A DNA stretch of 64,000 nt from Onchidella celtica (lineage: Eukaryota > Mollusca > Gastropoda > Systellommatophora > Onchidiidae): assembly GCA_963931925.1 (NCBI GenBank), contig OZ007582.1, positions 36,833,339-36,897,338 on the forward strand, given 5' to 3'. Position numbers and translations under genes: made by a program. The notes beneath the pieces are model-generated. The model was not told the DNA's origin. It did no database searches and was given only the letters and a program-made list of their open reading frames with translations. Position 1 is the first letter of the stretch. Every line of letters starts with the position of its first letter. Shown here piece by piece: positions 1 through 64,000 of the stretch.

Positions 1-92
1 ATTCTCTGTGTATGGTGTATATGTGCCATAGGCCCGCTGTTGTATAATATAATTATTTTACCTGTTCCAAAAATACTGTTATAGTATAGCAG

Positions 93-3000
93 TCAAGGTA
101 ACATGCATGACACATTCATAACAGTCCACAGAATGGTGTGAAGACTACACGGTGACTGGCGCAGCTCACTGCAGTATTTTGTTCTCAGAGGTGTAAATGC
201 TAAGGGCTGTGATCCTCCTATAACAAATACCTCAAACCTAGCTGGGTCTGCTCTGCCTGGTATCTTGGCGGTCCAGTTTATGACATAATACTGTTGTTCT
301 TCCTGGCCCCACCCTACCCTTTTAAGCAAGCCTGCATGTGTCGAGCATGACATAAATACAGTTGGGATGTTTTCTTTCACAAAAAACTTAACGCGATTTC
401 GAGACTGCGCCCTCTCTGACATGGACCCACAATATGTCTTGTCCTATCTGAAAGAGGCTAAGATCTACACCTCGATATAAACATATTTGTACACATTTAC
501 GAAACTCTTTCAGATCCATACAAAACAACTTTTGAAAGTGTCACCAACGTATTCAAATTTATGCGGAACTAATTTAATTCCGCCTATGAAATTTAAATAG
601 ATGAAGATCTGTTTGAGTTTGAATTTGGGTTTCATGGTGTTTCGGCATGATAACAGCCATTTTGCGCCCTTCACAGTCTATTTGGGTATACTGTCTTTAT
701 TTATATTTCACATTCAGAGCTGTCAAGTCCAACACAGAACCAAATACATTCATATAATTTTAACACATTGGTTAAAGAAAAAAAATTGTGACGAAGATCT
801 GAATACCGAACATAAACAGAGTACCAAAATATGCAATGAAAGGCACAAAGTAGCTGTTATTGTGCTGACGCATCATAAAATCCAAACTCAAACAATACAA
901 AACAAAGCACCCTCTCTCAACAGAGTATATGAAAGAGAATCTCTCAGATTAGAGGGATTTACATAAATTTCTTTACATCCAAAAAAAGGCTTAAACTCAC
1001 AAGAATATAGAAGGATTATGGCATGATAACAGAAATCTTTCGGATAAAGGGGAGTTTCGTATAACCCGGCAAGATAAGATATCCAACTCACCTGCAAAGC
1101 CTTGGTGAATGTTGGGAAATGCAAGACCAGAATGTAATTGAAATTACATCCATCAGAAGGGAAAGTGTATCTTAATGCAAGGAAGTCTCCGGATGGACTT
1201 GACCTAATATTCAAGACAGCAGGTTTAAAATAATAATAATAATAAATAACATTTGCATAGTACTATGTCCCATCAAATGCAAGCTTTAGGTGCTTTACAG
1301 TCATTCTACAACTCACATTCAAGTCACCAGTTATAATTAAAATAAAGTCAGAACCAGCTGTGGTTGCATTCCATCAATTAAAATGGTGAGTTTTCACAAG
1401 AAAAAAACTGGGGAAAAAACTACGATACTTGAAAATCATAATTTCACTGTCCAAATGTAATTTGTCGGGGTGTCTCTGTAACAAGCCACACAAGCCTAGA
1501 ATTATAGGATGCAGGAAAAAGGAAAGAGCTGACTGAGAGACAGACAGCCCGACGCCCTTGTATTTCTGATATGATAATAAAAGCCGCTCTCTTATAACAT
1601 GATAAAAAAAATTCAAAGATTTCAACAATTTAATCATAAAAATGAGGAAAACAGCCTGATCCCCTTGTATTTCTGTTGTGTTAATAAGAGTCGCTCACTG
1701 AGAACATGACAAAAAAAAAAGGTTAAAAGATTTCAACAATCCGATCATAAAAACAAGGAGAACTGGCTGGAAGAACTGACAGTTTTTACCTGATCTGCTG
1801 TATCAATGCATTTTGAGTCGTCAAATTATGCTGGGATGTGACACTCCAATCTTTTACTCTGTACACCTGGCATGGATAAAAAAAAAACACACATCAAAGT
1901 TCCGGCAGTTTTTCATGGGTGGCATTCAGGCATGAAACTACAAAGCAATATTTAAGTTGTAACAGTGAAAAACACAAGTGGAGGGAGCATGTTGGTTTAG
2001 AGGCAAGGTGTTTGCCTCTCATGCCGAAGTTACCGAGTTCAGTTCCCCGGTCAGTGCAGGCATGTTGGAAATTTGGGGGAATTTCCTGTCCCTGGTCCTA
2101 TGGCAGGTAGGATCGAGCACCTAGTCTTCTCATAAAAAGATGAAAAACTCGGATGGCCCATGTGCACATTGGACACGTTTAGATATCTTGGCAGTTGAAA
2201 GTTGATAAGATCAGACCTACTAACAAGGCCATCTGCCCGTGCAAACTTAAAAAAAAGCAACCCACCCCCTCCCCCCCCCCACACACACACAAAATGGGAT
2301 CAAACAAGTATACAAATTCAATTACAAACACAACAGCCACAAAAACAAGAAATAGAGAAGTGCAAATGCTAAAGGCAAAGATCCTCCAAAAATAAAGAGG
2401 TTTTAGAGCTGACTTCTATTCAGAGGAGCCATGCTAAGCTGTCACGGTGGTCAAAATGATATAATTCTAACTTCACCACAACGACAATTTAGCAGGACCT
2501 CCATGAAAAGAAGTTAGCCTTCGGTTACTATGACTTCCATTTGTGTTTTACACTGTGACAGCTTAACTTTCATTTGCCCAGACACTGAAAGCCTTTACAC
2601 AAAATAATGAATCTTCCAAAACTGGTCAAAAACCGTCAAACAGATTATATATATAATAAAGAATATAAAATATAAAAATATAAAATCTTTATCACAAAAA
2701 TTGAGGGTGTTTTACAAAGGATCTAAGTACCATTTAACTACTTTTGAGAGAAAGCAAAAAACATCATTTCAGTACGAACCAGCTGAATTTAATAAACGTT
2801 TGCAATACTGACACCAACATTTTGAGTAAATCATTAAAATGTTCAATTCAATTGGTTTGTACTGAAATGATGTTTTTTGCTTTTTCCTCAAAAGCAGTCA
2901 AATGGCTCCTAGACTCCCTCTAATTCTAAACCCGGGAATTATTTGCTGATAAATTAGAAAGTGCTCAAATATAGAACAATGGGCATCCTGTGATGTGTTT

Positions 3001-6000
3001 CAAATATTATGGACTCTAACGCAGCCACTAGAAGGTTAACCCTTTGACTGCTGACTAAAACAATTAGTGTATCAGAATTGTTGCATGAGATAAAAAATGA
3101 AAACCTCACAGCACGATAGAAAATGGTAAACACTGCAGCTGTGATGTATGGCAGACAACAGCTGTAAAAATTGGATATTTAGAATATTCTAAAACCCAAC
3201 CATTTGAGCCAAGACATTGGCTCTGAGCCAGTGTTTCTCAGCCTTTTTTGTCCCACGACCCCACTTCAGTTTTTTAAAAAAACATGCACCCAATCATGAT
3301 CCGACAAAGTTAGTGCACAATGTATATACAAAAGATTAAAAACATATTTATATATTCTGTATGTGTACATTCAAATGAAGTATTAATTGAAACTTTATTT
3401 CAAGTTTCACTCACTTGTTTCTTAACTAGTTAAAATACACGATGAAATTAAGAATTCAATGAAAAATCCGTACGTCCCATTCCGAAGTCCCACATCCCAC
3501 CAAAATATTGCCATGCCCCACTTTGAGAAACACTGCTCTACGCTTCGCCACACCCATGACCATGGCTCTAGGCATAGGCCCATGTAAAGATGGTAATAGG
3601 CCACGCCAGAAAGGAAATATAGGTCCCCATTTCAAACTGCTCATTAGGTATTTTTATAATAAGTGATAAAAACATATGATTTGTATACAAGGACCTGTAA
3701 TGTACATGATGTACTTACAAGTAATGGAATAGTATAAAAGATCTAGAACAATGTAGAAGAAAAAGTAATGGCAAGTAATTCTATTCAAAATGTATAGCCA
3801 AGTTTTCTGAAGTTTGATAAAGAGATAGAAATAATAAATTTGGAACATATTAATAAGTTGATTTTAATTATCATATCTGCATTTATTTATCTATACCTCA
3901 TTCGTATTCATCTTCCATGTATCTTACATCAAATAATAATGTGGGCAGATCTGGTTTCATTCAATCTATCTGAGAAAGAAGGGGGAGGGAGGGAGAAAGA
4001 GGACGGGAGAGAAAAAGGTGGAGTGAGAAAAGAGGGACAGGGAGGTGCAGACAGAGGAGATGGGAATGATAGAGAGCATGTGAAGAGATAGCTAGAGAGG
4101 GAGGCCAAATTCAGGTTCAACCCAGGCAAGACTGAGCACAACATCTAGTTTCTAACAATACCTGAAAGTAATTAGTAATTAGCCAACGGAGAGATGACTC
4201 CACACATAAAATTTCATGACAATGACCGCATAATTATGCAAATTATCGATGAGCTAATTACATCAGCCACAAACTTTCTTTTTTTTCATCCTAGAGCAAT
4301 ATGTTATTGTTACGCTCCAGTAGCAGTGAAAAGGTAAACATGAATATGATTACATGGGACATTTGTTGATCAGTTTTGAAGCTGAGTGCTGTAGGATCAA
4401 TACTAGCTAGCTTAAATTCCATTAACTTCCGTCACACATGTTGGCGAGTTAAATTCTCCTTAATGCCCTCGCATCCATTAGCATCACCCTTGGCGATCTT
4501 AATTAACAATACAGGTCTCCTATCTAACACCATATGCCAGGAATAAAATTAAATATGGGGATGGCACTTATCAACTCTTCAATAATTCTATATGGTGGTA
4601 TTGTCATTAAATTTCACATGGTGACTTTTTACAATTTTCTGTTACTATTGAAAAAGTTCTGTTCCGTTTTTTTTGTGGCTGTTCTTTTACTACAGTAATA
4701 CCACTTCATAGTTGCACAGAATAGGACATTTTTATAATATTAAAGACTGTCTGCGCTGTGGACATCAACAGAATAGGACATTTTTAAAGACTGTCTGCAC
4801 TGTGGACACCAACAGAATAGGACATTTTTAAAGACTGTCTGTGCTGTGGACACCAACAGAATAGGACATTTTTAAAGACTGTCTGCATTGTGGACATCAA
4901 CAGAATAGGACATTTTTAAAGACTGTCTGTGCTGTGGACATCAACAGAATAGGACATGTTTAAAGACTGTCTGCATTGTGGACATCAACAGAATAGGACA
5001 TTTTTAAAGACTGTCTGCATTGTGGACATCAACAGAATAGGACATTTTTAAAGACTGTCTGTGCTGTGGACACCAACAGAATAGGACATTTTTAAAGACT
5101 GTCTGTGCTGTGGACACCAACAGAATAGGACATTTTTAGAGACTGTCTGTATTGTGGACATCAATAGAACAGGACATTTTTAAAGATTATCTGCACTGTG
5201 GACATCAACAGAATATGACATTTTTAGAGACTGTCTGCGCTGTGGACATCAACAGAATAGGACATTTTTAAAGACAGTCTGCATTGTGGACATCAACAGA
5301 ATAGGACATTTTTAAAGACTGTCTGCATTGTGGACATCAACAGAATAGGACATTTTTAAAGACTGTCTGTGCTGTTGATACCAACAGAATAGGACATTTT
5401 TAAAGACTGTCTGTGCTGTTGACACCAACAGAATAGGACATTTTTAACCCATACCCCGCGCGCTACCCGTAAAGCCCGCTGCCCCGTCAGTGACCTTACT
5501 CACGGAGAATCTTATCTGGGGTCACTGACCCGTGCCGCTAGACGATGACCACATGCGCTGTCCACGTGGTTCGGTTTTTATTGATCGGTATGAAAACATT
5601 CGCTGCTATGCCTTATCACGCTTGATAATGAATTAACCAGCAAAACCTTAGTCTGTCAGTCTCTAACCAATGATCTGACTTATAATTCCAAACTGACAGC
5701 TGTAGTTTTCATGAGAACGAAGCATGATAACTAGCCACGCCCTCCCAAGCCCTACACAAATGGTTTCATCCTGATTGACACATACTAATAAACCAATGTG
5801 GGCATTTGGGGCAAAGATTATTTCAGAGCTTGTTTCTGATTGGTTCTTAGATACAGACAACTCCAGATGGTGGTCAGCTTGTGAGAAAATGAGATAATAT
5901 TGCCAATTTGTTGAGCAACAGTTCGCATGTCGATGTTACATCTTTTGAAAGTGTGGGGAGAGCCTTTGAAAGCTTAGTCTTTGTGATTCCGACCAGTGGT

Positions 6001-9000
6001 TCACTGGTTAACATGTCCATGTCACAATGCGTTTGATTTAGAAGAGATACAGTGAACAATAACACGGTGGTTACGTCTCAAAAAGGTCAGTGACCCGACG
6101 CCTGAAAATAGGGCTTGCGCATGGCGCGGTCAGCTTAACCTGGGCGACTTTTGCCGCCCGTGCGGCGTGAGCGCTTGCAAGTCAATACCGACTATTGTCG
6201 CCCCGCGCAGGGTGAGGGTTAAAGACTGTCTGTGCTGTGGACACCAACAGAATAGGACATTTTTAGAGACTGTCTGCATTGTGGACATCAACAGAATAGG
6301 ACATTTTTAAAGATTATCTGCACTGTGGACATCAACAGCATATGACATTGTTAGAGACTGTCTGCGCTGTGGACATAAACAGAATAGGACATTTTTAAAG
6401 ACAGTCTGCATTGTGGACACCAACAGAATAGGACATTTTTAAAGACAGTCTGCGTTGTGGACATCAACAGAATAAGACGTTTTTCAAGGCCTGGAGATTA
6501 ACCGTGCTGTGGATGTTCAGTGTACAAGTTTGGCTCGGAAATTGTCTGGGCTGGGCAGTGATGGGCTTAAACTCGGTATTGCAATAACCGAAAGAGCTTA
6601 GAATAATATTAACAGTATTGCATGCTCTTTAGCCATAGCCCCACCTCAAAAATCAAAATTAGTTGCTTTTAATCAAGAACAAATAATCAAACTTTTGTTT
6701 TGTTACTAACATGGGTCTTGGCTCAATAACTTGTTCATCTTTTTTTTTTGGCAATACTTTACATTTATTTTTTTTCCCACTACAAAAAAAAAACTCACTC
6801 ACCTGAATATGTCTGTGGCCTGCAGCTATGATGTGCTCGTCTCCGAGTTGCGTGTTGTATGCGATGCTATGGTGAGATAAGAAAGACGGGATCTTGCAAA
6901 CAGTTTGGTAACATTTGTCACACTGTGGAAATACACACAAGTGGAAATCACTGCATTTTACAACCTAGAAATTACAGGGAAGCAAATCAAATGCCTGAAT
7001 CTTCAAATTTTGACGCCTAACATGTTGAACATCAAGACATACCAAGCATAAAGTTCATACTTTTCACAGCAGAAACCACTGAAATCATTGCTCTGTATCT
7101 TTTGTTTTACTGTGTGCTTTTCAGTTTTTACCATTTTTTGAAAACTTAAGTGCCCTTGATTTTCAACATTCTGAAGCTGGAAGTTCATATATCTGCCATA
7201 ATTTATTGTTGTACATTACATGTATATGACATTTCGCCGACTTTAAGGTTTTGTTATGAAAATGGTTCTCTTTCCCAATTTTATTATATATGTGTCATAT
7301 GGGTGAGGACCTATTCTTCATGGGCATTTTCTCGCAAGTTTCAATTTTGAAGTGCATTGAACAAAACCATGAGTTTACACAAGTCTTCAAACTTTCAATC
7401 CTCATTTTCTTGAAAAGGCAAAAATGCACATGCAACAATATGGAAATTACCGAATGATATATTCAGTACAGAGTTTCTGAATGGCCACTAATTGCCAATG
7501 AAGTCAAGTAACTACATAATACATTTAGGTTTTCAAGTCCTCACTTGTTTTTTTGATTATGAACAAATTTCTAAAAAACCTACAGAAAACCTTTCCTACA
7601 ATGTGAAAATTAAAATGCGGAATACTTGCATGGAAGTATTTCACCAACCACAGAAAGTACTTCACATGTAGATCAGAGATAGAATTTGACAAGATGTAGA
7701 CAGAGACAGACAGAAGGTCAGGAAATGAGAAATAGAAGACAGTCAATACCGGATAACAACTAAATAGGTGTTGTGTTGCATGGACAAAAAGACTGCGTTT
7801 TTCTATAATTTATTTTTTGACGTATCTTTCTGAAATTTTCGTGACCTGCCACTGGGTTGTCATAATAAAGAAAAAATTGTATTTTAATAATATCTGATAC
7901 CTCTAAGCAGGTCATATACTTGCTACAGATTGGATATCTAAAATTCTGTTTCACTGTTAATAAGAAAACCCGGCTTAAGTCGGCATAGCTGATTTTGAGA
8001 AAAACGGCCCTGAAGTGAAAATATGAACCCGACACAAACTTCCAACTTAGCTGTTGTTTAGGGGACCGTACATGTTACAGGGTAAACTGTAGATGAGCAG
8101 TGAACACTACTCATTGTGATATCTATAACGGCTTTGTAATTAGACTGCGGTCTCCAAACAACAATCACTCCAACATTACTTGGTCAATTAGCTATTGCCA
8201 CTTATAGGGTTAAATGCCGTTTTCTCAAAATCTTGTTTTAGGGGGGTCACTGACTTCAATTTATCAGAAATATCCTGTCTTTTATTATATATCATGTTGC
8301 CGACTTAAGCCTGGTTTTCTCATGCAGACTCACATATTTGAAATTTTTGGAGATTTACAGCATACATTGTTCATGTTTATTTTGAGTGGGCAGCAGTGCT
8401 CACCAGATTTGGATGGAAGTGTCTTTTCCATTTTAACCCGTTCAATACTAAAACAGCTTTGATGTTAAGTCTTTCCTGCTCTGTCAGTTCCAGGTTTTGT
8501 TTCTTCGTTACTAGATTTTAAGTACAGATCAATAGGCTGATTTAGAGTCATATTTACCATTTAAAATAACTGAAACAGGTAGATCTCCTAAAAGAGGTAG
8601 ATATCAGTATAAAATGAATTTGAGAAAATCTAGCTTTCACGGTGTCAGTGGTCAAAGGACTTTGCTTGATTATTTCTTTATGTGAGTGAAGTTTACAAGT
8701 GTCAAACAGTATTATGTAGTGTAGGGTTTTGAGAGTATTCGGCAATGAATTCTGTGGCACCACCTTTCTGTAAACCTTTCAAACATATGCAGGCAGTTTT
8801 ACGAACAACATATGGATAAAGAGAAAAAAATGTTTGAAACTCAACAGATCACACTGGGAACATTTAGTCATTAACCTCCTCACTGCCAGCTATATTATAC
8901 ACTGATATGCCGGGGAGATTTTGCTTACCCGTACAAATTTGCCTATATATCCTCGAGGACGCACTTAACCTCTTCAATGCCTGTAGACCGTACGACGTGC

Positions 9001-12000
9001 AGGACTATGATGATGTGATAGTCCCGTATGTCGTACGGGATACAGGCATATTGAGTGATGGGATAGGCCCGTGCGTTGTACGGGCTACAGGCAGTGAAGG
9101 GGTTAAGACAAAATGTTTTCAGAACGTATGCAAAATTTCAAAATAATCAGTACATCCGTTTATGTTCAAGTTTATCGTAAGCCTGATGGCCAATTCCAAA
9201 TATACTGAAGAATCACACAAACAAGCTTTGAAAAAGCATTGAAAAAAAAAAAGAAATAGAACAGAAAATACAGAACACACGGTCATTCTCCCTCTCCACT
9301 CCTTGCTGCCTACTACAATTAATACATTTACTTATAATAATAAACAATAAAATATGACTTGACTGATAATTGCCAGCAACACTCAACATTCTTCAATCCG
9401 CCTCCCCACCCCCACCCTTCCCACCAAACCCTGATCTTTTCCAACTTTTATCTGTTGTAAATTTACTATACATGAAAATATCATTAACAACTACATTTTC
9501 ACACAAAGAAGAATTCAGTTTTCAGACTTCAGTGAAGAAATTATTCCCCAATAACATCATTTTCTGTTTCATAAAACGAACTATAGTATGTCTTCTAGGG
9601 CGGGAATAATGATGGACATGTTTAGTTCATACATATTCACATATATCGACTGAATGACTCATCTTGCCTTGTTACCGCATCACAGTGAAGGATCCAATAA
9701 CAGGGATATAACCAACCACTAAATTATGCATGCTTCTGGTAACAGATCCACATGTGACGACAGCTGACTGGTGTTCTCTCATATAATATACTCAAAGCCG
9801 CCATCACAAGATATATGATGGCATTGTCATTCACTTTTCATCAGATAAAACTCATGAGAAGCTGCTAATGCCACTCAAAAGAAAAAATTATAAATTCACT
9901 CATTTTCTTTGTACAGTGTTATTAGAGGCGTGCAGTATTTTACATTTATAGCATAAGCCATTACTGAACAGTGAACAGAGCATTTTATATTAGAAGCCAT
10001 TGCTGCACAGTGATCTTTTAAACTATTCCGTTATTTGTAAATAAATCATGTATATTACAAGTCCTTGTATATACGTAAGCGTCCCTAGCGCAAAACACTT
10101 GGGGACCGTACTTATAAGTAACAACATCGTTAGGAAAATGTGGATTTTCAACATCCAAAATTAAAACCATAGGTACATCTGGAGACATCTGGCATGCAAA
10201 AGTCAAGGTTAGCATTACTTAATGTACAGACTCAAAGAGTAGAGAGATAACATATGGCTTCGTCATGAAATTGCGAAACTATGCAGGATCTAACTTTATG
10301 GGAAAGGCAAAACTCTTTTTTATTTGAAATGTTCCTTTTCTTCAAAATTTAAATACACTTCAAGTTACACAAATTAACATAGGCAATATTATAATCCCCT
10401 TTAATCCATGGAAAAAAAAAAAAAAATCCCCCCAGGGAGTTCACTGAGACAGCGCTATGTCTGGATGAAGTGCACATTACTACAGTTTATAGGAAATGTG
10501 CATTACATCGTTTGAAAGGTCGATTTTCACCTACTGATATCTGTATAATAAAAAAAACTTGCTGGATTTGGATTTATATGAAATTTTGAGGGTGGCTTCC
10601 ATTTGCCCTGCAGAAGGTCCTTTTCTAATTTGAAGGCTCCAAATGATGGAGAAGTATTTCTCTGATCTTGCTTTGTGTCGCTTATTCCACCCTCTGATGC
10701 TTTCTTTTCCATGAGCCTAGGTTGCTATTACTTCCTGCGATGAGTTCACTATTAAACAAGCTAGCTGCCTGTCACGAGTGGAGTGAGCGATAGTTAATAA
10801 TTACGAGGGGAAAGGAGGAGAGTAAAATTAACGCACGTAGACAAGTAAGAAAAGCGTGCATGTTATGAGTGGTGGGGGTCTGAATGAGGCGAAAGCGCTG
10901 TATTACTATCACTGCAAGTTAGAAGGTCCTACTGAACGGACGCTAGTAAGAGCCCAGCGGGCGGACATAAGGGGAGCAGTCGAGAGACCAGTGAGAGAGT
11001 TTTTCCAGTGATGACTGGTGTCGGGGACGGGCCGCAGAGCCACCTCGATGAGCACAGGGGATAGGCCAGCATAGGGCCGGAGGCCACACATAGGCCAGAA
11101 GTGAGGCTGTCAGTGCAGGACAGTAGAGGCACATAAAGTCGTGGCAGTCAGGCCACGGACAGGGACGTAGATATGAGCGTGAATGTGATAATGTACTATT
11201 GCCATGTTGATGGGCTAGTGAACTAATAATGTACTATTGCCATGTTGAGGGGCTATTGAAATGATAATGTGTTGTTGCCCTGCTGAGGTGCTAGGGGAAT
11301 GCTAAGGTGTATGACAATAGGAAGGTGATATTGAGAGACTGCGGTGCCAGTGAATTATTAATGTGCTATTAAGACCCTGAGGGGAGAGGCGGAGGCCGAA
11401 GTGCCTTTAGGAGTAACTACCGGGTTGTGGATCCGAGGGAGAGTGTGTGTGAGAATAAGGCCGTTGTACGGCAGCTACTTTCAATAATATAATGTATGTA
11501 ATTGCGCTATTATCTGTATAATTATGTTTAATAAATGTGTGAGTCTGATGGATTGTTCTGTTAAGTGTTAAACTTGTTGTTCGTGATTGTTGTCCTGTCA
11601 TAAACTATTACATCTCCCAGTCTGGGATTTGTGACACTGCCCAATGTGCAATTTACTGCCATTTCATGATAATCTTCACTTCCAATGCTAACGGCATTGA
11701 TGCACAGAGGGAGTGCAGTAAGATTTAGGGTGGGGGGATGTCATACTAATACTAAGCCCCGTCAGACACAGTCAGATGCTGGCAGACAAGAAGTGCACAC
11801 CGTAATTTCTAATATTTTCATAGCAAATCCGGGAAGACCCTATCATACTAAGCCTGGTCAGACCACAGACTAGGGTTTATTATTTATCTATGGGTCAGAC
11901 ACAGTCAGATGCTGGCAGACAAGAAGTGCACACCATAAATTCCTATATTTTCATAGTAAATCCGGGAAGACTGTGTCTAACCGAGATTAGTAAGATGCCT

Positions 12001-15000
12001 CCCTTATCTAACAACAAACAGCAACAACAGAATAAACTTATAAGAACAGTCAAAGTGAAGTGGACCAATCATAATCACCCATAAGTGAAACTAATAAAAA
12101 GTCTATCTTGGACAATGCCGGGACCTCAGTTAGCATTATACAATAGTATATTATATATGAATGAATGATAATAGATGGACAAAATGCTGCACTGAATAGC
12201 AACCATGGACAAGAAAAAGAACATGAGGATGACCAGGAGGAAGAAAGCAGGATGATACTAAAAAGAGAGGGGGAATAACGTGGGTGAGGAAGACATTAGA
12301 CAGAAAGGAATGGAAGTCATTGTTGGAGGGCAACGTCCTGCAGTGGGTGGACAATGCCTAGGTGAAAGGTGTGATGTATAATAACAGCTGCTGAGAATGA
12401 TGAAAAAAATCTTCAAACAATGCTGTGACGTCACAGTACAAACATACTAATGTTGGTACAGAGACATACTCTACCTGGACTTGGTAGTGAATAACAGCCT
12501 GAAACTGGTAGTGCACATCCGGCCGCAATACGATATTGGTTGAATTTGGAGATATGTAAACTTCGTACCATCTGCGTACGCTGTTGCATATGATGAAATG
12601 GCCAGTACATGTTTGCTGTTCCAGATTTATGATGTAGAACTTGGAAAATGGTACATGTCTATCCGAGCTCACCTGAGACACAAAGTGATTATTTTTCAAA
12701 TTTTATGTAACATCTGAACTCATTAAATCTAGATTGTAACACCTTCTCTTAAATGTCAGGTATCTTCTCATAATATCGGTTACTACAAAACACGATCCAT
12801 TTTTCTTAATCCCAAATGTTTTTCTCTCGATGAGAAGAGTAGCTATGGCTGAACACAGCACTATCTTCCACATACCAAGATGATCTTCAAATGTTACAGG
12901 ATTATCTCAGAGATCAATTCGTAAAAATTCAGATGAATTTTCGCACACAAAAGCCATCAACTTAATATGACATGCCACTGGATATGAGCACCATAAAGAC
13001 CAATTCTGAACAATTTCGAGACTACCAAATTTTGAATATTCCAAATTGTTAGGCATTTGGTAAATTGAATTCCATTTTCAAAAATTGACCTGATATTCAG
13101 TGTTAACCCCTTCCCTGCTTTGCCCTGAACAGTTCTGCGCTGTCTAATCTCACTATACTGCCATGTGCCCAGAACTGTTCCATGCCAAGTTCCTATGCAT
13201 TTCTTGAGTGATCATATGGAGAAAATTCCCGAATTATGATTGTTTTGTATTTCCTTGTTAGTTTCCATACTTGCTTGCCTCATTTGCATGTATTTCGAGA
13301 GACTTATAGTGTGTAATTTTTTATATTTGCTTGTTTTGTCCCCTTTTGTGCCCGGCATATGAGTGGAAATCTGTGAGGCAAGCAGGGGGTTACTTATTTG
13401 AAACATTTGTTATTATCAGCAAGTAAGATTTCATATGGAGTTTTTATGTCATGGCTTTAGGATAGAAAAGTTTAGGTCTGCCGAGAACAAATTCCTCTTG
13501 GAAGAATGACTTCAATAAGACTTCCCATGGAAATTAAACCATGTCAAGATGATTACATCTTGTCGTGGTGGTTAGGGCACAATTTAATGTACATAATACT
13601 TCTAAATATCTTACCTGGACAATAACATGACCATCGTGGTATGCCACCACTCGAGATGACCGGATGCTCTTCCTCTTTCGCCTCGGTCTGTTATTTCTCA
13701 GATATGCAGCCATTTCCGAGGTGGTAACTCTCGGCAGTTTGACTGTCACACTTCGAGCTGTTTCTTTCTCATGAATGATCAACTCATTCCGACATCTGTA
13801 GAAACCAGTGACATGAAGAGTATGCAATATATCCACAAGTGCAAAGTCCACCTGTGATTAAGATGCAAGAACTTCTAACATGAGATTTACAACATTATGT
13901 TATCAATCCATCTCTCTGCCAAGGACTCTAAATTTGCTTACCCCTTTTTCTGCCAAGCCCAAATACCCTTCCTTCCTTTACACTACCAGAACAATGGATT
14001 ATCGGGGAGAAGGACAGCGGTAAATAGTAAAATTAGGGGTACAAAACATGCTGGAACAATATCGGCCAATATGCCAGCCTTGTGGCAGTTTTAACATGAG
14101 ACAGTAGGGCCAATATATTGGCCGTGCAGCAGTCTTCTGTGACATATGATGGCAACAAGAGGGTTAAAAAAAAATCTTCATATTAATGAAATTCAAATAG
14201 AATTTGGGTATTTCTTCTTTTACAATTTAGTAGTTCTAAAAAAAGTGGTTCGATATAGTACAGTATTGGTATAAAGATATGGAGATGCATTTCGACGGTC
14301 GCGAGCACCTGCACAAATCTAGTGTGGTCAATTTCACTTGTGTGAACAAAAAATTTATAAAAATGTGGAGGGAGTGAACTGAGACAGATGCTTTGATCAC
14401 AATACATTTCCTCTATTTCTACTGTTTTCTAAGGTAAGACATTTTCACATGTAATGTAGTTTAATGAAGTTCTCATCTTCTTCCGAGATCCCACAAATTG
14501 CAGGCGATTTGTGGCTGAGGCCGGCAGTATGGTCTTCACATGTATTTGAATTACATAGAAAGATACAGAAGATCATCTTTGCCCTCTGCAATTCGCCTCA
14601 ACAAGACACTTTAGCAAGACGTGTACTATATTTCACTAAGGTTCCTTACATATTTAACCATGTCACTTCATGTATGCCTATTATTGTTTACTGAATTGTG
14701 ATGTAATGATGCATAAGATATGTGTACCAAGCACGTGCTCTTAAACACTCTGTAAAAGATAATTTCCCTCATGAGATAATAGAGTGATTCTTATCTAATC
14801 TATCTTATATTTATAACCGTTTGATTTGTTGAAAGCAATCACTTATTCAGACAAAAACAAATGAACAAAATTTGACAATTTCCTGTGATATTCACCAACA
14901 AGGGATGACTTACTTAAACCCGGTGCGAAAAAACCTGCCTTCTGTGGTATCGGGTTTAGTTGGCGATCCACTCAGCTGAAGCAAAGACTGTCGACTGGAT

Positions 15001-15182
15001 GTGTAATCTGCCTTGTCAGAAAATCCACATACATGTCTTAACCGTCGACACCAAGTGCCGAAGGAGCAGGTCATTAATTCATCTCCTCCTTGATTTGATT
15101 TCACCAGCTGGTAAAAGTCAGGTTTGCTGCAGTTTTGACTTTGCTTCTTTGATTTGGAAGTCTGAGCCAGCGAGTTGCCCAT
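93..15182 (-). CDS. Unrecognised nine-exon protein, possibly N-myristoylated
   Basis: Coding exons in transcript order: 15182-14914, 14378-14309, 13851-13615, 12672-12475, 10188-10075, 6922-6803, 1475-1429, 1203-1092 and about 404-93. All joins are GT-AG and the phases agree at every junction (2, then 0 five times, 2, 0), giving 1479 nt or 492 residues. The start is the ATG at 15182: an in-frame TGA lies just upstream, inside an exon whose acceptor is at 15203, so a 5' UTR intron is likely. The N-terminus MGNSLAQTSKSKK fits a myristoylation site followed by basic residues. A basic stretch (RRKRK) lies near residue 170. The middle is beta-rich, with a fibronectin-III-like look (WYEVYISPNS). 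Cysteine-rich CDKCYQTVCK opens exon 6. I recognise no family. The exon 5 donor and last-exon acceptor are weak, and extra phase-0 exons between exons 4 and 6 cannot be excluded. The last exon is the least certain part. Confidence 0.68.
1225..1300 (-). repeat. SINE/LINE-tail-like fragment with AAT repeat
   Basis: An (AAT)n run is followed by a stretch containing GGTGCTTTACAG. This resembles the gcgcttta/ataat tails of the repeat copies at 18246, 19050 and 51830. It lies in the intron just upstream of exon 8 of the minus-strand gene. Short and diverged. Confidence 0.4.
1981..2255 (+). mobile_element. tRNA-derived SINE, copy 1
   Basis: The tRNA-like head (GTTGGTTTAGAGGCAAGGTG as box A region; a GAGTTCAGTTCCCC box B) is followed by a body shared with copies at 18639, 40454 and 54599: CAGGCATGTTGGAA, GGATCGAGCACCTAGTCTTC and the CTTGGCAGTTGAAA motif. 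This copy has the most mutations of the four. It sits in an intron, antisense to the host gene. Confidence 0.8.
2720..2914. repeat. Foldback element, arms of about 65 bp
   Basis: The left arm (from ATCTAAGTACCATTTAACTA) and right arm (ending AAATGGCTCCTAGAC) are inverted copies of each other. Both carry the AAAAAACATCATTTCAGTAC core or its complement. About 60 bp of unique sequence forms the loop. No open frame; probably a small non-autonomous DNA element. Confidence 0.7.
3229..3535. mobile_element. hAT-like MITE
   Basis: The ends are CAGTGTTTCTCA and TGAGAAACACTG, a perfect 12-bp terminal inverted repeat of a common hAT type. The flanking 8-mers CTCTGAGC and CTCTACGC agree at 6 of 8 positions, consistent with a decayed 8-bp target duplication. 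There is no transposase inside the 307 bp. Confidence 0.72.
4717..5447. repeat. 44-bp minisatellite, left block
   Basis: About 16 tandem copies of a 44-bp unit containing GAATAGGACATTTTTAAAGA and CTGTCTGC(A/G)CTGTGGACA. Units differ at a few diagnostic sites (aaagattatctg, catatgacat, acagtctgc), so their order can be followed. Each unit holds a TTAA. The array continues at 6219 after an inserted element. It lies in the intron between exons 6 and 7 of the minus-strand gene. Confidence 0.95.
5448..6218. mobile_element. piggyBac-like MITE inserted in the minisatellite
   Basis: A 771-bp GC-richer block interrupts the minisatellite exactly at its TTAA and is flanked by TTAA on both sides (5444-5447, 6219-6222). 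The ends CCCATACCCCGCGCG and, on the other strand, CCCTCACCCTGCGCG match at 12 of 15 positions. Subterminal GGTCAGTGACC-type palindromes occur near both ends. TTAA duplication with CCC-starting ends is the hallmark of piggyBac-type elements. There is no transposase frame, so it is non-autonomous. Confidence 0.8.
6219..6490. repeat. 44-bp minisatellite, right block
   Basis: Continuation of the array at 4717 on the far side of the piggyBac-like insertion, about six units. The last units decay into TTTTTCAAGGCCTGGAG. The order of variant units at 6256-6440 repeats that at 5132-5300. Confidence 0.92.
7200..7460 (+). repeat. Dispersed repeat shared with 44.2 and 46.2 kb
   Basis: Shares ordered blocks with 44195-44700 and 46195-46445: a GACATTT(T)GC(G/C)GA start, GTTCTCTTTCCCAATTTTAT-like middle, TCAATCCTCATTTTCTTGAA, and ACAACAATATGGAAA near the end. 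No coding frame. The element type is not determined. Confidence 0.6.
7955..8320. repeat. Diverged foldback element
   Basis: AGAAAACCCGGCTTAAGTCG near 7970 is inverted as CGACTTAAGCCTGGTTTTCT near 8300, and the flanking AAATC/TTTTGAGAAAA stretches are also inverted. Part of the interior (CTGTAGATGAGCAGTGAACA) resembles, on the other strand, 54420-54480. No protein. Confidence 0.5.
8433..8664. mobile_element. TTAA-type MITE, family A copy 1
   Basis: Begins TTAACCCGTTCAATAC and is colinear with the element at 38126-38343. Shared blocks include GATTTAGAGTCATATTTAC and TTTGAGAAAATCTAGCTTTC, followed by GTCAGTGGTCAAAGG. Its right end has decayed and no longer shows GGGTTAA. Confidence 0.6.
8969..9102. 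mobile_element. TTAA-type palindromic MITE
   Basis: Flanked by TTAA on both sides (8965-8968 and 9103-9106). The ends CCTCTTCAATGCCTGTAG and, on the other strand, CCCCTTCACTGCCTGTAG form a near-perfect inverted repeat. It continues into further GTACGAC/GTCGTAC palindromes, so the whole 134 bp could fold. Another related left end (TTAACCTCCTCACTGCC) lies at 8873. Confidence 0.68.
10527..10712 (-). repeat. Dispersed repeat, pair with 26.9 kb
   Basis: Read on the minus strand it is similar to 26887-27080 on the plus strand: both contain GACACAAAGCA, AAATACTTCTCCA(C/T)CATTT and the AAGGAAGCC/ATGGAAGCC region. The resulting reading frames look alike only because of this repeat. Lies between exons 4 and 5 of the minus-strand gene. 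Confidence 0.5.
10770..11636 (+). mobile_element. Solo LTR, family 1 copy 1
   Basis: An 867-bp unit that starts TGTCACGAG and ends TTTGTGACA, flanked by the 5-bp duplication CTGCC (10765-10769 and 11637-11641). It contains an AATAAA at 11530. No gag-pol or primer-binding region follows, so recombination probably removed the interior. An inverted relative lies at 41103-42229. Embedded antisense between exons 4 and 5 of the minus-strand gene's long intron. Confidence 0.85.
11732..12003. mobile_element. GGGAGG-type MITE
   Basis: Left end GGGGGGATGTCATACTAAT and right end, read inverted, GGGAGGCATCTTACTAATC. Inside are two tandem units with CAGTCAGATGCTGGCAGACA and TAAATCCGGGAAGAC. The same units build the large palindrome at 62248-63637. 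TTA lies near both flanks, which hints at a 3-bp duplication, but this is not certain. Confidence 0.6.
13103..13393. mobile_element. TTAA-type MITE in an intron
   Basis: Begins TTAACCCCTTCCCTGCTTT and ends GGCAAGCAGGGGGTTAC. Inverted ends with TTAA/TTAC flanks place it with the other TTAA-type elements. Interior palindromes (CAGAACTGTTC) are present. It lies between exons 3 and 4 of the minus-strand gene. Confidence 0.55.
13938..14167. mobile_element. TTAA-type MITE in an intron
   Basis: Begins TTACCCCTTTTTCTGCC and ends GGCAACAAGAGGGTTAA. The interior has paired ATATCGGCCAATAT/CCAATATATTGGCC motifs also seen in the element at 35197. It lies between exons 2 and 3 of the minus-strand gene. 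Confidence 0.55.
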
Positions 15183-15375
15183 CCCGGCGAACTTTCACAG
15201 CGCCTGTGGAGAAATAGGATGGACTCCTTTAAAATAACCAGTTTGTGCAACCCTGCATGTGTTCTGCAGTTCTTGTTGCTTTTTTTTTTTTTAAACTTTG
15301 TCAATTCATTGAAATTATAAATATAGCCTTTATGCAAGAGTGAGTCATTTTCTCTTAGGAGTGCATTAAAACATG

Positions 15376-16548
15376 TGTCACGATTAAGGTTGATGACCTT
15401 GTACGCCACGAGTATAGAGAGGGTAAACTTAGTAGGGGAGAAGGGGAGTTTAAAGTTGTTGACTAGCATGAAAGATTACTATCACGAGGAAGGTCGGTGG
15501 CCTTGTGCGCCACGAGTCTAGGGGGGTGAGCTTAGCAGGGGAAAACACGGTTTTTAACATTGTTGACGAGCGTGGATAGATACACACGACTCGCTTTAAA
15601 CTAGTCGCGTGTGCAAAAACCTCCCAAATTATTCGTTCCTAAAGGAAGACGCAGCGAGAAGTGGTCCGGGCGACAGGTGGAAGGTCGTGCCATGGGGACC
15701 AGGGGTGTTAGGTATGTGAGGAATCTATGAATGTTCCCAAGTTATTCATTCCTAAAAGGAAGACGCAGAATTTATCGGTCCGGGCGACAAGTGGAAGGTC
15801 GTGCCAGTGGGGACCAGAAGTGTTAGGTGTGTGAGGGATCCATGATGTTCACATGTATTTCCCAATAAGAAGAATTTAATCGGTCCGGGCGACAAGTGGA
15901 AGGTCGTGCCATGGGGACCAGAAGTTGAGGAGTTCTGATGATAGGATGGGAACCCATCAGAAGCTCGTGATTTGCGATGGCGGGTGTGAACCGTCGATGT
16001 GCTGTGTGTGTTTGCAGAAGAAGAGTCTTTGAGGACGGGCTGATAACCCCTCAAGGAGCTAGTAATCTACGATGGCGGGTGTGAACTGTGTGTTCTTATT
16101 TGTGTGAAGCCAGGGACGTCTGTTTCCCCTTTTATTGTCGAAGTTAGAGATCTAGAAAGGATCGTGTGAACTCTGGAGACGTGAAACTGCATCAACGAGG
16201 AGGGCAGCTGTTGACAGAGACTATTAAGTATACGTAGTTAAGTTTATAGACAGAGGGATTAGATCTAGATGTGAAACGGGGAATAGATAATAGCCATGAT
16301 CCCCAAGAGTAAATTTGAAATTATATCTCTGTTTTTGTGATTATGTATGTGATTATCATGAGTTGAATGTTTTGACATAAGTTTTGTCATGCATTTATAA
16401 TTAAATATCGTTTAATTTAAATCTCACTCCATGTGTCCGTTGATCGCTGGTCTGCTTGCTTGGCTTGTTAGCTGGGTTTGAAAGGTAAATAAGTTAGGTA
16501 CTCATCACACACGTGGTCGTGACCATCTCCACGCACGTGATCGTGACA
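15376..16548. mobile_element. LTR-like unit, family 2
   Basis: Starts TGTCACGAT and ends ATCGTGACA (9-bp inverted ends), flanked by CATG on both sides (15372-15375, 16549-16552). The 1173 bp carries internal tandem duplications: two copies of a block with CCTTGTGCGCCACGAGTCTA (15386 and 15487), and three copies with GGAAGGTCGTGCCA (15606-15950). No protein-coding frame. Its inner edge is only about 170 bp upstream of the acceptor that precedes the first coding exon of the minus-strand gene. Confidence 0.7.
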
Positions 16549-18245
16549 CATGACAGAAGGTTAACATATGGTTGAGTGATCAGTGTTGTAATATGGGAGA
16601 GTGACTCTAATGAGGCTATGATCTCCAACCTTCCATGGAAATGCAATAGAGCATGAAAAATAAATATACACACGCTGTATGTATGGTAAGGTTTAATAAG
16701 GAGAAGTGCTAACAAACTAAAGTAAGTTCTGCATACAAATAGGAAATAATCCTAAGGAAGTTTTAGAACATGGAATTTCCTGTTCTGGAGAGGGAATTCC
16801 CAATGTTAAAACTTACAATCTAGGTCAAGCTTACAGCAGAAATGTTCCATTTGGTCTTCATGTAAGGAATGTGTACTGGGTCAATGTGTCCTGACACTCT
16901 AAATAACATGAACTGTTTGAAAAGAATTATATTTGTGTCCTTAACAGTAACACTGCTGCATCTGGTATATTAATAATATTACATTATGCCTTACTAAGCT
17001 TCACATTAAAAACCGCAGGCCCATGGCATGAATTTTATCAAAATACATTCATCATGCAAATTTACACAAACTGCTATCAATTTATGTGGTAGTAAAATAC
17101 AACGACTGATGTATAGTAGAGAGTTTCTTTCACATTCCATACCATCAAAAGCACCAATGTCCTCCCAAAAAGTGCTTGTTTTTCTTGGGGTAAAACAAAT
17201 CTTCACTGAGGAGACAGTGCTTGTTACAGATGTGGCAAGCCTAAAAACCGAGATGACTGTTCCGATGTTGAGAGATTGTCCCTTAACTGAAACAGGGAGA
17301 AAATACATGGAGCAGGGGTCAGCAAACTGTCAGAGAAGAAAAGCTTTCACTTGAAATTTTCAACAGAATTCAACTTTTTAAGAATGTGCCATAACACGCA
17401 TTAAAGTCTATTACTAGAATGATTTTTTCTCATAATTTAAAGATTTTTTTTTTATAACCAGCAATTAAGAAAATGAAAAAGCCAAAAATCGTCAGCATTC
17501 CCTAAGATGCAGTAACTCAAAAATTTGAAAAACTGATATTTATATGTATCAATTTTCACTGAAAGCCGCATCGAATGATCTTCTAAGCCAAAAAATATGT
17601 GCACAGCAAATTTTCGAAAAATGCATTAGAACTAGAACAATTGTACTAGTTTTGTGCTTCTCCAGAAAAGTAGTCAAAGCAGATTAATACAGTTTTAGGG
17701 AATGGTGACAAGATGAAAGTTAAAAGAGCCGAGATTGCCGACCTTGATATACAGCTGGTCTGCTCAAAGACCCTTTTGGCCTGACAAAGACATAGGCCTA
17801 GTTCAAGCATTTCATTTAGGCTACGTATTACATCAATGTTTACAAACGATTGGAAAGTGATTTGTGGTGCGCCAGGTTAAACTGAAATTCCAGCTAATCT
17901 ATCTGGTTGCACAATGGTTCAGATGTTCACATTTGATTCAGATGTTCACATTGGTTCAGATGTTCACATTGGTTCAGACACTGAAGTGAACATACAGAAC
18001 AGGACATGGGAACAACTCTGAGCTTTGTCAAGTTCGTGAAACTCAAAGTTCAGGGATTTATTTACCCCATATTATATCAATGTTCACAAAAACTGAAACC
18101 TGGCTTGCGGCAATAAGGTGTTTACTCGAACTTCAAGACCATTTTTGCTGGTTGTGCAATGTCTTAAGTTATTTGATGGCAGGCTCTGGTTTGACAAGAA
18201 TGAAAACATAGTTCAAAAACAATTAATCTTATCATTGTTTACAAA
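16549..18245. other. Intergenic stretch, no supported gene
   Basis: AT-rich. It includes three nearby GGTTCAGATGTTCACATT repeats (about 17915-17970). A short open frame on the minus strand at 17308-17006 sits after a good acceptor (CTCCCTGTTTCAG), but I cannot connect it to any gene. Confidence 0.5.
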
Positions 18246-18510
18246 AGAATAATAATGTATAGCATTTATATAGCGCATATCCATTTAAAATGCTCTATGC
18301 GCTTTACAGAAACAACATGTCAACCACAGAGCAGAATGGAGCTGCCGGCGAAGCGCTCAACACACTGCACTGCTTCTTTCTCTCTCCCCGTCTCGCTCAC
18401 TCTCTCTCTCTCTATCTCAGAGCAAATTGTAACGCAGCCTGTTAGGCGCAGTTCACAACTCACAACAGTTCACAACTCACAGCAGTTCACAACTCACATC
18501 AGTTCACACA
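18246..18510 (+). repeat. SINE-like family B copy 1
   Basis: Contains TTATATAGCGC, CTCTATGCGCTTTACAGA, a CT-rich run, and GAGCAAATTGTAACGCAGCC followed by TTAGGCGCAGTTCACAACTC. The last block is duplicated (CAGTTCACAACTCACA) three times. Inverted relative at 51830-52050. Confidence 0.65.
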
Positions 18511-18638
18511 ACACACAGCTCAAATAATATTTGAATATTTATTAATAACAATATATATTTAATAATGAATAATAAATTCTGGCGGGGGGGGGGGGGGGTG
18601 ATATGGATAACTTTTAATCTATTAATTTCAATTTTCAA

Positions 18639-18900
18639 TTTTGCCCGGGCAGCGGCCTTTCGGCCTGCTCTTTACGATTTCCAACTGCCAAGGTATCTTT
18701 AACGTGCGCAACGTGCACACGGGCCCTCCGAATTTTTTCGTCCTTATCCGAGAAGACTAGGTACTCGATCCTACCCCCCAATAGGACCAGGGACTTGAAA
18801 ATATGAGAAAAATCCAATTTCCAACATGCCTGCACTGCCCGGGTTTAGAACCCGGGACCCTTGGCATGAGAGGCGAGCACCTTGCCTCTAGAGGCAATGT
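18639..18900 (-). mobile_element. tRNA-derived SINE, copy 2
   Basis: Minus-strand copy of the SINE. Its head reads GAGGCAAGGTGCTCGCCTCT with box-B-like GGGTTCTAAACCCGG, then CAGGCATGTTGGAA and the GATCGAGTACCTAGTCTTCT body, ending at GGCCGCTGCCCGGGCAAAAT. A poly-G run lies just outside the 3' end. Confidence 0.85.
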
Positions 18901-19049
18901 GATGTGATGTGTGGCAATTTGGTTATTTGGTGTTTATGTAAATCTGATTTGCAAGGCCATATTACTGGTTGAGCACTGGCTAAAATGATAGACAGATCAC
19001 CAAGAATGTCTTTGGCATGACTTTGAATTCCGGTTGCTTTTGTCATTTT

Positions 19050-19215
19050 GGATAATAATAATAATAATAATGGAGATCATTTATATGGCGCCTAATCCAA
19101 ACAAGTTTGCCCTAAGCACTTTACAGAAAGGCTTGTTCTCTCGATTTGCATCTCTCTCTCTTTCTTCCTCCCCATCTCTCTCTACTCTCCCTATCGCAGT
19201 AATGATTACTGAGTG
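19050..19215 (+). repeat. SINE-like family B copy 2 (partial)
   Basis: (AAT)n followed by GGAGATCATTTATATGGCGC, CTAATCCAAACAAGTTTGCC, GCACTTTACAG and a CT-rich run. It matches the inverted complement of 51950-52040 closely. It lacks the GTAACGCAGCC block. Confidence 0.65.
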
Positions 19216-21719
19216 ACAAAATCTTAAGATAATATTTAAAACAAGAAGAAAATAAAGTGAGAATTAGAATAATTAGATGCAGAAATTGTGACATAACCCA
19301 AATGACCTTGAGACGAACCACATTCTGGACAAACACTACATCATATGATCTAATGCAGTCACACACTTGGTAAAAGGAATCATCAAAATAAACCCAGCTG
19401 TCACAAAATTAATGACTCTCCTGATCTTTCACAGTACATATTATTTTAATAAATAATGTAAATTACTTGTGTTGTTTTACATCGTCACACAGTTTTCCCC
19501 TCTGATGCACACACAAATGTACAACAGTAGGGAAACCGTATCTCATTCAACATAGTTCAACAATAAAATATTTAAATACAAGCTTGCAAAGTCATGACTT
19601 ACTTAGGGAATGAGTTATAATCTTCGTCTGTTCTCTTTATCAACGATTACCTTTAATGAAAAGTTTATGTCATTATCAATAATCCCATTACAAGGACATC
19701 CCAGTGCGTGGATATACTGAAGAGTTAAATGGTGCACAGCAGTTTGAACTGATGACCAACTTTTAATTTTAAGTTCTAATATGACATTAGGTTTCCAAGT
19801 CAATAATATTCTGAGTCAGAGAATCAACATGTGAGGGAACTTCCTGATGGTTTCCTCCACCGACTGCTCTAAATCAGAAAGCCTGAGATGGAGTGAATGC
19901 ACAAAGTTTATTATCAGATTAACAACCCAGAACTAAATGATATTTTCACTGCATTCTTTAAATCTATATTAGTTCTCTGGAGAGAAACAGGTGAGAAAGA
20001 GAGAGAATAAGAGATTAACCCACTGATAGAGAAGGTCTAAAGGAGTCAGCAGCATGGGTTATGTGATAGGACAAGTGTAAGAGGGTAGGGAGGGGGGTGT
20101 CAAGTAGCAGCTGCATGGATCATTCCCTCTCCCCCCCCCCACACACACACTCCCATGAACACATACGCACAGCAGAATTCCTAACCCTGCAGCACAATAA
20201 TATTATAATACTGTATAATAATATAAATTAATGTTGTTTTACAAATTATTTGCACAAAGGTGTACACATTGCCTTAGAAATTACATAAAGTATTTTTCAT
20301 ACAGAAAAAGACATATAGATCTAGGCCTATTTCATGAAGACTCCTCGGTGCTTTAGTGAATCCGGCCAATGCTTTGTCACAGAACTGAATAGTCTTTAAA
20401 TGCCCCCCCCCCCCCTTGCTCCCAACGTGAAAGTTCTCCTTTCAAGCCTCTCCAATCTTTTGCTTATGATCGTCTGTGCAGGAATACAAGTTTCTCTATC
20501 AATTCATTTTTGAGATAAAATTAGTGCTGATGTAAAAAATAACTTCGGAAATTCTGGTCACTGGATTTATCGGTTCCACAGTACTGCAAGAGAAACAACG
20601 GCCCAGACTGAGTCGCCTAATGTTATTCAGTGCGATCGTCATTGTGCTTTCTCTGTCAACACTAGTCCTAGCTCTAACCCAGTCTCCTACAGAATAGAGG
20701 CATGTTTCAAGATAAAACACTTGACTTCCCGTCATGATTAATGGTCGCATTTTGAACATTCAACTTTTAACGAACTCCTAGTCTTAAGCTATTCCTCTTG
20801 CAAGGGACGCCAACAGGCGCAGTAGCTGAAGTAAGCCCACAATGACCACAGCTTGCTGGTGATCTAACCATGGCATGGCAGTTTTATACATTGTAATAAT
20901 GACATGCATACCTGATATGTGAATCACAAAAATGTAAACGTAAACAAAATGCCGCATTCACCCAAGATCTGCAGTAAAAATTTGCGCCAGCCAACAGTAG
21001 ATTAAAGCGCAATATAAACTCACGTTTTTTTTAGCACTTCCCCTGCTCGAGGCCAACGCGGTGAGAGAAGCAGTTATCATCGATTGACAATTCTTGCAGG
21101 TCAGTCTGCACTCCCAGTTAGAGAATTTCTTCACAGTGCTGATTTCATTGCGTACTGCAGCGATGCTCTTTCCACTCCGACACTGAACAAACCTTTCCCT
21201 TTGCACTTGCTTGGGTTGTCCCCACCAGCCGATGATGATGATAATATATTCCTGGAAGGAAAAAATAACCCCTGCATTCGGGAAATGCTGTGAGGCCGAG
21301 TCGACTTACACCGAGAGATGTCAATCTAAAACAAACTTGCCTTACTGAGAAACCAACTGACTTTGCCTTCCCTTGCCTTTCGTCACTATAAGACAAAAAT
21401 GCGGTTAGATATGCGGTTGTGACATTCATGCGAGAGATTTGATAGGCTACTGTCAGTATTGGCACTTATCAGCTGTGTTGCTAAAAATAGAATCTAGCCA
21501 AAACAATTGGTGTTTTGTCTGGACAGAATTGCCAAATGAGCTCGACAAAGACAGAGATCTTGCACAAGTGAAATATGAACTTGGTTACAAGATAGGGGCT
21601 TTGCATTAGCTAATTTATGACTCCACAAGTCACAACAACGACCAAGCAATTGTGTGGAAATTTTCCCCCGCAGTTCCCGATTCGCATTTCCGACAAAGTA
21701 GGTCAAGGAGGTGCCGTGG
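19216..21719. other. Intergenic stretch, no supported gene
   Basis: Short open frames only, none with a convincing chain of splice sites. There are poly-C runs at about 20130 and 20405. A minus-strand acceptor-like TTTCTCTTGCAG occurs near 20590 but no matching exon series was found; a 5' UTR exon of the gene ending at 93 could lie here. Confidence 0.4.
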
Positions 21720-21727
21720 TCACGTGA
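21720..21727. promoter_or_regulatory. Palindromic E-box upstream of COA3
   Basis: TCACGTGA, a perfect 8-bp palindrome of the USF/MITF type, 282 bp before the COA3 start codon. Its position fits a promoter-proximal site, but this is a single short motif without other support. Confidence 0.3.
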
Positions 21728-22008
21728 TCTAAATATTTACCTTGTAACATAAAAAGTAATCGAAACAGTATTTGATATAGAATTTTAACTTCTTTTGCGA
21801 AAGAGTATGACGTAAATTAAAAACATATGGTTCTCTTTTCAACTTCAAATTGCTGTCTGAACGATTAAGGTCATCCGATTATGAGAGGTCAAAGACACTT
21901 TAAACAGAGTATTTCATGCAGTTCTTATCCACTTTATATTGCCGCTGGAGCCAGTGGAAACTCAGAGTACTTCTTTATCGTTTACTTTGAGCGTTCTCAA
22001 TAACAATC

Positions 22009-25000
22009 ATGGCTGACGAAAATCGCACGCCGAAGGTCGACAAGACACCCTCACAGGCACAATCAGATAAGTTCTTCGTGCAAAAAGCAGAAAAGATATA
22101 TGAGAAGAAAGGAAAACGGCTTTCAGCTCTTAAGGGAAGGAACAGACTCGTAGGCCTGCTTCTGACTGGCGGCGTTCTTTCCATTTGTATCCTTTGAAGT
22201 TGAGCTTATAATAAGTTACGTAAAACTAGATCTAGATCTAGATATCTAGATCTAGATATAGAATCTAGATATCTAGTACTGTAGTGTTACTTGACATTAT
22301 GATTATCACGGTGTTATCGCAACTTCATAAATGGTTTCACACCAGACTAAGCACGCTAGGAGGCTTTAAATTTAAATGATTATTCATTTAGACAAAATTA
22401 AAGCGTCTGTTAATATCCTATAAAAATGTCAAATTTGTGACTCAATCTGTTCATTTAATTTACAAAGTGCTTATAAATTCGCAGATGGGTTTTTTTTCGG
22501 TTTTGTGATGTCTACTTTGGAAAAGTTCTCCCACATTCCGCAGTCTGCGATGGCGCAATTGCAAGCATCTGCGCGTAATATAATATTACTAACCCTTTAC
22601 TTGCCAATGCCGGAAAGTTACAATTTTCATATTCCTTGTCACTTTCAGATAGGATTAGCGCAGTCCCTTCAAGTCATGAATGTGAATCTACATAGTGAAA
22701 TATATCAATTTTCAACAAAGGATTTCCACTTTTCTATAAATTTACAAGCTGTACTACAACTCTCAACCCACGAGTTTGCACTGATGGCACTGAAAGGGCT
22801 AAAAAACCAGTTAGAGGGTCCAGTCTATCTCGGGTTCAATCTCATGCCGGAGCATTTTATTTTTTTAGACCTAGGATTGCTCATTTTTAGGGAAAAATTT
22901 TTTTTTTAAATAGAGGATTTTGCAAAATTGATGTCGTGGGGAAATTAATCAATGTTACTATTGTGCTCCAGATTACTTTATTCCTGTTCATTTTATTATT
23001 CCTGTTCACTGAACGGGACAGAAATAAAACTGTAGGCTAACTTAAATTTTTTATTTACAGTGCAATCCTGATATCTCGACATCAGTGGGACCGTCTGACT
23101 TGTGTCGAGTAAAGAGAAAAGTCGAAATAGCAGATTAGTGGTGGAAGAGAAAAAAAAGGGGGGGAGGGAGATCACACATCCCCATAATGGGAAGGAAGTG
23201 TCCAATAAATAACGCAATTATGTCCCTTTTTCTTTTAATTATCGGCATATTGTCACCTGTTCCTCCGATATCACTGTTGTGCGGAGCAGTTGCGTGGGAA
23301 AGATTAACTGATATCGGAGAAATGCTGTAGCTATCAAATGCGCAGTCCTTTACTGTTGTTGTTTTTTTTAACCTCGACCTGACTGTTTCTTTAGAAGTGA
23401 TGACAGCGATACACACACAGTACGGCAGTTAACCGAGAGATCTAGGTCAAGGCCTAGTATCAACGGCGCATGAATGTTTTGTGGGGAAAAAATAATTACT
23501 CAGTCTGTAGTAGTCTGTACCTTTACTGCCGTACGCTTATGCAAGGCACTCCACACTCGCGTTACTGAAGCCAAGGGTCATCCTCTGTGTTCACACACCC
23601 CCTCTCCTACCCCTCCCCGCCACCACCGCAAACAGAAATAAAGAGATCTTATATGCGGGGAGTTGCGTGGGCATTTTTGGTAGCACAGTAGTAGATCTAG
23701 TGCACTTGTTTTGCCACGGTTGGGGAGAAATGTGTCGATATAAGAGGAAAGAACGGATTAACACGTCGAGTTACGGGGAAATATTTAGTGGCATTAAAGA
23801 AGGAATAGGTTGGGACTTAAAAATTGTGTCGAGTTACCCAGAATGTCGAGAAAAGCCATGTCGAGATTTAAGTGGATTGGACTGTATAATGTTTGTAAAT
23901 GATTTATTTTAGTCAGCTAATCTCTCTCCACAATAATCTGGATCTATTTGCCAAGTTTTGTTCTATTACTTTTTTTTGTTTCCATGGAAGTTTAATTCAT
24001 TTTTATTTGCTCTGCCTGACTTTCTCTGTGATTTCACACCCGACAAAATTATCTAATAATAATAATTTATCTAAAAAATTTGAAAAAAATATTTTTAAAG
24101 TCCTAGTCACAATTTTATACTCTGGAGCAAAGCAACGATGATCAGTGGGAGAAAACGCAGAAAAAAAGTGACCAAAAAAAAAAGTCAGATCTTGCAGAGC
24201 CCCGAACCCCCACCCCCCAACTCGGCAGGCAAGTTTACTTCTGGTAGGTTTTTGGAATTGAAAAAAGGAATGAGCGGCAGTGGAAGACAAACTCCTCTGG
24301 CTTTCCGATTTCTGATTTCCCCTCGACACGCTGTTTGTTTACAATGGTCCGTTTTCTGAATGAGAGGTGATGCGCATCGTTTGTTTTGGTCATATGATTG
24401 AGATGGACGCTCGGGTGGCCGCCTCTGGCTTCTCACTTGTCAGGCGAAGGAATTGTTCGTTTCAGCTTTTCAACGTATGTTTGTGATGTTAATCTGATCT
24501 TTCTAGACTTTTATCACTCGCTAAAATTCTCTATTCAGAGGGCTTTGGCTCTCACCTGCCTGTTATGGTACTTGGGCGATTTTGTATCCCATAGACAGCT
24601 CTAGCAATCAAAATTGTTTTGGTGAAAGTTTCATTGACAGCTCGACCGAACGCCATTTCAACTCTTTATCCATGGAATTTTTTTCATGTTTTCAGGGAGG
24701 TGTTTTTGTGGCTATTTTTTTTTTGCGTCAATAAGTAAAACTGCTATTTCAAGCCCAATATGTATAGTAACATAAGCATGTAATATACCAAATTGAAGGA
24801 TATTGCAAGCAGAAATGGATGATGTAGGAATTATGAATGTGTGTCCTTTATAAGAGTAAAATCATGAATTGGAATAGATAGAGGAAGAAATAGTGCGAAG
24901 TAGCAGTCGGTGCTGTCAGCGTTCTTACGAGGTGACCGGAAATATCGACTAACGCTGTGAGCGTTGTTGCGTGGTTAAAGAGTTAAGGAGCTCTTCCTAA

Positions 25001-27282
25001 ATAAAAATCACAAACCAAAAATCCATCTGCGAAGAAGATTCTGATCTTATTTGCAGACATAATATAATGTTGGGAAAGAGTACCACAACCAGATGGGTTA
25101 CACAAGTTTAGTTGGGCACATATTTCACGCCTAGAGTGTTACTGTTAATCACTAAGGCAGCGCAATTGCTATGAAAACATCAGAAAGAGTTCCTTACATC
25201 CCGACCACTTTGAATTTTTTGCAATTCTTTGTAAACACAGACTATCAATAGTTTCATAAAATTATTTTCTGGTTGACAGGGTGATAGGTAGGGTTATGGA
25301 TGAGATGTTGGGATTAGGGATAGGCTGGAGATTAGAGGTTCCCAGGGTGATCAGGACGTATGGAACTCTTCCCAAAACATCCATAGATCTAGAGGACTAA
25401 CTTACCAAGGGGGCTGTGCACCCCACACAACCCCCAGATTTTCTCCCCCCCCCCCCCCTCCTTTTTAGAAAAAAAGGTATAAATAAAGATTTCTATTGTA
25501 GTGGCACTTTAGCATTTGATTTGTATAAAATCTTGTCACCAGATTTAATGAACAATTATGATTCTATGAGCATCCATGATCCAAGATAAAGATTACAAAG
25601 CTTTTTTATTTTGAAAAGGTTTAAACTTTAAAATAATGTCTTTTGTAGTGGCTCTTTAGCAAATATAAAATTTTGCACTGGAGGTAATGAACAATTATGA
25701 GCATTCATGATCCTTGATAAAGATATTAAAAGCTTTTTATTTTGTGTTGGCTCAAGGATGTAAGGTAATTTCTGGAACTTTCATGTTGTTTCCGCGGCTC
25801 TCTCCATGTCAATGTAAGAATGCACAAGCACACACAAACATTTATAAGTGGAATGTGCAAGTCCTTTCATGACTTTCAGTTGTCCTTTTGCCCTCGTACC
25901 CATATTGCTGGTACCCCAAACAGCAAACAGGGTGTGCAGATGGGAGATAACTTGCTTACTTCTCTCGCTTTTGTTGTCTGCACTCTCTAAGTCTCTTCAT
26001 ACATTTTTGTAAATGTATGTGCCTATTTGGATTTGATCCGTTCATTTACTTATATTTTAAATTCAGTTCGTCTTTACTGAAAGTGAAACTTACTGGCTAC
26101 ACATGCCATTGTTAAGGCCTCCCTTCTAGACTTACATTACAATGTTTCAGCTTTCTTATGTTTTCAATCAAACTGTAGAATAAGAACTCCCTCCCCCCTT
26201 TTATGCATGCTTCAAAAAAGAAAACCAAAGATGCATTTAAAATCATTGCATTGTGACACAATAGCTATTACCATAATTACATACGAAACCTATAAGGTAG
26301 AAAATGGTTAGAGCACAGATTTATTATGCTTTTGAAATAATGAACCCTTATTTAAATTGGCTTTGACCAACAAACGCCTTCTTTCCTCATACATCTCCAC
26401 ATCTGTTTTTCCCATCTGTGGAAGATGTCATACATGTATTTATTACCACTGCAAGCCTTCTGAGAGATTATTAATTTCCAGTTCTGGAGGAACCACTTCA
26501 TAATCTTTTCAGCTGCAGATCAAGTGAAATTTAATTCACCGCTTTTAAACTTTTTGTGGCCAGTCATGCCCTGGCACTGTCTGGCTGTCATTATGCTTTG
26601 GCAGCTTGGATGATGCCACTCTCTCAATCTCTGAAAATTTTGTTTCATTTCATATCAGAAGTCAATCCCTATCTTCATTTCCTCCATTCGCATTTCTTAC
26701 TGTTTTAGTGAAGGAGGTGGTATATAATATCAGTACTACATCGGTCAATATAAATAGTTCAAGTTCAGTTATTGACAGATTTTCAGTGCTTTCCACCCAA
26801 AACTTTTGGAGCTCTGCTCTGAGTACAGTGTTCTGCCAGATTGGCATTTTCTATTTCCTTGCTGATAAATTTCTTGGCGACCATATTTCACAATTTTTTT
26901 TATGGGAAAAAAAAAAAGGATTGGAGACACAAAGCAGACTCAGAAAAATACTTCTCCACCATTTCAAATCTGCAAATCTAAAAAAGAACCCTGCAAGTCA
27001 AAAGGAAGCCAACTTAAAAATTCCAGAACAGCGGTAGGTCTTGTAAAATTCGACAGGGTTTTTTATATCTCCTGGCCCCAATTTTTCTGTACCTGTTCAT
27101 TTCCATGGGACTCCACATTTATATATTTTTTTTAGCCTTGCTATACCTGAGAATATATTTGCTTAACATTGCCATGAAATTGTTTCAGTTAAAACAACCT
27201 TAACATGGGTTCAGATGGGTACACAATGTTTTCTGTGAGACAAGGCAAAATGATGGAAGCATTCGACAAAGTACCAGAATAG
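22009..27282 (+). CDS. COA3: Cytochrome c oxidase assembly factor 3 (COA3/CCDC56)
   Basis: COA3 is a small mitochondrial inner-membrane protein that stabilises newly made COX1 during complex IV assembly. Exon 1 is 22009-22186 and exon 2 is 27215-27282, joined in phase 1 (ATT T|GTATCC ... TTCAG|AT GGG), giving 81 residues. Residues 1-45 are charged (KVDKTPSQAQSDKFF, YEKKGKRLSALKGRNR). A single membrane segment of about 18 residues (LVGLLLTGGVLSI, then YGYTM) spans the splice junction. The C-terminal motif YGYTMFSVRQGKMMEAFD corresponds to the conserved YGYxxxSxxQExFLDE block of animal COA3. The length suits the family, although the tail after that motif is short (KVPE). The usual acidic FLDE is changed to MMEAF. 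The intron is about 5 kb and full of repeats. Confidence 0.92.
22218..22276. repeat. TCTAGA palindrome cluster
   Basis: Dense repeats of AGATCTAGATCTAGATATCT just inside the COA3 intron, self-complementary throughout. A simple-sequence tract without other features. Confidence 0.7.
22589..22802. mobile_element. TTAA-type MITE (CTAA ends) in COA3 intron
   Basis: Begins CTAACCCTTTACTTGCC and ends TGGCACTGAAAGGGCTAA, inverted ends of the same style as the other TTAA-type elements. An open frame across it (22505-22909) is just the element plus flanks. Confidence 0.55.
23058..23884. mobile_element. pogo/Tigger-like MITE in COA3 intron
   Basis: Ends CAGTGCAATCCTGATATCTC and, on the other strand, CAGTCCAATCCACTTAAATC, followed by TCGACA motifs repeated inwards (GTCGAGTAAAG; GTCGAGTTACC, GTCGAGAAAAG). 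Flanked by TA on both sides. These are typical of pogo-group Tc1/mariner elements. No transposase in the 827 bp. Confidence 0.72.
25484..25745. repeat. Direct duplication, about 130 bp x 2
   Basis: Two diverged tandem copies sharing TTGTAGTGGC(A/T)C(T)TTTAGCA, TAATGAACAATTATGA, GAGCAT(C/T)CATGATCC and AAAGCTTTTTATTTTG. Located in the COA3 intron. Confidence 0.8.
26887..27080 (+). repeat. Dispersed repeat, pair with 10.5 kb
   Basis: Plus-strand relative of 10527-10712: GACACAAAGCAGACTCAGA and AAATACTTCTCCACCATTT blocks. Ends about 135 bp before COA3 exon 2. Confidence 0.5.
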
Positions 27283-27985
27283 TGGATCACCTCAGGGAAC
27301 ATCTGACCTGGTGATCTTATGTGTGACTGCGGGCTGTGTGTTATGTTTGGATTGAATTCATTTGATTGGTGGCTGCATTGCCGAAAGTTGAGGGGACAGA
27401 AAATGGAGCCAGGATCGTAAAGATATACATGTCATTTGTCAACCTGAAGATCTGTATGTTTGTGGACAACATGACAACCTGTATCACTATCAGTCAGTCC
27501 TGCTATCCTGACTTTGTGCTTACAGGGATATAAGTTATTTTCTCAATGCATGTACAGGTATCTGGTTGTAATGTAATGTGAGATTTGTCTGCAGATTTCG
27601 AAATGAATGAACAGTGCCGAGAGAGAGAAATGGAAATTTTTTTTTTGTATCATTTGGTAGATGTTTTATTTTCGTTGTTTGGTTTTGCCTAAAATATGCC
27701 AGACCTAAAAACTTCATGTCAAGGATTTGTGTCCATTGATATAATTTATGAAAAGTTATGACAAGTCAGTGCCCACAGTGAATTTTATGTCTCTCATAAA
27801 AACCATCATATTCATAAAGGGCTAAGGAATCTTACATCAGTACATGTGTTGCTTTTTGTTGTGTGATTTATTGTAAGCTTTGTTTGTGCATATAAATTAT
27901 GAAACTTATCAGATTATGTACCTGCGTTTAACGAATGACTGCTATGGGTTTTTCTATACATTATTTGTTTTCTATGATGAGTTAA

Positions 27986-27991
27986 AATAAA
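27986..27991 (+). terminator. Candidate COA3 poly(A) signal
   Basis: Canonical AATAAA about 700 nt after the COA3 stop codon, the first one downstream on the plus strand that I see. It would give a 3' UTR of roughly 0.7 kb. Confidence 0.5.
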
Positions 27992-28678
27992 ATGTTAGAT
28001 CTTATCGTATTCATTTAGTTTTTTTTTCATGCATTTCTCAATCTTATCTGTGTGCATTGCGCTTGGAAGCATTGTGTTCATCTGGGGTTGGAAGAAAAAT
28101 AAGAGTTGTGTCACACTGTGCACACTATAGTAAGGGATCATGAAGAAATCACATAGATCTGTAGCCTACATTGTTTTCTGTAAGCAATGAAGCCACATGT
28201 ATAAACAGCTATAGATCTACTTGTAAATTTAAATGGATTCCGGATAAGATTAAGATAAAGAAGATGGCAGATTTTGCCAAACAAGTCATATTTGAGATAC
28301 AATAATTTCGCAGTTTCTTCCACAAATTATGGGTTGTGTCAGGCTATAACATTTTCTTCATCTTGACAATACACATTTTAAGGCCAAATTTAACTCAAAC
28401 GCATAATGTAATATACATATATGCATTGGCATCTGAGAATATAATACATGTATAAAGTTACCTGAACCCACAAATTGTTGAAGTTTGGAAGTTTTTATGA
28501 AAATGATTGGCTTTGCTTTGCTGTGGAGAATTTGTCTTTCATGCTTTCCTTTTTATTTATTGTTCTTTCATGACAGACTTTCCATGACTCATTCATTCAT
28601 TGATTCCATATTTTACTGGTTAAATTATCTTTTTGTGTCATTCATCTTTCCTCTTATTGTTTGTTTTTTGTCTTTTTT

Positions 28679-29055
28679 CTCTCTAATCTTTCTATCACAT
28701 TTTCAACTTTCTAGCCATTCCTCATTAAAAACTCTTTTTTTTCTCTAATCTTTCTATCACATTTTCAACTTTCTAGCCATTCCTCATTAAAAACTCTTTT
28801 TTTTCTCTAATCTTTCTATCACATTTTCAACTTTCTAGCCATTCCTCATTAAAAACTCTTTTTTTTCTCTAATCTTTCTATCACATTTTCAACTTTCTAG
28901 CCATTCCTCATTAAAAACTCTTTTTTTTCTCTAATCTTTCTATCACATTTTCAACTTTCTAGCCATTCCTCATTAAAAACTCTTTTTTTTCTCTAATCTT
29001 TCTATCACATTTTCAACTTTCTAGCCATTCCTCATTAAAAACTCTTTTTTTTCTC
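28679..29055. repeat. 62-bp tandem array, six units
   Basis: Six essentially identical 62-bp units (CTCTAATCTTTCTATCACAT ... CATTCCTCATTAAAAACTCT). The lack of divergence between units points to recent expansion. Confidence 0.95.
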
Positions 29056-30181
29056 GCTGTTGATCTTGCTTTCTGATCATTTTCCTCACTTTGTTCACTT
29101 TTTCATTTTTACTTTAGTAGCATATTCATCATTATCAAAACTTCTTGTTGTCTCAAATTTTCATTCAAGATGAAAAAACATTTCTAAAGAAACAAACAAT
29201 AACAGAAAAACAATGAAATCAGCAGGGTATATTTTTTATACACATAAATAATTTATTACATATTACACATTTAATTGGGGTTTCATATACCGTATATCAC
29301 ACTGAATTGCTGATAACACAGGGGATCACAACACAGGCAGTAAAAAACATGAGAGATGATTCATCAATGTGCACAGTATACATGACACGATTATGATGTG
29401 GGTGGTCGACACATAAATACATGCACGTATATATTTATAATCTGGTGAACAACTAATTGTCTCAAATATTACATAGATCACTCTGTACTGCACTCTGTCT
29501 ATTACACGTACAACATTTATGTAAGTTTTTTTGCTAAGTACATGTACAAAAATACTCAGACCATAGACAGAGAATTCATGGATTTTAATATATAATATAA
29601 TTATCTGATGAAGTTGACTGTAGTTGAATGAAATTAGAAATGTCAGAATGAAGTCACAATTCTCCCAAAAAACAAGGGATGGAATATTATTTATTTATTT
29701 TATAATTTAATTCTAATTAAATTTAAAGAATCTTTCAGTTGAGGCGGAGACATAATCTTCTCAGTGCTTTTTTGGGTCTCATAGTCTTTCTGGGCTACGC
29801 AAAGAATTTTTATTTTTTTTGATTCAATGCCCCAGATTTTGTCAGTTGTTTTTTGGTTTCGTGTTAGGAGAAATTATATCATGAAATGTTACTTTTAGCT
29901 CAGTATTGTCGTCTTGATGCTGAAAACTAGTCGTGTTGAAATGTTGCTACATTCAATTTCTGGCCAGACTGTAGAGAGAGAAATCAGAGTTCGCAATTTG
30001 CCCCCCCTTTTTGAAAGAATAAAACTCACAATGGCCACTTGATAATAAAGGGGAGACAACTCTAGCCACTGTTTGAAAGTGAAAGATTACTTCCCTTGAT
30101 TTGTTTACAAACACATTGGCAACTTGCTTGCCGCGACCGGTTCTTTTCTTCTTTTCTTTTTCCAATTTAGTACAATGTACT
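29056..30181. other. Intergenic stretch, no supported gene
   Basis: AT-rich, short frames only. No recognised repeat or splice-site series. Confidence 0.5.
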
Positions 30182-30433
30182 TGCAGGATTCTAAACGGCT
30201 AACTCTGAACAGTGAAAATGCAGTGTGCTGGTTTTTTTCCGGAATTAAGAGTGCCATCACATGACACATCCTATAAATAAAATAAGCCCTGGATATGTAA
30301 TCGGAAATATTTTTAGTATCAGTACCGATTCCCAGCTCCAATATGTGTATAATACTTTAATAGCCTTGCTTTTCAGTATTTCCACTCTTCTGTAAACTTT
30401 ACAAAAACCGAGTTAGCCGTTTAGAATCCTGCA
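30182..30433. mobile_element. Small inverted-repeat element
   Basis: A perfect 24-bp inverted repeat bounds this 252-bp segment (left starts TGCAGGATTCTAAACGGC; right ends TTAGAATCCTGCA). No target duplication or protein frame is evident. The perfect arms in otherwise repeat-decayed DNA suggest a recent MITE. Confidence 0.6.
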
Positions 30434-32883
30434 GCGACATGTCATGTATTAGGCAAATGCGTCCAAGGAATGAATAAGGGGCATTTTGTACATCTCAATT
30501 TTGATGCCATAAATGAAACGGGACCATGAAGAGTACGACATACACTAAGTCTTACACACTTTTAAAATGATTTCCACAGGATCTGGGATATAATTTACAA
30601 GACATTCCCACTGTAAAAAATTCTAATAAGCTTATTTTGAGATGTATTTTGGTCATCTTTGAAAACTGCAATAATACAATACACGTAAATTGTAATAATG
30701 CAATGTACTAACTAGAACATGAACATGGACTACATAAGGGTAGAATTATATTGTAATTTTATTAGACAGAATAGATCTGTAGCATTTTCAGCAGTGTTCA
30801 AATTTTTGTTTTATTTCATCGCAGGTGCAGATTTTTTTTTTTTTTAATGGGTGTGCTAAATTAAATTGATTGCGTTGTTTTCTCCGTCTGCAATTTCCTT
30901 TCTAATTCTATCATCAAGGTTGGGTGAGAACAAAAGTAAATCCTTTGATTTTGAGATGTTTCATCAATCTATCTGAAACCTGGCAAAACAGTACATCTGA
31001 ATGATCCCTTTCATCTACATACATGCAAGAAAAATTTATACAATATATCATTACCATAAAAAAGATGCACATATGATTATGCTGTCAAAATGTTGAGAAT
31101 TGCATGGAGAGCTATGGTAACTCGGCTAATTATTATTATTTTTTTCATTGCAATAATTGGCATCCGTGCAGCCCTTGGCAGCCGATGGGTTATGTTATAA
31201 GTTGGAGGCAAGGACTACTATCATAGTGATATAGTAGTCCTTGGTTGGAGGGTTAAATTCTGGAAACTTGTTCATATGGGCTACATGTAGTTCAAAGGCG
31301 TTTTTTTTTTTTTTGTAGGCTATTTGTTTTTATAAATATCGTAACAGTTTAGTTGGATAAAGAAAGATCCAGTTGTTTTTTGTTGTTGTTGTTGTTGTTT
31401 TTCTGTCTCCTGAAAAACTTATCAAATCTGAGTTACGACAGTTTACCACGCGGCCCAACAAAAATATATTGCATTATTTAAAAAAAAAAAAAAAAAGCCT
31501 GTAGTAACAAACACATAATAAACTTCAACATTTAACTACTCACGGAAATAATAAAATACAATCATGTACATCGTAGTACATGTAATTGGTTTTATATCAC
31601 TCAAAAACTGACTATGTACGAATGAGTCTAAAGTCCATGGTATAATTAATGTCAACTTCAGATGACAATATAATTCGTAACGAGCAGGGTATGAAACGAT
31701 CTGCATTGTCTTACAAAGTATATACAGCCCGCCCTATTGATAATGTGGTCACAATAGAAACATCCAGGCCAGGCCTGGTCAACCCGTCAACATGTACCAC
31801 AGATTTACAAACCAGCACGGCCGTCTTCACATCATTATGGGGCCCTGAGCAAAGCAATAGGCTTTTCTTCCTTGTCTCAAAAACCAATGTAAAATTTGCA
31901 TGCATGGGGGCCCCCTAAACCCTTGGGGCCTCTGGGCAACTGCTCAATGTACGCATGCGTTAAGATGGCTCGGCAAACCAGTGGTTCTTACCAGGAGGTG
32001 GAGGGGGGGGGGGGGATTTGGAACTTGTATGGGGGGAGGGGGGCACCATGGCAGTTCAACAATTAAAGCACACAGTAAAAGCTTTTATTTTTCTTTGCTT
32101 TAAAAAAATTTTTTTTTAAATAAATTGGTTGAATTGTTTAAGTGTATGAGTATAAATAAAACGGGGGGGGGGGAATCCATGAGACATGAACGTTTGAGGG
32201 GTGGGGATGGGGACAGCTTCAAAAGGTTAAGAATGACGACAGGTGCTAAAATCCATCAAATCATGTGCAGAGAGTAGCTGTTGTTCTACCGTCAAATCTC
32301 TGGCTCCAGCTCCCCCCCCCCCCCCCCCAGTGTAGCAAGCCTGTTCCGAGATTCAAAACACAAAATTAGAAAGGAATGTTAAGCAGATACATGTTGTTTT
32401 GAAAATAAAAATCTGGTGGTAAACATCCATTTTTTCCCCCAAATTAATCAGGGCCTTTCAAAATGGGTTTCCCCGGGTCTAAAAGACCCTTTCACCTCTA
32501 CACGGCTTACAAAAATTCATTCCATTTAGAAGGGCTGACCAGTTTGAAAAAAATGTCCTCCAGACCAGTCTTCCACTTTTCAAAACTTCTCCTTTTCTTT
32601 GGGTTATTTAGGTCTCAGCGAATTACTGCAGGTATTTTATAACCCAAGTCAAAGCTTGAGAATTTCAGTAAGAATGTTTTGCAAATTCAGCTTCAAATTC
32701 TTCTTCAACTTCCCCATCCCCCAACACTTCCTGGCCAAGAAACTCCGACTGTCACCTGATTTCCCTCTCCCTCAGCCTCAGAAACGAATTTTCTCCAGAA
32801 TGTTCACGAAAAACATATCAAAATACACGTACACATGTACATCAACTCTCTAGCAGCGAAATGTTCCTTTTTTTGAAACACAT
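30434..32883. other. Intergenic stretch with a short hairpin
   Basis: No gene supported. At 31209-31243 a perfect 13-bp stem (CAAGGACTACTAT / ATAGTAGTCCTTG) encloses a 9-nt loop. There are poly-G/poly-C runs near 32005, 32165 and 32310, and a (GTT)n run near 31380. Confidence 0.5.
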
Positions 32884-33123
32884 TGAACCTTTTGAGCCCT
32901 GATCTCCTGACCGAAAATTCACTCAAAACTCACAGAAAACACATGTCGTGTGGGCGCAGACATCTTGTTTGCCTTTTCCTGATGTAGTTTCTAACAGGCA
33001 AAAGAACTGCCTTTCCGCAGTCCATAAAACAATGCGCATTTCCGCACCGTTTTACCGGTGGTACGGTAAAAAGCTGCCTGGGGTTCCCACCGGTATACCG
33101 GTCCTACGGTCTCAAAGGGTTAA
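32884..33123. mobile_element. TTAA-type MITE
   Basis: Left end (T)TGAACCTTTTGAGCCCTGA and right end, inverted, TTAACCCTTTGAGACCGTAG. The interior has nested palindromes of ACCGGT/TACCGGT type (33047-33110). Confidence 0.55.
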
Positions 33124-33745
33124 TTAATCAAGCAATAATTATCATGATAAATTAATATTCTTTTTCAATTTCATTTTTGTGTATTTGTATTTATTTCATC
33201 ACTGATTAAAGCATGGGCTCTATGGGCTGCAGTCCATAGGCCTTCCCTGGCTGAGGGCCTCCAGAGATTAGGGGAAATTATTAACAAAAAAGTATTTTAC
33301 TTTTTATTACAGGTCGTTCCCCTTAAAACAAGCACCATTATTTTTATGAAAACTGTTGGTAGGTATTAATCCATTATACAACTTCAAGATACATGTAAAT
33401 ATATAAATAGAAGCGGTAGTTTATATGACATTATCTTGTACTAGTTGAATAAACTGATTTCAAGGAATCCCAAAATTGTGCTTTAATTATTTCTGGGTGT
33501 CGCACAGTATCTGTAGCCCAGAGGCCTACACAGTCGTAATCTGGCCCTACAGACTTGAAGTCAATTTCGCGCGAGTCAAACTTTTCCGATTGGGGGATTT
33601 GATGTCTGGGCGCAAGAGGGTTAACAAAAATGAAATGAAACAATCAGAAAGAACATTTCAAAGTAAATTAAACATCTCATATTTGTTACACCATACAGTA
33701 GGCCTATACAGCCCACCCGTGTATGACCAAGGAAACATGATAAAA

Positions 33746-34083
33746 TCGTCATGGTTCTAACCTTTTGGCCTAAGCCAGACATAAGCCAAAACAGAATGTA
33801 CCTGTTACGTCATTGCCCTATCCATGGTGCATCTATTAATGTAAAAAAATCATTCAAAAGTGCCAAGCCATTATCCTGAAAATAAAACTTTCTGTAATGG
33901 CCTCACTCATTCCATAGACGTAAGCCATTTTGGTTGTGGGGTTGTTTCAGCCCAACGTGGACGAAGGCCACTAGAGTCATTTTGGCCTAAGTCTGGCTGC
34001 ATAGCAAAAGAATAAATACGTTTTTTGCGATTTTCTCAGAAGTACAAAAAATGACTTAGACCAAAAGGTCAGCACCATGACGA
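33746..34083. mobile_element. MITE with about 30-bp inverted ends
   Basis: The left end TCGTCATGGTTCTAACCTTT and the inverted right end TCGTCATGGTGCTGACCTTT continue into GGCCTAAG/GGTCTAAG. A 46-bp segment inside it (GCCATTATCCTGAAAATAAA..., 33866-33911) is repeated outside at 34238-34283. Confidence 0.65.
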
Positions 34084-34284
34084 AATAAAAAATGATAAAA
34101 AGTTTGGATTACTTGGGTCAGATCCAAATGTACCGACAACAAGTTTGCTGGTGACCAGTTTGTGGCCAACCTTCAAAAAGGCTGGTGGGCGCACTGACTG
34201 AAGAATGTTTTGTCTCGGTTTCAATTTGAGATATGGAGCCATTATCCTGAAAATAAAACTTTCTGTAATGGCCTCACTACATCA

Positions 34285-34400
34285 ATTTTTTGGGACCATT
34301 AAGCTTGAACTGCTAAGAGGCGCTTTCGCAACCAGATACAATAGGACAATATCCAAAATTCACCCATTAAAAAACGTTTCTTCCGGGCCCTTCTGGGCAG
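34285..34400. repeat. Partial hAT-like MITE (family of 42.9 and 45.7 kb)
   Basis: Shares TTCGCAACCAG, CAAC/AATATCCAAAATTCAC and CCGGGCCCTT blocks in order with 42886-43066. A CAGTGGCATAGCG end-like motif lies at its right edge. Confidence 0.5.
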
Positions 34401-35196
34401 TGGCATAGCGGGGGGGGGGGGGGCACAGGGGCGGTTGCTCCCGGGCGCAAAAACTTCAAAAGAAAAACATACATTAGAAATACTAAGCAAAAAAAAAAAA
34501 AGCGCTCTTCCCTTCATCCAGAAAATCTCCCAATGTTCGAACATTTTACACAGTTTTTCAACATGACGGGGCAAATGAACGTTGCCATTTGCTAGGAGCC
34601 CAGAGGTCGAGGGGCGCAATACATGTACTTGTACATAACTGTGCTTGGTTTGCCCCGAGCGCTGGCAATAAACACTGCGCAACTGCCTCTGGGAATAATA
34701 GATTCGCCACCTCTATGGCATGGATGTAGACGGGATCTTATGCACTGGGGAAGATGAAACTAGCCTATCTCACTAGTTCAATAGCGATAAAATTGTCTTT
34801 TGTCAGCTAAGCGGAATTGGAATATACAGATTTCGTGCATTGAGTCAAAACACTTGCCAAACAGTTGTCTCAGTGCACCATCAACCAAGATGTTGTGTCT
34901 GCCATTTCTCCAACAAAAAGGTAACGTTCTCCTAACCCTAGCCCCAGCGTTTGGACTTTCATCAAAAATGCTCTTGAAAAGTGTTTGAAACCGTTATGAA
35001 ACATTACCATGCGAACGTAATGGCCTGCCGCAAAATTTGGCCAAAATTGCTTTGACCCTTCATGCTATTCTTCTCCACGTCAGGCCCAACTCTGTCATGC
35101 AAACTAAAAGAAAAACCCACCAAAACGAAAAAAAAAATATACAACAAAAAATCTGGCCCCCTCCCCCCCCCCCCCCCCACCCGGAATAAAAAACAC

Positions 35197-35440
35197 TTAA
35201 GTGCCGCTGAGCCAATATATCGGCCCATCATCATGCTGCGGAAGACTGCAGCGCGGCCGATATATCAGCCCTGTCGTTTCATGCTAAAACAATCGCAAGA
35301 CCGATTCATTGACAGATATTGTTCCGGTATGTTTTGCACTCCTAATTTTGACCACTTTCCCTGTCTTTCTATCCGATAATTCATTTTTCTGATAGTTTCA
35401 AGGTAAGTAGGGCGTTTGGTCTTGGCAGCAAAAGGGTTAA
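35197..35440. mobile_element. TTAA-type MITE
   Basis: Left TTAAGTGCCGCTGAGCC and inverted right end TTAACCCTTTTGCTGCC. The interior holds CCAATATATCGGCC/GGCCGATATATCAGC, an inverted pair like that at 14060-14130. Confidence 0.5.
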
Positions 35441-35678
35441 AAGATAAATATTTCACGTTCAGAAACAGTTGCAGTGGCTTTTCAGTAAACAAACAAATAA
35501 ACAACAAACAAATAGACAAACAAAACAAAGACAGAAAATCCTGAGACAGGCCAACAGGCCATTTCGTTTACACCGTGAAATTTAGTTATTTCCAGTAAGC
35601 CTGAAAAGTAGAAGCAAAAAAAACAAATGAAACGAAAAATCACAACCCATTCTTGATCCCTTGCTTAAAGCTAGGACA

Positions 35679-35684
35679 TTTATT
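35679..35684 (-). terminator. Candidate poly(A) signal for the C1q gene
   Basis: AATAAA on the minus strand, about 150 nt beyond the stop of the downstream tail frame (35831) and roughly 1 kb beyond the C1q stop. If it is used, the transcript includes the whole tail frame. Confidence 0.5.
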
Positions 35685-35830
35685 TTGTCCCGAGGAAAAA
35701 AAAAAAAAAAAGAAAAAACTCGTAGACAAAATTCATTTGTACACGGCATTGAAAGCTTGTTTTTTCTACAGCACTCAGCAATAAAGATCAACAAGTATAA
35801 CATTGAAATAACAAATTGTATCACTAGCAG

Positions 35831-36721
35831 CTACGCAATACCATGGGAGATGATGGAGGAAACTAACACTAGCGCAGTACTCGCTACAACATACACAATC
35901 CAATCTAATTTGAAAAATCCGTTGCTATAGTGACGAGCGCCCTTCCCTCGACCGGAAGCGGCGCCATTATTGTCTGCATTGCTTTCGGAGACGATTTTCT
36001 TGGGAGCACTTTCGCCGGGTTCCTTCCCCTTGTCGGCCACCCCGCGAGGCGGCGAAATCGTGGTGACTCGGTAGTTTCCGGTGACCAGATTTTTGTTGAC
36101 AGATTCACATTTCTCCGTTCCGGGAGAGAAAAAAGCGTCTTTTCCGCAAATTTTCCCGCCTTGATTTGAGTTTTTCTGTTTAGCGGGTGTCCCTCGATTT
36201 GTGTCTGAATGTTCACTGTTGCTGTTGGCTCCACCAGAACTTCCCTGGTGTGTGCCTTTGTTGTGAGTGTTTTTCCTACGAGACCCATCGCTGTTGATGT
36301 GGTTACTGATGTCCCCGTTCTCGTCACCGTCATATTCATTATTATCACCTTTCGCCTGGGGCCTGTCTGTAACGTGATACGCTTTCTCGATTGCATTGTC
36401 ATCTACCAACACCTGCAGCACTACCTCTTCCGAGTCCTCATCCTTATCTGTATTCTCCTTCCCACCTTTCATGTTATTTACATTGTCGTCGGCGACCCCT
36501 TCCATTTCCACCCCACCTATCTGACCTTGACCTTTGCCCTTCCGACCCCGCCCACCGCCATCGCCACTCTCCGAGACTCTCTCGCCTTTCCCGACCACAA
36601 TCTCCGGCCCGTTCTCCACCACCCGGTTCAGGCGTGACATCGCCTTGGAACCCTCAGCCCAGCCTTCGTCAAAGACCCCGATAGAGGCAATGACCCGAGA
36701 AGGTGGTATACATGTAGCCAT
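35831..36721 (-). CDS. Open frame overlapping and following C1q stop; possible GPI-anchored tail
   Basis: A 296-codon frame in the +1 phase relative to C1q exon 3. Its first ATG (36721) lies inside the C1q domain coding sequence. From the C1q stop onward it offers 279 residues. These are hydrophilic, rich in Gly, Asn, Asp, Ser and Lys (SESGDGGGRGRKGKGQGQ; ENTDKDEDSEE; SGGANSNSEHSDTN). They end in about 22 hydrophobic residues (LDWIVYVVASTALVLVSSII) four or five residues before the stop. A hydrophobic C-terminus after a small-residue region is what a GPI signal looks like, and the upstream gene supplies a signal peptide. It has no ATG context of its own with a signal sequence. It could be reached by +1 frameshifting at 36668-36674, be intact in the genome with an assembly indel, or be a chance frame in a GC-richer 3' UTR. 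Confidence 0.45.
   Translation of the reverse strand: MATCIPPSRVIASIGVFDEGWAEGSKAMSRLNRVVENGPEIVVGKGERVSESGDGGGRGRKGKGQGQIGGVEMEGVADDNVNNMKGGKENTDKDEDSEEVVLQVLVDDNAIEKAYHVTDRPQAKGDNNEYDGDENGDISNHINSDGSRRKNTHNKGTHQGSSGGANSNSEHSDTNRGTPAKQKNSNQGGKICGKDAFFSPGTEKCESVNKNLVTGNYRVTTISPPRGVADKGKEPGESAPKKIVSESNADNNGAASGRGKGARHYSNGFFKLDWIVYVVASTALVLVSSIISHGIA
36668..36674 (-). promoter_or_regulatory. Candidate +1 frameshift site at the C1q stop
   Basis: The last sense codon and stop of the C1q frame read CTT TGA C. This is the same heptamer used for +1 frameshifting in bacterial release factor 2, and resembles in logic the NNN-TGA sites of animal antizyme. Slipping from CTT to TTT and continuing with GAC enters exactly the long open tail frame. 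No stimulator structure was tested. Confidence 0.3.
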
Positions 36722-39700
36722 GGAGATAGGAGGCGCGGCTGACGAGGATGAGCCACACTTGGTCGCCGGCTTCCATGTTCAAGATGGCGGTGTTGGAGGC
36801 TGAGGCCCAGTAAGGGATGCTTTCGGCCCAAATTGTGGCGATCATCTTGTTGTTCAGCACGAGCTCCACGGCTGCCTGCAGGACCAAAATAAAATAAAAA
36901 AAACAAAAGAAGAAAATACAAATTAATAGATGTCAACTAGTTATCAGATACAATAGTCAGTTTTTCATTCATCTTGTTATTATTGACTAATATCGCTAAT
37001 TCCTTATGTGGGTGCCTGGTAGGACTACCAGTAACAAACTAGCAAAGAAAGGGACGATAAATAATGTTATATTACGTAATCATAATATGTGATCTACATC
37101 CCACCTTCTAAAAAAAAAAAAAATTCTATGTTTGTTTGGATGCAAATGTGCCTGGGAAATTATCGATGCTGCTCGTTGACATAATTTTGTTTAAATGTGA
37201 AATACGATACAATATTAAACAAGCGTGAAGGGCCCGCTCTACGAACGGTATCAAGGGCGTAGTTTGAGATAAACTGGGCAGGTCTAGATGAGGCCTTGAC
37301 AAGGGATAAAGCTGAATCCGCCCCCCTTCCCTCTCCCGACCCACCCCCCCTCACACACACACACATACACACCCCAACCAATTTCTCCTATCCATCCCAT
37401 CTCTTTCTCTCTCCCACTCCCGTTACCCTGTCCCCCAATATATCTCCCTTGTCTCCCTCTAATCAATCCTCAGCTGGCTTGTTTTATTAATGTTTGACAG
37501 ACAATCACTTAATCTAAAATATCTTTAAAAGTGATGATTAAATCTTGATGAAATTTTAACATAGCATTACACATGTAATGGACATAACTCTACCAAAATT
37601 TCTCGCGGATTCATCAAAAGGATTGCGAGACATTTGGTGTCAATATTAGGGCAGTTTTGTTTATTTTATTACTCGATATATGCTTTATACTAACGTTGTC
37701 CGATCAGCTGGGCGTACGCGTTTTTGGAAAATTGAAGTGGGACGTCGGACAAGTAAAAGGTTGGTAAAACATTGGCTCAGAACAAAGCTTTTCCATTTTA
37801 ATCGAAAGGAAATGGCTTTCAAAAGATAAAGTGCGATGGGAGAAATGGATGAGAAATGAAAAAAAAAACAAGAAAAAAAAAAACCAAAAGACATCACCCG
37901 TTGTCTCCCTTGAGCGGCAATGGTCACAGAGAAAGTGTAGGTGCCGTTGAAAGGGGCAGTAAATCTTCCCGTCTCACGGTCGAAAGCCTCGCCCACATTG
38001 GTGAGAACCTTGTCGAACAGCAGGTCGGAGTTCTTGCTGACGGGTCCAGCATTTCTGTTGAGCCCTACAAAGAAAGCAACTCGAGCGCCCTCCTCAGAAC
38101 CTGCATACAAAATTAAAGCCACATTTTAACCCTTTCAGTACCGAAATAGCATCGCTGTTAACTCTTTAATACCCTACCAGTTACTGATGTTGGTTTTCTA
38201 TTACATGTTCTAGCTTTTAAATACACATGAATATTATAATTTAGATTCATATTTACATCGAAAGTAATTGAAATAAGTAGCTCTTTATATAAACAGGATT
38301 TGAGAAAATTGAGCTTTCACTGCGTCAGTAGCCAAGGGGTTAAGCAGGAACAGCTTTGAAAGGCTAATTAACCCTCAAGCGCCCGGGCAAAGGATTACCA
38401 TATCCAAAAAAAAAAAAAAAAAACGTGGTGCATATTGTCTTCAAATAATTAAACAAAATACAAAAACAAAAATTTTAATTTTAATTATTACTTGATCAGT
38501 CAGAAAGTGTTCCAAAACATATAGCATCGGATGCCAAGTGACACTGTTTTGAAATCGAACACTGAGTGCTAGGGGGTTAAATGAAGAGACACAGAGGAAA
38601 GAACACAGGCGTCACGGCGTCAAAGGAGTCCCATACTACTCCCCACCCCCCCCCCCACCCCCCAACAAACACAGACACACAGAATAAACGAGGTGATAAA
38701 CGAAACTTTTAAATGCCGGAATAATGTCATTGTAATCATATATCCAGTTGGGGGGGGGGGGGGATATCGGAAACAGGACATATAACCTACGTCAGCTACT
38801 GGACTGACAAGACGCATACATACATACATCAACTGCCAAAATCCTTAAATCACGAAGTACTAAATCCTCCCCCCCCCCCCCACACCCTGAAAGAAATACC
38901 CCAAAAATCAAAAATGTTATAAACAACTCAGGGTCACTGGTTTTTTAAATACTTTTTTTCAATATTGTTTTTAGTAAACCTTAATAACACCTTTTTCGGG
39001 GGCGGGGGGGGGGGGAGAAAATAAGCTTTCTGATCTGCACGGCTTTTACTCCTGAACTCGAATCGATCGACTGGGAGTCAAATTTGATACAAAGACAGTG
39101 GAATAGACCCAAGGAAACTGGATTTTAAAAAAGGACTCTTTCAAAACAAAAGAAAGGGAAAAAAAGGAAAGCCTTAAATCCCGGCATGTCACACTGACAC
39201 ACAGAGAATGAAAGATGGCTCTCCGTTCTCCTCCCTGTCTCCGAAACCGGTCAAAGAAATCTCACAATACTTTACTAATGAAAGATCACACAGCCGTGAC
39301 TTTTTCCGTCTCTACAGGGATTGAAAGTATCGATGCCATTCAAGGTTTTCTAAATTCGAATCCAATGTAACTCTTCCCTTTCCAAACACAAGAAAGTGAT
39401 TGCGGATATTTCAAAAAGAAACATGCCCGGGTACAAATGTGATCCTTTGTCTGTCTGGTCCACCATCGTTAACTCGCTTTGATCACTTCAGTTCCCATGT
39501 TTCCTGTAAAATTGTCTCTCCCCCCCTCTCCTCCCCCCCCCCCCACTCTCTTTCGGTGCCGTTCACCATTAGGCCATGCAGGCTGAAGCCTAGGGCCTCA
39601 AAATCTGTGGGGGTCTTGCCGTCTCAGGCCAGCCTGCATTATATTTTGTGAAACACGTAGCCTTTTCTATGATGTTAGAATGCACTGTAGTTTCTGAACA

Positions 39701-40305
39701 CCCCTAGGTGTGAAGATGGGGGTTTGGGAAGGGCCTCAGAGCCAGAATAGCCTAGGACCTCTCTTCATCTAAATCCGGCCCTACTCTCTCTCTCTTTCCC
39801 CCTCTCCCCACCCCCTCATCATTTTTGCCCTTCCTGTACAGTTTTGGCACTGGTTTATCCGCAACGGTCCCCCGGTGTGAGACTTGAATACAGCCATTTA
39901 CCGACTGTCCGCTCCACAATAGATTATCAGCTTGTATCTTGAACATTTCCGTCCCCGGACGTCTTCAGAGGGTTGGCTACTTGAGCTGTGAATACCCCTA
40001 TAATTACGCACAAGCCTACCTCCCATGCCGGGCTCTCCCGCCGGTCCTGGCTTGCCCGGGAAGCCCGGAGACCCCGGTTTTCCCGCGGGACCGCGAGGCC
40101 CTCTGATTGGCAGACTGACAGGCAAGCTCCGCCCGCTGCCGCACGTGACCTCCAGTTCGCACACGTCATCGTCCATGTCGTCATCGGCGCCTGACTCTCG
40201 TAGTTGGGCGCGGTTCCGGTTCCGGCGGGGTGTGCGTTTTGACGTTGTCATGGCAACGGAAACCACCAGCAGGGCAAAGAAGACGTCGACGTGTCCCAGT
40301 TTCAT
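36669..40305 (-). CDS. Secreted collagen-like C1q-domain protein
   Basis: Coding exons 40305-40020, 38100-37898 and 36875-36669 join in phases 1 and 0 by GT-AG splicing to 231 residues. Residues 1 to about 20 are a signal peptide (VDVFFALLVVSVAM). There follows a basic segment, an acidic run (DDDMDDD) and two cysteines (residues 49 and 55) that could cross-link chains. Nine Gly-X-Y triplets (residues about 69-95, GPAGKPGSPGFPGKPGPAGE) form a short collagen helix at the end of exon 1. The C1q jellyroll fills exons 2-3: ARVAFFVGLNRN, FDKVLTNVGEAFDRETGRFT, APFNGTYTFSVTI, then AAVELVLNNK, AGDQVWLIL and the final strand YMYTTFSGHCLY. It is a likely trimeric extracellular binding or lectin-like protein, as in molluscan C1q families. 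A strong acceptor (40316) lies 11 nt before the ATG, so a 5' UTR exon exists further upstream. For the stop context see 36668. Confidence 0.92.
37082..37680. other. C1q intron 2 simple sequence
   Basis: Intron 2 (36876-37897) holds poly-A runs, a C-rich/CA-rich patch with ACACACACAC near 37350, and CT-rich sequence. No exon signal. Confidence 0.5.
38126..38343. mobile_element. TTAA-type MITE, family A copy 2, next to C1q exon 2
   Basis: Flanked by TTAA at both ends. Ends CCCTTTCAGTACCG and, inverted, CCCCTTGGCTACTGACGC. Colinear with 8433-8664. Its edge lies 25 nt upstream of the acceptor of C1q exon 2 (transcript sense), so it may supply the branch-point region. Confidence 0.72.
38368..38580. 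mobile_element. TTAA-type MITE, C1q intron 1
   Basis: TTAACCCTCAAGCGCCC on the left and, inverted, TTAACCCCCTAGCACTCAG on the right. Only 24 bp separate it from the element at 38126. Weak interior similarity to 48345-48555 (AGCATCGGATGCC versus AGGCATCAGGTG). Confidence 0.6.
38581..40019. other. C1q intron 1, repeat and simple-sequence rich
   Basis: Poly-C and poly-G runs (38640, 38755, 38870, 39005, 39535). No exon with matching phases was found between 38104 and 40019. A spliced phase-0 or symmetric exon cannot be excluded, but none is suggested by the sequence. Confidence 0.5.
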
Positions 40306-40453
40306 CTTGGTATTTCTAGGGAAGAAAACATGAAAGAAAAAGTTTATGTATCAGCAAAATAATAAACATCTTTTCACCAAATCCTGCTGGTGGTTGGTAG
40401 GCCAGTCTGATATGGTCACCTCCTGTCCTATCAGTCTGTTATAATATATTATT

Positions 40454-40880
40454 GGGGACAAGGTGGTCTAGAGGCAAGGTGCTCGCCTCTCATACCGAGG
40501 GTACCGGGTTCAAAACCCGGTCGGTGCAGGCATGTTGGAAGTTTTGGGATTTTCATATTTTCGTGTCCCTGATCCTATTGGGGGATAGGATCGAGTACCT
40601 AATCTTCTCCGATAAGGACTAAAAAATTCGGAGGGCCCGTGTGCACGTTGCACACGTTAAAGATACCTTGACAGTTGGAAATCGAAAAGAGCAGGCCCGA
40701 CAGGCCGCTGCCAGGGCAAAATCAAATAAAATTCATCCCTCCTACCCCCCATCCGCATCTCCCAGTCCCGCCCCCCTCCAAAAAAAAACAACAAAAAACG
40801 CCGACCGGCGCTGCACTGTGGCGACTACGTGCCTGCTCCAGTTGTAACTGGGCTGCAATGACACAAGGGCAAATTTCCCA
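40454..40880 (+). mobile_element. tRNA-derived SINE, copy 3 (longest)
   Basis: Head GGGGACAAGGTGGTCTAGAG (box A) and GGGTTCAAAACCCGG (box B) with a plausible cloverleaf, then CAGGCATGTTGGAA, GGATCGAGTACCTAATCTTC, GTGCACGTTGCACACG and GCCGCTGCCAGGGCAAAAT. An A-rich link and a 3' part (GCCTGCTCCAGTTGTAACTG) follow; copy 4 also has this 3' part. Total about 430 bp. Upstream of the C1q gene, opposite strand. Confidence 0.88.
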
Positions 40881-41102
40881 AATAGGATTAAAGTAGTGCA
40901 CAAATACAACAAATACAAATTATTCTGTGTAGCGTCTTGATTTTTCCTAGCATAATGTGCGGCCTGAGTTTTTGTTCATTCCAGCTCCACTGTCTGCACA
41001 GCTGAAAAATTGGACGTTAAACGCTTGCATCTTCACTTATTATGGTAAGGAGTTAGAACAAATCGGAACTGTGAAACACCTTGATAAAGTGTCACAAGGC
41101 AT

Positions 41103-42229
41103 TGTCACAAATCCCAGACTGGGATATGTAATAATTATAACAAGACAACAATCACGAACGAACAAGTATAACACTTAACAGAACAACCCATCAGACTCAC
41201 ACATTTATTATACATAAACATAAAGATAATAGCGCAAATACAGACATTATGTTATTCAATTCAACTGCCGTACAACGGCCTTCTCCCGTACGCACACTTC
41301 CTCGGGTCCACAACCCGGTAGTTACTTTCTAAAGACACTTCGGTCTCAGCTTCTCCTCTCCATGTCTTAATAGCACATTAATATTTCAATGGCACCGCAG
41401 TCTCTCAATAGCCCCTTCCTATTGCCATAACACATTAGCATTCCAATAGCACATCAACATGGCAATAGCACATTAGCATTTCAATAGCACATCAACATGG
41501 CAATAGCACATTAGCATTTCAATAGCACATTCACGATCATATATACGTCCCTGTCGGTGGCCAGACTGCCACGACTCATGTGCTGCGACTGTCCTACACG
41601 ACAGCGTCACTCCTGGCCTATGTGTGGCCTTCGGCCCTATGCTGGCCTATCCCCTGTGCTCACCGTAGGCAGCGCTTCGGCCCGTCCCCGGCACCTACAA
41701 GAATAACATTACATTGGTATAATACCATACCACTTCTATTCACTTCACCCCTCATTACAACTCATGAAGCGGACACACAATAGTTCACATTTCACTCACC
41801 AAACATCCTACGGTAACACACCTCCACCGTAGTACACAATACTCACTCTCGCTACGAATCCATGAACTTAACTTACATCTATCGCTCATGGCGCACATTG
41901 CTATATACAGTATCAAGGACTTCCACATTCCTCACATATACTTATTTACATCATGCTAATAGACGAATATAATACATCAATCATAACTATTATCAATCAT
42001 CGTTTCACCTACCAGTCATCACTGGAAAAACACTACTCCCAAGTCTTCCGACTGCTCTCCTTATGTTCGCCCTCTGGGGCTTTCTCCTGCGTCCGCTTTC
42101 TTAGACGTCTTAGTGTGCAGTGATAGTAATACAGCGCTCTCGCCTCATTCAGACCCCCCCCCCCACTCACAACATGCACGCTTTCCCCTCTTCTCGTAAC
42201 TACTGATCCTCGCTCACTCGCTCGTGACA
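41103..42229 (-). mobile_element. Solo LTR, family 1 copy 2
   Basis: Inverted relative of 10770-11636: ends TGTCACAAATCCCAG and CGCTCACTCGCTCGTGACA as seen on the plus strand. A perfect 5-bp duplication GGCAT flanks it (41098-41102 and 42230-42234). At 1127 bp it is longer than copy 1. Most of the difference is an extra segment of about 300 bp near 41695-42015, which opens and closes with GTAGGTG on the minus strand. No internal retroelement genes. Confidence 0.85.
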
Positions 42230-42885
42230 GGCATCTTAAATTTAATGTCAAAGTGCGCATTTGTTATAGCTCTTCTATACCACAAGATCTCCATGTTTTT
42301 CAGAAAATGGTGATAGAACTAAACAAGAACTAAGGTCACTTGGTATCGTGTCGACGTGCTTCCACGAAACTCAAATTCAAGCAAACCCATCTAACTGTTA
42401 AGCCATCTACTTCAGGACATTTATCTGTTAAACTCCCAGTGTCCAGAAACTTAACTAATTTACTTCACCAGTAACTTCTGAAATGTGCCAAAGTGATATT
42501 TCAATTAGACAAACAAAATGAACAAAAAAAAATAATGAAATTTTGCATATCGAGGGCTGTACGGTAAGCTAGCGTAAATCGGTTTTTACAATTTTCCCAG
42601 AAAAGAAAACAACTGTACTTCTTTTTTAATTAGACGATATTAACGATGTATTAAAAAAAAAAGAAAAAAGTTATTAATTTCACCCTTTTGTTTCAGAATT
42701 TACCCCCCCCCCCACACACACACACACACCCTTATAACACAACCCGCATGCTGTCAAGGGCTATAAACCTACCAAATACGTGTAGACTATCTCAATTTTT
42801 TTTTCAAAAAGTCGAGTCACGATAGTTTACCAGGCAGCCCTCGATATTTATGATTGTATGAATCGAACTATGAATAACATGTATA

Positions 42886-43066
42886 CAGTGGCGGACCTAT
42901 AGTTCTGAGGCTCCGAAGCTTTAACTGTTATGGGGCGTCTTCGCAACCAGCAAACATTAGGGCAACATCCAAAATTCACACCAAGAAAAAAGTTACTTTG
43001 GGGCCCTTCCGGGATTAAGGGTCCTGAAGCTTGAATGCCATTAGTTTCATGGTACATCCGCCACTG
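42886..43066. mobile_element. hAT-like MITE, family C copy 1
   Basis: Ends CAGTGGCGGACC and GGTACATCCGCCACTG. Flanks CATGTATA and CATGTAAT match at 6 of 8. Same family as 45691-45872 and the fragment at 34285. Confidence 0.72.
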
Positions 43067-43284
43067 CATGTAATTATTTATCATGAGATATTATTTGTTG
43101 ATAAAATAGTTAGGAAGTATAATACAAAAACAGCGAGGGAGTTTTGAACTTTTGAGAAGGGGAATTTCGTTAACACATTGTGGTCGTAAGAGGACTTTAT
43201 TTTGTACACCAAGGGCAACTGCATTACACAATGACATCGATGTTCGGGCGCACGTGTGTACAGAATGACTGTTTCTGTGTGTGT

Positions 43285-43288
43285 GTGT

Positions 43289-43334
<46 letters not shown>

Positions 43335-43560
43335 CAGAAAGAATGGAGGGACAGTGATAGAGATAATCAGAAAAACAGAGAATTACGAGAGAGGCAGGAA
43401 GGGGAGGGGGAAGGGAGGGAGAGAATGACAGAGAAAGAGTATAGAGACAGGAAGAATGGAGAAGCAGTTCGAAAGATTATGAGAGAGACAGAAATGAGAG
43501 AGACAGAGAGAGAGGGGGGAGAGGAGACAGAGAGAACGGAGGGGCAGTGAGAGGGACACA
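43285..43560. repeat. GA-rich simple sequence
   Basis: (GA)n followed by degenerate GAGAGACAGA-type purine tract, then (AGAC)n near 43570-43630. Reading frames through it are low-complexity artefacts. Confidence 0.9.
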
Positions 43561-44194
43561 GAAATATGAGACAGACAGACATGCAGACAAACAGACAGAC
43601 ATGCATACAGACAGACAGACGGACAGACAGAAAATCAGAGAATGCATTATAAGATCTCTGATTCAAACAAATGAAGCGAAACTCCTGGGAACATTCATCC
43701 ATCAGTACACTTGAAACAAGAACAACAAAACAACATCAATGTTGAACTTACAAATCATCTCCTCCTTATTCACTGAACGCAAACTCCTTACATTAAACTC
43801 AGCCAACCATCCATGAGCGTAATGCCATCAACCCTTTGTAAAGATGTTATTTTTAGTATGAAAACAAGACAAATTGTCGTAATGAACAACCCTGTGGCTT
43901 CTTTATATGGAACTAATCGGGGAAATTCGGCCATGCACGGTTTTAACGAGACCTGAAATTAACCCTAATGAAGTGAAACCTGGTATTTGACTTAGTTCTC
44001 ATAGATGAGAGTGGCTCTTAAACTGGAGAATGCAGGTCAAATCCACTGTGGAATACCGTTTTATTGAATGCTCTCCATGTGTTCTACCTTTCTGTCTGGG
44101 TTATAATGTCTACACGAGTTCTAGTTTCTTTTGGTTAATAAAAATAGAACTTGAACAAGGAATACCGAGGGGTATATGCCAAATTGTTACCTAC

Positions 44195-44700
<506 letters not shown>

Positions 44701-45091
44701 AGATTTTCTCACGTTTCCTGTAAAATTTGGCTTTTTGCCGTATAACTTATTTTGTCATAGAACGACAACATTCTATTTCTCCTCTGCCCCCTGCCCCCGC
44801 ACCCCCCCCCCCTTTTCATCATTCCCCATTTGTCATCCACCTGCTGTACTTGAGTCTATCGCCAACATCTCCTCTCTCCAGAGCTACCGGTGGGGAATTC
44901 GACCCGGGAGAGGGTTAAGCCTGGCAATGAATAAAAGCTAAAACCAGTTTCGTGTTCATAACAGAATCTGGCACAAATGAGCTGCATTGAAATGTATGGC
45001 TAAATTGGGAAATAAAAGTGGAGGTGGGAGGGGGAGGGGGTCTGAGTTCTGGTGAGAAAATTTGAGATTGGAGGCTAAGGGGAAGACAGAA

Positions 45092-45305
45092 CCCTTTCTC
45101 TCTCTCTCATCACTTCCCCTCTCTTTCTTTCACCCTCTTTCTCTCTCTCTCTCTCTGTCTCTCTCTCTCTCTCACCCTCTTTGTCTCCCTCCTCGCTCTC
45201 GCTCGCTCACATCCCCTTGCTCTCTCTCAATCCTCCTCTTGCTCTCTCATCTTCTTTCTCTCTCACTCGCTCTTTCTCTCTGTCTTTCTCTCTCTCTCTC
45301 TCGTA
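45092..45305. repeat. CT-rich simple sequence
   Basis: Mostly CTCTCT with TTTC and CCCT interruptions. The Ser/Leu-rich open frame through it is an artefact. Confidence 0.9.
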
Positions 45306-45690
45306 TGATTATGTCAGTGCGTTTAAGTAACTGTCAAGTGAGAGCAATGAGAACGTCTCTGAAAATACAATAAACCTCATCTGTGGTCACTAATATGGTT
45401 CAGTTAAGTCATGAAAATTGACAGGTATACCGTCTTTACAAAGGCTCCATCACCATTTTGATAAAATGTAATTTACATAAGCGGAGAGGCGCGAGTGCTG
45501 CATGGCCAAACGACGCCAGCTTGTTGTCCAGAGTTTCCCAACAGGCTTTTCCTTCACATCGTGTAGGTACAGCTACTACAACGAATTGTCTACTTACTAC
45601 ATCGTAAAGTTGGCGCGTACCTTGCTACCACCCCGCCTCCCCTTGCATTTACTTACACATGTACATGTATCACTTCTACCTGCTACCATA

Positions 45691-45872
45691 CAGTGGCGGA
45701 TCTACCATGAAACTAACCAAGTTTAAGCTTCAGGACCGCTAGTTCCATGGGGCTCTGAAGAAACTTCCTTTTTACTGAGTGAATTTTGGATGTTGCCCTA
45801 CTGTTGCTAGTTACACAGGGGCCTTAAAACAGTTCAAGCTTCGGGGTCCCAAAAACTGCAGACCCGCCCTTG
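45691..45872. mobile_element. hAT-like MITE, family C copy 2, intact target duplication
   Basis: Starts CAGTGGCGGATCTACC and ends GACCCGCCCTTG. The 8-mer CTACCATA is perfectly duplicated (45683-45690 and 45873-45880), as expected for hAT insertion. No coding capacity. Confidence 0.85.
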
Positions 45873-46194
45873 CTACCATATGAAGACAAATGTTGCCATT
45901 TGCTCTATTAAAAGCCATAACTGGTATTTCTTACGCAGATACGAGATACACCCACGAGACCGCTACGTTCCCGCGCCGATACGAGGCCGGGACACTCTGT
46001 GTACGAGTTTCAGCCTTCCCTAAGTGGAAACTCTTTAATTGCTATTGCCGGGGGCCTTTGTATTATTTCCTCATAGAAACCCTCGTTTTCGACGACCGTA
46101 TCCTACTGTTAACCGTAAAATACAGTTGCTTTATTCTTTTTCTCTGAGTTTATAAAATGCAGCCATTTCTTGTAGCGACACATCGTGGTGTATT

Positions 46195-46445
46195 TGCCAT
46201 ATTATTGTATGTGACATTTTTCAGATTTTGACCTTTGTCCTGAAAGCAGTTCTCTCACTCCCGACTTTAATATGTATAGGTGCCATTCCAATTGGTTGAG
46301 TTTCGATTTGAAAGACAGAAGGAAAAAAACAAAACCCTGATTTTACACACCTGTTCAAAGTTTCAGTCCTCATTTTCTCGAAAAGCCAAATGTGCACATA
46401 CAACAATATGGAAAATACCCGACGATATTGCCACAGAAAGTAAAA
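46195..46445 (+). repeat. Dispersed repeat (7.2/44.2 kb family)
   Basis: Carries GTTCTCTCACTCCCGACTTT, TGATTTTACACACCTG, CAGTCCTCATTTTCTCGAAA and ACAACAATATGGAAAATACC. It is uninterrupted at the point where the copy at 44195 contains the CTGT array. Confidence 0.65.
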
Positions 46446-46636
46446 TATTTGTCATTAAATGTCAATAAATTCTTTTTGAGACCACGTTTAGAATAAATGA
46501 ATACACCTATGAAATGATCACGGGTTACGTCTGGCGTGCACAAGCGACTCGGATGCAGTACAGTCCCGTCGCGTTTTTAAACATCTAGGTGAATGCATGA
46601 TGTGCACACATGCAAGACGCGGGATCTGCCCAGAGT

Positions 46637-46753
46637 CAACGAGGACATGAAACTACTACACGACTGCAATGCGACAACGAGGACATGAAACTACTACACG
46701 ACTGCAATGCGACAACGAGGACATGAAACTACTACACGACTGCAATGCGACAA
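46637..46753. repeat. 38-bp tandem repeat, three units
   Basis: Three identical 38-bp units (CAACGAGGACATGAAACTAC ... GACTGCAATGCGA). Confidence 0.95.
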
Positions 46754-47660
46754 CGTCGCAAGTGCGCCTGACCTTCGAGGAAAAAAACTTATAGTTCCCC
46801 TAATCAAAAATTCTTTCTTCTATGCCTGTCCTTCATTTCAGCGCGAAGCTACCACAAAATACAAAGACAATGGAAACAGCAACAGCAACAACAAAAAAGA
46901 GAATAGCAATGCCCGAGAGCATGGTGAAAACAAAAACCCTCACAATTAAATGTATGATAAAACTACTACATGTACATGTTTGTCCCTGATCGTTCCTGTA
47001 TAAACTCAGTGAGTTGTCAGAAGTCCCAAACTCAATGATACCTTCTCATAATTGAAGGACTTACTCTCTCATCATGCCAAATCACAGACTACTGACATAC
47101 AGAACAAAACTGTTTTCTCGCAAGGTATAGAATACCGGCTATAACTGTGTGCCTCATTCAATCTAATAACAACAGTCCTGGACGAATGAGTTTTACTTAG
47201 AAACCAGTGTACTCGCTGAACTTGATACACATCTATACAGCCTGACTCGAAGACCAGAATGGACTTAGGTACAGTATGGAACCAACCTCTCCAATTTAAA
47301 GAATATTTTCGTCTTCATTACAGAGCTCCAATCAAGAACTACACTTCGCTTTCGAAAGACCAGCCACATTCCCATCTTACACACACAAAAAAGCAGGTAT
47401 ATTTAAAAGAAAATTATACTAACTCGCCCAGCAATAAAGTGGACGCTAAAATCATTTTGGTGTTTTTCCCAAGATGGCACCAATATCAGAGCTAATGAAG
47501 GCAATTATGTCTGGCCGATCTCAGACAAAACTGGGACAATAACTTGTCATTACAGCGGGTCACAGACCCAGGTTCATTGCCATCAATCAGAACATTCCGC
47601 ATGGGATCAGATTTCCAAACACACACAATGAAAATACTGACGAAAACAAGCGGCGGTTGC

Positions 47661-47693
<33 letters not shown>

Positions 47694-48344
47694 CATATTA
47701 TTATTATTATTATTCTTATAAAGAAGTAAGGCCTACAATATAATCATGAAAGTCTTTCCAACCACTCAGTCTTCAGTTCTACAAAATATTATATTACGCA
47801 TGAAAAGACGTAAAGGTGTACCTTGGCATATTTTAAACGTTTTGAAATCCACTATATTATTTTTAATACTTTCGTTGATTTTGAGCCATAACTGAGTTGA
47901 ACAGAAGAAAGTGGTCCGACATTTTGAGCCGAGGAAAAAAGACGCATTTTCTTCGAGTAGAATTAAAAAGTATGACAGGAAATTTCTTTCTGCGTCTTAA
48001 TGTTTATATTGGTGATCGAAACTCAACTTTAAAAATCACAACTGAGCCAGTGGGCCAACTAGTATAGATCTGGCATGTAGTCAGACAGATTGTAATGTAC
48101 ATTAAAGTAAAGTCTAGTAATAATAATATTAATAATAATCGCAAATTGCCACACTTTCACTGAGAACTCTCGAGATAACCAGAAAACCTAGGAACATGCT
48201 CTGTTCATCCAAATTCCTTAGAAGTGGAATAGTTTCCGATGAAAAAATGAAACTGTGAGTAAATATTGGCACTCGTTGCATGCTTCAAATACAATGAATG
48301 GCAACGACCTAAGTCCGTGTGTTCAAACTCCACTTTTTTTTGTT
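46754..48344. other. Intergenic stretch, no supported gene
   Basis: Includes (AAT)10 facing (ATT)7 at 47660-47715, which could form a hairpin. No splice-linked coding frames found. Confidence 0.5.
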
Positions 48345-48555
48345 TTAACCCTTTTGTGCCCAGACTTAGTTCCCCTGGCTCAGAAATTCTAAATTCTAAA
48401 AAAACATACCAAAAGATGGTCAAATAAATGATAACAAATCCAGCGATTTATGGTGAACAAAAAGAGTAAATAGGAAAGAGCTCCAAATACATTATCCAGC
48501 TTTAGGCATCAGGTGATAAGTTTAAAAAATTAAACACTGGCTGCTTGAGGGTTAA
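48345..48555. mobile_element. TTAA-type MITE
   Basis: TTAACCCTTTTGTGCCCAG on the left and, inverted, TTAACCCTCAAGCAGCCAG on the right, with TTAA at both edges. Confidence 0.62.
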
Positions 48556-48703
48556 TCTATTCCAAAAAAGTTATCCCTTTTTGACGTTCGTGCCCTACTT
48601 CATTGAAGGCGCCTGGTATTTCCCATCAATGACGTTACTGACGTTTCTGTGTGTCTGATCAGCGACTGGCTACATTCGGGAATCTCCGCTTATTGGCTTA
48701 GTC

Positions 48704-49724
48704 CAATGTTTCTCAAGCTGTGGGCCACGGGTCCTATCGGCAGTGGGTCGCGAAGTGCACGATTTGATGATTTTCTGATTCTCAAATGCACTTACTTCGA
48801 CGACGAAGCTAGTTGGGCCTTGTACCCAAATTACAATTTTTTAATTTTTTTTGTGTGCACAACTACAGCTGACGTCCACGTAACTTTAGTGCAGCCATTT
48901 TTATGCAATTTTTTTTTCTGGTAGCCAATATACTCATGCATTTTGTTGTTGTTGTTTTTCGTACAAATGTAGTTAACGTCCACAAAAGTTGTACAACCAC
49001 TTTGCCAACGAAAAGTTGTTCTGATCAGCGAGCCAGGCCAAGCTAACCCTAGCCCTAACTCCTCCACTTTCCCAAACAAAGCCCAATTATAAACGTTGCT
49101 TTTAAGAATATTAGCTAAGTCCTAAATTTGTTAACATACCATTGTTTGCATTTTATCTGTGTTGGTCCTAATGACACGTAATGCCAATGCACTGTTGACG
49201 CTTTTGGCTGGTTTCATTTGGCGTCACAGAACGTGCGCTCCTACCAAATGTTCAGTTTCATTTCGTAATTCGTCAGGAAGTACTCAGGCCATATGTTTCG
49301 TTTTCTCAAGAGTTTCAATTTATCTTTTTGAATTACAGCCAATCTCTATGAGTGCGCATGCTCAGCTGCCGTGACTAAAAAAAAAAAAATCTTTTCGAGT
49401 GCGCATATTCGGTTGCTGGCTGGAGAACAAAGCATGACGAGTGCGCATGTTCAGCTGTCGTGCCAAGTAACAAATCTTTGTGAGTGGGCATATGCTCAGC
49501 GGCCGTGCCAGAGAACGAATCTGTGCGAGTGCGCAGGCTCAGCTGCCGTGCACGGGCGTGGTGGTGGTGGTGGTGGGGAGATGTCATGTAAAACACCACT
49601 GTCCCTATCACTGCTTGTCATGATAAAAGTGAAACATACCAACACCGCTGACAAAAGGGATGGGCCACCGTTTTATGCCGACACTTTTATGTGTGTCTCA
49701 CAAACAGAAGTTTGAGAATCACTG
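48704..49724. mobile_element. Longer hAT-like element with internal repeats
   Basis: Left CAATGTTTCTCAAGC and inverted right CAGTGATTCTCAAAC, resembling ends of the CAGTGNTTCTCAA hAT type. The flanking 8-mers GCTTAGTC and GCTCAGAA agree only partly. The interior (49346-49555) has five spaced copies of GAGTGCGCATGCTCAGCTGC-like sequence. About 1 kb, no transposase visible. Confidence 0.55.
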
Positions 49725-49938
49725 GCTCAGAACACCAGCCATTATACCACTCACTCTAGGCAAACAGCAAACTAAAGCCAAAAGTAAACTGACCGGCCAT
49801 TCCATCTACACTAACGCCGATTTTCCAAGATGGGCTTCCTCGTCTTGTTTTCTGAAGGAGATTTGCTATTTGGAACCCGACACGTGCAAACATACCCCGC
49901 CTCGCCCGCCCCCCCCCCCCTTTTCAGCACACACATAT

Positions 49939-49970
<32 letters not shown>

Positions 49971-51829
49971 CCCATGTACGGAGACAAGACATATACGGGG
50001 GAAACAGACGCTTGGAAACTTCAGATGCCTGAAAACTCAAGACGAGGTACGATTTGTACCTCTCTGCCTGATACCTTGTTGAGATCCGTTAGTGAGGTCA
50101 GAGTCGACCCGTTTTTCCAACTCCCTCGCTTAACTTCCTTTCCGAGTGTCTACCCACCATCCCCAGTATTTCCTGTTACCTTACGCTTTCGCGTCCTATG
50201 GCCTAATCATCAAAATGATTTTTCCTCTCGTGCATATTCCTCTATCTAGATCTGTATCTCGGCCATAAAGGGTTAAAGTTTCAAAACAGACAGCCTATTT
50301 TGAAACTTTAACTCTTTAAAGCTCAGACTCAGATTCCCGTAGCAAAAAAAAACAAAAACAAACCCAAAACCCTGGAATCTTGCAAATGTATACGGTCATG
50401 TAGATCTAAGTAAATCATAGCTCCAAGACACCGTGACAGACATAGCTATAATAAGAATGTTGATCTCAGTCACTATGCACGTAAAGGCAGTTTAGGCCTG
50501 AATTTAAAAAAACAAAAAACCTACACAAAACAAAGAAAGACTTCATTCAGCGCGCTACCAGATTTAAAAACGATATTCATAATCAGTCCAGCAAGCCCGA
50601 CCAATAGAACAGAAATAATGGCTAGTAAAAGAAAGTTTACAGCACGGGTTCCCAACATGGGGTAAACTAACCCCTTCCATACGCCACCTCCACTTCCTGC
50701 TACATTCTGCCTACCCAGAGGGTAAATTTGTTTATTCTGAATTTGCATATGTTTATTTATTTATCTATTTATTTATTTATGGAATATTGAAATTAAAATG
50801 AATAGATTAAAATTTATCCCTATCACCCCCCCCCCCCCATATCACCAATAAATTTTTTAAAAATTAATTATTAAATAAACTAGTACATGCACCCGTTCTC
50901 CGAACGGTCAGTGGCAAACAAAACAAAAGAGATTGAGAGACTGCAAAGACACGTTAGACAAATGCTGAGTTTTTTAATCTATTAGCTTACCGGACAATCA
51001 TGGTCGCAAAACTTCAGGGGGAAGGTCTTCCCCCCGTCCGCGCCACTTACCAAAAAGTAAACAAACATAATTAATATGATGATGACCTCCCCTAACCCGC
51101 GCTTTCGTTCTTTCTTTCTTCTTTCTTTGACCCATACAAATACTAAACCCAACCATTTGATAAGCCCGCTCAAAAGTCCCCTCTTTAGTGTGTTTTCTTG
51201 AGTGGCGCGGACAGGCGGAGGACCTCCCCTTCATTGCCTGTGTAACATTGTCAGCATCAAGCTGAGCACGTCTCGTTTACTTTCAAGCAGGCCACGCTCA
51301 AAGGAAATGGCATAATTATTCCATACTGTGTATCGGTTTTGCTCGCGCCCAGTAAAGAGGTTGAGGAATCGCTATCCATAACAATTATATAAACATACAT
51401 TACGGCATCCATGCAGCTCGATAGGATAAAAAACATTAGGCCTAGGCCTAGATATACCAAAATTGAACTGCTTAGACGTCATGCAGAAGTTTGCGCAAAA
51501 TGACAGCCTTCGATACTGAGTATCGACTGCTACACCGATACGCAACACTCTAACAATCATAAAAACTACGCCAGGAATTTAGTCCGGGTTTAAACGCTAA
51601 GGCGTTTCACAGTTTTCAAAAAAATATAAGACGTGGTCAAACGCAAAAACTAAGCCAGCCATGCAACTCGGCAGTATCAAAAACGGTAGTATGCAAACTT
51701 TCAAGTGTCTAGCTTGAATGGCCATGAAATGCATAGGCGTCACAGACAGTTTACCCCCTGCTCTCATTATTATAAGAGATATAAATATATATTCAAATAT
51801 TTACAATACTTTAGGATAGAAGTTGTGAG
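49725..51829. other. Intergenic stretch, no supported gene
   Basis: (AC)n near 49940-49970 and C-rich patches. A TTAA-type right end (AAAGGGTTAA) lies at 50267. Open frames of up to 140 codons at 49660-50249 run through the simple sequence and lack splice or family support. Confidence 0.45.
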
Positions 51830-52050
51830 TTGTGAACTGCGCCTAACAGGCTGCGTTACAATTTGCTCTGAGGTAGAGCGAGGTGGAGAGAATGAGAGAG
51901 AGAGAGAGAGAGGGTGAGAGAAAGAAAGAGAGAGTGAGAGAAATGCACATAGAGAGAACAAGACTTTCTGTACCATGTAAAGCGCCCAGAGCGAACTCGT
52001 TTGGATTAGGCGCTATATAAATGATCTCCATTACATGTATTATTATTATT
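51830..52050 (-). repeat. SINE-like family B copy 3
   Basis: On the minus strand: GGAGATCATTTATATAGCGC, CTAATCCAAACGAGTTCGCT, GCGCTTTACATGG, CT-rich run, then GAGCAAATTGTAACGCAGCC. It combines blocks found separately at 19050 and 18246, so it is probably the most complete copy. Confidence 0.7.
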
Positions 52051-52676
52051 ACTATTTATTTATTTATTCATTTATTTATTACTTATTTATATATTTTTAA
52101 CCTTACTTTGAAGTAGGTTGCTTTATGACGATAGAAGTGTAAACTCAAATATTATTGAACAATACAGGGGTGTGGGTAAATTCACACTGGAGAAGTTACG
52201 AGAGTTTAACGGGGCGGAAACTGCTGAGAACCTACGGTTTTACAGTCATAACGAGTCCAGCTATCAAGAGTTTAAATATCCAAAACACTGTGCCAAGAGG
52301 ATAAAAATATCATTTCAATAGAAAATGAATGTGCCATAAATTTCCAAACAGTACTTTCAGCTTTCACATTGGAGAGGGAAAACTTCATCGATCAATTAAA
52401 CTGATTTAATATTATGCCTGTGGGAGTCTGAGCACCCAAGCAATAAAATCCATTAACCAATCAAATCATCAATCAATCAATGATAGATCAGTGTCGTAAA
52501 ATTGCAATAAACAATTTTCTATCACCATGGCAACAGTCAGGTGTTTGTTTTGTAAACGTCATCAAAACAAACAATAATAAATGATACATAACAAGAAAAT
52601 AGTAGAACGTGCCAAAGCTGCGTGTCCTTCATTTGCTTTTCTTATTAATTCTCTGCTTGTATTCGTCCGTCCGTAT

Positions 52677-53232
<556 letters not shown>

Positions 53233-53254
53233 GTCAGTACCGTCCACTCATACC

Positions 53255-53365
53255 CCATTTTTGTGTCCATCCCATGTCTCTTTTCTACATGACCCTGTGG
53301 TTTCCCCGTCCCCCTCCCCCCCCCCCCCCCCATAAAAAATTATCTTTGCCACGCCCTTGGTCATT
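53255..53365 (+). repeat. Repeat pair with 55.98 kb
   Basis: CATGACCCTGTGGTTTCCCC and CATAAAAAATTATCTTTGCC are matched at 55975-56105 (CATGACCCTATGGTTTCCCC; CATAAAAAACTATCTCCGCC). Family unknown. Confidence 0.6.
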
Positions 53366-53710
53366 ATATACATCCATACTCCCTCCCACCTAATTTTGGG
53401 TCCCCCCCCTGAGGGTCCGTCACCACAGACAGCGTAATGCGATAATGTGCCCAGCAAGAGACTGTGTCGCTCCCTTCCCCCGGGGCTTACAAGTGTCTGT
53501 AACACTGCGCTACATAGTCTCTAGGCTTGGCCATACAAAGTACTGGTGGTGTCCAGCATGCAGCCTCAGTGGAATGTAACATGACGCACTTTCTTCTCAG
53601 GCCGGCTATTTCTACTGCATGGCCAAAATACTCACAATAAGACTTTTTTTTTTTTTACATGCCAAATTGGGGCAAATATCCGATAAATTTGTTATGGCCA
53701 ACCAAACGGG

Positions 53711-53920
<210 letters not shown>

Positions 53921-54598
53921 CATGGGGTATATTATTTACAGACAAAGACACAATACGCGATAGAAATATTAAATTGATCAGAAACTTCGTATTGTATGGA
54001 GACAGCAGAAAGAGTTTGCACTACATGTGCAAGATTATCATAGCAGATATTTTGACGTGAAAAAAACAACAATACACACACACAGGAAGAACAAGTTTTA
54101 AGTAACAATTTTTCTCGCCCAGGAGCCCTAACGACTATTCGAATGTAGCTGAAACTTATCCAGAGTCATTACTTCGAACTGACTGTAATCTTTTCGTTGA
54201 TTTTGAACTAATGTAACGCGAAATTAGTTCTGTCTCCACACTCGGAAAAACCGGAGATCTTTCAATATGTAGAAGAGGTAGATCTACAACAAATACAAAC
54301 TTTCACACTTGTTTCAATTGCCCTGAGGCACTTAACAAGCTGTTTCACAGTTCCGATTTATTCTAACTCCTTATCATAATGAGCTTTTTTTTAGGGACCG
54401 TGGTCTGATTACAAAGCCATAGTGTGTGTTCACAGTGTTCTTGTGTGTTCATTGCTCATCTACAGCTTACTGTATAAATACACTGGTGCCTTCCCAACAG
54501 CACATTAAATAAAGCCGTAAACGTCTAACAGTGAATTTCTCAGTTTGGTTCTTGTTTTGTTTTTTTTTCGGTATTTTGTATACTTCTTTAATCCCATT

Positions 54599-55017
54599 TG
54601 GGAAATTTGCCAGTGTGTCATTGCAGCCCAGTTACAACTGGAGCAGGCACGTAGTCACCACAGTCCAGGGCCGGTCGGCGGTTGTTGTTGTTGTTGTTTT
54701 TTTCGAGGGGGGAGGGGGAGGGAGTGGTAGGGATGAAATTCATTTAATTTTGCCCGAGCAGCGGCCTGTTCGGCCTGCCCTTTTCGATTTCCAACAGTCA
54801 AGATATCCTTAACGTGCGCAAACGTGCACCTGGGCCCTCCGAGTTTTTCTTCCCTATCCGAGAAGACTAGGCGCTCGATCCTACCTCCCATAGGATCAGG
54901 GACAGGAAAATATGAGAAAAATCCCAAAATTGCAACATGCCTGCACCGACCGGGATTTGAGCCCGGTACCTTCGGCATGACAGGCGAGCACCCTGCCGCT
55001 AGACCACGGTGTCCCCA
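54599..55017 (-). mobile_element. tRNA-derived SINE, copy 4
   Basis: Minus-strand copy: head GGGGACACCGTGGTCTAGCG with box B GGGCTCAAATCCCGG, shared body, then an A-rich link and 3' part (GCCTGCTCCAGTTGTAACTG). It has the same architecture as copy 3, so these two define a full length of about 420-430 bp. Confidence 0.88.
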
Positions 55018-55974
55018 GTTGTGCGAAAAGAGGAGATGGAACCAACAAGAGCTAAGGTTGCGATAAGCCAGAGAAGCAATTTATGTTTTCCAAAACTTTG
55101 GCTTTAAATGCTAACAAGTTCCCATTCGTACTTGATTTATTTTTAATGTCTTCACCCACATTAGTTTCAATATTTTTGTTTCATTAACAAGCCGCGCTGC
55201 GCAGCTGGCGATGACGGGGTGTTCAATGCATTAGTGCGCAAGGGGAAATGCTGCCGGACTGCAACTGACAAGCGTTCGACATAGCGCAGATTAAAAAAAA
55301 ATTCCCAACCAAGATCTCTTCTTTATTTTTGTTCTGAATTTCTGCCAAATCAATCATGTGTCTGGCGTGAGCATAAGGGCTGATCGCGCATCGAGCCAAG
55401 TCTGTCTTACGACTGTCTTGACTCGGTGTGCGAAGTCTCTCTTTCAGACAGCTGACTCAAAACAGTTTTCATGCGATCTAACACATCAGACAGCCCGTGT
55501 TTCAGTCTGGCCGGTGCGTGAAGTCCCTGTCTAACTCCATATTACGAAAGACTTGACTATGGCGCCAGCCTTCAGGGAAAGAGCCAGAACAAAAAAAGGA
55601 AGACCGACATGAAGGCAGCCCATTAAGGAGCCCTTTTGAGGGCAAGGGAAGAACTACAGAAACATTGAGACAAACAACAACAAACAAACAAAACTAACGG
55701 AAAGAGTACGGTGTAAATGCCAAGGGCAGCGACCCTCCCTAAATAAAGATCTACAACATATTTACAAAAAACAGAAAAATATGTAGGGTCACAGCAAGGA
55801 CTGAAGCAAAGTCAAAATACGGCAGAAAGAAAAAAAGGTTGTATGAATCAAAGCCTCGAGTGAGAGCCAGTACAGAAACGATACAACAAAACGCTCTCTC
55901 ATACTCCACATCCCGCATTGAAACAAAGACAGAACAGCCTTGACTCAATGCGAGACCAGCATTGATAAGGCTCG
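55018..55974. other. Intergenic stretch, no supported gene
   Basis: Contains GTGTAAATGCCAAGGGCAGC followed by GACCCTCCCTAAATAAAGATC (55710-55752). Similar short stretches occur at 190-225 and 2358-2395, so this is probably the tail of an unidentified repeat. Confidence 0.4.
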
Positions 55975-57188
55975 ACACAGACGTCCATCCCATAATATTA
56001 TCTCTTTTCTGCATGACCCTATGGTTTCCCCGCCTCGCCCCCGGCCCCAACTCACCCCTCATAAAAAAACTATCTCCGCCGCGCTCTTGGTCGTTATACA
56101 CTATAGATCATGAAATTATTCTTTGCAGATTAGAAGCAACCTATGGGATCTCTGGTATAGCTCTGAAATGGTTCAGGTCCTATCTATGTGACCGAAAACA
56201 AATTGTTGTAACAGATAACATAAAATCAAAAGAATACATACTGCCATATGGTGTTCCACAAGGCTCAGTTTTAGGTCCCACTCTCTTTATTATGTACATT
56301 GGGCCCCTGTCTAATATTTTTAAAGATCATGGTTTTTATTACCATCAGTATGCTGATGATGTCCAACTATATCACCCTGGTACGACTTTAGGTCATGTTG
56401 ACAATGTTATAAAAGATAGTGAAAAGTGTGTTATGGACACAAAAGAATGGATGAACCAAAACAAACTAAAGCTAAATGAAGACAAAACAGAAGTTATGAT
56501 TATTGGAAAGAAAAGACAAATTACTGCAATTAAAAATGTAAAATTAAATCTTGGTGAAAGCACTGTAGCAAACGTGAATAAAGTTAAAAACTTAGGCACA
56601 ATTTTAGAATCAGATCTCAGCATGGAAAATCAAATAAGTTCATTATGTCGATCATTAATGTTTCAATTAAAAAACATCAGCTCTATTCGTCCATTCATAT
56701 CCCAAGAGGCAACTCGAATACTTATCACTTCACTTATGTTTTCAAAGCTTGATTATTGTAACTCTCTGCTCTTTGGAATTCCGAGCAACAAAATAAAACG
56801 CCTTCAGATAATTCAGAATAATGCAGCTAGACTGATTTTTAGAAAATCAAAAAGAGAATCTGCCTCAAGCCTTATTGACCAACTTCACTGGCTTACTGTT
56901 GAAAACAGAATAAAATTTAAAGCTGCAGTTTTGGTTTACAAATGTCTTGAAGGTTCAGCTCCCTCCTATCTTTCGGAACTTTTGAAAAAACACGAGTCTG
57001 ATAGAATTTTAAGATCTACTACAGAAAACAAACTGGTTGTTCCCAGGTGTAAAACATCAAATTACGGAGATAGAGCTTTTAGTTGTTTTGGTCCCTGTGT
57101 GTGGAATTCTTTACCACAAGAGGTTCGAAATTCTGCCTCTCTAAACATATTTAAAAACAGGTTAAAAACATTTCTTTTTAAAAACTGA
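55975..57188 (+). mobile_element. 5'-truncated CR1/L2-like LINE reverse transcriptase
   Basis: From about 56100 an intact frame encodes the second half of a CR1-group reverse transcriptase. Motifs: DHEIILCRL, GVPQGSVLGPTLFIMY, HQYADDVQLY (the catalytic YADD) and LNEDKTEVM. The CR1/L2-type C-terminal region follows: LDYCNSLLFGIP, NNAARLIF, LHWLTVENRIKFK, NYGDRAFSCFGP, WNSLPQEVR. The endonuclease and first RT motifs are missing; the frame starts abruptly after a repeat shared with 53.26 kb (55975-56100). No stop or frameshift in about 360 codons, ending at TAA 57188. A truncated, probably inactive copy. Confidence 0.88.
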
Positions 57189-58037
57189 ATTTTATAACTT
57201 GCTATGGATGTATAAAACTAGTTTGTCTGTGTGTGTGTAAGTTTATTTGAATGTGCTTTTATGATTTTTCTGTCAGGCCAGAGTTTTCTGCTATTGTATG
57301 ACAGTACACAATACAGCCTGCTACTGTCACGCCCACTGTCTTGTGGGTCATCTCGGGAGAGAGGAAGACTAGGGGAAGGTAACCCTGAATACAAATACCA
57401 CACTGCCTTGTGTGTTGCTATGATAGCAAAGGCTATGGGAGTAAACCCAGACAGAAAATCAGGAGTGGAGACCCGAAGGTGGTTGTCAGGGAGAACTGCA
57501 TCAAACTGGCTTCCAGCATCTCCTGCAGCCGGACTAGTTCCAAATGTATTGACCTGGTCTCTCCCTTGGGTTTAACTAGAATGGCAGAGAGAGGGGTGGT
57601 GCCTCTGGGCAAAGCACCATCTCTTAAAAATAGCCCAGGCAAGGCAGCAAAACGAGGAGGCGTTTGCTCGGGCTTGGCAAGCGTCTGTCTCTCCTCTATA
57701 AGCCCACCCATTTCCGATTTGGAGAGGACACTCCAGCCATCCGTTACGGATGGGCACAACACGGGAGGTGGCAGTTACCGGTGATAAGCTCAATCCATTT
57801 GGCGTACGGATGAGCGCCAGGGGTCCCCTCTGTCGGTGGGAGCGGCTTTTCAGCTGCATTGATCAACTACCGCCCGCCGTAACCTGGGCAGCCCCCAGGC
57901 AGTTGGGTGTTGTTCCGCCACGTCAGCCTGCTTCATAAGGTGGTTGGAGCTAGACCAAAAGTCGAAAAGCTGACGTAAAGTGTGCACCTGGCAAAAACAG
58001 AAAAATACTAAAACTTGGTACCTGGAACGTCAGAACA

Positions 58038-59288
58038 ATGCGCCCAGGCTTGCAACAGCAAGATCTCACTGATATTGACTCCATCAGGAAATCCCAAATT
58101 ATTGATCGAGAACTTCAGCTACTAAACATCGACATCGCTGCCCTTCAAGAAACTCGACTTCCCGACTCCGGGTCAGTCAAAGAAGAAAACTACACCTTCT
58201 TCTGGCAGGGCCTTAGCAGCGAACAGCCGAGAATCCACGGCGTGGGCTTCGCCGTAAAAAACTCCCTTATCAATTCGATCGCAACTCCAATTGGAGTGTC
58301 AGAACGCATCATGACACTCAGACTGAACACCCGGTCTGGTTTTACCAACATTATCTGTGTCTATGCCCCAACACTTACCTCCTCTGACGAAACCAAAGAC
58401 ATTTTCTACGAGGCATTGCAGAGGACTCTCCACAACATCCCTCTCACCGAAGGCCTGCTAATTCTGGGTGACTTTAACGCTCGAGTGGGAGCAGATCACT
58501 CCGCATGGCCAAAGTGCATTGGGCACTTCGGCATTGGCAACATCAACGAAAACGGGCAGCGCCTTCTGGAGCTATGCTCCGTAAACTCATTATGTGTTAC
58601 AAACACGTACTTTGACCTTAAGAGATGCCAAAGAACATCATGGCGCCATCCCAGGTCTGGCCATTGGCATCAATTAGATCTTATTCTCTCAAGGAGGAAG
58701 AGTTTGGGCTGTATAAAAATAACTAGTTCCCTCCACAGTGCTGACTGTGACACCGACCATGCACTGGTAGTCAGCAAAATCAAAATTTCGGCCAAGAAAA
58801 TATACAGATCAAAAGCCCCTTCAATCCCTAAGATCAATGTAACAGCAATCAGAGATGAATCAAATAGAAAGTCATTTGAAAAGTTATTTGCTGAAAGCAT
58901 GGATAATGTCACCCAATGTGACTCGGTAGATGAAACATGGAACACTCTCAGTTCAAAAATTCATGACTGTGCCATCAAGTCTTTTGGACAGCATAAAGTT
59001 TCAAACAACGACTGGGTAGCCCAGAACAGCGAAATTCTCCTACCTCTCATTGAGCAAAAGAAATCTGCTTTCAATGAGTATAACAAAAATTGCAATCAGA
59101 GTACAAAAACTTGTTTGAAAAATGCAAAAGCTAAACTTCAGCTGGAGGTAAGACGTTGCGCCAACAAATACTGGACAGACTTGTGTAACAGCATACAAGA
59201 GGCAAATGAAAAGGGAGATATGAAAACCGCCTTTAGTCAGATGAAAGTAGCTCTTGGGCCAATCATCACCAAAAAGCGCCCCACTTAA
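58038..59288 (+). CDS. LINE endonuclease domain (APE-type), frameshifted from RT
   Basis: A 416-codon frame; the same phase is open upstream to about 57950 (ILKLGTWNVRTM), with no earlier ATG. AP-endonuclease signatures: GTWNVRTM, LQETRL (catalytic Glu), VYAPT, LILGDFNARVG (Asp/Asn), HQLDLIL and DTDHALV (Asp/His). All key residues are present. It nicks target DNA for reverse transcription. The frame ends after ITKKRPT at 59288. Removing one A from the A5 run near 59273 would continue directly into the RT frame, so the stop probably reflects a one-base insertion. Confidence 0.85.
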   Translation: MRPGLQQQDLTDIDSIRKSQIIDRELQLLNIDIAALQETRLPDSGSVKEENYTFFWQGLSSEQPRIHGVGFAVKNSLINSIATPIGVSERIMTLRLNTRSGFTNIICVYAPTLTSSDETKDIFYEALQRTLHNIPLTEGLLILGDFNARVGADHSAWPKCIGHFGIGNINENGQRLLELCSVNSLCVTNTYFDLKRCQRTSWRHPRSGHWHQLDLILSRRKSLGCIKITSSLHSADCDTDHALVVSKIKISAKKIYRSKAPSIPKINVTAIRDESNRKSFEKLFAESMDNVTQCDSVDETWNTLSSKIHDCAIKSFGQHKVSNNDWVAQNSEILLPLIEQKKSAFNEYNKNCNQSTKTCLKNAKAKLQLEVRRCANKYWTDLCNSIQEANEKGDMKTAFSQMKVALGPIITKKRPT

Positions 59289-61170
59289 GTCTGTAAATGG
59301 TGAACCCATCACAGATAAAAATGAACAACTGAATAGGTGGGTAGAGCATTACTCTCTGTTGTATTCAACTGAGAAAAATATTCCACCAGATTTTGAGGAA
59401 CATCTCCAAAAACTGCCAATAATGGCCGAACTTGACGCTGAACCTTCCTTAGTCGAGCTTTCCAATGCAATCGACCACCTGTCTGCTGGAAAAGCCACAG
59501 GAAGTGACAACATTCCTGCAGAGGTATTAAAAGACCTAAAAGGCCCATTATTACCACACCTGTATAATCTGTTACTGCAGTGTTGGAAAGAAGGCGTGAT
59601 ACCACATGATATGAGAGACGCCAAAATTGTCCCACTTTACAAGAACAAAGGAGACAAAGGCGACTGCAACAACTATCGAGGCATATCCCTCCTCAGCATT
59701 ACTGGAAAGGCTTTTGCTCGCGTCATCCTCTGCCGCCTTCAACAACTGGCGGAAAAAGTCTTACCAGAAACACAATGTGGCTTTCGAAGCAAACGATCAA
59801 CTATTGACATGATATTTGCACTTCGGCAAATCCAAGAAAAATGTAAAGAACAAAACAGGCCGCTTATAACATGCTTTGTGGACCTAACAAAGGCTTTCGA
59901 CACCGTAAGCCGATCTGGCCTGTATGCAGTCCTTAAATCCATAGGCTGTCCACCAACATTGCTAAAACTTATTGCATCCTTCCACACTGACATGAGGGCA
60001 TGTGTCAACTTTGAGGGCTGCACATCCAATTCATTTGCTGTAAACAGCGGTGTGAAGCAGGGATGTGTTCTTGCTCCTACCTTATTTGGTATATATTTTG
60101 CAGCCCTACTCAAGAATGCCTTTGGTCAATGTTCAGGTGGAGTACTTATTAACACCAGAGTGGACGGCTCCATTTTTAATGTTGCCAGACTAAAAGCAAA
60201 ATCTCGTACAGAGCATATTATGTTACAAGAGCTCCTCTTCGCAGATGATGCTGCAATCGTGGCCCACGATGAAACCACGCTCCAGGCTCTCATCAATAGC
60301 CTTGCCAAAGCCTGTGACAAATTCATGCTAAAGATCAGTGTCTCAAAAACTGTAGTTTTGACACAAGGCTTGAGAAACCCCAACCCAATCATGCTGAATG
60401 GCTCTCCTCTGGAGCAAGTGGGAAAATTCTGCTACCTAGGCTCAACCATCAGTGGTAGCACAGACATAACAACTGAAATAAATGCCAGAATAGGAAAGGC
60501 GGCCACAGCTTTTGGCAAACTCTCAAAAAGGGTGTGGAACAATAGCAAGCTGACCATCAAAACAAAGGTACTCGTGTACCAAACTTGCGTCCTAAGCACC
60601 CTGCTGTATGGCTCAGAGACATGGACCACCTACTCCAAACATGAAAGATCCCTCAACTCCTTCCACCTGCGCTGCCTACGCAAAATTCTCAAGATCAAGT
60701 GGCAAGACAGGATCTCAAATATCGAAGTTCTGAGCCGAGCCAACATTCCATCAACTCAGGCTCTCCTAGGCAAAAAAAGACTGCGGTGGCTTGGACATCT
60801 CCACCGTATGGAAAATGATCGCATCCCCAGACAAATTCTCTACGGGGAACTTGCTACTGGCAACCGACCCAGAGGTAGGCCACATCTGCGATTCAAAGAC
60901 ACTTGCAAGGTCACGATGAAAGCATTCAACATCGACCCCAATGAATGGGAGAACCTTGCAAATGATCGAAGCAGATGGAGACAAAAATTGCGCAGTGGCA
61001 CGCTCACAATAGACTTCAAGGCAAAAGAAACATACCTGACAAAACGACAGAGGCGGAATGAAAACACTCGCCAAAGTGAACCCAAAAGACTGACCTGCAA
61101 TCACTGCCATCGCACTCTCGGGTCAAACATTGGTAGAATAAGCCACGAGAGAAGCTGTCAGTCAAAATGA
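59254..61170 (+). CDS. LINE reverse transcriptase domain
   Basis: The long second frame of the LINE. The real protein would be continuous with the endonuclease; an in-frame ATG is not needed. RT motifs: VPLYKNKGDKGDCNNYRGIS, QCGFRSKRSTIDMIF, FVDLTKAFDTV (motif A), VKQGCVLAPTLF (motif B), LLFADDAAI (motif C FADD), FCYLGSTISG. The C-terminal region has KKRLRWLGHLHRM, NRPRGRPHLRFKD and a Cys-X2-Cys-X12-His-X3-Cys finger (CNHCHRTLGS...HERSC) typical of this LINE group. There are no internal stops over about 630 residues, so insertion was recent. Confidence 0.9.
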   Translation: MGQSSPKSAPLKSVNGEPITDKNEQLNRWVEHYSLLYSTEKNIPPDFEEHLQKLPIMAELDAEPSLVELSNAIDHLSAGKATGSDNIPAEVLKDLKGPLLPHLYNLLLQCWKEGVIPHDMRDAKIVPLYKNKGDKGDCNNYRGISLLSITGKAFARVILCRLQQLAEKVLPETQCGFRSKRSTIDMIFALRQIQEKCKEQNRPLITCFVDLTKAFDTVSRSGLYAVLKSIGCPPTLLKLIASFHTDMRACVNFEGCTSNSFAVNSGVKQGCVLAPTLFGIYFAALLKNAFGQCSGGVLINTRVDGSIFNVARLKAKSRTEHIMLQELLFADDAAIVAHDETTLQALINSLAKACDKFMLKISVSKTVVLTQGLRNPNPIMLNGSPLEQVGKFCYLGSTISGSTDITTEINARIGKAATAFGKLSKRVWNNSKLTIKTKVLVYQTCVLSTLLYGSETWTTYSKHERSLNSFHLRCLRKILKIKWQDRISNIEVLSRANIPSTQALLGKKRLRWLGHLHRMENDRIPRQILYGELATGNRPRGRPHLRFKDTCKVTMKAFNIDPNEWENLANDRSRWRQKLRSGTLTIDFKAKETYLTKRQRRNENTRQSEPKRLTCNHCHRTLGSNIGRISHERSCQSK

Positions 61171-61300
61171 AAGTGAATATTCTAGCTGCTAAGACCGTCT
61201 GTAAAGACGCTAAAGGCCATATATACTGTGTACAGCGCCTAGAGCTTTTAATGTTTTAGTCCTGGCGCTATATAAATGTATATATTATTATTATTATTAT

Positions 61301-62247
61301 TATATACAGACGTCTTTGGTACAGTTTTTAAAAAATTTCAGCAACTTCATCATTGCTGCAAAAAATACACAACAAAGAAACGAGTCCTGAATCCTGCCAT
61401 ACAACGTCCGGGATTTCAGCTTCTAGCGTGTCTTTTCTTTTCCTAGAATGAAAACTGCCTAAAATTGGAAGCCACCAAGCTATAACTTCATGGCCAGGGC
61501 CAGCGACAAGCATGGGCGAAATGCGGTGGGAAAATGGAACTCCGCCAAAGAAATATATTTTTCTAATTTCTGTGTCCAAGATCGTGGTTACTCAAGGTTT
61601 GAACAAATATTTTTTTATCGGTATCGCTTTGTTTCTGTCACTGTTACATCGATTTTCAGTTTCCAAACCGAATGCAACAGCTCCGACGCAATTGAATAGA
61701 TGGCCAAAGCAAAAGGAAAAAAAAAAATCAGGCATCGATTACGGTGCAGGTAAATACAATCTGGACAAAATGGTATCATTTCTTCGATTTCCAGCATCGA
61801 GTTTTGGCTATGAAGGGCCGACTTCCTGGTGAGTTGTAGAAATACACCACAGACGGATTTCTTGCAGTGGGCAAAGTATTCACTTCTGTTCTTGTTCATG
61901 CCAGTTCTGGTCTTGTTTAAATATTGTGCTTTGTGGGGGAAATTCCGACTGAGGAAAAACTCACTGGCAAAATACTGGCAGAACACTGAATATCTAATTC
62001 TTCTTTTTTTTTTTTTCCCGAGTTTTCTGACATCATTTTTTTTCTTTTGTTTTCTTCTGCCTTCAGTGCCAAAGGCTGGCAGTGCACTAAGTCATGTCTC
62101 TTTTGCGCCTGCGTTGACTCAGTGTGCGATGTCTCTCTTGACGTCAGATGAACGTTTTGACGGGCCTGGTTATTTTGGTCTCGCCAGTGCTCGAGGTCCT
62201 GTTCAAGTCCACAATGCACATCTCAGGCTAAAACTGAGTATTGCTCA
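61301..62247. other. Intergenic stretch, no supported gene
   Basis: Short frames only. A segment near 62100 (GACTCAGTGTGCGATGTCTC) resembles 55420-55450 (GACTCGGTGTGCGAAGTCTC), so an unidentified dispersed repeat is present. Confidence 0.4.
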
Positions 62248-63637
62248 GGGAGGTATCATACCAGGCCCGGTTAGGCACAGTCAGATACGGGCAGACAAGA
62301 AGTTCACATCATAATTTCCTGTATTTTCTTAGTAAATCCGGGAAGACCCTTCATACTAAGTCCGGTCAGACACAGTCAGATGCTGGCAGACAAGAAATGC
62401 ACACCATAATTTCCTATATTATTATTTTCAGGGTAAATTCGGGAAGACCCAGTCATACTAAGCCCGTTCAGACACAGTCAGATGCTGGCAGACAAGAAGT
62501 GCGCACCATAATCTATTATTATAAAAGTGAACTTTGGAGGCTATGTCAGCCTACTCCTCCGTTAATACTTAGCCCATACGCTTCAAATTTTACAGACGTC
62601 CACAGTATCTACATACCCAGGTTTTCGTCACATAAAATATACGAAAACTCCTGTCCCCGAATTTTTCAAAGTAGAATTTATCGGTCATTCTATTTTGATT
62701 CACCATTTTGAGTGAACCGGAAGAATGATACCATTTTGATGCGCCGACTGAACGCGAAAGTTTGGTTCCGCACCAAGAAACGAAACCGATCGTAGAACGG
62801 GTAATTAAATAAAACAATTCTGTGTGAAATTGTGGTGTAACAGTAAGTTCTATTAGTCATAGCATGGAATCCAAATGCCGTTTTAGTGTAGCCTAGATCT
62901 AGATATACGGTTGCGCTTAGTTCATGGAAAATTTGCAAGATATATCTTGCGCGGTCGGCTAGTTTCTTATATTTTCAGGGTAAATCCGGGAAGATCCTAT
63001 CATACCAAGCCCGGTCAGACAAAGTCAACTTCTGCCACTATTTCTTGCCTGTACATGTTGATGGCATCATGTGACTGTATCTAACTGGGCGTAGCAAGCC
63101 GCTGGTGACAACAAATATCACGGAGCTAAATTAACGTTCACCAAAGCGATAAAAATGCCTATGTACACAAATACAAGCACCGCATAAAATTACAGTATTA
63201 TGAATACCCAAGTGTTAATTTGCGTCATCAAAGTAAATGAATACTTTCACATCCGACTGTTTGCTGTAATGTGGAGGACGTGATTAGGGGAATCTGCAAA
63301 GCATCTCATTTTGAGCCTAAAACATCGCTAGGAGGGTATCATACTAAGCCCGGTCAGACACAGTAAGATGCTGCCAGCAAAATGTACACCAAAGAAATAG
63401 TGGCAGAAACTGACTGTATCTAACCGGGTTTAGTATGATGGGGTCTTCCCAGATTTAGTAAGAAAATATAGGAAATTATGGTGTGCATTTCTTGTCTGCC
63501 AGCAGATGACTGTGTCTGACCGGGCTTAGTATGATAGGGTCTTCCCGGATTTAGAAAATATAGATTAGGAAATTATGGTGTGCACTTCTTGTCTGCCAGC
63601 AGATGACTGTCTGATCGGAGTTAGTATGATACTCCCC
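62248..63637. mobile_element. Large palindromic element built of repeated units
   Basis: Left end GGGAGGTATCATACCAGG and inverted right end GGGGAGTATCATACTAAC lead into shared units (CAGTCAGATGCTGGCAGACA ... TAAATCCGGGAAGAC). Three units run forward at 62260-62520, two or more run inverted at 63400-63625, and single units lie at 62970 and 63340. The middle, about 450 bp, is unrelated and non-coding. Same family as the short element at 11732. Confidence 0.65.
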
Positions 63638-63759
63638 TTAGCCAGGCTTGAACAGAGCCAGTTTCTGGACAAAAATTTTACATCACAAGTCTAGGCGTGG
63701 ACAGTAGATTTTGATCGGCCAGCTGGTTGTATTTGTCTTGACGACCCTGTCAGAGAAAA

Positions 63760-63783
63760 AAGGAGTGAGAGAGAGAGAGAGAG

Positions 63784-63822
<39 letters not shown>

Positions 63823-63855
63823 GAGAAACAGAGAGACAGAGAGCGATGAAGACAT

Positions 63856-63893
<38 letters not shown>

Positions 63894-63905
63894 GGTAGAG
63901 GGAGG
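63760..63905. repeat. GA-rich simple sequence
   Basis: (GA)n with AAACAGAG interruptions; Ser/Leu-rich frames across it are artefacts. Confidence 0.95.
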
Positions 63906-64000
63906 GAGTTAGTTGCAAAAAGAGAAAGAGAGAAAGAGGCAGGTTTTATTAGATTTTTATCATCGGGCATTAATAACATACCACAACTTTTCAAGTCATT

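Follow-up and report, generated by a model that had tools for sequence, protein, structure and literature searches.

A collagen-C1q gene of Onchidella celtica followed by a putative anchor-bearing tail in the +1 frame

The gene for a collagen-C1q protein was found on the minus strand of a 64-kb stretch of the Onchidella celtica genome, positions 36,833,339-36,897,338 of chromosome 16, the whole of which is referred to here as the window. Its stop codon is followed, one base out of register, by a long open frame that ends in a putative membrane anchor. The locus raises the question whether this frame is coding sequence and, if it is, by what means it would be joined to the C1q domain. The tail is very probably a real coding continuation of the gene. 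A one-base length difference at the junction is proposed, tentatively, as the explanation for its being off-frame, and this is slightly favoured over programmed +1 frameshifting, the two being near balance.

The collagen-C1q gene and its stop codon

The gene comprises three exons (Table 1), with borders inferred from sequence and with introns of phase 1 and then phase 0; splice-site scores here and below come from hand-entered weight matrices. The spliced product of 231 residues opens with a signal-peptide-like start, hydrophobic by hydropathy analysis, and continues through a linker and a short run of Gly-X-Y triplets to a complete C1q domain. In a Pfam search the spliced protein matched PF00386 with an E value of 1.2e-23 (84.1 bits, profile positions 1-126 of 127); the query was two residues short at the join of exons 1 and 2, which leaves the C1q domain unaffected. 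The Pfam Collagen match (E 0.0039, 17.4 bits) fell below the cut-off of 27.2, and Gly-X-Y repeats are visible.

Table 1 Features of the collagen-C1q gene and its tail, with positions in the window.
Feature	Position	Strand	Description	Basis or score
Exon 1	40020..40305	-	Start resembling a signal peptide; linker containing two Cys; short collagen (Gly-X-Y) stretch	Translation, N-terminal hydropathy, sub-cut-off Pfam Collagen match
Exon 1 candidate donor, GGGAG/GTAGGC		-	Phase 1	Score 3.5
Exon 2	37898..38100	-	C1q domain, first half	PF00386 match; acceptor 4.0, donor 1.2
Exon 3, C1q part	36669..36875	-	C1q domain, second half, up to the TGA stop	Acceptor 7.2
CTT TGA C	36668..36674	-	C1q stop; candidate site of a +1 shift	Sequence
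+1-frame tail	35831..36670	-	279 codons + stop; polar, two Cys, putative C-terminal hydrophobic anchor	
Anchor region (putative)	35834..35929	-	Small-residue YSNG, spacer FFKLD, hydrophobic WIVYVVASTALVLVSSIIS, end HGIA	
Hydrophobic stretch WIVYVVASTALVLVSSIIS	35902-35846	-	Tail hydropathy maximum	
AATAAA poly(A) signal	35679..35684	-	Only one found from the C1q stop to 35000	

The C1q frame ends ...TTC TCG GGT CAT TGC CTC TAT CGG GGT CTT TGA C, with the TGA at 36671-36669, and runs of GGGG and TTT are present at the junction. Alignments with cerebellin, adiponectin and caprin-2 chains of solved structure stop 1-3 residues short of this TGA, and the distance from the FSG motif to the stop is 7 residues here and 4 to 8 residues in six other FSG-bearing C1q genes; the TGA therefore stands at the normal end of C1q proteins. 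A search of the genome for the family listed 58 exon-level matches, two of them belonging to the gene under study. Comparisons were made with 28 other C1q places, 8 distinct ones from one set and 20 from another. CTT directly precedes the stop in none of the 28, and a TGA-C stop context occurs in 8 of 20 other C1q genes.

Many C1q domains inside single open frames were observed on C18, the smallest chromosome, for example at 23.30-23.61 Mb, and several pairs there have identical scores, which suggests recent tandem copies. At another locus (L017:3040-5253, minus strand) a 738-residue open frame has a long N-terminal part and a C1q domain near its end. Two similar C1q genes (L004/L010 and L005/L009) at 30.13-30.15 Mb of C17 contain a TAA inside the matched stretch, and their frame may extend into an intron at about the position seen in the gene under study.

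The +1-frame tail and its putative anchor

The tail frame starts with GAC at 36670 and meets its first stop, at 35833-35831, after 279 codons. None of 5000 dinucleotide-preserving shuffles was equally open (278 codons tested, from 36667), and in 3000 further shuffles the longest open run averaged 99 codons and reached at most 277. Period-3 base composition is pronounced in the tail (chi2 69.4, p 5e-13), with G at 0.44 in codon position 1 and A at 0.39 in position 2, whereas the control flanks, 834 bases following each stop codon in 20 other C1q genes of the genome, gave chi2 values of 0.7-10.9. When the window was divided into 211 chunks, the two highest values (49.3 and 44.1) came from chunks overlapping the tail. 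Codons 140-210, a quarter of the tail, are not significantly periodic by themselves (p 0.18). Beyond the stops of the 28 other C1q places, +1 runs do not exceed 57 codons, and the maximum over all frames is 152; open +2 stretches of 93 and 152 codons were observed after the stops at L012 and L034, respectively.

The switch from the C1q frame to the tail frame was placed with a position-specific model, trained on sequence at a distance from the junction, and its optimum is at 36695, 24 bases upstream of the TGA. Past this point the frame evidence gains about 11 bits up to 36650, loses about 5 bits by 36620, stays level to 36600 and then rises lastingly. A separate frame profile, in which the training included part of the tail and which compared minus-strand frames only, also put the change of coding frame near the stop. 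C1q homology extends to about 36682, which makes a switch between that point and the first codons of the tail probable.

The 278 residues counted include 41 Gly, 26 Asn, 26 Ser, 36 Lys plus Arg, 40 Asp plus Glu and two Cys, with no N-glycosylation sequon. The best 19-residue hydropathy window of the tail (2.08) is WIVYVVASTALVLVSSIIS, near the C-terminus, and was matched in none of 20000 residue shuffles. It follows a candidate GPI site, YSNG, that was picked by eye. AlphaFold2, run on the tail as a lone sequence, gave a mean pLDDT of 44.6, low throughout except for a terminal helix at 253-277, the best-modelled part (pLDDT blocks 62-80). The polar stalk is probably disordered, and the tail is predicted from its sequence to end in a membrane anchor, either of GPI type or single-pass with a short tail. 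A signal peptide was not seen in this frame, and surface delivery would therefore need the N-terminus of the C1q protein. The search of Pfam with the tail gave nothing above cut-off, the best match being MRC1 (E 0.66).

Neither AATAAA nor ATTAAA was found within the tail, and the one AATAAA found in a search from the C1q stop to 35000 lies downstream of it, at 35684; a C1q mRNA ending there therefore includes the tail, which supports its place in the C1q transcript unit. In these respects the locus agreed with the original prediction, which had described a C1q frame terminating in CTT TGA C, a +1 frame open for 279 codons beyond it, a hydrophilic tail with a hydrophobic end and a poly(A) signal only past the tail frame.

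Searches of the genome for a second copy or retrocopy returned, at the DNA level, a single match, the gene itself, and, at the protein level, two matches, the gene itself and a chance match (E 2.6). Scans of the 64-kb window for tRNA genes and Rfam families gave 0 hits each. Elsewhere in the window, pieces of non-LTR retrotransposons lie on the plus strand at 55944-57185, 57954-59285 and 59251-61167; they carry a reverse transcriptase ORF as well as endonuclease and reverse transcriptase ORFs in different frames with a 35-base overlap. Tandem simple repeats that read CLSVCLSV or YLSIYLSI and are open in several frames occupy 44260-44631, 52581-53390 and 53658-54020, and similar stretches are present at L012.

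Explanations of the frame change

A structure in the RNA downstream of the C1q stop was sought by folding. Segments of 60, 80 and 120 bases 3' of the stop gave z-scores of +0.88, +0.67 and -0.38 against shuffles, and the 100 bases downstream gave +0.09, with a method that handles structures other than pseudoknots; no stimulatory structure was found in these segments. The positive control was the antizyme gene of the same genome, whose shift site (L041:1150-1156, near 37,708,150 on C18) was observed as WWS-stop at TCC TGA T, continuing with DVPH in the +1 frame and followed by a very stable hairpin. The gene was recognised by a one-exon Pfam match (28.9 bits, against a cut-off of 24.2); its presumed shift site, identified by eye about 5.9 kb upstream of that exon, is taken to belong to the same gene. 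Its downstream 80 and 120 bases gave z-scores of -3.27 and -2.62. The control folds strongly, and the method therefore detects structure of this kind, none of which is present at the C1q site.

The best explanation of the off-frame tail, held tentatively and at something short of even chances, is a one-base length difference at the junction of domain and tail. The sequenced haplotype would carry it either as an allele occurring in nature or as a mutation that became fixed recently. As written, this haplotype would give secreted C1q only, and in-frame versions, carried by another allele or by close relatives, would encode a cell-surface C1q; the tail would still be open because the change is recent. 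A coding, anchor-bearing tail and a switch estimated 24 bases before the stop fit such a change, as do the runs of GGGG and TTT, at which one-base slips are common. Natural frameshift alleles are also common in outbred marine invertebrates. This explanation is slightly favoured because the site has no downstream RNA structure, though the antizyme control works, and because TGA-C is an ordinary context among the C1q stops of the genome. The published assembly quality, moreover, argues against a consensus error but not against a true allele, and the assembly description (PMC12744200) gives a heterozygosity of 0.47%. On the other side, a random indel must hit the domain boundary, and the junction accounts for about 5% of the tail's crude slippage weight; the resulting stop falls where C1q proteins normally end and coincides with a +1 shift heptamer whose CTT precedes the stop at none of the 28 other places. 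The tail, furthermore, is free of a second lesion, and the genome searches found no second gene copy.

Programmed +1 frameshifting, by which one mRNA would give both a secreted and a membrane-anchored C1q protein, is the nearest competitor, although it is on balance doubtful. At the moment of the shift, the P site would hold CUU and the A site the weak stop UGA-C; the peptidyl-tRNA-Leu would re-pair with UUU, and some ribosomes would enter the tail. The change of coding frame near the stop, the long intact frame with its anchor, the position of the stop at the normal C1q end and the high published quality of the assembly all accord with such a shift, and the occurrence of CTT before the stop at this gene alone among the C1q places compared points the same way. 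An antizyme-type TCC TGA T site exists in the genome. PMC3500957 includes CUU UGA C in a list of +1 slippery sequences, and PMC5009743 bears out the claim that CTTTGAC is the frameshift heptamer of bacterial prfB, adding that Ty1 and ABP140 have CUU in the P site. Against it, the C1q site has no downstream structure, unlike the antizyme site of the genome, with pseudoknots outside the fold method; UGA-C is common in the paralogues (8 of 20), a comparably open +1 frame follows none of the 28 other C1q places, and +1 recoding is rare in animals. To our knowledge, antizyme is the only established nuclear case there. Some +1 sites need no downstream structure, and the missing structure therefore lowers the case for frameshifting without removing it. 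The more specific proposal, that a programmed shift at CUU_UGA_C without strong RNA structure determines how much of the C1q made from a single mRNA is secreted and how much GPI-anchored, is to be regarded as rather unlikely. Of the predicted pair of secreted and membrane forms made by a shift, what stands is a very probably coding tail that takes over close to the C1q stop and ends in a putative anchor; the lack of downstream structure and the frequency of UGA-C in C1q genes weigh against the shift itself. Among the papers listed by literature searches on +1 frameshifting there was no C1q case, the subjects being antizyme, ciliates, fungi including yeast, bacteria, viruses and the vertebrate ASXL genes.

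The tail could also be joined by splicing, if the junction contained a small intron or if another acceptor brought the tail into frame, and this is distinctly unlikely. Switches between secreted and membrane forms by splicing are common in animals, the drop of about 5 bits in frame evidence within 36650-36600 would allow a short non-coding stretch, and a GT at 36758 scores 1.1, about equal to the exon 2 donor (1.2). That donor, however, would remove the end of the C1q domain, and the best donor in 36694-36600 scores -1.3, while the gene's own sites score 1.2 to 7.2. In 36868-35700, acceptors above 0 occur only at 36799, 35830 and 35765, the first leading to a tail-frame stop after six codons and the other two lying beyond the tail. 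A splice join is thus not favoured, with no good site at the junction and no acceptor above 0 in the open tail frame.

It is improbable that the tail is a separate open reading frame that starts at the in-frame ATG at 36721-36719 and encodes a cytosolic tail-anchored protein from the same or another transcript. An anchor at the extreme C-terminus would suit such a protein, but upstream of the C1q stop the tail frame has no coding signal and the C1q frame wins, and overlapping cistrons are rare in animals.

Slightly less probable still is that the sense frame is untranslated, either as a fortuitous frame in a 3' UTR or as the shadow of code on the opposite strand. Neighbouring and antisense frames also have fairly long open runs (165 and 142 aa), and codons 140-210 lack significant periodicity, as stated above. 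Position models trained outside the tail, on 20 other C1q domains, on the gene's own C1q coding sequence and on the reverse transcriptase and endonuclease ORFs of the window, gave the sense frame 35.6, 31.9 and 24.5 bits and the mirrored antisense frame 21.9, 39.3 and 35.5 bits, in that order, with every remaining frame of the region below -30 bits. Composition thus gives the coding phase of the tail and not its strand, and it suits the mirrored frame about equally; to this extent the caution expressed earlier about antisense openness was justified. The mirrored frame, however, contains six stops, with a longest open run of 142 aa, against none in the 279 sense codons. The sense strand is preferred because its codons are unbroken, continue the C1q exon and lead to the anchor and then to the poly(A) signal. 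As for a chance frame in the 3' UTR, which had been raised as an alternative, the shuffles (0 of 5000), the chi2 of 69.4 against at most 10.9 in 20 flanks and the unmatched hydrophobic window (0 of 20000) make it unlikely. Antisense coding was considered in its own right as well; composition does not reject it, and the six stops of the mirrored frame speak against it. On the plus strand, at 35909-36637, the frame mirrored to the tail is open as stretches of 86 and 142 aa with a coding-like score, and this is probably a shadow of the sense code.

A one-base assembly error, an alternative offered with the original prediction, is the least credible explanation of all, in spite of the GGGG and TTT runs, since PMC12744200 reports HiFi coverage of ~71x and a primary QV of 56.8, equivalent to about 2e-6 errors per base and so of the order of 1e-4 for 50 bases.

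Meaning and comparison with known systems

On either of the two leading readings, an allelic or recent one-base change and a programmed shift, the gene suggests a C1q protein that is anchored to the membrane at its C-terminus. If the difference is allelic, one base would decide between cell-surface and soluble C1q, possibly segregating in a wild population. If the ribosome shifts, antizyme would be joined by a second kind of nuclear +1 recoding in animals, one that switches an immune-type protein between secreted and membrane forms at a sequence known elsewhere from bacteria, and C1q would be held in the membrane by its own C-terminus. No C1q protein with a GPI or C-terminal membrane anchor was found among the papers listed by the literature searches, judged mostly by titles and abstract openings.

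Among molluscan proteins, LymAdipo of Lymnaea is described in PMC10045044 as a collagen-C1q protein of 264 aa that ends with C1q. This protein, of the adiponectin/CTRP type, resembles the present product in having a collagen stretch and then C1q; it differs in that the gene under study is followed by a long, out-of-frame, anchor-bearing tail. The Mercenaria survey (PMC8905726) uses signal peptide, transmembrane, coil and collagen features to class its C1q proteins.

The secreted/membrane switch of immunoglobulins shares with the present case two C-termini, one secreted and one anchored, from one gene. That switch is made by splicing and poly(A) choice, whereas the C1q gene has neither good splice sites at the junction nor an internal poly(A) signal.

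We know of no use of an internal Shine-Dalgarno sequence by animal ribosomes. The prfB gene (RF2), with CUU UGA C, and yeast Ty1 and ABP140, with CUU AGG C, share with the C1q site a CUU in the P site and a slow A-site codon; their context is bacterial or yeast, and prfB also uses an internal Shine-Dalgarno, according to PMC5009743.

In animals, antizyme (UCC UGA U) has a similar layout, in which a stop likewise ends the first ORF and a longer +1 ORF lies beyond. Its site is conserved in animals and has a strong 3' hairpin (z -3.27 in this genome), a structure that the C1q site does not share; the product, moreover, would here be an anchored protein of immune type.
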